DNA from: Alphaproteobacteria bacterium
Lineage (GTDB): Bacteria > Pseudomonadota > Alphaproteobacteria > Micavibrionales > Micavibrionaceae
NCBI GenBank assembly: GCA_024275825.1
Contig: JAJRYK010000016.1
Coordinates: 1-39,218 of the forward strand
Direction: 5' to 3'
Length of the DNA: 39,218 nucleotides
The notes beneath the pieces were generated by a model. That model made no database searches. It was given only the letters and a program-made list of their open reading frames with translations, and was not told where the DNA came from. The translations under genes and the position numbers were made by a program. Positions within the stretch are counted from its first letter, which is position 1. Each line of letters opens with the position of its first letter. Below are positions 1-39,218 of the stretch, piece by piece.

Positions 1-137
1 AATACAACGGCATTCCTGAAAAGCAATTTTATTGGTTCTTAAAAGAAACGGAATTTAGGTTTAATTATGGGTCGCATAAAGAGCAGTTAAAAACGCTCAA
101 AAAATGGACAAATTTATAACTTATCTACGACAGCCCC
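1..137 (+). mobile_element. IS1595-family insertion sequence, right end (partial)
   Basis: Right end of an insertion sequence that continues beyond the window. It holds the transposase C-terminus and ends in the terminal inverted repeat at 119-137 (ACTTATCTACGACAGCCCC). This is the exact reverse complement of the 19 bases that open the IS copy at 39080. The outermost bases are CCCC. IS1595 elements usually make 8-bp target duplications, so TTCCTAAA (138-145) should be one copy of it. The other copy lies outside the window. Confidence 0.85.
3..119 (+). CDS. IS1595-family (ISXO2-like) transposase, C-terminal fragment
   Basis: Open frame from the window edge to a TAA at 117-119, 38 residues. 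It contains GIPEKQFYWFLKETEFRFN, the usual end of ISXO2-like DDE transposases of the IS1595 family (pattern GIP..F..FLKE.EFRFN). The stop codon touches the inner edge of the inverted repeat, normal for a compact IS. The catalytic residues lie outside the window, so activity cannot be judged. Confidence 0.8.
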   Translation, partial: YNGIPEKQFYWFLKETEFRFNYGSHKEQLKTLKKWTNL

Positions 138-772
138 TTCCTAAATCATATGCTGCTCATGCATATAATAACTTATCAATGTCCTTGCAGCGCTACACAA
201 TTATAAGAATTTGTTCATTTTGGGACAGCTATGGTCTTGATAGAAAAAGTATTCCAACAATAGCCTCCCTTCTAAACACAGCTAAAGTGGCCAATGAAAT
301 TTTTAAAGAACAAGAGGATTGGCATAACAATCTTGTTGTAAACACCCATTATCTAAATCCAGACCCTGATCCAGAAATTCAAGCAAGTATTGTTAATGAT
401 AATGTTAATAGAGGAAAAATCGACGCAAAAAAACTTGCAATAAATCAAGTTCAGAAAATTAAAAAAATTAGAAAAAAGGCAAATGTGGTAGCCAATTCAA
501 AACGGTATGCTGAATTTAAAAAATTCAGAGACCATACCGCTCATAATTTAGAATCTGAAAGTCAAAAAAGTGATGCTGCTAAAATAAATTTGCTTAATGA
601 AATAGATTACTTTCGTGATGAAGCTTTTACTTTGGTAAATGAATTATATTTGTACGTATGCGGCGTTGGATACGACTTTGAGGAGGAAAGTATATTCTAT
701 GCAAACAGTAGTCGATCTTTATGGCGTAATTGTAAATTCAATATAGACTTGAAATCCGAAAAAGAGACTTGA
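104..772 (+). CDS. HEPN-domain protein, AbiU2-like, 5' end replaced by an IS end
   Basis: 222-residue frame that I read as a HEPN protein of the AbiU2 type. Two things support this: an early helical segment with ICSFWD followed by SIPTIASLLN (AbiU2 proteins often have a CRLWD...SIPNLL pattern), and the R-x4-H motif RDHTAH at residues 142-147, the HEPN RNase signature. HEPN proteins are commonly RNases in toxin-antitoxin or abortive-infection systems; the target here is unknown. The ATG at 104 lies inside the IS, overlaps the end of the transposase gene, and residues 1-11 are encoded by the IS inverted repeat. Host-derived sequence begins at codon 12. The native N-terminus, perhaps a few dozen residues, is therefore missing. 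It may be a truncated product or a pseudogene. The AT-rich composition differs from the downstream core genes. No antitoxin gene is visible next to it. Confidence 0.6.
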   Translation: MDKFITYLRQPLPKSYAAHAYNNLSMSLQRYTIIRICSFWDSYGLDRKSIPTIASLLNTAKVANEIFKEQEDWHNNLVVNTHYLNPDPDPEIQASIVNDNVNRGKIDAKKLAINQVQKIKKIRKKANVVANSKRYAEFKKFRDHTAHNLESESQKSDAAKINLLNEIDYFRDEAFTLVNELYLYVCGVGYDFEEESIFYANSSRSLWRNCKFNIDLKSEKET

Positions 773-788
773 ATCCAGGGAAAATAAG

Positions 789-875
789 TTAACGCCCAGC
801 CTCCTTCAACAGCTTAGACAATTCCACATCCAGCGTCTTGCACAACTTGCATGTGTGTAATGGTGCTCGGCCTTT
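789..875 (-). pseudogene. remnant of an XRE-type regulator C-terminus
   Basis: On the minus strand a short open stretch ends in TAA (789-791) and reads LCKTLDVELSKLLKEAGR. This resembles the last helix of XRE/HTH_3 regulators (LAKALDVSLSELL). The frame closes upstream after about 29 codons with no helix-turn-helix left, so only a fragment survives. It may be the remains of a regulator once paired with this region. The match is short and could be chance. Confidence 0.3.
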
Positions 876-889
876 GCGTTATAAAACCC

Positions 890-918
890 TTGATCTTCTG
901 GGTAAAATATAGGATAAT
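890..918 (+). promoter_or_regulatory. sigma70-type promoter sharing a 21-bp block with the metE promoter
   Basis: TTGATC (890-895), 17-bp spacer, GATAAT (913-918). Bases 903-923 are identical to 3369-3389 upstream of metE, where the -35 is TTGACA and the spacer is also 17 bp. It would drive the small operon beginning at 959. Confidence 0.5.
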
Positions 919-958
919 ATTCCTATTTCTAAATCAATATGGAGCAGGGGTGAAAAAG

Positions 959-1126
959 ATGCGGCGGGGCGATTTGAAATATCAACCAACAAACTATTGG
1001 CAGGGCGGGAAAAGCTGTTTGATTTCAATGGTCGCGGCCCCCCTACTCGTTGAAATTTACGAACGAACTGAACAGCTCAAATTTCCCTTCCATATCAGCA
1101 CATTATCGGGCATAACACACCCATGA
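959..1126 (+). CDS. small hypothetical protein, 55 aa
   Basis: Short frame starting at ATG 959, preceded by AGGGGTG as a possible ribosome-binding site and by the promoter at 890-918. Its TGA (1124-1126) overlaps the ATG of the next gene (1123), the same ATGA junction used between the next two genes, which argues for translation. I do not recognise the sequence. It has one modest hydrophobic stretch (LISMVAAPLLV) and no cysteine motif. A longer frame from 851 would start upstream of the -35 box and is unlikely. Confidence 0.35.
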   Translation: MRRGDLKYQPTNYWQGGKSCLISMVAAPLLVEIYERTEQLKFPFHISTLSGITHP

Positions 1127-1377
1127 CCAACGTTAATGAAATCATCGATCATCTCATTCTCTCCGCCGTTACGGATGAATGGCAGAAAATCGCGCTGATG
1201 ATCTCCAAAATCTATGACGACTCAGCGCTGACGGACATCCCGCAGGACAAGCGCGGCCAGGCTATTGCGGATCGTCTCTACATCCTCATCGATAATGGCG
1301 GGCTGGACTGTCAGGGCAATATGCGCCGCTGGCGTGATAGTGAGGTGCGGATGGTGCAGGGTAGGGCAAAGCCATGA
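1123..1377 (+). CDS. DUF3658 domain protein
   Basis: 84-residue soluble protein that looks like the DUF3658 family: an N-terminal helix ending in [16 protein letters not shown], a middle helix [14 protein letters not shown], and the closing motif [13 protein letters not shown] (family pattern EGQGD..RWR.SEVR). The domain occurs alone or behind DUF1835; its function is not established. Start and stop both overlap neighbours by ATGA, so it is probably translationally coupled to the 55-aa ORF upstream and to yjdM downstream. Confidence 0.65.
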
Positions 1378-1724
1378 GCGATACACTCCCCCCCTGCCCA
1401 AAATGTGCCTCCGCCTATACTTACGAAGATGGCGCGCTGCTCGTTTGTCCCGAATGTGCGCATGAGTGGAGCGCGGCGGGTGAGGCGGTGGAAACCGTAC
1501 GCGACGCTGTTGGCAACGAGATTAAGGACGGCGATACCGTCACGGTGATTAAGGATCTGAAGATCAAGGGCTCTTCCAATGTTGTAAAGGTTGGCACAAA
1601 GGTCAAAAGTATCCGCCTGGTCCCTGTCGACGAGCAAGTGGGCGGCCATGATATTGACTGTAAAGTGCCCGGCGTGGGTCCGATGGGGCTTAAGTCCGAA
1701 TTTGTTCGGAAAGTTTCTGACTAA
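1374..1724 (+). CDS. yjdM: zinc-ribbon protein YjdM (PhnA family)
   Basis: 116-residue protein of the YjdM/PhnA family, often annotated as alkylphosphonate utilisation protein although a role in phosphonate metabolism is doubtful. An N-terminal zinc ribbon is visible as CPKC ... CPEC within the first 30 residues. It is followed by the conserved [20 protein letters not shown] and [12 protein letters not shown] (an SH3-like barrel) and a C-terminus that specifies the expected [12 protein letters not shown]. Length is normal for the family. The start overlaps the DUF3658 stop. Last gene of the small operon, followed by a terminator-like hairpin. Confidence 0.9.
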
Positions 1725-1763
1725 CGGCGCGCATACACACGCGCATTCCTCTCATGCTTTCTT

Positions 1764-1800
1764 AACCCAAATGCGCTAGAGTAGTGGCTGGGTTTTCTTT
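1764..1800 (+). terminator. probable intrinsic terminator after yjdM
   Basis: AACCCA (1764-1769) can pair with TGGGTT (1789-1794), and TTCTTT follows. The stem is short and the loop of 19 bases is long, so termination may be weak. Confidence 0.4.
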
Positions 1801-1818
1801 GGGGAAGCAGTCATTATT

Positions 1819-2934
1819 ATGAGCGCCGAAACACCAGCCATCAGCAATAAGCGCCTCGTTGCCGTCGTGGACTCGTCCGCGGCGCATCGGCAGAAGGTCT
1901 GCGCGGCGCTGATGTCCTATTATGATCTCAAACCGATTGGCGATGCGAAAGAGGCGCTGGCGAGCTTAAGCGCTGATCCGCCTGCGCTGATTCTTCTCCA
2001 CGCTACGCTGGAGCCGATGAGCGCGCCGGAATTTATCCGTGAAGCGCTCGCTCGCGATGCGCTTAAAAATACGCCGATCATCTATATCGCTGAAAATGAA
2101 ATCGACCCGCAGATGGACGCTGTGAAAGAGGCCGGCGCGGATGGTGTGGTCACCAAACCCTATCCGCGCAGCGTCCTGACGCGCAGTATCTCGGCCCAGC
2201 TCAATACCAGTATAGAGAAGGAGTGGGAGGCCTTGCCCGATCCGCAGCGCGGCGCGCTGCAAAAAAGCATCGCGGTGTTCAACACAATTTCCGATGCGCT
2301 GGCGACCGGCGAAACGCTGGCCTTTGAATCGGTGAAGGATAATTGTCAGCCCTTGGTTGAGGCGATTGAAAATAATGACTTCAAAGCCATCCTCGATGGT
2401 GTGCGCAATCATGATGACTATACTTATGCGCATTCGATGCGTGTGGCCACATTGCTCTCCCTGCTCGGCCATGCCGCGGGGTTTAAGAATGATGATCAGT
2501 TGCTGCTGGCCAGTGGCGGGCTGCTCCATGATGTGGGCAAGATGATGATCCCGCATAATATTCTCAACAAGCCTGGCAAGCTAACGGAGGAAGAATTCAC
2601 CGTCATGAAAAGTCACGTGCCCGAAACGGTGGAGTACCTTAAAAGCGCGGGCGACATTCCCAAGGGCGTGTTTATCATCGCCGAGCAGCATCACGAGAAA
2701 ATCGACGGCACCGGCTATCCTCATAATTTACAGGGCACGGCGCTGAACGAGCTGGCCCGTATGGCTGCGGTTGTTGATGTGTTTAGCGCGCTGACGGACC
2801 GCCGCGTCTATAAACCCCCGATGGAGGCCGGCAAGGCGATGGGCATCATGACCGACGAGATGACCAGCCACCTCGACCCCCACTATGTGAAGCTGTTCCG
2901 TAAGGTACTGATGGATGCGGATATTTTGAGTTAA
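1819..2934 (+). CDS. response-regulator-like protein with pseudo-receiver and HD-GYP domain
   Basis: 371-residue two-domain protein. Residues 11-130 fold like a receiver (VAVVDSS at the first strand, TKPY with Lys113), but the phospho-acceptor Asp is replaced by His61 (LILLHATLEP) and the switch Thr/Ser by Ala91. Classical phosphorylation is therefore unlikely. After a helical linker (130-185) comes an HD-GYP domain, residues 190-365: HD at 237-238 in LLHDVGK, His266, HHEK (291-294) and GTGYP (297-301). HD-GYP proteins hydrolyse cyclic di-GMP; the metal-binding His/Asp set looks complete, so the output domain is probably active. The start ATG follows the hairpin of the upstream operon. No histidine kinase lies nearby. 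Confidence 0.88.
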   Translation: MSAETPAISNKRLVAVVDSSAAHRQKVCAALMSYYDLKPIGDAKEALASLSADPPALILLHATLEPMSAPEFIREALARDALKNTPIIYIAENEIDPQMDAVKEAGADGVVTKPYPRSVLTRSISAQLNTSIEKEWEALPDPQRGALQKSIAVFNTISDALATGETLAFESVKDNCQPLVEAIENNDFKAILDGVRNHDDYTYAHSMRVATLLSLLGHAAGFKNDDQLLLASGGLLHDVGKMMIPHNILNKPGKLTEEEFTVMKSHVPETVEYLKSAGDIPKGVFIIAEQHHEKIDGTGYPHNLQGTALNELARMAAVVDVFSALTDRRVYKPPMEAGKAMGIMTDEMTSHLDPHYVKLFRKVLMDADILS

Positions 2935-2974
2935 GAGTGTGATTATTAGCAAAGGTGCAGTTTTTTAAACAATG

Positions 2975-3028
2975 TTAATGGTTATTATAAGAAATCTCCT
3001 CATATTTGTTGGTAGATATAACCATTAA
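2975..3028. repeat. 11-bp perfect inverted repeat in an AT-rich gap
   Basis: TTAATGGTTAT (2975-2985) is the exact reverse complement of ATAACCATTAA (3018-3028); 32 bases separate the arms. It lies just upstream of the orphan ORF at 3075. It could be an operator, an RNA hairpin or a trace of a small mobile element. Confidence 0.5.
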
Positions 3029-3074
3029 AATCATGTAAAAAACGACCTTTGAAAAATGTCAGGAAATTATTTTC

Positions 3075-3359
3075 TTGCTTTTTCCTCTTGCAAATTCAGA
3101 GGTAGCGCAAGGGATCATTGAAAGGGCTCTGTGTGAGCAGTTTTTAAGAGAGGCTACTATCAGTAGTAGCCATGTTGTTGTAAGCACTTATTCTGCCATT
3201 AAAACTGATAGAGGTGAGTGGGCAGTATCTAATTTTGCAGAGCATGGAGATCCAGATTCGGTGATATTTGATGAAAATTATGCGCCTGAGGGAATTGCCA
3301 GTAAAATGGCTGAATTTGCAGTTAAAGATGTTATGGTTGATGCTTACAACTATGGTTGA
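3075..3359 (+). CDS. orphan hypothetical protein, 94 aa
   Basis: 94-residue frame with no recognised family. The only start at its upstream end is TTG (3075), preceded by AGGA at 3061-3064; no in-frame ATG lies upstream before a stop. The protein is acidic, with no membrane segment and no cysteine cluster. Its base composition is more AT-rich than the core genes on either side. The stop codon overlaps the -35 box of the metE promoter. It may be an acquired gene or a non-coding stretch; I give it even odds. Confidence 0.4.
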   Translation: MLFPLANSEVAQGIIERALCEQFLREATISSSHVVVSTYSAIKTDRGEWAVSNFAEHGDPDSVIFDENYAPEGIASKMAEFAVKDVMVDAYNYG

Positions 3360-3384
3360 CAAGAATTATAAAATATAGGATAAT
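3356..3384 (+). promoter_or_regulatory. strong sigma70-type promoter for metE
   Basis: TTGACA (3356-3361), 17-bp spacer, GATAAT (3379-3384): nearly consensus. Transcription would start near 3391 and give a metE leader of about 215 bases. Bases 3369-3389 repeat exactly at 903-923. Confidence 0.65.
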
Positions 3385-3467
3385 ATTCCCAAGTAAACAG
3401 CCAAAAACACTTTGATATCAGCGCCTTACATCCCCACCCCCTAAATTTGAGCAAACAAAAAGAAGAA

Positions 3468-3530
3468 AACGCACTTTCTTCAAGTAAATCAGTGCGTTAT
3501 TGGCGGTAAGGATTTTTATCCAATTTCGCC
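3468..3530 (+). promoter_or_regulatory. metE leader with two possible hairpins
   Basis: AACGCACT (3468-3475) pairs perfectly with AGTGCGTT (3491-3498). Close behind, GGAT/ATCC flank TTTT within a longer GGCG...CGCC bracket (about 3502-3530). Nothing matches the SAM, SAH or cobalamin riboswitch signatures I know. It could still be an attenuator or another regulatory RNA. Confidence 0.4.
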
Positions 3531-3533
3531 TGT

Positions 3534-3611
3534 ATGTTCGCGGTTGTCAGCGCTTATTTTCCTGTTCATACTGTTGCTTCGGCTAATGTAATCAAGGGGA
3601 TAAAATCATGA
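3534..3611 (+). CDS. possible metE leader peptide (uORF, 25 aa)
   Basis: ATG at 3534 opens a frame of 25 codons (MFAVVSAYFPVHTVASANVI then KGIKS) whose TGA (3609-3611) overlaps the metE ATG (3608) as ATGA. There is no good ribosome-binding site before it and no run of Met codons, so it may be chance. If translated it could couple to metE. Confidence 0.25.
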   Translation: MFAVVSAYFPVHTVASANVIKGIKS

Positions 3612-5905
3612 CAATTGCTGCGAATTTGGGATTTCCACGAATGGGTTTAAAGCGCGAGCTGAAAAAATCACTCGAAGCGTTTTGGAAGGGTAAGGCGAGC
3701 GAAGCTGAACTTCAAGACACCGCAAAAATGCTGCGTCTTCGTCATTGGGACATGCAAAAAACTGCAGGAATTGATGGTATTCCATGCAATGATTTTTCCT
3801 TCTATGATCAAGTTTTGGATATGAGCTGTCTGCTCGGTCTTGTGCCGAAGCGCTATAACTGGTCTGGCGAAACGGTCGATTTGGAAACCTATTTCGCGAT
3901 GGCGCGTGGTATGCAAAAGGACGGCAAAGATGTCGTGGCGATGGAAATGACCAAATGGTTTGATACGAATTATCATTATATCGTGCCGGAATTTGAAAAC
4001 GGGATGAGTCCCAAAATTTCCTCGACTAAGATCTTCGATGAATTCGCTGAAGCCAAAGCGGCTGATATCAACGCGCATCCCGTTTTGATCGGTCCGGCAA
4101 CATATATGTATCTCGGCAAAACGCGCGCGGATGATTTTGATGTGCCAGCATTTATGGATCAGGTTTTGTCCGTCTATATCGAGATCCTGACAAAGCTGGA
4201 GTCGCAAGGCGCAAGTTGGGTACAGATTGATGAGCCAATGCTCGTGCTTGATATGGGCGAAGCTGCGCAAGGCATGATGAAGAAAATGTATGATCGCATC
4301 GCTGCGGAGTTGCCGAACCTGAACATCGTGCTGACAAGTTATTTCGGTGATCTGCGCGATAATCTGAGTACGGCGCTGAGCTTGCCTGTTGCAACGCTGC
4401 ATGTCGATTTCGTGCGCGCGCCGGAACAGCTTGATGAGATTCTCGCAAGCCTCCCAGACGATAAAACGCTCTCAATGGGCGTCATTGATGGGCGTAATAT
4501 CTGGAAGGCGGATTTAGCAGGAGCACTTGCGATGTGTGAAAAGGCTGTCGCGAAACTCGGTAGTGATCGCGTTGCCGTTGCGCCGAGCTGTTCATTGCTT
4601 CACACGCCGGTTGATCTGGATGATGAAACGGCATTGGACGCAGAGCTGAAAAACTGGATGGCGTTTTCGAAGCAAAAATTGATAGAAGTGAAATTGATCA
4701 GTGATGCACTGAACGGCAATAAAGATGAGGCGGCATTCGCGGAGAATGTGGCGGCGATTGAAAGCCGTAAAATCTCTGAGCGAATTCACAATAAGGCTGT
4801 AAAAGATCGCGTTGCAGGCATTACCGAAGCAGACCTTGAGCGTAAAAACCCGTTCCAGAAGCGCATTCAGGCGCAGCGAGATGTGCTGAACTTGCCGCTT
4901 CTTCCCACAACGACAATCGGCTCGTTCCCGCAAATCCCAGAGCTTCGCCAAATGCGCGCGAAATTTAAAAAGGGTGAGCTGAGCCAGGAAGAATACGATT
5001 CCTATCTTGAAAAACTGACCGATGATGCGATGGCGTTGCAGGATGAGATCGGCATTGATGTCCCTGTGCATGGCGAGTATGAGCGCAATGACATGGTCGA
5101 ATATTTCGGTGAGAAGCTCGACGGCTTTGCGTTCACTAAAAATGGCTGGGTGCAGAGTTACGGCTCACGCTGCGTGAAACCGCCAGTGATTTTCGGTGAT
5201 GTCTCGCGGCCTGAAGCGATGACGGTGCGCTGGTCAAGCTACGCCAAAAGCAAGACCGATAAACCGGTTAAAGGTATGCTCACGGGTCCCGTCACGATTT
5301 TACAATGGAGCTTTGTGCGTGATGATCAACCGCGTGAAACGACCTGTAAACAAATCGGTTTTGCGATCCGTGACGAGGTCATGGATCTAGAGAAAGCCAA
5401 TATTCGCGTGATCCAGATTGATGAACCGGCGGTGCGCGAAGGTTTGCCGCTGCGCCGTGATGATTGGAAATCCTATCTGAAATGGGCTGTTGATTCCTTC
5501 CGGCTTTCGGCTGCTGGCGTGGAAGATGGTACGCAGATCCATACGCATATGTGCTATTGCGAATTCAACGATATCATGGACTCGATTGTGGCGCTGGACG
5601 CTGATGTGATTTCGATTGAGACGTCACGCAGCGCGATGGATGTTCTGGAAGCCTTTATAGACTTCAAATATCCTAATGAGATTGGGCCTGGCGTTTATGA
5701 TATTCATTCACCGCGGATTCCAAGCACGGAAGAAATGGAAAAGCTGTTAACCAAAGCACTTGACGTTTTAGCGCCAGAGCAAATCTGGGTCAATCCCGAT
5801 TGTGGCCTAAAAACGCGCAGCTGGGACGAAACGCGTCCGGCGCTAGAGAATATGGTGCAAGCCGCGAAGAATATGCGTGAAAAGTTAAAAGAAAAGGCGG
5901 CTTAA
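3608..5905 (+). CDS. metE: cobalamin-independent methionine synthase MetE
   Basis: 765 residues, full length. MetE transfers a methyl group from 5-methyltetrahydropteroyl-triglutamate to homocysteine, the last step of methionine synthesis, in the cytoplasm. The N-terminal half starts with NLGFPRMGLKRELKKSLE. The C-terminal catalytic barrel starts near LPTTTIGSFPQ and carries the zinc ligands in HMCYCEFNDI and NPDCGLKTR, plus QIDEPAVREGLP. The start is backed by AAGGGG nine bases upstream. It is a single gene behind its own promoter and a long leader. A folate- and B12-independent route to methionine is implied; no metH lies in the window. Confidence 0.98.
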   Translation: MTIAANLGFPRMGLKRELKKSLEAFWKGKASEAELQDTAKMLRLRHWDMQKTAGIDGIPCNDFSFYDQVLDMSCLLGLVPKRYNWSGETVDLETYFAMARGMQKDGKDVVAMEMTKWFDTNYHYIVPEFENGMSPKISSTKIFDEFAEAKAADINAHPVLIGPATYMYLGKTRADDFDVPAFMDQVLSVYIEILTKLESQGASWVQIDEPMLVLDMGEAAQGMMKKMYDRIAAELPNLNIVLTSYFGDLRDNLSTALSLPVATLHVDFVRAPEQLDEILASLPDDKTLSMGVIDGRNIWKADLAGALAMCEKAVAKLGSDRVAVAPSCSLLHTPVDLDDETALDAELKNWMAFSKQKLIEVKLISDALNGNKDEAAFAENVAAIESRKISERIHNKAVKDRVAGITEADLERKNPFQKRIQAQRDVLNLPLLPTTTIGSFPQIPELRQMRAKFKKGELSQEEYDSYLEKLTDDAMALQDEIGIDVPVHGEYERNDMVEYFGEKLDGFAFTKNGWVQSYGSRCVKPPVIFGDVSRPEAMTVRWSSYAKSKTDKPVKGMLTGPVTILQWSFVRDDQPRETTCKQIGFAIRDEVMDLEKANIRVIQIDEPAVREGLPLRRDDWKSYLKWAVDSFRLSAAGVEDGTQIHTHMCYCEFNDIMDSIVALDADVISIETSRSAMDVLEAFIDFKYPNEIGPGVYDIHSPRIPSTEEMEKLLTKALDVLAPEQIWVNPDCGLKTRSWDETRPALENMVQAAKNMREKLKEKAA

Positions 5906-5917
5906 GCATCCTCAATC

Positions 5918-5996
5918 GTCATCCCGGACTTGATCCGGGATCTATGTGATTTTTGTTAACTCACTATGGATTCCGGCCTTCGCCGGAATGACGGCA
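5918..5996. repeat. dispersed palindromic repeat of alphaproteobacterial type
   Basis: Begins CGTCATCCCGGACTTGATCC and ends GGCCTTCGCCGGAATGACGG. Each half is itself a hairpin (CCCGGA-CTTGA-TCCGGG and TTCCGGC-CTT-CGCCGGAA), and the outer ends CGTCAT/ATGACG are complementary. Elements of this form are common between genes in alphaproteobacteria. Here it sits between the convergent metE and GIY-YIG genes, where the hairpins could also end transcription. No second copy was noticed in the window. Confidence 0.75.
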
Positions 5997-6003
5997 GGTA
6001 AAA

Positions 6004-6246
6004 TTATTTTTCCACTAATGCTAATTTTTCCGTGCGGCTAAGGCGCTTAACTTTACGCTCGCGCTTTGAGGCTCCGCTGCGGTTTTCATGGGTTTCGGTG
6101 TAAATCACGGTAAATGGTCCACGGCCTTTTGTGTATTTTGCGCCTGTGCCGTTTGCGTGATTTTCCAGGCGTTTATCCAGGTCATTCGTGATTCCCGTAT
6201 AAAGCGTTTTATCAGCGCATTCCAGGATGTAGAGACTCCAGTCCAT
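6004..6246 (-). CDS. GIY-YIG nuclease-fold protein (UPF0213/YhbQ-like)
   Basis: 80-residue single-domain protein with the GIY-YIG fold. LYILECADKTLYTGITNDLDKR carries the two halves of the motif (YIL...YTGI) and the conserved Arg; KYTKGRGP and a terminal helix with conserved Lys/Arg complete the family pattern. Members are small nuclease-like proteins, some linked to DNA repair or nucleic-acid processing, without a firm general role. It lies four bases downstream of pyrC on the same strand and is probably co-transcribed with it. Confidence 0.9.
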   Translation of the reverse strand: MDWSLYILECADKTLYTGITNDLDKRLENHANGTGAKYTKGRGPFTVIYTETHENRSGASKRERKVKRLSRTEKLALVEK

Positions 6247-6250
6247 GGCT

Positions 6251-7375
6251 TTATACGATGCGCCAAGGGATTGTGCAGGGTTCGTTGGTATCGCTCTGCA
6301 TGCCGAGCGGAAGTGGCACGATTGTGTTTTTGCCGATTTTTAGAGGCTCAATTTCTTGCGGAAATTTTTGAAGTGTGAAGGTTTCTGTAGGGATGTCTAA
6401 ACCATAAAAATCCGGGCCGTTGAAGCAGAGAAAGTTTTTGAAGATCTCTTGCTCGTTTTCATCACTGAGATCAACACCAGCTAACTCAAAGCTTTGCGCA
6501 TAAAGCTGCGGCGCGATTGCGCCGGTGTAGCAGCCAGCCGCGCAGCCGCATTCTGTGGCCTTTGTCGTGTGCGGCGCGCTGTCTGTGCCAGCAAAAAACT
6601 TATCGTTGCCGGGGTGCGTGACTGCGGCGCGCAATGCTTCGCGGTCTTCTTCAAATTTAATGAGCGGCAAGCAATAGAGATGGTATTTAAAGCCCTGAAG
6701 CAAATGACCAATGGTATAAAGCAAATGTTGCGGCGTGACAGTGGCCACGATATGGTCTGGCGCTGCGCTGATAAAATCTGTGGCGATTTTGGTGGTTAGG
6801 TGCTCACCGACGATTTTCAGATTGGGGAATTGGTCGACAATGCGTGGCAAGCGCTCGCGGTAGAAAAGCTCTTCTGCATTTGTGGTTCGATCAAAATATT
6901 GCTCGGCGGGAAGGGCATGCTCTTCACCATGGATGTTAAGCACAACGCCAGCCCCTTCCATCGCGGCGAAGACGCCGTTTTCGACATAAGTCTCCAGCGG
7001 CGCGCCAAGCTCAGCGCCTGTTGTGCCGTGCGGCGGGTAGTATTTGGCGCATTTAAGCATGCCCATTTCTGCGCCGCGCGTGATTAGCGCAGGAGTCATT
7101 TCGGTGGTCAGATAAAGCGGCACGATAATTTCTTTTAGTGTGTCTCCGCCGTCACTGCGCAGGACAGAGCTGTAATGTTCGATGCTGGTATAATTGCCGG
7201 GATCGCTTTTGAAAATTTTCCCAACGGGCGGCTTTGTATTGGGCATCGCGAGAATGCCTGCGCAGCCCATGGCGATGTGGCCCTTAATCAGCGGTGCAAT
7301 CATTTCATCTTGACGGAAATGCGCGTGCAGATCGTACCATTTGGGGAGTTCTATTGTTATCGGTGTGTCAGTCAT
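6251..7375 (-). CDS. pyrC: dihydroorotase PyrC
   Basis: 374 residues. PyrC closes carbamoyl-aspartate to dihydroorotate in pyrimidine synthesis. It belongs to the PyrC type close to the E. coli enzyme: the metal-binding HxH is at residues 17-19 (DLHAHFRQ), followed by AMPNTKPPV, the Lys-containing segment KCAKYYPPHGTT, NIHGE, VGEHLTTK, TPQHLLY and the catalytic Asp in FAGTDSAPHTTKATE. Slightly longer than the E. coli protein. Divergent from the polysaccharide operon, with 74 bases between the two starts. Confidence 0.97.
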   Translation of the reverse strand: MTDTPITIELPKWYDLHAHFRQDEMIAPLIKGHIAMGCAGILAMPNTKPPVGKIFKSDPGNYTSIEHYSSVLRSDGGDTLKEIIVPLYLTTEMTPALITRGAEMGMLKCAKYYPPHGTTGAELGAPLETYVENGVFAAMEGAGVVLNIHGEEHALPAEQYFDRTTNAEELFYRERLPRIVDQFPNLKIVGEHLTTKIATDFISAAPDHIVATVTPQHLLYTIGHLLQGFKYHLYCLPLIKFEEDREALRAAVTHPGNDKFFAGTDSAPHTTKATECGCAAGCYTGAIAPQLYAQSFELAGVDLSDENEQEIFKNFLCFNGPDFYGLDIPTETFTLQKFPQEIEPLKIGKNTIVPLPLGMQSDTNEPCTIPWRIV

Positions 7376-7449
7376 TGAATTCGCAGTGTTTTTTCGCCAT
7401 GCTTGTGCTTCATTAAGTCAGCCATAAAAATACACAAACTCAGGTCTTT

Positions 7450-8640
7450 ATGCACGTTCTTTTCTGCCATGATACGTATTATATGCAAGGGCCTGCGCAG
7501 GAAACCTATAGCTATGGCGCATTTCCCTATGCATTGTGGGCGCAGCGATTTTTGCCGCATTTTGATAAAATGACGATTTTGGGGCGGGAGAAGGCTTTTG
7601 ATCCTGCTGCTGCTGACGGGCTTGATGTGTCTAGTGGGGAGAATGTTGAGTACATTTTATTGCCTAATATTAATACGCCGTTTAAGCGTTTAATGCGGGG
7701 ACGAGAGCTGTTTTCACACATTAAAGAAGAAGTTACGCGCGCTGATGCTGTGATTATTCGCGGTCCTGTCGAATTTGGAATGATGGCGGCGACCGCGGCG
7801 CGGCAATTGGGCAAGCCCTATGCGGTGGAGATGTCGGGCTGCGCCTTTGATAATGTGTGGAACCATGGATCATGGCTTGGAAAAATTTACGCACCGTTCA
7901 AATGCTGGCGCGCGAAACAGATGGTGAAGCATGCCGATCAGGTAATGTATGTGACGGAGCAGTTTTTGCAGGACATCTATCCAACGAATGGACATGCTGA
8001 ATATGCATCAAATGCGGAACTTGATTTGTTAGATGAAAATGTTCTTGAGGCGCGACTGGCAACTATTATAGCGGAGCCGCAAAGGCTTGTTTTTGGCATG
8101 ATTGGTAATCTTGGGAACAAGCTAAAGGGGCTGGATATTGCGCTGCAGGCTTTGTGTATGGTCAAGGATGCGCTTCCGCCTTTTGAGTTGAGGCTTTTGG
8201 GGCAAGGCGACGCGGCGCAGTGGGAGGCGCGGATAGGTGCGCTGGGTTTGAACGATCGTGTCGTATTTTCCGGGACGTGTAAGGGCGGGACGGCTGTGGT
8301 GGCGTGGCTGGATGAGATTGATGTTTATCTGCAGCCAAGCTTTCATGAAGGCTTGCCGCGTGGATTGATTGAGGCGATGAGCAGGGGAGCGCCAGCGCTG
8401 GCCTCCAATGCGGGCGGCATTCCGGAGCTTTTATCGGCGCAGTTCATCCATAAAAAAGGAGATACACAAGCGCTGGCGGCGCATATTTTGGAGCTGTCTT
8501 GTGACGCGGCTTTGCGTCAAAAGGCCGTGCAGGAGAATTTTAAAAAAGCCGGAGCATATACCAAAGATAAATTAGATCCGCGCCGCGCCGCGTTCTGGGC
8601 GCGCTTTGCGGATGTTATGAAAGCGCAGGCGACCACATGA
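7450..8640 (+). CDS. glycosyltransferase, GT4-like
   Basis: 396 residues, two Rossmann halves typical of GT-B enzymes. The C-terminal half has GMIGNLGNKLKGLDIALQAL, then LRLLGQGD, and the sugar-nucleotide motif EGLPRGLIEAMSRGAPALAS (E-x7-E) with GGIPELL, as in family GT4. It would add a sugar to a lipid-linked polysaccharide intermediate at the inner face of the membrane. First gene of a four-gene operon; its TGA overlaps the next ATG (ATGA at 8637). Substrate unknown. Confidence 0.92.
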   Translation: MHVLFCHDTYYMQGPAQETYSYGAFPYALWAQRFLPHFDKMTILGREKAFDPAAADGLDVSSGENVEYILLPNINTPFKRLMRGRELFSHIKEEVTRADAVIIRGPVEFGMMAATAARQLGKPYAVEMSGCAFDNVWNHGSWLGKIYAPFKCWRAKQMVKHADQVMYVTEQFLQDIYPTNGHAEYASNAELDLLDENVLEARLATIIAEPQRLVFGMIGNLGNKLKGLDIALQALCMVKDALPPFELRLLGQGDAAQWEARIGALGLNDRVVFSGTCKGGTAVVAWLDEIDVYLQPSFHEGLPRGLIEAMSRGAPALASNAGGIPELLSAQFIHKKGDTQALAAHILELSCDAALRQKAVQENFKKAGAYTKDKLDPRRAAFWARFADVMKAQATT

Positions 8641-9905
8641 TCAAAGCTGTTTTTAAATCGGGAGCGCTGCAAATTATCGGCTTTGGTGCCGGGTTTTGTG
8701 TGCATATATTTTTAGCGCGCATTCTGGGCAGCGCTGAGTATGGAGCGCTGAATTTTATCTATGCGCTTAGCGCGGTTCTGGCCATGATTGCGATGTTTGG
8801 TTTGCCGCAAGCCTGTGTTCGCCTTATTCAGGAATATACGGTGAAAAACAAAGCGGCGACGATGAAGGGGCTGCTAGTTTTTGCGCAGCTTTGGCCGCTT
8901 GCTGCGGGGCTTGTGCTCAGCGGGATTGCCTATGGCGGTTTATGGGCGCTTGGTCAATTTTCAGCGCCAATGTTGCTGATCGCGGGCGGCGCTCTTGTGC
9001 CGTTGATTGCTTTGTTGCGGGTGCAGAGCGGTATCTTGCGCGGGTTTCAGCGGGCGGCGTTGTCAGTTTTTTATGAGGTCACCTATCGTGAAGTTGCGTT
9101 TCTTACGGCGCTTCTGCTGGTGTTTGTGAGCTCGGCTTTTGCCTTGTCCAGCGTTTCGGCGCTGTGGGCGCTCGTTGGTGTTTTTATGGGCGGGATTGTA
9201 CTGGCGGGCATTGCTATTTTGAAAATCATAACGCAAAAGGCGCCTGATCTTAGGGCTGTTTATACGCCGCATTATTGGCTGAGCCTATCCTGGCCGATGA
9301 TGATGGCGGTGGCGATGCGTATGTTGATGCTCCGCACCGATGTGATCACGCTGGGCTTTATGGTCAGCGCGACGAGCCTTGGCGTTTATGCAGGCGCGGC
9401 GAAGCTCTCGATGCTTATGGCGCTGGCGCAAATGGCGGTGATGCCGTTTTTTATGCCGCAGGCGGCGAAGCTTTTTCAAAACGGGAAAATGCAAGAGTTG
9501 CGGCGTTTATTTTATAAAGCGCAAAAACTGCAAGCTTTGGGCGGGGCTGCGCTGCTTATTGTTTTGATCATTTTTGGTAAACTACTTTTATCTATTTTAG
9601 GAGCAGAATACGTTGCCGGGTATAATGTGTTTGTGATTTTGGTTATTGGACAATTTATCAGCGTGGTAAGCGGGCCTGCCTCTGCGCTTTTAGAGATGAG
9701 CGCGCATGAAAAAACGGCGATGAAAATTGTTATGGCGTGCGCGGGGCTTAATTTAGTGCTAACGCCGGTGTTGATTTTTTGGGTGGGAATTGAGGGCGCG
9801 GCGATTGCAACAGCGATTGCATTTTCTGCGCAAAATTTGGCGGCTTATGGGGTTGCGCGGCAAAAGGGATTGATTGGGGGAAAAGCGCATGCGACGGGGA
9901 CCTGA
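8637..9905 (+). CDS. polysaccharide flippase, Wzx-like (MOP superfamily)
   Basis: 422 residues, hydrophobic throughout, with about 12 predicted membrane helices and the opening FKSGALQIIGFGAGFCVHIFLARILGS...YGALNF that marks Wzx/RfbX and related MOP exporters. It should flip undecaprenyl-linked repeat units from the cytoplasmic to the periplasmic face. It overlaps both neighbours (4 bp upstream; 17 bp with the ATG chosen for the sulfotransferase), so the operon is tightly coupled. Length is normal for the family. Confidence 0.9.
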   Translation: MIKAVFKSGALQIIGFGAGFCVHIFLARILGSAEYGALNFIYALSAVLAMIAMFGLPQACVRLIQEYTVKNKAATMKGLLVFAQLWPLAAGLVLSGIAYGGLWALGQFSAPMLLIAGGALVPLIALLRVQSGILRGFQRAALSVFYEVTYREVAFLTALLLVFVSSAFALSSVSALWALVGVFMGGIVLAGIAILKIITQKAPDLRAVYTPHYWLSLSWPMMMAVAMRMLMLRTDVITLGFMVSATSLGVYAGAAKLSMLMALAQMAVMPFFMPQAAKLFQNGKMQELRRLFYKAQKLQALGGAALLIVLIIFGKLLLSILGAEYVAGYNVFVILVIGQFISVVSGPASALLEMSAHEKTAMKIVMACAGLNLVLTPVLIFWVGIEGAAIATAIAFSAQNLAAYGVARQKGLIGGKAHATGT

Positions 9906-10731
9906 CTTTTTAGGCATAGGGATGGAGCGCGCGGGGACGAGCTGGCTGTTTGCGCAATTGGCTGCGCATCCTGATATTTGGGTGCCGCCGTTGAAGGAGC
10001 TTCATTTTTGGGACGTGATTGACCCGCAAGCGCGGCAGTATGAGCCGCGTTATAATTTTCATTTAAAGGCCCGGTTGAAGCACAAGCTTGCGCCGTTTGT
10101 GCGGCAGGAAAACCGGCCGGAGCTTTATTTGAATTCTTATATGCAGAATTTGAAATGGGACTGGCGATACTTTACGGGTGCTATGGATGAGGGTTGGTAT
10201 CAACGCTTGTTTGATCCGGTCTTTACCGGCGGACGATTGAGCGGTGAAATCACGCCCTATTACGCGAATATTACGCCCGAAACGATTGCGCGGATTGAGG
10301 CGATGAATTCGAATATGCGCTACTTGTTGATGATCCGTGATCCCGCCAGCCGCGTGTGGTCGGCGCTGATTTATCATTTTGTGCATCTGGGCAAGCGGGG
10401 TTTTTCAGAGATTACTGACGATGAAATGCTGAGCTGGCTGGCAGCACCGCTGGCGGAAACGCGCTCTGATATTGTGGGTATTTTGGAGACGTGGCAGGCT
10501 GCCGTGCCTGATGAGCGTTTGTTCTTGGGCAAGTTTGAAGATATTGAGGCAGCGCCGGAAACGCTCATCAAAAGTGTTTATGAATTTCTTGGCGCTGATT
10601 CTACATTCCTGCCGCCGTCGCATCTTTATCAAACTAAAATTAATGCGAAGATGGAAGAGCATTATAAGATTCCCGCGCGCGTAAAGGCATTTTTAGTGGA
10701 GCATTATCCAGTTGTGAGCGTGCGGACATGA
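9889..10731 (+). CDS. PAPS-dependent sulfotransferase-like protein
   Basis: 280 residues from ATG 9889, chosen because GGGGGA lies about seven bases upstream; a TTG at 9874 would add five residues. The 5'-phosphosulfate loop is FLGIGMERAGTSWLFAQLAAHP, and the 3'-phosphate site is LMIRDPASRVWSALIYHF; PPLKELHFWD follows the usual K.KE..FW pattern. It probably transfers sulfate from PAPS to a sugar, so the operon's polymer may be sulfated. No PAPS-synthesis genes lie in the window. Its stop overlaps the polymerase start by ATGA. Confidence 0.88.
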   Translation: MRRGPDFLGIGMERAGTSWLFAQLAAHPDIWVPPLKELHFWDVIDPQARQYEPRYNFHLKARLKHKLAPFVRQENRPELYLNSYMQNLKWDWRYFTGAMDEGWYQRLFDPVFTGGRLSGEITPYYANITPETIARIEAMNSNMRYLLMIRDPASRVWSALIYHFVHLGKRGFSEITDDEMLSWLAAPLAETRSDIVGILETWQAAVPDERLFLGKFEDIEAAPETLIKSVYEFLGADSTFLPPSHLYQTKINAKMEEHYKIPARVKAFLVEHYPVVSVRT

Positions 10732-12053
10732 TTGCGCTCACGCTCTATCTGGCGGCGATTCTGCTGCCGGCTGGTGTGCTGTATGCGGTGATTGTGAAGC
10801 GTCATTTTGATGTGTGTTCTTTCTACATTTTCGGACATTTATTGTTGTTCGTTCCAGCGGCGCTGTTGATGGGTTTTGGTATGCGCTCAGGTGATCCTAA
10901 TCCTTTTTTGGTAAACATTGATTTTGGCCAGGCGCTGAGTATGCAGGGCTTGATCTTTGCGCTGCATGGGTTTGGCTTGGCGGGCGGGTATTTGTTATTT
11001 GCGCGGACGGGGCTGGGGCGTGCGGCTTTGCCGTATTTTAGCGAAAACCGCTCAAACATGATGACTATGATTGGGCTGGTTGTTCTAACGCTGATTAATG
11101 CCGCGATTATTGCCGGACCGCTTTTTCAGAGTGGTAGCTTGCTGGGTGCGGTTTTTCTTATTCGGAATGAATTTTACTTTTCCGGTGTGAATTATCTGCG
11201 TGTTTTTTTGGTGGTGGGGACATTCCTTTGTGCTGCGCATTTCGCGCATATGTTGCGGCATCGTAAGGCGGAGCGTTTTAGCGGTATCGCCATAGTCTTT
11301 GTCGGGGCTTTGTTTGTGCTGAACTTGCTGTTTAGTGCGGCGCTGGGCGGAAAAGGATTTATTATTTATCCGTTTATCTTTTTCCTGTTAGCGCTCTATG
11401 CGCGTCAGCTTTATCGCCGGATTGGGATGTTAATTATGCTGTTTATGGTTTTCATTACGGCGGTGGTGGGGTTGCAGCAAATTCGCGTTGAGATGGTGAA
11501 TGATAATCAGAATTTGAGCAGTTGGGACTATGCGTATACGGGCCTGCGCTTTCGGTTGTTTGAAGATAATCTGGTGTATTTGGGAAGCGCAGGAAAGCTG
11601 CATGAAACCGAGATGGGTGAAGATTTTGTGAATGGTACGCTTGGCCCTGTGCCGCGCAGTCTGTGGCCGCAAAAACCAGATGAGATCACTGCCGGCGCGC
11701 GATTTAAACGTCAGCTTATGCCGCAAAGCTCTGGCGGCTGGCCGCCTTACGGCATGAATCAGTGGTATATGAATTTTGGTTGGTTGGGCGTGATCGTGGG
11801 CGGTGTGGTCACGGGGTTGTTGCTACAAGCCTTGCAGTGTGTTTATGTGGATTATCAAACCAACACCTATTCCTTTGTCATTATGATGGTGTTTTTGGTG
11901 CGGTTTCTGATTAATGGCGGCATCGATAATATGTTCTTGGTGGAGTATGTGTTTTATATTCTGCCGCTGTTTATCTTTGCGCGATTGACGGATAAAAGGC
12001 TTTATCGCACGGACCATGAGGGGCCAAAAACAGCTATAGCCTGTCCTAAATAA
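10728..12053 (+). CDS. oligosaccharide repeat-unit polymerase, Wzy-like
   Basis: 441 residues with about ten membrane helices and a large loop in the last third (from GLRFRLFEDNLVYLG to MNQWYMNFGWLGV). The loop contains PRSLWPQKP and NFGWLGVIVGG, features of O-antigen polymerase-like proteins. Such proteins are poorly conserved in sequence, so the call rests on topology, loop motifs and position. It would join repeat units in the periplasm after flipping. Last gene of the operon. Confidence 0.8.
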   Translation: MIALTLYLAAILLPAGVLYAVIVKRHFDVCSFYIFGHLLLFVPAALLMGFGMRSGDPNPFLVNIDFGQALSMQGLIFALHGFGLAGGYLLFARTGLGRAALPYFSENRSNMMTMIGLVVLTLINAAIIAGPLFQSGSLLGAVFLIRNEFYFSGVNYLRVFLVVGTFLCAAHFAHMLRHRKAERFSGIAIVFVGALFVLNLLFSAALGGKGFIIYPFIFFLLALYARQLYRRIGMLIMLFMVFITAVVGLQQIRVEMVNDNQNLSSWDYAYTGLRFRLFEDNLVYLGSAGKLHETEMGEDFVNGTLGPVPRSLWPQKPDEITAGARFKRQLMPQSSGGWPPYGMNQWYMNFGWLGVIVGGVVTGLLLQALQCVYVDYQTNTYSFVIMMVFLVRFLINGGIDNMFLVEYVFYILPLFIFARLTDKRLYRTDHEGPKTAIACPK

Positions 12054-12189
12054 ATTGATTCGATTAACAGGCCCTGCAAAAAGATAAAAATACAGCAAGA
12101 ACAATGCCCCAATGCCAGATTATGTAAAATTAAAGATGAGGGAACATGATCGTTTTATTTGAGGCAAGCTATACCTTGTAATTTTTTAC

Positions 12190-12218
12190 TTGACATGTTC
12201 GTGATTTGTTCTTATCGT
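12190..12218 (+). promoter_or_regulatory. candidate promoter for the beta-helix gene
   Basis: TTGACA (12190-12195), 17-bp spacer, TATCGT (12213-12218, four of six matches). It would give a 5' leader of about 60 bases before the ATG at 12283, which has TGGAGAA as ribosome-binding site. The rest of the 229-base gap (12054-12282) is AT-rich with no other feature seen. Confidence 0.45.
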
Positions 12219-12282
12219 ACTGATAGAATTCCTGAAATTACATCTATTTAAAACAATCCTTTCGTAACATTGGAGAACGAAC

Positions 12283-13950
12283 ATGAAACTTGGTCCGAGC
12301 CTTGGCTTGGGTCACGGTTCAGGCGGAGCATATTCGCCTGACTGGGCCTGGCTAAAAGAAAAAACGAATGCTGAATTACTTCTATTATCCTCGTATTTAC
12401 AGGCGAATTTAGCCGCGCGCGGGGGATATCGTACAGACCGTGCGCAATCCATCCGTGACAATGCTGGCGTGCCTGCTGCTGAAGTCGCAGGTATTCCTGG
12501 CGGCGTGCCTGTTGGCGCAAGCGGCAGCCTGACCGTGGAGCGCAATCAGACTTTTTCTAATGAAGCGGCGTTGGCGAGTTTTGCGGCCTCTGGCAGTGGC
12601 AGCGTGCTTGATCCCTATATTATTGAAGATCTAGATTTTAATGCGGCCACGGGTGGCACATCGACGGCGCTTCATTTCAATGACCCGGATGGTGCCTATT
12701 ACGTGAAGGTTCGTAATTGTAAGTTTGGGAATTATACGGGGAATTACATTCTCGCGAATTTGATCACGCCGATAGAGCTGGAGAATGTGACCTTTGATAG
12801 CGCGACGACAGTGTCGAACGGTATTCGCATTGATCAAGGCGGCGCGATTATTACTGGGCTATATGTGCCGGGGCTTGGGATTAATAATGTGGTGTTCGTG
12901 AATTCTTCAACGGCGCTGGATATCAAAATTCGGTATTTGAAGTTCGATAGTTCTGTGCGTGACTGGACGGGCGCCGGGCGGCTTATCTTTTTTAATAACA
13001 TGAGCCAGAATATCAATATCGATGTGCAATATGCAGATATTGATTTTACGGGCACAACGGTGCAGCCGCAGGGCTTGCTGTTTGGCGGGGATGCGGATGT
13101 TCGCTCTATCATCTTCAATAATGTGAAATGGCGCGGCGGCAAATCTGCGCTTAACCAGATTGCTGCGGGCGGCGTACCGCTTGGGCTTTGGGAGAATATT
13201 GAGGTGTTCTATTGTGACGTGGCCGAGACGACCGAAGAAGCCATTCACCTCATGCGCGCCGATAATATCGAGGTCGGATACGGAACCTTTGCGCATGTCA
13301 GTGCGGGCGCGGGATCGCGGCTTGTATATTTTAATTTTGATAGCGCCAATAGCGGGCATGCGTGCTCTAACATCCATGCGCATCATCTGAAACTGACCAA
13401 AACGAGCGGTACATTTACGGCCGGGAACGAAGCGCTGGAGACGCGCGCGGCAAGCGGGAACGTTCGTTTTAATGATTGCTGGGCAACTGATGCGAGCGAG
13501 GATGCGTTTGAGTTTGTGAGCTTACGGCCAAATTCGATTTTCATTGCCTATAATCTTGTTGGTGATGGCGTGCGCGGGCAGATCATGGATGTGGCGCGCA
13601 CATGGGATGAAGGAAGCTGGAGCGAAACCGCGGTCAATCCAACTGTCGATACGCCGTTTTATGTCAGTCACATTTACGGTGATTGTCAGGACCGCGTGTT
13701 GACATGTTCTGGTGTGCGCGGCGGCATTGTGCACGATATCTATGGTGATAATAGCGTGGCGGTGCAAGCCAGTGTTGAGGTGCAAGACTGGACAGCCCCC
13801 GCCTATCAAGGGAGCCGCGTGTTTGTTGCCGGGCCATTGCCGTTGGCGGCGGAGCAAGGCAGCGCAGGCGCGGCGCTGATTACCGCAACGGGCAGTGATA
13901 TCGAGATCCGTTATGTGGATGAGAGCGGGACGCTGCAGATTGTAACGTAA
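12283..13950 (+). CDS. right-handed parallel beta-helix protein
   Basis: 555 residues. The N-terminal 85 residues are Gly-rich with a helical WAWLKEKTNAELLLLSSYLQ stretch and no signal peptide. From about residue 110 (SGSGSVLDPYIIEDLDF, the NosD-like entry pattern) come repeated short strands with I/V, N, G and D turns up to about 480, such as IELENVTFDS, NIEVFYCDV, IHAHHLKLT and VRFNDCWATDASEDAFEFV. This is a pectate-lyase-type fold used by polysaccharide lyases, epimerases and phage tailspikes. I see no decisive catalytic set. Downstream of the polysaccharide operon but with its own promoter. It may act on that polymer, or be a phage-derived tailspike-like protein. Confidence 0.75.
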   Translation: MKLGPSLGLGHGSGGAYSPDWAWLKEKTNAELLLLSSYLQANLAARGGYRTDRAQSIRDNAGVPAAEVAGIPGGVPVGASGSLTVERNQTFSNEAALASFAASGSGSVLDPYIIEDLDFNAATGGTSTALHFNDPDGAYYVKVRNCKFGNYTGNYILANLITPIELENVTFDSATTVSNGIRIDQGGAIITGLYVPGLGINNVVFVNSSTALDIKIRYLKFDSSVRDWTGAGRLIFFNNMSQNINIDVQYADIDFTGTTVQPQGLLFGGDADVRSIIFNNVKWRGGKSALNQIAAGGVPLGLWENIEVFYCDVAETTEEAIHLMRADNIEVGYGTFAHVSAGAGSRLVYFNFDSANSGHACSNIHAHHLKLTKTSGTFTAGNEALETRAASGNVRFNDCWATDASEDAFEFVSLRPNSIFIAYNLVGDGVRGQIMDVARTWDEGSWSETAVNPTVDTPFYVSHIYGDCQDRVLTCSGVRGGIVHDIYGDNSVAVQASVEVQDWTAPAYQGSRVFVAGPLPLAAEQGSAGAALITATGSDIEIRYVDESGTLQIVT

Positions 13951-13967
13951 GATTATAGCGCCGTGCT

Positions 13968-15266
13968 TTAGAGCTTGCTGGTAATATTTAGCAGAAGCAC
14001 CAGGCGGTTAAAATCATTGGCCGCTATGGTGCTGTCTCTGTCTTGCCAATGTAGACCTAGCGAAGTTTCCAGGCGCTGGCTGTTATGATAGGTCAGGCCT
14101 AGCTTTGCCATGCGCTCTTCATCATCGCGGGCGAGCCCTTCGAATTTATAGTCTGTATGGCCGAGATCAGCGTTGAGATAGAGATTGTGTTTGAGCTCGT
14201 AATCGCTTGTAAAGACGACACTGCTTTCGGTTGTGCCTTGGGTGAAGCCGTTATCCTGATCGATATCGCGGGACGCCTTGAGGCCAAGTGTGAGCTTTGG
14301 TGTGATGCTGTAGGCGATGTCAGCTGTTAGGTTGATCGCGCTAATATCGCTTAATGTGCTGTCATCAAAGCGTTGGCGGAGGTAGCCGACGCCGACGCGG
14401 CTGAAGAGCAAGCCTTTATAGCGGCTTTCAAGACCGGCGAGAAAGCCGAGCTCGTCTCGATTGCCAGATGGGCCGGAAAAACTGCCATTTGTGAATTTGT
14501 TACGATCATAATATTGACGGCCATAAACAAAGTCGGCGAACAAAATATGGCTAGGCGCGGTTTCATCACCTGGCGCGCCCTGGGAAATATCATAGCGGGC
14601 TTTGAGCTTGCCGCGATAAATATCGCGATCATTGTCGCTGAAAATTGCGGGCGTAGCGGGCGCGCTGGAGGCACGGCCATCATCATTGCTGTAGCGCTCA
14701 TACTCCCCCAACAGACTTAAAGACAGGCGGTTGAGGTTTCGTGTAATACCGCCCTGTATTTTGGTTTTATTAATGTCGAGTGGCTTATCGCTGAGAAACG
14801 CCTGCGGTTTGTCGCGCAGCCGTGCTTTTTGATCGAAGCTGATAAAAAGGGGTACTTCCCATTTATGTTTAGCAAATAATAGCGCGCGGGCGAAGAGGGA
14901 GATATCCTCTTTGTTTTCTTGATCCCGATCTGCAAAACGCTCAATCGTGCTTTGAGCACCTAATGTGAAGCGGTGCGCTTTGTAGTTTTTATTGATTTGT
15001 AGTTTTGGTGTAAGCGTTAGAATGTAATCAGAGCTTTTATTGGCGCTCGCCAAAATATTATCGTCATAGCGCCCTCCGACTGTGAGCGAAGTTTTATATT
15101 CAAAACCGTTATATATTAGAGGCTCTTGCCGCAACTCTTCTGGTAGGCGCTGGTCAACTGGGCGCAGCACGTCTTGTTCATCGTCCCAGACAATACTTTG
15201 CGCATGAAGCGCCGTGGGGGTGAGCCACAAACAAGCAATAAATAGAGCTGTAAAAATGTAACGCAT
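13968..15266 (-). CDS. outer-membrane beta-barrel protein (BBP2-like)
   Basis: 432 residues from the ATG at 15266, which gives a clean signal peptide (MRYIFTALFIACLWLTPTAL, then HA-QS). A start at 15311 would add 15 hydrophobic residues and spoil it. The mature part consists of alternating amphipathic strands: SLTVGGRYDDNIL, YILTLTPKLQINKNY, GLESRYKGLLFSRVGVGYLRQRF, LGLKASRDIDQ, ending LVLLLNITSKL with the hydrophobic end of an outer-membrane barrel. The opening GGRYDDNIL is typical of the putative beta-barrel porin 2 family, which often accompanies exopolysaccharide genes. A role in polymer export is an inference from the neighbours. Confidence 0.82.
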   Translation of the reverse strand: MRYIFTALFIACLWLTPTALHAQSIVWDDEQDVLRPVDQRLPEELRQEPLIYNGFEYKTSLTVGGRYDDNILASANKSSDYILTLTPKLQINKNYKAHRFTLGAQSTIERFADRDQENKEDISLFARALLFAKHKWEVPLFISFDQKARLRDKPQAFLSDKPLDINKTKIQGGITRNLNRLSLSLLGEYERYSNDDGRASSAPATPAIFSDNDRDIYRGKLKARYDISQGAPGDETAPSHILFADFVYGRQYYDRNKFTNGSFSGPSGNRDELGFLAGLESRYKGLLFSRVGVGYLRQRFDDSTLSDISAINLTADIAYSITPKLTLGLKASRDIDQDNGFTQGTTESSVVFTSDYELKHNLYLNADLGHTDYKFEGLARDDEERMAKLGLTYHNSQRLETSLGLHWQDRDSTIAANDFNRLVLLLNITSKL

Positions 15267-15347
15267 GAGAAAAAACAGAGTCAAAGCAAGGGGATAGAGA
15301 ATATAAAACATACAGTGCGTATCGTATAAGTGCTGTATCGAAAGGCG

Positions 15348-15375
15348 AAAGCCGCCACCCGAGGATGACGGCTTT
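15348..15375. terminator. hairpin between barrel gene and phoH
   Basis: AAAGCCG (15348-15354) and CGGCTTT (15369-15375) are perfectly complementary with a 14-base loop. It would be transcribed after phoH on the minus strand, though about 150 bases beyond its stop and without a clear T run. The rest of the gap 15267-15527 shows no gene. Confidence 0.35.
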
Positions 15376-15527
15376 GCAAGTTACGCGTTAGCTCAACACA
15401 TTTTCAGTGTAACCCTGCGTCGATTCGCTGTTCAAGGTGCAAATGAATCTTCAACAGCTTTTCCCCAACTTATGCACTATTTTATCATTCATACGTTTTG
15501 AGGAGTTTTAATCTTCCGTATTTGCTC

Positions 15528-16295
15528 TTACAAAACATCTAGCATTTCTGCGACTAGTGGGTGGCGAACAATGTCAGCTTGTTTGAGACGAACAACAGCG
15601 ATATTTTTTATTTTATCAAGGCGATCTGCTGTGTCTGCAAGGCCTGATATGCCCTCTAGAAGATCTGATTGCTCAGGGTCCCCGGTAATGACCATGGTGG
15701 AATGCCATCCTAGGCGCGAGAGCAGCATCTTAAGCTGGCCATAGGTACAGTTCTGCGCTTCGTCAATCACCACAAAGGCGTTGTTGAGTGTCCGCCCGCG
15801 CATAAAGCCGATGGGCGCGATCTCAATCGTGCCGTCATCCAGCATCTGGCGAACTTTTTTGCCGCCCAGCCGGTCACCCAGACAATCATAAAGCGGCCGC
15901 AGGTAGGGCGCCATTTTCTCGTGGATATCACCGGGGAGGAAGCCGAGCGATTCACCGGCCTCCATTGCAGGACGAGAAAGAATGATGCGCTCAATCTCAC
16001 CTTTTTCGAGGGCCTCAACGGCTGAAGCAATGGCGAGATAGGTTTTTCCCGTGCCAGCAGGGCCAATAGCCATCGTTAGGCTGTGTTCTTTAATGGCTTT
16101 CATCAATGTGGCTTGATTTTCTGATCGCGGTTTTATATTTTTCACATATTTTTGATCGCGGCGGCCGTCTATTTCATCATCAAGAGGGTGCCAGTCTGAT
16201 CCATTTCTATGGCGCGGCTCGTCAAATTTGGTGTGGACTATGTTGTTGTCTTTAGCGTTGTCGAATTTACGATTTTTGCGCGATTTCTTAGACAT
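15528..16295 (-). CDS. PhoH-like ATPase
   Basis: 255 residues. The N-terminal 50 residues are basic and low in complexity; the PhoH ATPase domain follows, with Walker A GPAGTGKT at 78-85, SRPAMEAGESLGFLPGD, Walker B VVIDEAQN (DEAQ 178-181) and the arginine-rich end of the fold (TGDPEQSDL). PhoH proteins are superfamily 1-like ATPases; the YbeZ members act with YbeY in rRNA processing. This one is shorter than YbeZ, lacks its N-terminal extension, and has no ybeY beside it, so it belongs to the short PhoH group. Single gene. Confidence 0.93.
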   Translation of the reverse strand: MSKKSRKNRKFDNAKDNNIVHTKFDEPRHRNGSDWHPLDDEIDGRRDQKYVKNIKPRSENQATLMKAIKEHSLTMAIGPAGTGKTYLAIASAVEALEKGEIERIILSRPAMEAGESLGFLPGDIHEKMAPYLRPLYDCLGDRLGGKKVRQMLDDGTIEIAPIGFMRGRTLNNAFVVIDEAQNCTYGQLKMLLSRLGWHSTMVITGDPEQSDLLEGISGLADTADRLDKIKNIAVVRLKQADIVRHPLVAEMLDVL

Positions 16296-16585
16296 GTATA
16301 GGCCCTTCTCCGCCGGGTGCGGATGTTAGAGGTGGGATGAAGTGGTGGAAATTTGGAGCGTAAAAAAGGCTGTTGGCGATTTTTGATATTTCGCCGGGGG
16401 TATATTTAAGAATGTTGCTTAAATGAAAGGTCAGAATAGTACCTCTTTATGCATCCTGCCTTTAGCATAACAGAAATTTGTGAATCCAGCTATGAATAAA
16501 AAATATATCATACAGGGTTATCTGGTTGCGCTTGTCCATAATTCTCTATAGCTTTTCTTCTTCAAAAAAATTAAAGGATCATGTA

Positions 16586-17796
16586 ATGCCTATTACCTTC
16601 GAAGATGTTTAAAATGCTCATAAGGCTGTGAAGGATTCCATTATTCACACGCCCACAGTGCGTGCGGCGCGTTTGTCTGTTCATCTTGGGCTTGATCTAT
16701 TTTTGAAGCTGGAGAATTTGCAGCACACAAATGCGTTTAAGGGTTGTGGTGTGCTGAATAAACTTTTAACGCTGGATGAGGCGCAACGAAAGGCTGGCGT
16801 ATTGCGTGCTCGCGCGGTAATCATGCGCAGGGCGTTGCATTTTTTGCGCAAAAACTTGGTATTCCGGCAATCATCGTGATGCCAGAAGGCACACCGTTTA
16901 ACAAAATCGCGAGAACAGAAGACTTTGGCGCATGTGTGATTGTACACGGCAAAGACCTTATTGAATCAACGGACGAGGTTAACCGCCTTGTTGAGAGTGA
17001 AGGCTATATGTTCATTCACCCGTTTGATGATCCGCTGATCTTGGCTGGGCAGGGGACGTTGGGGTTGGAGATGATCCAGGATCAACCGGACCTGGATGTC
17101 GTCGTCGTGCCTGTTGGCGGCGGCGGTTTGATTGCGGGGGTGGCCACGGCGATTAAGGGCGTGAAGCCGGAGGTTGAGATTATCGGTGTGCAGGCTGATA
17201 ATTATCCAATGGTTAAGGCAGCGTTCTATGGCACGGATGAAAAAGTTGGGGAGGCAACGCTGGCGGAAGGTATCGCTGTTGAAGAGCCATCTTAAGCAAA
17301 TGTTGAGGTGATTAAGAATTTGGTTAGCCGCATAGAAACAGTAAGTGAGCAGGAAATTGAAGCGGCCATTTTTGATTTGCTTAGTGATGAAAAACTGGTA
17401 GTGGAGGGCTCTGCTGGTGCTGGGCTGGCTTTTGTTAAAAAGCACGTCGAGGAATTTAAAGATAAAAAGGTTGGCTTGGTCATTTGTGGTGGAAATTTAG
17501 ACTCGCGCTTGCTCTCCACGCTTATTTTACGTGGCTTGGTCCATGATGGGCGGATTACGCGCCTCCGTTTCGAGATTGATGACACGCCCGGTCAGCTCTC
17601 TGATATCTCCCGCATTATCGGCGAAAGCGGCGCGAACGTGGTGGAAGTGATTCATCAACGCATGATGCAAAGCGTGTCTCTAAAAAGCGCGGAGCTAGAT
17701 GTCGTGATCGAGGCCCGCGATAAAATGCATGTTGGCGATATTGTCCAAACCCTCCGCGATGCTGGCTTTGTGACGCATGTGATGAGTGAAGTTTGA
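16586..17796 (+). pseudogene. threonine ammonia-lyase (ilvA/tdcB-like), multiply broken
   Basis: The whole region reads as a threonine ammonia-lyase with a C-terminal ACT-like domain once three lesions are corrected. The start MPITFEDV is followed by an in-frame TAA at codon 9 (probably CAA in the ancestor). A 1-base deletion near 16800 shifts the frame within the V-I-A-x-S-x-G-N-H-A-Q-G motif. A second TAA at 17293-17295 interrupts AVEEPS-x-ANVEVI. The PLP lysine (AFKGCG, normally SFKERG) and the glycine loop PVGGGGLIAG remain, but ER is changed to GC. The ACT part (RFEIDDTPGQLSDISRIIGE) is intact. Three independent lesions argue for real decay and loss of deaminase activity, with possible effects on isoleucine synthesis unless another copy exists. 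Confidence 0.9.
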
Positions 17797-17804
17797 TGTC
17801 ATAG

Positions 17805-17858
17805 AAAAAGCCGCCCGAAACGTGCATGAGAGCACTTGAATAACCGGGCGGCTTTTTT
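17805..17858. terminator. strong bidirectional terminator
   Basis: GCCGCCCG (17810-17817) and CGGGCGGC (17845-17852) form an 8-bp GC stem, flanked by AAAAA on the left and TTTTTT on the right. It works in both directions, between the convergent threonine ammonia-lyase pseudogene and nrdB. Confidence 0.9.
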
Positions 17859-17925
17859 ATGTTGAGCTAAAGTAGTTTACTTTAGTTTACGCAGTGCGTT
17901 CTTGTTCAGCTTATTTTGTTTTAGG

Positions 17926-19029
17926 TTACTCCGCAGCGATGACGTCGTCGTTATCACCAGAGTTTTTGTTGGCCTCACTCATATCCGTTGGTGCATTTGG
18001 GTCCTTACCGTAGTTCCCCGCAAAGACATCGCTGGAGAAAACTTCTTCCCATGTGCCTTCGGTGGAGGCCTTGGCATATTCGGTGGAGCGGTTTTCGAAG
18101 AAGTTTGTGTGCTCTGCGCCGTTGAGCATTTCATCCATCCATGGCAGCGGGTTTTTGGTAACGCCGTAAACCGGCTCCAGATTCAGCTGCTGCAAGCGAC
18201 GGTCACCGATATAGCGGATATATTCTTTTACATCTTCAGGCTTCATTCCCTCGATCTCGCCCATTTCGAAGCACAGATCGATGAAGGCATCTTCGTGCTC
18301 AACCGTGATTTTACAGCATTCGGTAATTTCTGCGCGCAGCTCATCATCCCAGATATCCTGGTTTTCATCGATGAAGGTGTTGAAGAGTTTAATCATGGAC
18401 AGGCAGTGCAGCGTTTCGTCTCGGACAGACCATGTGATGATTTGGCCCATGCCTTTCATTTTATTAAAGCGCGGGAAGTTCATCAAAATGGCGAAGGACG
18501 CAAACAGCGCCAACCCTTCGGTAAAGGCGCCAAACATCGCCATTGTCTTGGCAATATCGCGGCGGGAATCCATGGACACGTCTTGCATATAATCGAATTT
18601 GTCCTTCATTTCCTTATAGTCAAGGAAGGCTGAATATTCGCTTTCCGGCATGCCGAGCGTATCGAGCAGGTGGGAATAGGCCGCAATATGCACCGTTTCG
18701 ATGTTTGAAAAGGCCGACAGCATCATCTGTACTTCGACAGGGCCAAAGACTTGGCTGTAATGCTTCATATAGCAGTTATTGACCTCAACATCGGCTTGGG
18801 TAAAAAAGCGGAAAATCTGGGTCATTAAATTTTTCTCAGATTCGGTGAGCGTTTTTTTCCAGTCGCGCACATCCTCAGCCATCGGTACTTCCTCGGGCAG
18901 CCAGTGAATGCGCTGCTGCGTCAACCAGGCCTCGTAACACCACGGGTATAAAAACGGCTTATAGAGATGGCGCTCCACAAGGAGGGGGGATTTCGCGTTT
19001 GTGATGTCCGGTGGTGTTGGTTTGGCCAT
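17926..19029 (-). CDS. nrdB: class Ia ribonucleotide reductase beta subunit NrdB
   Basis: 367 residues from ATG 19029, chosen for the AGGAGT ribosome-binding site upstream; a longer frame to 19200 runs through the operator region and is not credible. NrdB houses the di-iron centre and tyrosyl radical that start ribonucleotide reduction. Ligands are visible: Asp80 (FTQAD), Glu111 and His114 (IETVH), Glu171 (EGLALFASF), Glu205 and His208 (RDETLH). The radical Tyr118 is kept (AAYSHLL). The C-terminal tail is acidic and probably binds NrdA. Transcribed after nrdA but separated from it by a terminator and its own NrdR-like operators, so it is an independent unit. Confidence 0.97.
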   Translation of the reverse strand: MAKPTPPDITNAKSPLLVERHLYKPFLYPWCYEAWLTQQRIHWLPEEVPMAEDVRDWKKTLTESEKNLMTQIFRFFTQADVEVNNCYMKHYSQVFGPVEVQMMLSAFSNIETVHIAAYSHLLDTLGMPESEYSAFLDYKEMKDKFDYMQDVSMDSRRDIAKTMAMFGAFTEGLALFASFAILMNFPRFNKMKGMGQIITWSVRDETLHCLSMIKLFNTFIDENQDIWDDELRAEITECCKITVEHEDAFIDLCFEMGEIEGMKPEDVKEYIRYIGDRRLQQLNLEPVYGVTKNPLPWMDEMLNGAEHTNFFENRSTEYAKASTEGTWEEVFSSDVFAGNYGKDPNAPTDMSEANKNSGDNDDVIAAE

Positions 19030-19149
19030 GTTTAATGTACTCCTACTTAAATGATTCTCTTGATGGTTAGTGTAGTGTTCCTGCGCCTTGATCCGAGTCT
19101 TTTCTGGATTTTGGCTGGGGAAAGCGGGGATAAGTTTTAAAACGCAAAA

Positions 19150-19197
19150 TAACCATATATTGTGGTTTATTATAGATGATACCACCATATATAGTAG
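19150..19197 (-). promoter_or_regulatory. paired NrdR-like boxes and promoter upstream of nrdB
   Basis: Two 16-bp sites fit the NrdR consensus (ACACWATATWTWGTGT). 19150-19165 has AACCATATATTGTGG, and 19182-19197 has CCACCATATATAGTAG. Their starts are 32 bp apart, the spacing of three helical turns typical of NrdR. On the minus strand a TATAAT (19174 to 19169) lies between them, so bound NrdR would block the promoter. Confidence 0.7.
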
Positions 19198-19217
19198 CAA
19201 TCAAGTGTGCGTACAAT

Positions 19218-19245
19218 AAAAAAGGAGCTAATAAAGCTCCTTTTT
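19218..19245. terminator. intrinsic terminator after nrdA
   Basis: GGAGCT (19224-19229) pairs with AGCTCC (19235-19240), flanked by six A and five T. On the minus strand it follows the nrdA stop by about 27 bases and separates nrdA from nrdB. Confidence 0.85.
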
Positions 19246-19271
19246 CTAAGATGCTACGGTTTATTAATTAT

Positions 19272-21107
19272 TTACTGACACGCTAAACATTCCTCATACA
19301 TACCGCCTTGTGCTTCGCCTTCACTTTGTGCATCGGCGGCATCTTTTTCACCACTTTGGGCGCGCTTCCATGATGCATCTGATTCGGCGCGTTGGATGGA
19401 TTTTGAGCGGCAGTAATAGAGGCTCTTCACGCCTTTTTTCCATGCGTGGTAGTGCACATCATGTAGCTCTTTCTTATGCACGTTTGCTGGGAGGAACACG
19501 TTAAGTGATTGCGCCTGACAGATGAACGGTGTGCGGTCTGCGGCATGTTCGATGAGCCAGCGTTGATCAATCTCGAACGCAGTTTTAAACACGTCTTTTT
19601 CATCGTCTGAGAGGAAATCAAGATGCTGGACCGAGCCTTCGTTGGTGAAGATTGAAGACCACACATCTTCGGTGTTGTGCCCTCTTTCCCCTAGCAATTC
19701 TGCTAAGAATTTGTTTTTCACAGGGAACGAACCGGACAGCGTTTTGTGTGTATAAGCATTTGCTGCATTTGGTTCGATGCCCGGGGATGCGCCGCCGCAA
19801 ATGATAGAGATTGACGCGGTGGGCGCGACGGCCATTTTGTTGGAGAAGCGCTCCATGATGCCGTAATCTGCAGCATCCGGGCATGCGCCGCGCTCTTCTG
19901 CGAGTTTTTTGGACGCATCATCGGCGCCGCGTTTGATGTGTTGAAAGATCCGGCGGTTCCAGACCTTCGCCATGACGCCCTCCATCGGGATCATCTTGGA
20001 TTGCAGGAACGAGTGCCAGCCCATGACGCCGAGGCCAACAGAGCGCTCACGCATGGCGGCGTATTTTGCGCGCTTCATACTGTCTGGGGCTTTTGCGATA
20101 AAGTCGGACAGGACGTTATCGAGGAAGCGCATAATGTCTTCGATGAATTGTTCGTTACCGTTCCATTCATCCCACTTCTCGAGGTTGACGGAAGAAAGGC
20201 AGCACACGGCCGTGCGGTCGTTACCCAGATGATCAACGCCAGTCGGTAGCGTGATTTCAGAACACAAATTAGACATTTTCACGTTTAAGCCGGCCATTTT
20301 GTGATGATCAGGAATGGCGTCATTGACGTGATCGATATTGACAATGTAGGGCTCGCCTGTTTCAACGCGGGTGGTGAGGAGACGAATCCAGAGCTCGCGC
20401 GCGCTGACTTTATCAACGACAGCGTTATCTTTGGGAGAGCGCAAGGCCCATTCTTCGTCATTCTCAACGGCTTCCATGAAGCGGTTGGTAACCAAAACGC
20501 CGTGGTGGAGGTTAAGTGCCTTACGGTTTGGATCGCCACCAGTTGGGCGGCGGATCTCGATAAATTCTTCAATTTCGGGGTGCCAGATTGGCAAATAAAT
20601 CGCAGCAGAGCCGCGGCGTAGTGAGCCTTGAGAGATCGCGAGTGTTAGAGAATCCATCACGCGGATAAATGGTACGATACCGCTTGTTTTGCCATTACGG
20701 CCAACCTTCTCACCAATAGAGCGGACATTACCCCAATAAGAGCCAATGCCGCCACCAAGAGAAGCGAGCCAGACATTTTCATTCCACAGGCTCATAATAC
20801 CTTCGAGGCTGTCTTGTGTTTCATTGAGGAAGCACGAGATTGGCAGGCCGCGGCTTGTACCGCCATTGGACAAAACAGGTGTAGAGGGCATGAACCATAG
20901 CTTCGACATATAGTCATAGAGGCGCTGTGCATGCGCAGAATCATCACCGTAATACATCGCATTACGCGCAAAAAGATCCTGATATTGCTCTTCAGGCATC
21001 AGATATCGATCGGTCAAGGTGGCCTTGCCAAATGTGGTGAGATGTTCGTCCCGGCTACGATCGATCTGGACACGGTTGCCCCGCTCCATTTGCGCAACGT
21101 CAAACAT
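19272..21107 (-). CDS. nrdA: ribonucleotide reductase alpha subunit NrdA, short form
   Basis: 611 residues. NrdA carries the active site that reduces ribonucleoside diphosphates. Visible: first redox cysteine Cys92 (LPISCFLN), the NLCSE active-site loop (280-284), the partner cysteine at CCLSSVNLE (302/303), the radical-transfer Tyr pair in SLYYCRSKS, and the C-terminal reductant pair ECLACQ. The protein starts almost at the catalytic domain, so the N-terminal ATP-cone present in E. coli NrdA (about 760 residues) is absent. Overall activity control by dATP through a cone is therefore not expected. Short forms like this occur in other alphaproteobacteria. Confidence 0.96.
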   Translation of the reverse strand: MFDVAQMERGNRVQIDRSRDEHLTTFGKATLTDRYLMPEEQYQDLFARNAMYYGDDSAHAQRLYDYMSKLWFMPSTPVLSNGGTSRGLPISCFLNETQDSLEGIMSLWNENVWLASLGGGIGSYWGNVRSIGEKVGRNGKTSGIVPFIRVMDSLTLAISQGSLRRGSAAIYLPIWHPEIEEFIEIRRPTGGDPNRKALNLHHGVLVTNRFMEAVENDEEWALRSPKDNAVVDKVSARELWIRLLTTRVETGEPYIVNIDHVNDAIPDHHKMAGLNVKMSNLCSEITLPTGVDHLGNDRTAVCCLSSVNLEKWDEWNGNEQFIEDIMRFLDNVLSDFIAKAPDSMKRAKYAAMRERSVGLGVMGWHSFLQSKMIPMEGVMAKVWNRRIFQHIKRGADDASKKLAEERGACPDAADYGIMERFSNKMAVAPTASISIICGGASPGIEPNAANAYTHKTLSGSFPVKNKFLAELLGERGHNTEDVWSSIFTNEGSVQHLDFLSDDEKDVFKTAFEIDQRWLIEHAADRTPFICQAQSLNVFLPANVHKKELHDVHYHAWKKGVKSLYYCRSKSIQRAESDASWKRAQSGEKDAADAQSEGEAQGGMYEECLACQ

Positions 21108-21191
21108 GAGTTCTTCCTCTTCTTATTATTATATAGTGTGCTTAAAGCATTAAGCAGCAAAAATGTAAGGGAAACAGGATATTCGTGTGAA

Positions 21192-21238
21192 ACACAATCC
21201 TTAGTACCTATTAAAAATAAATATACTATATCTCGTAG
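21192..21238 (-). promoter_or_regulatory. weaker NrdR-like pair upstream of nrdA
   Basis: ACACAATCCTTAGTAC (21192-21207) and ATACTATATCTCGTAG (21223-21238) each match about half of the NrdR consensus and start 31 bp apart. They lie 85-130 bases upstream of the nrdA start, with AT-rich sequence between them. The rest of the 361-base gap 21108-21468 holds only a TATAAT at 21371-21376 that may serve the pyruvate kinase gene. Confidence 0.4.
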
Positions 21239-21468
21239 GTATCGGCAAAGAAAAAGTTAAAGGTTTTTATTCCTACTGCGCTGCAATGCTAGATTTAAGC
21301 GTCTGTATTTTCATTTAAATTTGTAGATATCCCGTCAGTTATCCCGCCTGTGGTCAATTGCAAAACGCAATATAATTTCAATATGGGGTGTAAAAAGAGA
21401 ATGGTTTCGGCACATGATTTTGACGTGTATGATGGCTGAAAATATCAACTAAAAAGAGATTTCTAGAC

Positions 21469-22896
21469 ATGAAAAATACCCATTGGTCCCGGCGGACAAA
21501 GATTGTAGCGACTTTGGGCCCCGCAACGAATCAAGAGGAACAAATTGCGGCACTGATTGAGGCGGGCGTGAATATATTCAGACTCAATTTTTCTCATGGA
21601 TCGCATGATGACCATCGCGCAGCGCTGCAGAAAATAAGAGTGCAGGAAGAAAAATCCGGGCGCTGTGTTGGAATCATGGCCGACATGCAGGGGCCTAAAT
21701 TACGAATCGGCACGTTCAAGGATGGGCCGATTGAAATCAGTGAGGGGATGAGTTTTCGATTCGATCTTGATGAAATGCCGGGCGATGAGAGGCGCGTCTG
21801 CTTGCCACACCCGGAAATTTTGAGTGTACTCGATGTGGATAGCCAGATTTTTCTGGATGATGGAAAGGTTCGCGCGCGCGTCACAAAGAAGGGCGCTGAT
21901 TTTATCGACGTTGTGATTCGTAGCGGGACAACATTATCTGACCGTAAGGGCTTGAACGTCCCTGGCGCGTTGATCCCCATACCGGCGTTGACTGAAAAGG
22001 ATAAAAAGGACTTGGCGCTGGCGCTGGATATGGGCGTGGACTGGGTCGCGCAGAGCTTTGTACAGACACCAGAAGATGTTCAGGAAGCGCGTGATTTAAT
22101 TGAAGGGCGCGCGGCGTTGATGGTGAAGCTGGAAAAACCTGCAGCGCTTACGCAGCTAGAGGAAATTATCGCGCTGGCCGATGGCGTGATGCTGGCGCGC
22201 GGTGATTTGGGCGTTGAAATTCCAGCCGAAGATGTGCCTGCGGTGCAAAAACGTGTGGTGCGCAAGGCTTGGGAAATGGGCAAGCCGGTTATTGTTGCGA
22301 CGCAAATGCTGGAATCAATGATCGAAAATGCGCGGCCAACGCGCGCGGAGGCCTCTGATGTGGCCACGGCTGTTTATGATGGTGCGGATGGCGTAATGCT
22401 CTCGGCCGAAACGGCGGCTGGGGCGCATCCGATTAAGGCGGTGGAGATGATGGATAAAATTTGCCGCAGCACCGAGAGCGATGAGATATATACGCAAATT
22501 ATGGAGGCGAAGCACCCGGATCTGGTTGATGATTCATCTGATGCCATTACAGCGGCGGCCTATTATGTGGCGCAGGATGTGGGCGCATCTTTTATTGTGA
22601 CCTATACAACATCCGGCTCGACAACCCTGCGCATGGCGCGCCAGCGGCCGGAGGTGCCGATATTGTGCCTAACGCCAGACTTAAACAGCGCGCGCAGGCT
22701 CTGTATGTCCTATGGCGTGCATGCGGTGCATATGGAGGAGGAAATGGGAGATTTTACAGGCCCGGCGCGCACGGCCGCGAAGATTGCGCTCGGCGTTGGC
22801 ATGGCGGAAAAGGGCCAGACATTCGTCATGACTGCTGGCGTACCATTTGGTGAAAAGGGCACGACCAATACGCTTAGGATTGCGGAGGTCGTTTAG
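21469..22896 (+). CDS. pyk: pyruvate kinase
   Basis: 475 residues, full length for the bacterial enzyme. It converts phosphoenolpyruvate and ADP to pyruvate and ATP. The barrel opens with RRTKIVATLGPAT, and the ATP and metal-binding residues lie in FRLNFSHGS and MADMQGPKLRIG; the active-site lysine and metal ligands are in VKLEKPAAL and VMLARGDLGVEIP, then KPVIVATQMLESMI and RAEASDVATAVYDGADGVMLSAETA. The C-terminal domain is complete and lacks any PEP-utiliser extension. Monocistronic; the next gene is convergent and begins right after it. Confidence 0.97.
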   Translation: MKNTHWSRRTKIVATLGPATNQEEQIAALIEAGVNIFRLNFSHGSHDDHRAALQKIRVQEEKSGRCVGIMADMQGPKLRIGTFKDGPIEISEGMSFRFDLDEMPGDERRVCLPHPEILSVLDVDSQIFLDDGKVRARVTKKGADFIDVVIRSGTTLSDRKGLNVPGALIPIPALTEKDKKDLALALDMGVDWVAQSFVQTPEDVQEARDLIEGRAALMVKLEKPAALTQLEEIIALADGVMLARGDLGVEIPAEDVPAVQKRVVRKAWEMGKPVIVATQMLESMIENARPTRAEASDVATAVYDGADGVMLSAETAAGAHPIKAVEMMDKICRSTESDEIYTQIMEAKHPDLVDDSSDAITAAAYYVAQDVGASFIVTYTTSGSTTLRMARQRPEVPILCLTPDLNSARRLCMSYGVHAVHMEEEMGDFTGPARTAAKIALGVGMAEKGQTFVMTAGVPFGEKGTTNTLRIAEVV

Positions 22897-23679
22897 TTAA
22901 TTCGCGCTGGCAATAACCGTTGAGCTTGGGGCGGTATGCAGCCACCAGGCGGTGCGGTTGATGGAGAAAATGGGGCGGTAGCGGTCTAGGCGATCGCCAT
23001 TGAGCAAATGGTCATTCTGGTTGTCCAGGATCACGGTGCCGCTATCCGTGTAGACAGCGAGTACGGCATGCGGAATATTTTTGAGGTTATCGTGCACAAT
23101 TGCGATGCGCATGCGGTTTTCAGGAACGCCGAGCATGCGTAGGGCTGTGTATTTCGCGATCGCAAAATCTTCACAATCACCACCGCGCTGGAGGAATTCT
23201 ATCGGTGTGGCCCAGTAATCGCTCTGGCCCCAGTTTTTCTTGTCCCCAATATAGCGTGTTTCATTCATCAGGCGGTTGACCTTGTCAGCTGTTTTTCTCA
23301 GAGAAAGGCCGCGCAAATCTTCTAAATCTTTTTGCAATTCTGTGATCGTGGTGTTTGATGATGAACGGCTTAGTTCACGATCAAAGCGTTTGAACATGCT
23401 GGTCCATTTTGTGAAGGGCTTAAGGTCGCTGGAGCGTTTTTCGTGTGATTCGAATAACGGTGTATAGGCGCTGACTTTTGTGAAGGCGTTGCCCATATCA
23501 GGCGCGCTAGCAAGTGCGATACGTGCTGGTACATCTTTGATCATACCGGCATTTGCTTTTTTGCCTGCGGTGTTGGTCAGTGCGAAGACACAGAAAAAGG
23601 CTGCTGTCATGAAACGTAACGCCATTTGACGACCGAGAATAAGTTGCAGTTGTTGTTTTGAAATCAAGCCTTGTTTCAC
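22897..23679 (-). CDS. BTLCP-family (LapG-like) cysteine protease, main part of a frameshifted gene
   Basis: 260 residues read from a GTG (23679) that is probably not a true start. After 20 residues (KQGLISKQQLQLILG) comes a membrane anchor or signal segment (MALRFMTAAFFCVFALT), then the periplasmic bacterial transglutaminase-like cysteine protease domain: Trp in YWATPIEFL, catalytic Cys in GGDCEDFAIAKYTALRMLGV, His in NIPHAVLAV, Asp in VILDNQ. LapG of this family cleaves adhesins under c-di-GMP control; a similar target here is inference. The first 20 residues continue the MshEN-like domain of the adjoining ORF, so both are one gene split at an A8 run (see 23676-23894). Confidence 0.85.
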   Translation of the reverse strand: MKQGLISKQQLQLILGRQMALRFMTAAFFCVFALTNTAGKKANAGMIKDVPARIALASAPDMGNAFTKVSAYTPLFESHEKRSSDLKPFTKWTSMFKRFDRELSRSSSNTTITELQKDLEDLRGLSLRKTADKVNRLMNETRYIGDKKNWGQSDYWATPIEFLQRGGDCEDFAIAKYTALRMLGVPENRMRIAIVHDNLKNIPHAVLAVYTDSGTVILDNQNDHLLNGDRLDRYRPIFSINRTAWWLHTAPSSTVIASAN

Positions 23680-23894
23680 GAAGATTTGACCCAGCGGTAG
23701 ACGCGTTTTTTTTGCTGTTGCAGCGCGAATTTTAGATCATTTGGGGCGACAATGCCTTTGGTTACCAAAAGCTCGCCCAGGCGATGACGTCCAAAATATG
23801 TTTTGAAATGCCCTAAAATGCCTTTGTGGCACTCTTTATTATTTGTTTCGGTGGCCCGCCCCTGCTCGGCAGACACATCTTTGTGCGCTTTCAT
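23676..23894 (-). CDS. MshEN-like N-terminal part of the same protease gene
   Basis: 72 residues. RLGELLVTKGIVAPNDLKFALQQQKK is the first half of a MshEN/GspE-N-like helical repeat (LGE.LV..G.I....L..AL..Q). At the run of eight A (T run 23706-23713 on the plus strand) the frame goes to RVYRWVKSS and stops. Reading one base back gives TRLPLGQIFVKQGLISKQQL, the second half of the repeat, in frame with the downstream protease. So the intact product would be about 330 residues: cytoplasmic MshEN-like domain, membrane helix, periplasmic protease. The cause could be mutation, a sequencing error in the homopolymer, or programmed slippage on A-AAA-AAA. Confidence 0.75.
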   Translation of the reverse strand: MKAHKDVSAEQGRATETNNKECHKGILGHFKTYFGRHRLGELLVTKGIVAPNDLKFALQQQKKRVYRWVKSS

Positions 23895-24117
23895 GAAAGC
23901 CCCTTATTTTCTTATAAATACCCAGTTGTTCTGATACGCAGAATGTCCGTGAAACCCATATTTTCACCTACCATTAAACACGAGAAAGATTGACGAATTC
24001 CTAACAAACGGGCATAAAAATAGTGTTTTTAAGATATTTTTCGTATTTTTATCAAAAATCGACAAAAAAGCCTGATTTTCAAGAGTTTTGGCGGCGAATA
24101 TAAATGACCAGACAGGG

Positions 24118-25626
24118 ATGAATATTGTGAAGTATATGAGCGACATAGACCGGATAAAAACCTGTATTTCAGGGCTTAAAGAGGCTTCGGTGCTGGTTGT
24201 TGGCGATATTATGCTCGATCGGTTCGTTTATGGCGGGGTAGAGCGAATTTCGCCTGAAAGCCCTGTGCCGGTGCTAAGCGTTAGCCGTGAGGACGTGATG
24301 TTGGGCGGCGCAGGTAATGCGCTAGCCAATCTGGCTGGTTTGGGCGCGCAGGGTCATATTGTCTCGGTTGTTGGTGATGATGCGGAAGGCCGCGCGGTGA
24401 TACAGCAGGTGAAGGCGCTAGGGTTTGAAACAAACGGCCTGGTGAAGGATGTGGATCGCCCGACGATTGTTAAAACGCGCTTTTTAGCCGGGCATCAACA
24501 GCTTTTGCGTACGGATTATGAGAGCAAAGAAATGGTCTCGTCCGCGACGCGGGCTTTGATTTTGGATCAGGCAAAGGCTGTAATGGGCGATGTGTCGGCG
24601 ATGCTGATCTCTGATTACGGTAAGGGACTGCTCGGGCGTGACCTTATTGCTGCGCTGATCAAGGCGGCGAAGAAACATAAGCTGCCGGTGATTGTTGATC
24701 CGAAGGGCAGTGATTTCACTTTATATAAGGGCGCGTCGATTATTACGCCGAACAAGAAAGAATTGTCCGAGGCCACGGACGGCGCAGCGGTGGATAGCGA
24801 TGAGGATATTATTGCGGCGTCCGAGTGTTTGATTAAGGAGTGCGGTCTTGAGGCCGTCGTTGCAACGCGCTCGAAAGACGGGATGAGCCTTATTCAAAAG
24901 AAAAATGCTGCGCCCTTGCATTTGCGCAATAAAGACATTGAGGTGTTTGATGTCTCCGGCGCTGGCGATTCAGTGATCGCGACGATTGCGGCGGCGCTGG
25001 CGTCTGGCGCTGCGCTTGAGGATGCTGCGCGTTTGGCCAATGCTGCCGGATCGATTGTGGTGACGAAGGTCGGCACTGCGCCCATCCGCGTGGCTGAATT
25101 AGAGGCGCATTTCAGTGAGCAGCAATCTCGCCAGGCAGCGGTCATGGGCTGGAACGATGCGGTGGAGCAGGTGAAGCGCTGGCGTGCGCGTGGGCTGAAG
25201 GTTGGTTTTACCAATGGCTGTTTCGACATTCTGCATTTCGGTCACGTGTCTTATTTGAATGAGGCGCGGCAAAATTGTGATCGCTTGATTATTGGGCTGA
25301 ATAGCGACGCGTCTGTGAAAATTCTCAAGGGCGAAGGTCGTCCGGTGCATGATGAAGATGCACGCGCGGCTGTGCTGGGATCGCTCGCGGCGGTTGATAT
25401 GGTGGTGCTGTTCGGTGCAGAGAAGGTAGCTGACGATAATACAGCGAATGCTTTGCTGGAGTCTTTGCAGCCTGATATCTATTTTAAGGGTGGCGATTAC
25501 ACTGTTGATCAAATTCCGGAAGCGCCAATTGTGCAGGGTTATGGCGGTGTGGTTAAAGTGCTTTCATCTTTTGAGGGGCATTCCACTACAAACTCTATCA
25601 AAAAAATTAACAACGAAACGGCCTAA
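24118..25626 (+). CDS. hldE: bifunctional heptose-7-phosphate kinase / heptose-1-phosphate adenylyltransferase
   Basis: 502 residues from ATG 24118; ATG 24136 (MSDIDRIKTC) is an equally good start, and the TTG at 24088 is unlikely. HldE phosphorylates D-glycero-D-manno-heptose 7-phosphate at O1 and later adds AMP, giving the ADP-heptose precursor for lipopolysaccharide core. The N-terminal ribokinase-like domain has VVGDIMLDRFVYG, RISPESPVPV, GGAGNALANLAGLG and the catalytic FDVSGAGDSVIATIAAAL. The C-terminal cytidylyltransferase-like domain opens with FTNGCFDILHFGHVSYL (HxGH) and ends VVKVLSSFEGHSTTNSI. No other heptose gene is adjacent. Confidence 0.96.
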   Translation: MNIVKYMSDIDRIKTCISGLKEASVLVVGDIMLDRFVYGGVERISPESPVPVLSVSREDVMLGGAGNALANLAGLGAQGHIVSVVGDDAEGRAVIQQVKALGFETNGLVKDVDRPTIVKTRFLAGHQQLLRTDYESKEMVSSATRALILDQAKAVMGDVSAMLISDYGKGLLGRDLIAALIKAAKKHKLPVIVDPKGSDFTLYKGASIITPNKKELSEATDGAAVDSDEDIIAASECLIKECGLEAVVATRSKDGMSLIQKKNAAPLHLRNKDIEVFDVSGAGDSVIATIAAALASGAALEDAARLANAAGSIVVTKVGTAPIRVAELEAHFSEQQSRQAAVMGWNDAVEQVKRWRARGLKVGFTNGCFDILHFGHVSYLNEARQNCDRLIIGLNSDASVKILKGEGRPVHDEDARAAVLGSLAAVDMVVLFGAEKVADDNTANALLESLQPDIYFKGGDYTVDQIPEAPIVQGYGGVVKVLSSFEGHSTTNSIKKINNETA

Positions 25627-25694
25627 GTTTCTGCTGTTTTTCGAAGATGTTTCTGGGGTATCAAAAAAATCTTGCATTTCCCCGCCCCTTAATT

Positions 25695-25713
25695 GAGAGT
25701 GATTATCACTAGC
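25695..25713. promoter_or_regulatory. Fur-like box
   Basis: GAGAGTGATTATCACTAGC aligns with the 19-bp Fur consensus GATAATGATAATCATTATC at 14 of 19 positions, and the mismatches are nearly symmetric. The core AGTGAT-T-ATCACT is a perfect palindrome around one base. It lies 22 bases before the ATG of the small gene at 25736, with TTGCAT (25672-25677) as a possible -35. Confidence 0.5.
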
Positions 25714-25735
25714 ATTGCAAAAAAAGGAGTGTATC

Positions 25736-25972
25736 ATGTTGTTTGATTTTCTTTTACTCGAAACCTATTATGATTCATCGCAAAGCGTTCAGGCCTATGA
25801 GGATATGGCGCGCAAATATGGTGTGGCGGCTGTACGCAGGGCGATTGAGGCCGGATATATTCGCTGCCATCGCGGGGGCTGTAACGCTTTACGCGGCGCT
25901 GCTTTATTTTGGCTCACCGATAAAGGGCGAGTGCAGGCTGGCAAATCTTTGCGTGTGCATTTAAGGTCATAG
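25736..25972 (+). CDS. small winged-helix-like protein, 78 aa
   Basis: 78 residues from ATG 25736, preceded by AAAAAAAGGAG at ideal spacing. I do not recognise a named family. Residues 18-65 look like a small winged helix: YEDMARKYGVAAVRRAIEAGYI, a turn with RCHRGGC, and RGAALFWLTDKGRVQAG, where WLTDKGR is the usual wing end. Two cysteines (44 and 49) sit in the turn. The Fur-like box in front suggests iron-linked expression; an FeoC-like role is conceivable but there is no feoAB nearby. Confidence 0.6.
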   Translation: MLFDFLLLETYYDSSQSVQAYEDMARKYGVAAVRRAIEAGYIRCHRGGCNALRGAALFWLTDKGRVQAGKSLRVHLRS

Positions 25973-26063
25973 AAGGCGATCATCTGCTCTGTACCTGATT
26001 GTAAAGACTTGATACACTTATCGGGATTTGATTTTAAGATAACGATTGGGCCCAGGTATCATT

Positions 26064-26714
26064 ATGCGCATTCTCATTCCTTTTTTGTCGGTTTTCTTCC
26101 TTATTGGCTGTTCGGCGATTTCTAGCCCTACATTTTGGCCATCAGGGTACGCTTATAATAACAACAGCTATAAAGCGCAGCCGGGGCCGCAAGCGAATAA
26201 TCTGGGATATGAATATTCTGCCGAAAAGAATGCTGAGATCATGGCTAAGTGGGAAAGCGTAGCCGATGAATTGGTTGGCGAGCTGGAAGCACAATCTGGC
26301 ATTGTGCCAAATGATGTGTTTATTGCCAATCGCGCGCGCGGCGCCTTTAACGCCAGCTTTGATCATGCGCTACGCCGTGCATTCATAAAGCGTGGTTATA
26401 GCGTTTCAGATACGCCGGATGCATTATATGGACTGCAATATAAAGCGCGGGCACAGGGTGAGGATAGTGCTTCGCTGAATAAAGCATCTTATAATGGTGA
26501 TATGGAGAAGAGTTCTATGTCGCAGCAGCAGGACACGGCAGAAGAGCAGGAATTTATGCTGATGCTAAGTCTGAGAAAAGACGGCATGCTGCTTGGTCAG
26601 GGATCCGGCGTTTATATGTTGCCGCGCTATGGGTATGAGGCTGGTGCAGGAACAGAAATTCTGTCATTTGCAACGCCGGTGATGGATCGCCCGCTTGTGC
26701 CAGAAGGTCGGTAA
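26064..26714 (+). CDS. lipoprotein, probable partner of the FlgO-like gene
   Basis: 216 residues from ATG 26064 (a start at 26046 only adds six residues in front of the signal peptide). Signal peptide with lipobox LIGC, so it is lipid-anchored. The middle (VPNDVFIANRARGAFNASFDHALRRAFIKRGYSV) resembles the fold of outer-membrane assembly or flagellar-accessory lipoproteins; no family is firmly recognised. Gln/Glu-rich stretch near 155-170. The next gene, also a lipoprotein, starts two bases after the stop, so the two are co-translated and probably act together at the outer membrane. Confidence 0.7.
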   Translation: MRILIPFLSVFFLIGCSAISSPTFWPSGYAYNNNSYKAQPGPQANNLGYEYSAEKNAEIMAKWESVADELVGELEAQSGIVPNDVFIANRARGAFNASFDHALRRAFIKRGYSVSDTPDALYGLQYKARAQGEDSASLNKASYNGDMEKSSMSQQQDTAEEQEFMLMLSLRKDGMLLGQGSGVYMLPRYGYEAGAGTEILSFATPVMDRPLVPEGR

Positions 26715-26716
26715 AT

Positions 26717-27307
26717 ATGTGCCGCGCGGTCTCCTTTCATTTTTCTAAATATATTTTACTCGCTGCCAGCGTGTCGTTGCTTGGCGGGTGTGAACAAGCG
26801 CTGACATCGATGGGCTCATCTCTGGCTTCGACGGATGCGCTGAGTATTTTTCGCGATGAAGATGTGAATATGACGCAGCGCAATTATGCAGCGGCGGATT
26901 ATTTGATCCAGCAGGCAACAAGCTATATCACGCGCGGTGATTTGATTAAGGCCACAACCTTGATTGATAGTGATGAGCCGCGGGTTTATTCGGCGCTTGG
27001 GCGCGGCATTCCAGAGCAGGTCGGTATTCGCCTTTCGCAGTTGGGGTATAAGGTTGATTTAAGCGATGTGCTGATACAAAGTGCTGATCCGAATTATCGT
27101 AAGCCGGTTGTTGGGCAAAATGAAAAAGCGGACTTTATTCTTTCCGGCTCTTACATGCGCCGTGCGCAAGAGCTGAATATCAGTTTGCGGATTACTGAAG
27201 TTTCAAGCGGACAGATCACAGCAGTATTTGACTATGTGATGCCGATGAACCGGGAAATCTCTGAGATGTCTGAACCGGAAGCGCGCATTTTTAAGATTGA
27301 GCAATAG
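26717..27307 (+). CDS. FlgO-family outer-membrane lipoprotein
   Basis: 196 residues. Signal peptide with lipobox LLGGC (Cys at about 25). The mature part follows the FlgO pattern: YAAADYLIQQATSYI, then ARVYSALGRGIPEQVGIRLSQLGYKV in modified form (EPRVYSALGRGI), DFILSGSYMRRAQELNISLRITEVSSGQI. In Vibrio, FlgO acts with FlgP and FlgT at the outer-membrane base of the flagellum; many other bacteria have it apart from flagellar genes, as here, so a motility role is not implied. Convergent with the pilin-like gene. Confidence 0.75.
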   Translation: MCRAVSFHFSKYILLAASVSLLGGCEQALTSMGSSLASTDALSIFRDEDVNMTQRNYAAADYLIQQATSYITRGDLIKATTLIDSDEPRVYSALGRGIPEQVGIRLSQLGYKVDLSDVLIQSADPNYRKPVVGQNEKADFILSGSYMRRAQELNISLRITEVSSGQITAVFDYVMPMNREISEMSEPEARIFKIEQ

Positions 27308-27322
27308 TCGCCTCGCCGGCTC

Positions 27323-28069
27323 CTATCTCGTCATCAACACATGATAAAAATGATTTTCACTGTCTAGCGAACAAGTGACGCAGGCTTGCAAGGCAGTGCG
27401 AGCCGCTGCGCCGGAGTAATCTTGCGCGAATGTGGTTTCATCAACAGTGTTGACGGTGGTGTAGAATTGCTGCGCGGCATCGAAGCGGCCAAGGGCGCCG
27501 ACATGGAGGCAGCTGCCGGGGTTGGAACCTGATGCGGCAACTGCGCCCGTGTCGGTGGGGCTTGCGGCTTGGTTGTTGAGCGCATTTATTTTGGTGCAAA
27601 ACGCCGCCGTAACATTGGGCAGCACGGCAATAAGGTCTGCTTTGTCAGAGCCAGCACCGGGCAGATGCGTGCCGCCGTAAAATTCCCATGCACTGCCGTC
27701 ATTAATGTCGCTGGGCGCTGCGCGATAGGCCGCGCCGCCGCCATCGCGGTGGAATATCTGATCTGTTTTATCTGTATCGGCTGATAAGTCGCCATAATCA
27801 GCATGCGCATCAGGGTGAGAAAAGCGTAAATCAGATTCGCTTAGGCCATTTTGCATGGCGAAGAAAACCGCGCGTTCTAGCTCAGAGGCATAGCGCTGCA
27901 CTTCCGAGGCTTTGATCGCCAATGTCTCATCATCAATATTACTGGATTCCGGGCTTCCGCCAGACATAACCGCGGCGCTTAGGGCGGCGATTAGCACAAC
28001 CGCCAACAGGATCATGAACAGCATATTGCCGCGTTCATTATAGCGTGTTTTTGTGGATAGAGAAATCAT
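27323..28069 (-). CDS. pilin-like (type IV pseudopilin-like) protein, paralogue 1
   Basis: 248 residues. A short basic leader (ISLSTKTRYNERGN) is followed by a hydrophobic helix MLFMILLAVVLIAALSAAVMSGG, as in prepilins, though the usual G-F/M-x3-E cleavage motif is not exact. The rest is a soluble domain with paired cysteines and three blocks shared with the protein at 34666-35376: GGGAAYRAAP, DLIAVLPNVTAAFCTKIN, and the C-terminus HFYHVLMTR. Two cysteines lie close together near the end (CVTC). It follows the carboxypeptidase gene by 24 bases on the same strand. Function unknown; surface filament subunit or secretion pseudopilin is possible. Confidence 0.65.
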   Translation of the reverse strand: MISLSTKTRYNERGNMLFMILLAVVLIAALSAAVMSGGSPESSNIDDETLAIKASEVQRYASELERAVFFAMQNGLSESDLRFSHPDAHADYGDLSADTDKTDQIFHRDGGGAAYRAAPSDINDGSAWEFYGGTHLPGAGSDKADLIAVLPNVTAAFCTKINALNNQAASPTDTGAVAASGSNPGSCLHVGALGRFDAAQQFYTTVNTVDETTFAQDYSGAAARTALQACVTCSLDSENHFYHVLMTR

Positions 28070-28093
28070 ATATAAGACGCTTTGGCTGTAACT

Positions 28094-29482
28094 CTAGTTA
28101 TAAGGTGCAACGGGCAGGCAGTCCTTTAAGTGATAGCATGCGGCGAAGGCTTGGGCTTGTGTATAGCCACTGAGGCGACCACGGAAGAGCCAGCCGTTTT
28201 TGGTGCGCAAGGGCGCGATGACGGCATTGGCGCGGCCATAGGGCGGCGGTAGCTTTTTCTGCGCGGTTTGTATTGCGCGATTGGTGGCTTGACGGTTAGT
28301 GAATGCGCCGATTTGGATCGCCCAAGGCAGGTTTTTTGCATTTTGTTTTCTCTGTGAAAATGAGGCTTTTTGTAGCGCCGGCGCGGCCTGTTTGAAGACG
28401 GTTTTTGCTTCGTTTCTATGTGCAGCAATCGCCATCATGCCGGTTTCAAAGCGTCTAGACACGGCCGGATCATAATCCCCCTCACCAATAACTTGGCCAA
28501 TTTTTCCGTGTTTCAGGGTGGCATTTAGTGAGGCCCATTTTTGGCTACCCGTTGTTCGGCCATTGGCGGGGCTTAATGTGTTTAAGCCACGCGCCGATGC
28601 TAAAATAGTGGCGGGCTTATGTGCGGGGACTGGCGGTTTGGCGTGCGCGATACGAATATTATTAACCTTGCCAAAGCCCTTATCAAGCAGCGAGGCCATG
28701 TGATCGTTACGGCTACGTGATGTGCGCCCACCGAACACCACACCGATGATACGGCGATTATTACGCACGGCGGAGGCGATCAGATTAAATCCCGATGCGC
28801 CGACATATCCGGTTTTCAGGCCGTCCATTCCCGGATAGGAGCTCATCAAACGATTATGGCTGCGGTATGTTTTGCCCTGATAGGTGAAGGATTTTGCGGA
28901 AAAATATCGGTATTCGCGCGGATAGTCCTTGATCAGGATCTGTGCCATTTTACCCATGTCGCGCGCGGTTGAAACCTGCGCCGGGTTGTGGAGGCCAGAG
29001 GCATTTTTAAAAACTGTGCTGCGCATACCAAAGCTGCGGGCCTTGTTGGTCATCATGCGCGCGAAATTACGTTCATTGCCACCGATCTTTTCTGCAACGG
29101 CAACGGCGATATCGTTGGCCGACTTTGTGACAAGAATAGAAATTGCATCCTTCACCCGGATAGAGGAGCCGGGTGAAAGTCCAAGCTTGCTCGGCACCAT
29201 GCTGGCGGCATGTTTGGAGATATAAAGCCGATCATTTAGGTTCAAGCGGCCTTGATCTATAGCGTCAAAAATCATGATTAGGGTCATAACTTTGGTCAGT
29301 GAAGCGGGATGTAATTTTTTGTCCGCATAGCGCTGATGAAGAATCAAACCCGTATCAGCATCCATGATCAAAGAGGCATAGCGTGGATTTTTTGCGGCCT
29401 GCACTACGCTCGTATTCATGAGGCCTAGTGCGATGGTCAAGGTAAGAATGAATGCGAATTTAAGTAATTTTGTGTGGGTCAT
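28094..29482 (-). CDS. D-alanyl-D-alanine carboxypeptidase (PBP5/DacC type) with SPOR domain
   Basis: 462 residues from ATG 29482, which gives a good signal peptide (MTHTKLLKFAFILTLTIALG...VVQA); the frame to 29548 is a mere extension. It trims the terminal D-Ala from peptidoglycan stem peptides in the periplasm. Catalytic motifs: SLTK at 61-64, SAN at 120-122, KTG at 222-224. After a low-complexity linker comes a C-terminal SPOR domain (about 380-460, WAIQIGAFTNRQATNRAIQ), which binds denuded glycan at the septum. Typical PBP5 proteins end in an amphipathic membrane helix; here the SPOR domain takes that place, as in several alphaproteobacteria. Confidence 0.95.
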   Translation of the reverse strand: MTHTKLLKFAFILTLTIALGLMNTSVVQAAKNPRYASLIMDADTGLILHQRYADKKLHPASLTKVMTLIMIFDAIDQGRLNLNDRLYISKHAASMVPSKLGLSPGSSIRVKDAISILVTKSANDIAVAVAEKIGGNERNFARMMTNKARSFGMRSTVFKNASGLHNPAQVSTARDMGKMAQILIKDYPREYRYFSAKSFTYQGKTYRSHNRLMSSYPGMDGLKTGYVGASGFNLIASAVRNNRRIIGVVFGGRTSRSRNDHMASLLDKGFGKVNNIRIAHAKPPVPAHKPATILASARGLNTLSPANGRTTGSQKWASLNATLKHGKIGQVIGEGDYDPAVSRRFETGMMAIAAHRNEAKTVFKQAAPALQKASFSQRKQNAKNLPWAIQIGAFTNRQATNRAIQTAQKKLPPPYGRANAVIAPLRTKNGWLFRGRLSGYTQAQAFAACYHLKDCLPVAPYN

Positions 29483-29629
29483 GCGGTGTTTTGTTCTCGG
29501 TGATATAGGGCGGAAATTCAATTGTTGCAGGTTAATATCTAAGCCCACTCTCTATCATATAATTTATTCCTTAATTTGTCTATGATTCCTCTTGGGTGGG
29601 CGGGATAAAATCTGCGTATATTTTAAATT

Positions 29630-29702
29630 TGTGCGGCGCAACAAAAAATGCTTGACTAACGCACGGGCTTGGTGTTAGTTTTAGGTATTGTGCGGCGCAA
29701 CA
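29630..29702 (+). promoter_or_regulatory. direct repeat upstream of the phasin gene, possible PhaR operators
   Basis: TGTGCGGCGCAACA occurs at 29630-29643 and again at 29689-29702, 59 bases apart. Each copy is a rough dyad, TGC-GGC-GCA. TGC...GCA-rich sites of this type are bound by the phasin repressor PhaR in alphaproteobacteria. A possible -35 (TTGACT, 29652-29657) lies between the copies. The rest of the 315-base gap 29483-29797 holds no gene. Confidence 0.55.
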
Positions 29703-29797
29703 TTGCTGCGAATAGGGTAGATAAACAACTAAATTCGTGTATCATGTATTTGATTAATTTGAGGTAGGATACATGCACAATGAGAGAGGATTTTTTA

Positions 29798-30583
29798 ATG
29801 ACCAGAACGGTTAAAAAGACACCGGCGAATACGAACGCAAAGGCTGGGGTGACAAAGAAAAAACGTGCGGTTAAGAAGAAGGTTGCGTCAAAGAAGGCGG
29901 CGAAATCAGTGGTGAAAAAATCTAAAGCTGTTGCGTCTAATAAGGCGGTGAAAACCCCTAAGCCTGTTGCAAAAAAGACTAAAAAGATAGCCCCTAAGGC
30001 GGCCACGCCAAAGAAAATTGTTAAGAAAACAATAAAGAAAACAACGCCAAAAAGAGCAATGAAAAAGAGCGTAAAGACCATGGCTAAAAAAGCCGCACCG
30101 AAAAAAGTTTTAAGTAGTACTGAGCAAACACCGGTCCGTGAGAGCGTATCAAAAACCGCAACTTACGATGTTATGAAGCAAACGATAAAGGAGATGACAA
30201 TGAATCAGGATACAAAACAATTTGAGCAGTTTTCACAAGATGCTGCGAGTGCAAGTCGTGAGGGCGTGGAGGCGTTTATCCAGTCACAGACGATCTTTAA
30301 AAAGGGCATGGAAGATATTTTCCGCGCCGGCATGTCTTTCGCGCAAATGAGCGCTGAAAAACAGGCCAAATATGTTCAGGAAGCTATGGGCGCAAAAACG
30401 CTGAATGATTTCACTGAATTTCAAAATAAAGCAGCTAAAGAGAGTTTTGATGATTTTGTATCTAGCGCGACAAAAATCTCAGAGATGAGCTCAAAAATGC
30501 TGAGCGAAGCCTCTGAGCCGATCAACGCACAGATGACCAAATCTGCTGAGGCTGTTCAAAAGGCGACGAAAGCTGCCGCCTAA
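29798..30583 (+). CDS. phasin with N-terminal lysine-rich, histone-H1-like tail
   Basis: 261 residues from ATG 29798 (GAGAGGA eight bases upstream; ATG 29780 is less likely). Residues 1-115 are almost only Lys, Ala, Val, Thr and Pro (AKKTKKIAPKAATPKKIVKK style), like the DNA-binding tails of PhaF or histone H1. Residues 140-261 form an Ala/Gln/Glu-rich amphipathic phasin domain: QFSQDAASASREGVEAFIQS, GMEDIFRAGMSFAQMSAEKQ, ending in coiled-coil helices. Phasins coat polyhydroxyalkanoate granules; the basic tail could tie granules to the nucleoid. In Pseudomonas PhaF the order is reversed (phasin first). A strong internal ribosome-binding site precedes an in-frame ATG at 30200 just before the phasin part. 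Confidence 0.8.
   Translation: MTRTVKKTPANTNAKAGVTKKKRAVKKKVASKKAAKSVVKKSKAVASNKAVKTPKPVAKKTKKIAPKAATPKKIVKKTIKKTTPKRAMKKSVKTMAKKAAPKKVLSSTEQTPVRESVSKTATYDVMKQTIKEMTMNQDTKQFEQFSQDAASASREGVEAFIQSQTIFKKGMEDIFRAGMSFAQMSAEKQAKYVQEAMGAKTLNDFTEFQNKAAKESFDDFVSSATKISEMSSKMLSEASEPINAQMTKSAEAVQKATKAAA
30187..30202 (+). promoter_or_regulatory. internal ribosome-binding site inside the phasin gene
   Basis: AAAGGAG (30187-30193) stands six bases before an in-frame ATG (30200-30202), codon 135 of the phasin. Initiation here would give a 127-residue phasin without the basic tail, the usual size of a free phasin. A second ATG (30194) is too close to the site to be used. Confidence 0.55.
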
Positions 30584-30613
30584 ATACGCAAGATAATTGC
30601 ATTACTTTCTTCA

Positions 30614-30642
30614 CAAAAGCCCTGCATTTGCTGGGCTTTTTT
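30614..30642 (+). terminator. intrinsic terminator after the phasin gene
   Basis: AAGCCC and GGGCTT flank a ten-base loop and run into TTTTTT. It lies about 30 bases after the phasin stop. Confidence 0.85.
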
Positions 30643-30683
30643 GTTATAATTGATAAGATCACTGTTCCGTATTATATTACTGT

Positions 30684-30712
30684 TTGACACTAAAGATAAA
30701 AGAGCCTAAATG
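30684..30712 (+). promoter_or_regulatory. candidate clpS promoter
   Basis: TTGACA (30684-30689), 17-bp spacer, TAAATG (30707-30712, weak -10). Transcription would start just upstream of the chosen clpS ATG at 30734, which is one reason to prefer that start over 30710. Confidence 0.35.
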
Positions 30713-30733
30713 TTTGTTTTTGAAGAGATTTTT

Positions 30734-31087
30734 ATGAGTGATGATGATCCGGCAGCGCCTATGGGCCCTGACGATGGCGGCGATGAAGGCCAGCATGATA
30801 CCGGTTTAGCGCTCAAAACCCGGCCCCAGACCAAAAAACCGTCTATGTACAAGGTTTTGCTGCTCAATGACGATTATACGCCGATGGAATTTGTCGTGCA
30901 TGTGCTGGAGAAGTTTTTCAGCAAAAACCGCCAGGAATCGACTGATATCATGTTGCATGTTCATCGCCGCGGCGTTGGGCTTTGCGGCGTTTTTACTTAT
31001 GAAATTGCCGAAACCAAAGTCGCGCAGGTGATGGATTTCGCCCGCGCCAATGAACAGCCTTTGCAATGCACGATGGAAAAGGAATAG
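30734..31087 (+). CDS. clpS: ClpS, N-degron adaptor for ClpAP
   Basis: 117 residues from ATG 30734. ClpS binds proteins with N-terminal Leu, Phe, Trp or Tyr and passes them to ClpA. The acidic flexible N-terminus ([17 protein letters not shown]) is followed by the adaptor core: [20 protein letters not shown] holds the Asn-Asp pair that grips the free N-terminal amine and the hydrophobic-pocket residue Met; [19 protein letters not shown] and the C-terminal [15 protein letters not shown] complete the fold. clpA begins 54 bases downstream, and aat, which makes such N-degrons, lies in the same window. Confidence 0.96.
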
Positions 31088-31141
31088 TTTCAGACTATTT
31101 GACTGCTTAAATATTAAACCTGCCACGGAAAAGAGTTTCTC

Positions 31142-33463
31142 ATGCTTTCTCGTAATCTCGAACAAACCCTTCACAAAGCCCTCGCCGTTGCGGCGGAATA
31201 TGGGCATGAATATGCGACGTTGGAGCATTTGCTGTTTGCGTTGACGGAGGATCAGGATGGAATGGCCGTGCTGCGTTCTTGCGGGATTAATTTGCAGGAT
31301 GTGCGTGACCGGCTTTTGGGGTATATCACTAGCGAGTTGGGGTATTTAGTCAACAAAGACGCCGAAGAATCCAAGCCGACAACGGCGTTTCAACGCGTGC
31401 TTCAGCGCGCTGCGATCCATGTGCAATCCTCTGGCCGCGAAGAGGTCACGGGCGCGAATGTGATTGTTGCGCTGTTTTCTGAGCGTGAGAGCCATGCCGT
31501 GTTTTTCTTGCAGGAACAGGATATGACGCGCTTTGATGCGGTGAATTATATCAGTCACGGTATTGCCAAGGTGCCTTCGCAAAGCGATACCGGAAAAGGT
31601 CCGCGCGGCACCGAAGACCTTAATGAGAAGGATGTTAAAACCGGCTCCGAAGCGCTCGCAGCTTATTGTGTGGATCTTAACCAAAAGGCGCGTGATGGTA
31701 AAATTGATGTGCTGATTGGCCGTCATAAAGAGGTCGATCGCACGATCCAAATTCTCTGCCGTCGTTCCAAGAACAATCCACTTTATGTTGGCGATCCAGG
31801 CGTGGGTAAGACCGCGATTGCGGAAGGGCTGGCGAAGAAAATCGTGGATGGTGAAGTGCCGGATGTGCTCTTGGATTCTGTTATTTACTCGCTGGATATG
31901 GGCAGCTTGCTCGCGGGTACGCGTTATCGTGGTGATTTTGAGGAACGGATTAAGGCCGTGCTAAGCGAGCTTGAAGACATTGATGGCGCTGTCTTGTTCA
32001 TTGATGAAATTCACACGGTGATTGGCGCGGGCGCAACCAGCGGCGGCGCGATGGATGCCTCGAATTTGCTCAAACCTGCTCTGTCGAATGGGTCGCTGAA
32101 ATGTGTCGGCTCAACGACCTATAAAGAATACCGGAATTATTTTGAGAAAGATCGTGCGCTGGTGCGGCGCTTCCAAAAGATTGATGTGAATGAGCCGAGT
32201 ATCGAGGATTCAATTGCGATTTTGACGGGGCTCAAGCCTTATTACGAAGAGCATCACAAGGTGAAATACACTGCTGGCGCGATCAAGGCTGCGGTGGAGC
32301 TGTCGGCGAAATATATGGGCGATCGTAAGCTGCCGGATAAGGCGATCGATATTATTGACGAGGTCGGCGCAGCGCAGATGCTGGTTACGCCCGATAAGCG
32401 TAAGAAAAAAATTACAGAGAAGGATATTGAGGGCGTTGTGGCGATGATTGCTCGCATTCCGGCGGCCACGATGAACAAGGACGATAAGGCTGCTCTGCAA
32501 ACCCTCGAGCGTGATCTGAAAACGATGGTTTATGATCAGGACGCTGCTATTGATGTGCTGTGCGATTCCATCAAGATGGCGCGCGCGGGACTTCGTGATC
32601 CTGAAAAACCGATTGGCTCTTATTTATTCTCTGGCCCGACCGGGGTTGGTAAAACCGAGGTCGCGAAACAGCTTGCCAAGACGATGGGCATTGAGCTGGT
32701 CCGCTTTGACATGTCGGAATATATGGAGCGCCATAGCGTTTCCCGCCTGATCGGTTCACCGCCGGGCTATGTTGGGTTTGAGCAGGGCGGCTTGATGACC
32801 GACAAGATCGATCAGCATCCGCACTGCGTGCTGCTGATGGATGAGATTGAGAAGGCGCATCCGGATCTGTTCAATATTTTGCTGCAGGTCATGGATTACG
32901 GCAAGCTGACGGATAATAACGGTAAAGTCATTGATTTCCGCAATGTGATCTTGATCATGACGACCAATGCGGGCGCGGCGCAAATGGCTAAATCGCCAGT
33001 CGGGTTTAATCGTGAGATTGGTGATGATGTTGAAAGCTACGCTGATAATGAAGTGCTGATGAAAACCTTCGCGCCGGAATTCCGCAATCGCTTGGATGCG
33101 ATCGTGCCGTTTAAAAATTTGGCGCGCGAGACGGTTGAGAAGGTCGTTGAGAAATTTGTTATTCAGCTCGAAGGGCAATTGGCCGATAAAAATGTGGCGA
33201 TTGAGCTGTCCGATGAAGCCCGCGCCTATCTCGCAAAAAAGGGCTACGACCCCGCTATGGGCGCCCGCCCCCTCGCCCGGGTTATTCAGGAAGAAATTAA
33301 AAGACCGCTGGCCGAAGAAATTTTGTTTGGCAAGCTTGCCAAGGGTGGCTTGGCTCTGGTGGATTATGTGGATGATGCGCTGATTTTTAGTTATGAAAAT
33401 CATAAACTTAAAACTAAAAAAGCAACAAAAAATATAGAACCATCAGAAGAAAAAATGAAGTAA
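31142..33463 (+). CDS. clpA: ClpA, ATP-dependent unfoldase of ClpAP
   Basis: 773 residues. N-terminal Clp repeat domain (residues 1-145, starting SRNLEQTLHKALAVAAEY), first AAA+ module with Walker A GDPGVGKT (217-224) and Walker B VLFIDEIHTVIGAG, second module with GPTGVGKT (about 498-505), VLLMDEIEKAHPD and sensor residues in GYDPAMGARPLARVI. It unfolds substrates for the ClpP peptidase; an IGF/IGL-type ClpP loop is expected between the Walker B and sensor regions of the second module, but I did not locate it with certainty. The last 20 residues are Lys-rich and variable. Follows clpS in the usual operon order. Confidence 0.97.
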   Translation: MLSRNLEQTLHKALAVAAEYGHEYATLEHLLFALTEDQDGMAVLRSCGINLQDVRDRLLGYITSELGYLVNKDAEESKPTTAFQRVLQRAAIHVQSSGREEVTGANVIVALFSERESHAVFFLQEQDMTRFDAVNYISHGIAKVPSQSDTGKGPRGTEDLNEKDVKTGSEALAAYCVDLNQKARDGKIDVLIGRHKEVDRTIQILCRRSKNNPLYVGDPGVGKTAIAEGLAKKIVDGEVPDVLLDSVIYSLDMGSLLAGTRYRGDFEERIKAVLSELEDIDGAVLFIDEIHTVIGAGATSGGAMDASNLLKPALSNGSLKCVGSTTYKEYRNYFEKDRALVRRFQKIDVNEPSIEDSIAILTGLKPYYEEHHKVKYTAGAIKAAVELSAKYMGDRKLPDKAIDIIDEVGAAQMLVTPDKRKKKITEKDIEGVVAMIARIPAATMNKDDKAALQTLERDLKTMVYDQDAAIDVLCDSIKMARAGLRDPEKPIGSYLFSGPTGVGKTEVAKQLAKTMGIELVRFDMSEYMERHSVSRLIGSPPGYVGFEQGGLMTDKIDQHPHCVLLMDEIEKAHPDLFNILLQVMDYGKLTDNNGKVIDFRNVILIMTTNAGAAQMAKSPVGFNREIGDDVESYADNEVLMKTFAPEFRNRLDAIVPFKNLARETVEKVVEKFVIQLEGQLADKNVAIELSDEARAYLAKKGYDPAMGARPLARVIQEEIKRPLAEEILFGKLAKGGLALVDYVDDALIFSYENHKLKTKKATKNIEPSEEKMK

Positions 33464-33475
33464 TTATCTCATTTT

Positions 33476-34582
33476 TTAAGGTACGGCTGGAGCAGTCATT
33501 ATTGCATCATGAGATATTGTATCTTCGTTAGCGCCGTGATCAAAGCTCGCTTTTTCTTCAAATTTATAATCCACCTTTTTCATTATAACATTAAAATAAT
33601 GGCCTACCTGCAGGTTTTTGCGTAATGCGCCATTTAAAAGGTCTTCTTCTTTTTCTAGTGCGCGATCTACTCTATATGCCAATGCAAGTAAACCATCTAT
33701 ATCTGGGAGAGTCTTATAATTTTGTGGAATGTTTTCTATTGTTTTCCCTAATTTATTTTTAAATTCAGATAAAAATGGCTCTTCTATATCTTGGCTAAGC
33801 CTGACTGCTTGTTTAATCGTGGTTGCAAGGTTGGTATAGGATCTTTCTATGTCGTGCACCCCTTGAATAACATCCGGATCTTCTGTCAGTTCTTTTATGC
33901 GCTGCATTTCTTCTTCATTTAATCCGACGGCTTCCATTTTTTCTTGTAAGTGCATGAGCTCTTCAATTTCCGGGTGTTTTTCAAGAAGCTCTTTAATCTG
34001 ATTATCGAGATCTTTTAATACGTTAATCGCTGGCGCTAAAATGAGTTCAATTTTAATTCCATTGAGAGCAGTGTAGAAGTCACTAACCTTCTGAAGATCA
34101 CCGTTTATTGTGGGGGCGAGAGAGAATAGTGAGATGAATTGTTCATTTTTTTGCATATCAAATAAAAAATCGAGAAGCTCTTCAACGCTCTGAGCATTCC
34201 ATGCATCTGTTGCATGTCTCGAATTAAAAAGTTTTAAAGAATCAATGTTTTCAGCTCCATATATTATTAAAAAGGCGTCAACGCTAATTATATCGTCTAG
34301 AACTTGCGTGGCTTCTAAAACCTTATCTAGCAGGTCCAGTTTATTCTGCATTTCGTCTGGTGTCAGGCCTAGTTCTTCGGCCATTTGCTCGATTGTCATG
34401 TCACCTCTTCCAAGCTTTTTAAGGGCTTCTAAGTCATCAAGGCCTAATTTCTCCATGAATTCTTGGATGCGGTCTTTATAGGGTTTTTCTAGGCTGGATT
34501 TATCATCTATTTTTTTAATGACATCCTTCAGATTGTCTTCGACTTTCTCCAGTTTTTTGTATAAATCCCTAGGATTGCTCAT
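33476..34582 (-). CDS. orphan helical protein, 368 aa
   Basis: Not recognised. 368 residues, strongly charged and mostly helical, without signal peptide, membrane segment or cysteines. Coiled-coil-like stretches lie at the N-terminus (LYKKLEKVEDNLKDVIKKID) and around 195-245 (VLKDLDNQIKELLEKHPEIE, MHLQEKMEAVGLNEEEMQRI). A segment at 62-85 (MTIEQMAEELGLTPDEMQNK) resembles a helix-turn-helix but stands inside the helical array. More AT-rich than neighbours, convergent with clpA (12 bases apart) and downstream of the pilin-like gene on the same strand. Possibly an acquired or lineage-specific gene; cytoplasmic location is inferred. Confidence 0.6.
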   Translation of the reverse strand: MSNPRDLYKKLEKVEDNLKDVIKKIDDKSSLEKPYKDRIQEFMEKLGLDDLEALKKLGRGDMTIEQMAEELGLTPDEMQNKLDLLDKVLEATQVLDDIISVDAFLIIYGAENIDSLKLFNSRHATDAWNAQSVEELLDFLFDMQKNEQFISLFSLAPTINGDLQKVSDFYTALNGIKIELILAPAINVLKDLDNQIKELLEKHPEIEELMHLQEKMEAVGLNEEEMQRIKELTEDPDVIQGVHDIERSYTNLATTIKQAVRLSQDIEEPFLSEFKNKLGKTIENIPQNYKTLPDIDGLLALAYRVDRALEKEEDLLNGALRKNLQVGHYFNVIMKKVDYKFEEKASFDHGANEDTISHDAIMTAPAVP

Positions 34583-34665
34583 GATTTTTTACCTATAGTC
34601 TTTGTTAAAAGCATAGCTATAGCGTATTATAATTACGTAAATATATAGTTAATATTCGAAAATTT

Positions 34666-35376
34666 CTACCGCGCCACCAACACCTGATAGAAGAAATGAC
34701 CCCCGTTACTATCTGTAACGCAGCCGGTTGATTTTCCGATGAGAGCTGCGGCGGCAGCGCCGATTGTATTTCCGCTGCTATAGCTGCCGGTGAATTTCTG
34801 GTTGGTGGGGAAGGCGAAGCCGTCTGTGGTGTCGCCGGAAATTCCAAGCTGGGTATTGATATGGGTACACACGCTTTGATGGACCCACGGTAGCACCATG
34901 ATCAGATCATATGTACCAGTATTGCCGATGCCGCTAATCTCTTCATTACCGGTGAAATACCATTCGCCATAAAGGGTTGATGCGGTTTCTTGCGGGTCGA
35001 GCCACTCTTCAATCGGTGCGCTGTAGGTTACGCCGCCGCCATTAATGTGGAGCACGTCGCAGACATTGCCGCTGGGGGCGCCGCCGTTGGTGTAGCCAGT
35101 GAGCGGGTTATTGTCGAAATTGATTTCAGTATCTTCGCAGGTATTGGATATGCGGATATTTTGAACGCCCAGCCGCACGGTTCTGGCGTAATCTGTGATT
35201 TCTGCGCCATAGATCCTCAGACTTTCATCGGCAATGCCCGATATACTTTCGTCGCGGACCATACTGGAAACAGCGAAGCTCAGCGCGCCAAACAGGGCGA
35301 CGGCAATCAGGATAATAACCAGCGCGCTGCCACATTCGTTTGTGCGTTTGTTTCTGTAGAGGCGCAGGAATTTCAT
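34666..35376 (-). CDS. pilin-like (type IV pseudopilin-like) protein, paralogue 2
   Basis: 236 residues. Basic leader (MKFLRLYRNKRTNECGS) then hydrophobic helix ALVIILIAVALFGALSFAVSS, with G-S before it as a possible prepilin cleavage site. The soluble part shares blocks with the protein at 27323-28069: GGGVTYSAP, DLIMVLPWVHQSVCTHIN, and the C-terminus HFFYQVLVAR. Several cysteines could form disulfides, which fits an extracytoplasmic location. Start is divergent from the receiver-deaminase gene; the intergenic region is 77 bases. No pilus assembly genes lie in the window. Confidence 0.65.
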   Translation of the reverse strand: MKFLRLYRNKRTNECGSALVIILIAVALFGALSFAVSSMVRDESISGIADESLRIYGAEITDYARTVRLGVQNIRISNTCEDTEINFDNNPLTGYTNGGAPSGNVCDVLHINGGGVTYSAPIEEWLDPQETASTLYGEWYFTGNEEISGIGNTGTYDLIMVLPWVHQSVCTHINTQLGISGDTTDGFAFPTNQKFTGSYSSGNTIGAAAAALIGKSTGCVTDSNGGHFFYQVLVAR

Positions 35377-35453
35377 GGTTAGTCTCCATTTTCTTTTTAT
35401 GCTTTAACTTTTTATGCTTTAATAAGCGTAGAGGATTTAGGGGCATAAGAGCA

Positions 35454-36296
35454 ATGAGCGAAAATACATCCATCAAAATTTTAATTGCCGAAGATAATGA
35501 TGTTAGCCGGAATTTGATGGCTGGTGTATTGCGCGGGCAGGGTTTTGAGGTGATCGGCGCGGTGGATGGTGAGAGCGCGATCAAGGTTGTGCAAGAGCGT
35601 CCCCTGGATTTGATCTTCGTTGATATCAATATGGAGCCGATGGGCGGGTTTGATTTTATGCGCTATCTGATCGCGAAGGGGATAAAAATTCCTGTTGTGA
35701 TTGTGACAGCCGGTGAGTCGGCTGATATGCTGATGGAGGCGAATGCGCTTGGCGCTGCGCTGGTGTTGCAAAAACCAATTGTGCCAGAGCGCCTTATAAA
35801 AACCGTGCACCGGATTTGCAAAAGCTCTGGTTTGATGAGTAAATCCATTGCGGTTGAAGCGCATGAGGCGAAGCTGTCGCCAGAAGAGCTAATGCGCAGG
35901 GCAATAGAGCTTGCGGCGAAAAATGCGCGGCGGAAAATGGGCGGTCCTTATGGCGCCGTTCTTGCGGATGCTGATGGTAAAATCGTGAGCGAGGGCGTTA
36001 ATGGTGCAGGCTCGCGCGCCGACCCGACAGCGCATGCGGAGGTGATGGCTATTCGTCTGGCGGCGGATAAGCTGGGTATGGCGGATTTATCGGATTATGT
36101 GCTGTATTGTAGCTCTGAGCCGACAAATGTGGGGAAGTCTCTGATTTTAAGCGTTGGCATTCAGATTATATATTGCGGTCTTAGCATGGATGATATTGGT
36201 GACTTGCAGCCGCGCAATGAAACAGCAAAGCCTAAATATAAGACGATTTGCCGCGATGAGGCGCTTGAAATGTTTAAGCTTGCGCAGGATCGTTAG
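35454..36296 (+). CDS. response regulator receiver fused to a degenerate cytidine/guanine-deaminase-like domain
   Basis: 280 residues from ATG 35454 (an upstream extension to 35340 reads through the leader of the divergent gene). Residues 7-125 are a complete receiver: acidic pair Glu13/Asp14, phospho-acceptor Asp57 (IFVDINMEPMGG), Thr85, Lys107. Residues 143-275 match nucleoside deaminases of the GuaD/TadA group: MRRAIELAAKNARRKMGGPY, then DPTAHAEVMAIRLAADKLG with zinc ligand His194 and catalytic Glu196. The second motif, normally CEPCPMC, reads SEPTNVG (221-227), so both zinc cysteines are lost (Thr224, Gly227). The domain is probably not an active deaminase, but may bind a nucleotide or base as an output or sensing module. 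Single gene, convergent with ridA. Confidence 0.85.
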   Translation: MSENTSIKILIAEDNDVSRNLMAGVLRGQGFEVIGAVDGESAIKVVQERPLDLIFVDINMEPMGGFDFMRYLIAKGIKIPVVIVTAGESADMLMEANALGAALVLQKPIVPERLIKTVHRICKSSGLMSKSIAVEAHEAKLSPEELMRRAIELAAKNARRKMGGPYGAVLADADGKIVSEGVNGAGSRADPTAHAEVMAIRLAADKLGMADLSDYVLYCSSEPTNVGKSLILSVGIQIIYCGLSMDDIGDLQPRNETAKPKYKTICRDEALEMFKLAQDR

Positions 36297-36299
36297 GTT

Positions 36300-36761
36300 C
36301 TAAGTCTCAACCTCAAAAATAGCGTCAATCTCGACCGTGACCCCGCGTGGCAGGGAGGGCACCCCAATAGCAAAGCGCGCGTGCTTTCCGCGCTCGCCCA
36401 TTGCTGCAACGATCAAATCTGATGCGCCGTTGACGACTTCTGGATGATCTGTGAAATCGGGTGTGCAGGCAACAAAGGCCCCGAGTTTGACGCAGCGTTT
36501 AACCTTCGACCAATCTTCGTCCACTGCATGATTAACTTGTGCGAGAATGTTGAGCGCGCAAGCGCGGGCGGCCTCTTGGCCTTGCTCTATAGACGTTTCG
36601 GCGCCGAGCGTGCCCATATGCATTTTTTCACCATTTAAAAACGGGATTTGGCCGGAGATAAAAACTTGATTTCCGCTGATTACATAGGGAACGTAATTAG
36701 CGGCGGGAATTGAGGCTTCGGGGAGGTTGTAGCCGAGGGATTTAAGTTTTTCTACGAGCAT
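36300..36761 (-). CDS. RidA-family protein (YjgF/YER057c/UK114)
   Basis: 153 residues, longer subgroup of the Rid family. Features: VFISGQIPF, GTLGAETSIEQGQEAARACALNILAQV, and the C-terminal HARFAIGVPSLPRGVTVEIDAIFEV, in which the Arg of SLPRG.. and the terminal Glu belong to the ligand pocket. RidA removes reactive 2-aminoacrylate-type enamines formed by PLP enzymes such as threonine ammonia-lyase; members of side subgroups differ in activity. That a threonine ammonia-lyase in this window is a pseudogene makes its substrate here uncertain. Divergent from the NDUFA12-like gene. Confidence 0.92.
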   Translation of the reverse strand: MLVEKLKSLGYNLPEASIPAANYVPYVISGNQVFISGQIPFLNGEKMHMGTLGAETSIEQGQEAARACALNILAQVNHAVDEDWSKVKRCVKLGAFVACTPDFTDHPEVVNGASDLIVAAMGERGKHARFAIGVPSLPRGVTVEIDAIFEVET

Positions 36762-36862
36762 GGTGTGTGATCCTTTTCTTATTTTAAGGTTTTAAAATAG
36801 GGAGTTTGATGCGCAAAGAAAAGGGCTTTGTAAAGCGCTGTGAATCTGCCATAATTTGCGTC

Positions 36863-37252
36863 ATGAATATTTTCAAAATTCTGGGTGTTTTGTCGCCTGT
36901 TTACATGAATGTTTTTAAACTCTTCGCTGGCGGCACGCGCGTTGGTGAAGATGGGCTGGGCAATGTATATTACCGCAGCAAGGCGCGGCCAGGGTATAAG
37001 CGTGAGCGGCGCTGGGTGATGTATAAGGGTGAGCCGGAGGCTTCGAACATACCGCCGGAATGGCATGGCTGGATACATCACCAAACGGATATCGCACCTG
37101 TGAAAAACCAGAAATCATTTCGCCGGCCGTGGCAAAAGCCACATCAGCCGAATATGACGGGGACAAATATGGCTTATCGCCCGCCGGGGCATGTGCTGGA
37201 GGGTGGTAAACGCGCCAGCGCAACAGGAGATTATGAAGCGTGGAAACCGTAA
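36863..37252 (+). CDS. NDUFA12-family complex I accessory subunit
   Basis: 129 residues from ATG 36863 (a frame from 36806 adds 19 residues without support). Matches the NDUFA12/B17.2 family found in alphaproteobacterial and mitochondrial NADH:ubiquinone oxidoreductase: VGEDGLGNVYYRSKA, then RRWVMYKGEPEASNIPPEWHGWIHH with the conserved WHGWIH, and the Pro-rich tail KSFRRPWQKPHQPNMTGT, ending GDYEAWKP. It acts as an accessory subunit at the membrane-matrix interface of complex I. Followed by mlaD, an arrangement seen in other alphaproteobacteria. Confidence 0.92.
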   Translation: MNIFKILGVLSPVYMNVFKLFAGGTRVGEDGLGNVYYRSKARPGYKRERRWVMYKGEPEASNIPPEWHGWIHHQTDIAPVKNQKSFRRPWQKPHQPNMTGTNMAYRPPGHVLEGGKRASATGDYEAWKP

Positions 37253-37318
37253 ATAGGCTTGCCGTTTCTGGTGTTGGGCGCTAAATCGATTTTAGGACTT
37301 TGAAGAGGATATATTAAG

Positions 37319-37774
37319 ATGAAACGCAGTGTTGTTGAGACTATTTTGGGCGCCGTTATTCTGCTTGTGGCGGGTTTCTTTTTGGCATTTAGCTATGACA
37401 CAGCCGAGGTTGGTAGCGTCGAAGGCTTCAATTTATTCGCAGATTTTTCTGGTATTGGCGGCCTTAAAATCGGTGATGACGTTGTGATTAGCGGCGTTAA
37501 GATCGGCAGTGTAACTGGGGTAGAGCTGGTGAAAGATACGTATCTGGCGCGCGTTCATATGAATGTTGAGCCTGATGTTGAGCTGCCGACGGACACCGCG
37601 GCGCTGATCAGCAGTGAGGGCTTGCTCGGTGGTAAATATTTGGCACTAGAACCCGGTGCGGATGAGGATTCTCTCGAAACTGGCGATCGTATAGAGTTCA
37701 CCCAAGCGCCGCAAAACCTTGAGCAACTGCTCGGCCAATTCATTTTCAGCATGAAAAAATCTGATGAAGAATAG
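37319..37774 (+). CDS. mlaD: MlaD, phospholipid-transport MCE protein
   Basis: 151 residues. One N-terminal membrane helix (VETILGAVILLVAGFFLAFSY) and a single MCE domain (about 38-125: FADFSGIGGLKIGDDVVISGVKIGSV, then SEGLLGGKYLALEPG). MlaD forms the hexameric periplasmic ring of the MlaFEDB lipid transporter that keeps the outer membrane asymmetric. The other mla genes are not in the window. AAGAGGATATATTAAG supplies the ribosome-binding site. It overlaps the DUF2155 gene by 11 bases. Confidence 0.94.
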   Translation: MKRSVVETILGAVILLVAGFFLAFSYDTAEVGSVEGFNLFADFSGIGGLKIGDDVVISGVKIGSVTGVELVKDTYLARVHMNVEPDVELPTDTAALISSEGLLGGKYLALEPGADEDSLETGDRIEFTQAPQNLEQLLGQFIFSMKKSDEE

Positions 37775-38252
37775 CGTTCTGCCGCTTCTTTTCTGCCTTA
37801 TTTTTTGTTCTTTTATGAGCGCTGCGCAGGCGAGCGAGCTTGTGAATATGCCGGTTGTAAAATTGCGCTCTCTCGACAAAGTCACGGCCCGTACGCAAAC
37901 CTTTGAAGCCAATGTTGGATCGACTGTAAAGTTTGGTTCGTTATTCATCAAGGTGCAGGCGTGCCGCAAGGCGCCACCGATTGAGGAGCCAGAGGCCGTA
38001 TCGTTTTTGCAGGTCTGGCAGCTGGATAAGGATGAGCGGCCAGAATGGGTGTTTAGTGGTTGGATGTTTGCCTCATCGCCCGGCTTGTCGTCTATGGACC
38101 ATCCGATTTATGATGTGTGGGTTCTCGATTGCTTAGAGCAAAAGGGCGGCGTAGAAGAAGCGGAGCAGCAAGAGGCTGAAGTGCGCGGCGAGGGTGAGAT
38201 GGAGGCTGAAGAAGCGCCATCCGAGCCGCAGATAGAGCAAGAAGCCGAATAG
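37764..38252 (+). CDS. DUF2155 periplasmic protein
   Basis: 162 residues. Signal peptide (MKNSVLPLLFCLIFCSFMSA, then AQAS), then the DUF2155 core (KLRSLDKVTARTQTFEANVG, FGSLFIKVQACRKAPPIEEPE, QVWQLDKDERPEWVFSGWMF, HPIYDVWVLDC) with two conserved cysteines. The final 35 residues are almost all Glu, Ala, Gln and Pro and vary between species. Role unknown; the gene often lies beside mlaD and aat in alphaproteobacteria, which points to an envelope function. Overlaps the mlaD end, so it is translationally coupled. Confidence 0.92.
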   Translation: MKNSVLPLLFCLIFCSFMSAAQASELVNMPVVKLRSLDKVTARTQTFEANVGSTVKFGSLFIKVQACRKAPPIEEPEAVSFLQVWQLDKDERPEWVFSGWMFASSPGLSSMDHPIYDVWVLDCLEQKGGVEEAEQQEAEVRGEGEMEAEEAPSEPQIEQEAE

Positions 38253-38255
38253 GTT

Positions 38256-38918
38256 TTATTGCTTCTGTGTGGTGCGCGTCTCTAAATACTCACTGATAAT
38301 TGTGTTTTGTGATAATTCGGTTAGTAGATAATCCGCATTTTGTTTAAGTGCGGGCTCAAGCTGTTTTATATATTTTTTGTGCGAAATTTCATAGACGCCA
38401 AATTGTTCTAGATGGTCATTCACAAACTGCGTATCGAACAGCGTAAAGCCGCCTTTCCAGAGCCGGGCGCAGAGATGTATCAGACAGATTTTACTCGCAT
38501 CGCGCGCACGGCTGACCATGCTTTCACCGAAAAATGCGCTGCCGATTGTCAATCCGTATATGCCACCGACAAGTGTATCGCCGTTCCAGGACTCAATACT
38601 ATGCGCATGACCCTGATCGTGGAGCTGGGAGTATGTTGCGATGATCGAAGGGTTGATCCAGGTCTCTGGCCGATCTTTGGCGGCCTCCGCGCACAGGCGC
38701 ATGACGCCGTCAAAATCAGTGTTGATTTTAATATCATACGGTGCGGACCGTATTGTCGACTTTAGGCGGCGTGAAATGTGGATGTCTGTGATCGAAAGCT
38801 GCCCGCGTTCTTCTGGGCAAATCCAGTGTATGTATGGGCTATCGCCGCTATAGGCCATAGGGAACATCCCATGACGATAGGCCTCTAAGATCAGTTCTGG
38901 TGTGAGAACAAGCTGCAT
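38256..38918 (-). CDS. aat: leucyl/phenylalanyl-tRNA-protein transferase
   Basis: 220 residues. Aat adds Leu or Phe from tRNA to proteins with N-terminal Lys or Arg (bacterial N-degron pathway). Family features: AYRHGMFPMAYSGD, IHWICPEERGQL, AYSQLHDQGHAHSIESWNGDTLVGGIYGLTIGSAFFGESMVSR, SKICLIHLCARLWKGGFTLFDTQF. Substrates are then recognised by ClpS, encoded 7.5 kb away. It faces the DUF2155 gene tail to tail, three bases apart. Confidence 0.96.
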   Translation of the reverse strand: MQLVLTPELILEAYRHGMFPMAYSGDSPYIHWICPEERGQLSITDIHISRRLKSTIRSAPYDIKINTDFDGVMRLCAEAAKDRPETWINPSIIATYSQLHDQGHAHSIESWNGDTLVGGIYGLTIGSAFFGESMVSRARDASKICLIHLCARLWKGGFTLFDTQFVNDHLEQFGVYEISHKKYIKQLEPALKQNADYLLTELSQNTIISEYLETRTTQKQ

Positions 38919-38957
38919 GAGGGCATTATAGCGTGGATGTTGGTCTTTGTGGAGAGG

Positions 38958-39079
38958 TTATGGGGAAGGGGGGGCTGAAATGTTGGCTTTTTGCTCTGAC
39001 TTGTTTTCTTCGTGAGTTAGGTATGCAAATAAAATAATGCCTAGCATAGCAGATGTAAGTACTGCTGCACTTACTACAA
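38958..39079 (-). pseudogene. C-terminal fragment of a membrane-anchored protein cut by the IS
   Basis: On the minus strand a frame enters from the IS junction at 39079 and runs 40 codons to TAA (38958-38960). It has a membrane helix (SAAVLTSAMLGIILFAYL) and a short polar tail (THEENKSEQKANISAPPSP). In the IS the same frame hits a stop without an ATG, so no normal start remains. The 5' part should lie on the far side of the IS, outside the window. Family unknown. Confidence 0.55.
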
Positions 39080-39218
39080 GGGGCTGTCGTAGATAAGTAA
39101 AATTATTTAGGATAGTTTATGGGTTTAAAGCGTTGCAGATTAAGGGATAGAGTTCAGCGGAAGTTGCTGGAGTTTTTCGTGGCCGAAGTCACGGCACGCA
39201 CAGCGGCTGATTTGATGG
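39080..39218 (+). mobile_element. IS1595-family insertion sequence, left end (partial)
   Basis: Starts with GGGGCTGTCGTAGATAAGT (39080-39098), the exact inverted copy of the repeat that closes the IS at 119-137. The eight bases before it, TACTACAA, differ from those after the left-hand copy, so the two are separate insertions. The element runs past the window end. Confidence 0.85.
39119..39218 (+). CDS. IS1595-family transposase, N-terminal fragment
   Basis: 33 codons from ATG 39119 to the window edge. KRCRLRDRVQRKLLEFFVAE and VTARTAADL match the usual N-terminus of IS1595 transposases (R.RL...VQ..LLE.FVA..TARTAA.L), the zinc-finger/helix region that binds the IS ends. Probably the same element type as the C-terminal fragment at position 3. 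Confidence 0.8.
   Translation, partial: MGLKRCRLRDRVQRKLLEFFVAEVTARTAADLM

Follow-up and report, generated by a model that had tools for sequence, protein, structure and literature searches.

Response regulators with catalytically dead enzyme effectors are already known, RssB being the example, and the response regulator PopA carries a degenerate GGDEF domain. In RssB, a receiver is joined to a PP2C-fold effector that lacks the active-site residues and docks on ClpX, the protein acting as an adaptor of the protease ClpXP (PMC7226468). CpdR of Caulobacter is a response regulator that is also a ClpXP adaptor, and PopA is a further adaptor of ClpX (PMC11519897). The zinc of plant guanosine deaminase is bound by His80, Cys110, and Cys113; Glu82 serves as the base, Asn69 anchors the substrate, Cys107 makes contact with its 2-amino group, and the site is capped by Tyr185 (PMC9739398). 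Among the open-licence papers listed by our searches there is no report of a receiver-deaminase fusion, of a guanine deaminase as effector, or of a paired series of zinc-intact and zinc-less forms beside clpA, and the word "deaminase" is missing from PMC12632262, PMC5847659, and PMC1183210.

In the present work, we describe a gene that joins a receiver to a guanine deaminase (GuaD)-like domain without zinc cysteines. It lies in a stretch of 39,218 nucleotides, analysed as a whole and referred to here as the window, from a genome of 1.92 Mb whose nearest relatives are named, for instance, Micavibrio sp. or Alphaproteobacteria bacterium; Micavibrio-type bacteria can be predators. The gene product is probably a phosphorylation-switched response regulator whose remodelled, non-catalytic GuaD-fold output works by binding, and which descended from a zinc-intact fusion beside clpS-clpA. 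The evidence that bears on this reading and on its alternatives is discussed below.

A receiver joined to a zinc-less guanine deaminase fold

The gene and its parts are as follows.

35454..36296, + strand: receiver-linker-zinc-less GuaD-like gene, 280 aa (ORF from the ATG at 35454; Pfam)
35466..35825, + strand: receiver domain, residues 5-124 (Pfam PF00072 at 9-118; residue check; fold)
35622..35624, + strand: codon of D57, predicted phosphorylation site (alignment column 57, D in 38/42)
35826..35873, + strand: linker, residues 125-140 (model confidence partly low; mean pLDDT 58 at 131-140)
35874..36293, + strand: GuaD-like output domain, residues 141-280 (1tiy fold match; 1wkq profile match)
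36033..36041, + strand: HAE motif (residues 194-196), which keeps the first zinc ligand and the catalytic Glu (alignment)
36108..36134, + strand: CSSEPTNVG, residues 219-227, with T224 and G227 at the positions of the former zinc cysteines (alignment; PT in 42/42)

Pfam recognises a Response_reg domain at residues 9-118 (E 5e-23) and a dCMP_cyt_deam_1 domain (PF00383) at residues 144-242 (E 3e-16; 59.5 bits vs. a cut-off of 25). The AlphaFold2 model, built from a 64-row alignment, has a mean pLDDT of 91.9 and a pTM of 0.57, so each domain can be trusted but not their placement relative to one another. The receiver model fits known receiver folds at Z of about 22, and the output-domain model (residues 141-280) superposes on 1tiy, B. 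subtilis guanine deaminase, with Z 21.2 and rmsd 2.2 over 139 aligned residues. Foldseek matches the output half to 1wkq (E 6e-12), and a sequence profile of 36 family members leads to the same B. subtilis enzyme (1wkq, E 1e-29), which is the closest solved structure to the output domain both by sequence and by predicted fold.

A sequence-only reading of this DNA had described a receiver with complete phosphorylation residues, fused to a deaminase-like output that keeps HAE while its CEPCPMC motif has become SEPTNVG with loss of the zinc cysteines, and each of these features is confirmed by our analyses. The full set of five receiver residues is present (E13/D14, D57, T85, and K107), the Pfam match and the guanine deaminase fold agree for the output domain, with HAE at 194-196, and the segment aligned with CEPCPMC reads SEPTNVG, both cysteines of the PCxxC pattern being gone (T224, G227). 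The protein ends in -LAQDR and is without the C-terminal Tyr that caps the active site of GuaD.

The loss of the zinc motif is conserved throughout the family. A search of 142 genomes of the order (threshold E 1e-40) identified full-length relatives in 42 of them, the window being included in this and the following counts, and every one belongs to the window's own family (f1; two sister families in the same order are designated f6 and f2). One extra relative (L193, in G081), cut by a contig end, reads SSEPTMMG. Both zinc cysteines are missing in all 42 full-length relatives, and this conserved absence rules out chance or sequencing error, while both PCxxC cysteines are present in 40/40 of the zinc-intact GuaDs compared. 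P223 and T224, the latter in place of the first zinc Cys, are invariant (42/42), and position 227, that of the second, is Gly in 39, Ser in 2, and Ala in 1. E196 is kept in 42/42, H194 in 41/42, and N183 in 36/42.

Residues that are fixed in f1 and rare among the 40 zinc-intact GuaDs include R188, S221, T224, G227, L230, V234, and G235, and those lost in at least 85% of f1 members relative to the same 40 are Cys 221, Tyr-Trp 232-233, Arg 235, and Phe-Asp 253-254. The last residue is Tyr in 2/42 f1 members vs. 9/9 f6 fusions. Counting from the zinc ligands of the plant enzyme, plant Asn69 corresponds to N183 and plant Cys107 to S221. The base, the first ligand, and the anchor have thus been retained, and the rest of the guanine site has been rebuilt.

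This pattern bears on the possibility that the old active site binds a purine or phosphorylated nucleotide without zinc, ligand and phosphate being read jointly. The retention of E196, H194, and N183, the last aligned with the substrate-anchoring plant Asn69, is in its favour, as is the start of helix 225-234, where the invariant T224 and near-invariant G227, together with the newly fixed R188, could hold an anion. It is countered by the loss of the Tyr-Trp pair, the Arg, the Phe-Asp pair, and the 2-amino-contacting Cys, and by the rarity of the cap Tyr, and we regard such a sensor as possible but doubtful. With these guanine-site residues lost and the cap Tyr mostly gone, the protein is less likely to sense plain guanine than to bind an altered ligand or another protein. 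The sequence-only reading had also suggested a nucleotide- or base-sensing switch, and here the retained anchor and catalytic Glu agree with it, whereas the lost contacts do not; its wider interpretation is supported as regards a receiver with a family-conserved zinc-less deaminase output, but not as regards nucleobase or stringent-type sensing.

The dN/dS ratios are low for both domains where dS is usable, viz. 0.007-0.071 for the output domain (5/8 pairs) and 0.008-0.105 for the receiver (4/8 pairs). In the other 7/16 comparisons dS is saturated, and two of the usable dS values, which lie near 2, are rough. As judged from these ratios, both domains are under purifying selection and the output domain is not drifting. 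In the deaminase tree, from which the zinc columns were excluded, the zinc-less domain forms one clade (support 100/100) on a long branch of 1.19 changes per column.

Zinc-intact fusions in sister families

A search of the 142 genomes of the order with the output-domain alignment also recovered frames of about 270-390 residues in f6 and f2. Thirteen of these are receiver-GuaD fusions with their cysteines intact (L167-L179), nine from f6 and four from f2. These relatives, in which the receiver is degraded and which in f6 also lie beside clpA, are the main point of the present work and were outside the view of the sequence-only reading. D57 and K107 are kept in 13/13 of the zinc-intact fusions, the second acidic residue of the receiver is N, P, A, or Q in all 13, and T85 is lost in 11/13. 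Judged by these residues, their receivers are pseudo-receivers under the definition given in PMC12632262. Degradation is strong in f2, where Pfam gave no receiver for L176.

All five receiver residues are present in 35/42 of the zinc-less fusions, in 10/10 of the lone receivers described below, and in 0/13 of the zinc-intact fusions (Fisher p 5e-8 for the reciprocal receiver/zinc pattern, related rows not being independent). An intact enzyme site is thus accompanied by a degraded switch, and vice versa. In the remaining seven f1 members (L124, L126, L128, L129, L130, L132, and L133), both the enzyme site and the switch are degraded, which indicates that phosphorylation is not required in every member of the family. 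The series of forms in f1, f6, and f2 looks like an enzyme being turned into a regulator.

Two further observations concern f2. The fusions L175-L177 and L179 keep the zinc cysteines, their Trp and Arg are gone, and Gly is found at 235 as in f1, so that their pocket may represent a half-way state toward the dead f1 domain. In one draft genome (G001), L180 (4992-5792, - strand) has KAV in place of HAE and Glu and Ser in place of the cysteines, and it retains the Trp, the Arg, and the C-terminal Tyr; this would be a second apparent loss of deaminase catalysis, by other substitutions. Elsewhere in the window, a receiver protein at 1819-2934 has His (LLHATLEPM) at the place of the phosphorylated Asp and looks like an aspartate-less pseudo-receiver; its second half looks, by its motifs, to be of the HD type.

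Gene order, lone receivers, and the origin of the fusion

The neighbouring genes that recur with the fusion are listed here.

30710..31087: clpS
31142..33463, + strand: clpA, a frequent neighbour (near 27/42 f1 loci and before the fusion in 9/9 f6 loci)
36300..36761, - strand: convergent gene of the YjgF/RidA family (Pfam), also downstream of lone receivers

In f6 the fusion gene follows clpA at every locus. With start codons as chosen by us, its start overlaps the clpA stop in L168, L169, and L173 and lies 6-19 nt past it in L167, L170, L171, L174, and L178; at the ninth locus, L172, a gap of 80 nt separates the end of the clpA match from the fusion. In f1 a clpA match (E 1e-30, within the fetched stretch) accompanies 27/42 loci, upstream on the same strand in 24 and adjacent on the opposite strand in 3; identity to the window ClpA is at least 75% in 23 of these matches and 41-69% in the other 4, which may be paralogues. 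The remaining 15/42 loci have no clpA match at this threshold in the fetched stretch, which in 3 of them ends at a nearby contig edge. The f2 fusions are not adjacent to clpA, and AIM24 and SNase-like genes downstream are common to f2 and f6. Gene order thus ties f1 to f6 through clpA, and f6 to f2 through the downstream genes.

Among those conserved neighbours of the fusion that were searched, none was recognised as a histidine kinase; orphan response regulators are common. A pseudopilin-like gene (by eye) on the opposite strand often stands between clpA and the fusion in f1, and the window holds two related proteins of this appearance, with an N-terminal hydrophobic segment, at 34666-35376 and 27323-28069. 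In several f1 genomes (G097, G047, G048, G049, G025, and G067) the number of clpA-like genes is between two and five, with tandem copies in some cases. A RelA/SpoT gene is found in f6 downstream of both clpA and the fusion, at a distance of a few genes (L169:9003-10442); none was noticed in the window, and we have treated this proximity as gene order only and not as a sign of stringent signalling. At 16876-17796 of the window, a threonine-dehydratase-like gene (by eye) is represented by two ORFs, 16876-17295 and 17308-17796, in adjacent frames, which represent either a split gene or a sequence error.

The recurrence of clpA raises the alternative that the protein is a phosphorylation-gated adaptor or inhibitor of ClpAP, acting with ClpS, whose dead GuaD domain would either dock on ClpA or keep hold of a substrate. 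The zinc-intact f6 gene directly after clpA and the clpA match near 27/42 f1 loci are consistent with it, and so is the service of the response regulators RssB and CpdR to Clp proteases (PMC7226468 and PMC11519897). However, adjacency to clpA may reflect inherited order only, the f2 fusions lie away from clpA, clpA is retained in 12/12 fusion-less f1 genomes checked, and the RssB matches of the receiver are far under the cut-off, with a paralogue scoring alike. Such a specific role is rather unlikely as matters stand, and the broader reading of a switch that works by binding is the one that we continue to prefer.

We also inspected the region past clpA in two f2 genomes and in 57 of the 62 f1 genomes that have no full-length fusion. 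Ten of these f1 genomes carry a receiver by itself there (119-146 aa), the YjgF gene being the next or next-but-one called gene in 10/10, and no receiver was found downstream of clpA in the other 47/57, a few of these stretches being short. Beside the lone receivers there is no convincing deaminase remnant, two matches having E 0.016 and 0.099 and there being otherwise none at E 1. In the receiver tree, they form two groups among the f1 fusion receivers, and two changes are forced by well-supported branches, the g29 group being nested with fusions at 97/91 and the g3 group less firmly at 86/86. L082, a paralogue from the window's own genome, also falls among the f1 receivers, so the set of lone and fused receivers is not cleanly closed. 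The lone receivers likely reflect two losses of the output domain, and its absence from these ten genomes means that it is dispensable somewhere. Since they were sought only downstream of clpA, their position gives no independent support for a Clp link.

In a wider search at the level of the class, the window protein has matches in 3 of 385 genomes (E 1e-25), all of them f1, and a profile of the zinc-intact fusions has matches in 66 (E 1e-30). No receiver-GuaD fusion outside f1 was found among the matches listed, in which all others start at profile position 126 or later and so include no receiver. A contig scan gave at least 80 loci, and among the 80 kept there are 61 stand-alone homologues, all with the PCxxC pattern and none with an in-frame receiver. 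The deaminase tree, which used 20 of these 61 and left out L192, does not settle the place of the zinc-less clade among the zinc-intact GuaDs. When constrained, it gives p-AU 0.067 for all fusions together, 0.266 for the dead domains with f6, and 0.355 for the dead domains with f2, and the receiver tree gives 0.245 for all fusions together (receiver trees included 25/42 f1 receivers, and the one with the lone receivers took 6 of 24 other receivers). In both domain trees, holding all fusions together lowers the likelihood, which is neither clear rejection nor support.

Since the trees leave the origin of the fusion undecided, the single origin that we infer for the f1 and f6 fusions is based on gene order, together with shared architecture. 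The ancestor was most likely a fusion of receiver and guanine deaminase located beside clpS-clpA, of which the zinc-intact form persists in the sister families, and on the sequences compared the likely history runs from a live enzyme to a dead enzyme with an intact switch and then to the switch alone.

Proposed working and comparison with known systems

Three observations point to a switch that acts by binding: the phospho-chemistry is retained, the output fold is under selection, and receivers survive alone in some genomes. A kinase encoded away from the fusion gene would phosphorylate D57, phosphorylation would alter the presentation of the dead GuaD domain, and this domain would bind either a protein partner or a small ligand in its altered pocket. 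ClpA/ClpAP is the first candidate for the partner on account of gene position, and also since RssB, with its dead-enzyme effector, serves ClpXP.

A bolder form of this proposal is that sister families took one fusion of the clpS-clpA operon in opposite directions, either to a live enzyme with a dead switch or to a live switch whose enzyme is dead, the switch later being left by itself; the dead-enzyme form would have become a phosphorylation-gated ClpAP adaptor. We hold this version to be unlikely; if true, it would be an RssB-independent origin of response regulators that control Clp proteases through a pseudoenzyme effector.

Two other explanations deserve less weight. Residual catalysis, through a different metal site or through the retained His and Glu acting without metal, could draw on the kept HAE, the invariant E196, and the nearness in sequence of C219 (36/42) and C215 (39/42) to the former site. 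However, C219 is replaced by V, S, G, T, or A in 6/42, C215 is ancestral, and there is no second or third new invariant Cys or His, so that this explanation is very improbable. The sequence-only reading had named a zinc site completed by other Cys or His residues as a result that would speak against loss of catalysis; we looked for one, and the family alignment contains no newly gained invariant set. An alternative zinc site is unlikely, H245 also varying in 6/42, and we infer that the domain is inactive as a deaminase. Least probable of all is that the output domain is a decaying remnant and the receiver alone matters, as might be read from the lone receivers between clpA and the YjgF gene in ten genomes, since the output domain is under purifying selection with many newly fixed residues and L129, L130, L132, and L133 have lost the phosphorylation Asp yet keep PT and E196.

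The protein extends the range of response-regulator effector domains by a guanine deaminase fold, and a possible phospho-switch acting on ClpAP is indicated for a group of bacteria whose signalling is little studied. Pseudoenzymes are mostly recognised after the fact, whereas here the zinc-intact, zinc-less, and stripped forms are found in one order, all beside clpA. With the three forms comparable in this way, the steps from enzyme to regulator can be tested by swaps of domains and residues.

We have also compared the protein with NCBIfam models (the best 25 of 98 families). Its matches to RssB, which cover the receiver part only, reach 69 bits vs. a cut-off of 329 and 55.5 vs. 700, and the receiver scores 50 bits against CpdR vs. 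a cut-off of 180; it was assigned to neither family. The nearest paralogue (L082) also has RssB as its top match, so the RssB likeness of the receiver is generic.

Among known systems, B. subtilis guanine deaminase (1wkq/1tiy; CDA superfamily, PF00383) shares with the output domain its whole-domain fold, sequence homology, HAE, and the DPTAHAE core. Unlike this enzyme, the window protein is fused to a receiver and has no zinc cysteines, and its family also lacks the Tyr-Trp pair, the Arg, and the Phe-Asp pair typical of zinc-intact GuaDs. The zinc-intact fusions of f6 and f2 have the same domain order as the window protein and a similar length, and those of f6 lie beside clpA as do many in f1; they differ in that PCPMC is intact and their receivers are pseudo-receivers. 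The lone receivers at the clpA locus resemble single-domain regulators such as CpdR. The likeness to RssB is one of design, viz. a receiver whose enzyme-fold effector is catalytically dead and acts through binding (PMC7226468), the difference being that the effector of RssB is PP2C-like and that of the window protein deaminase-like.
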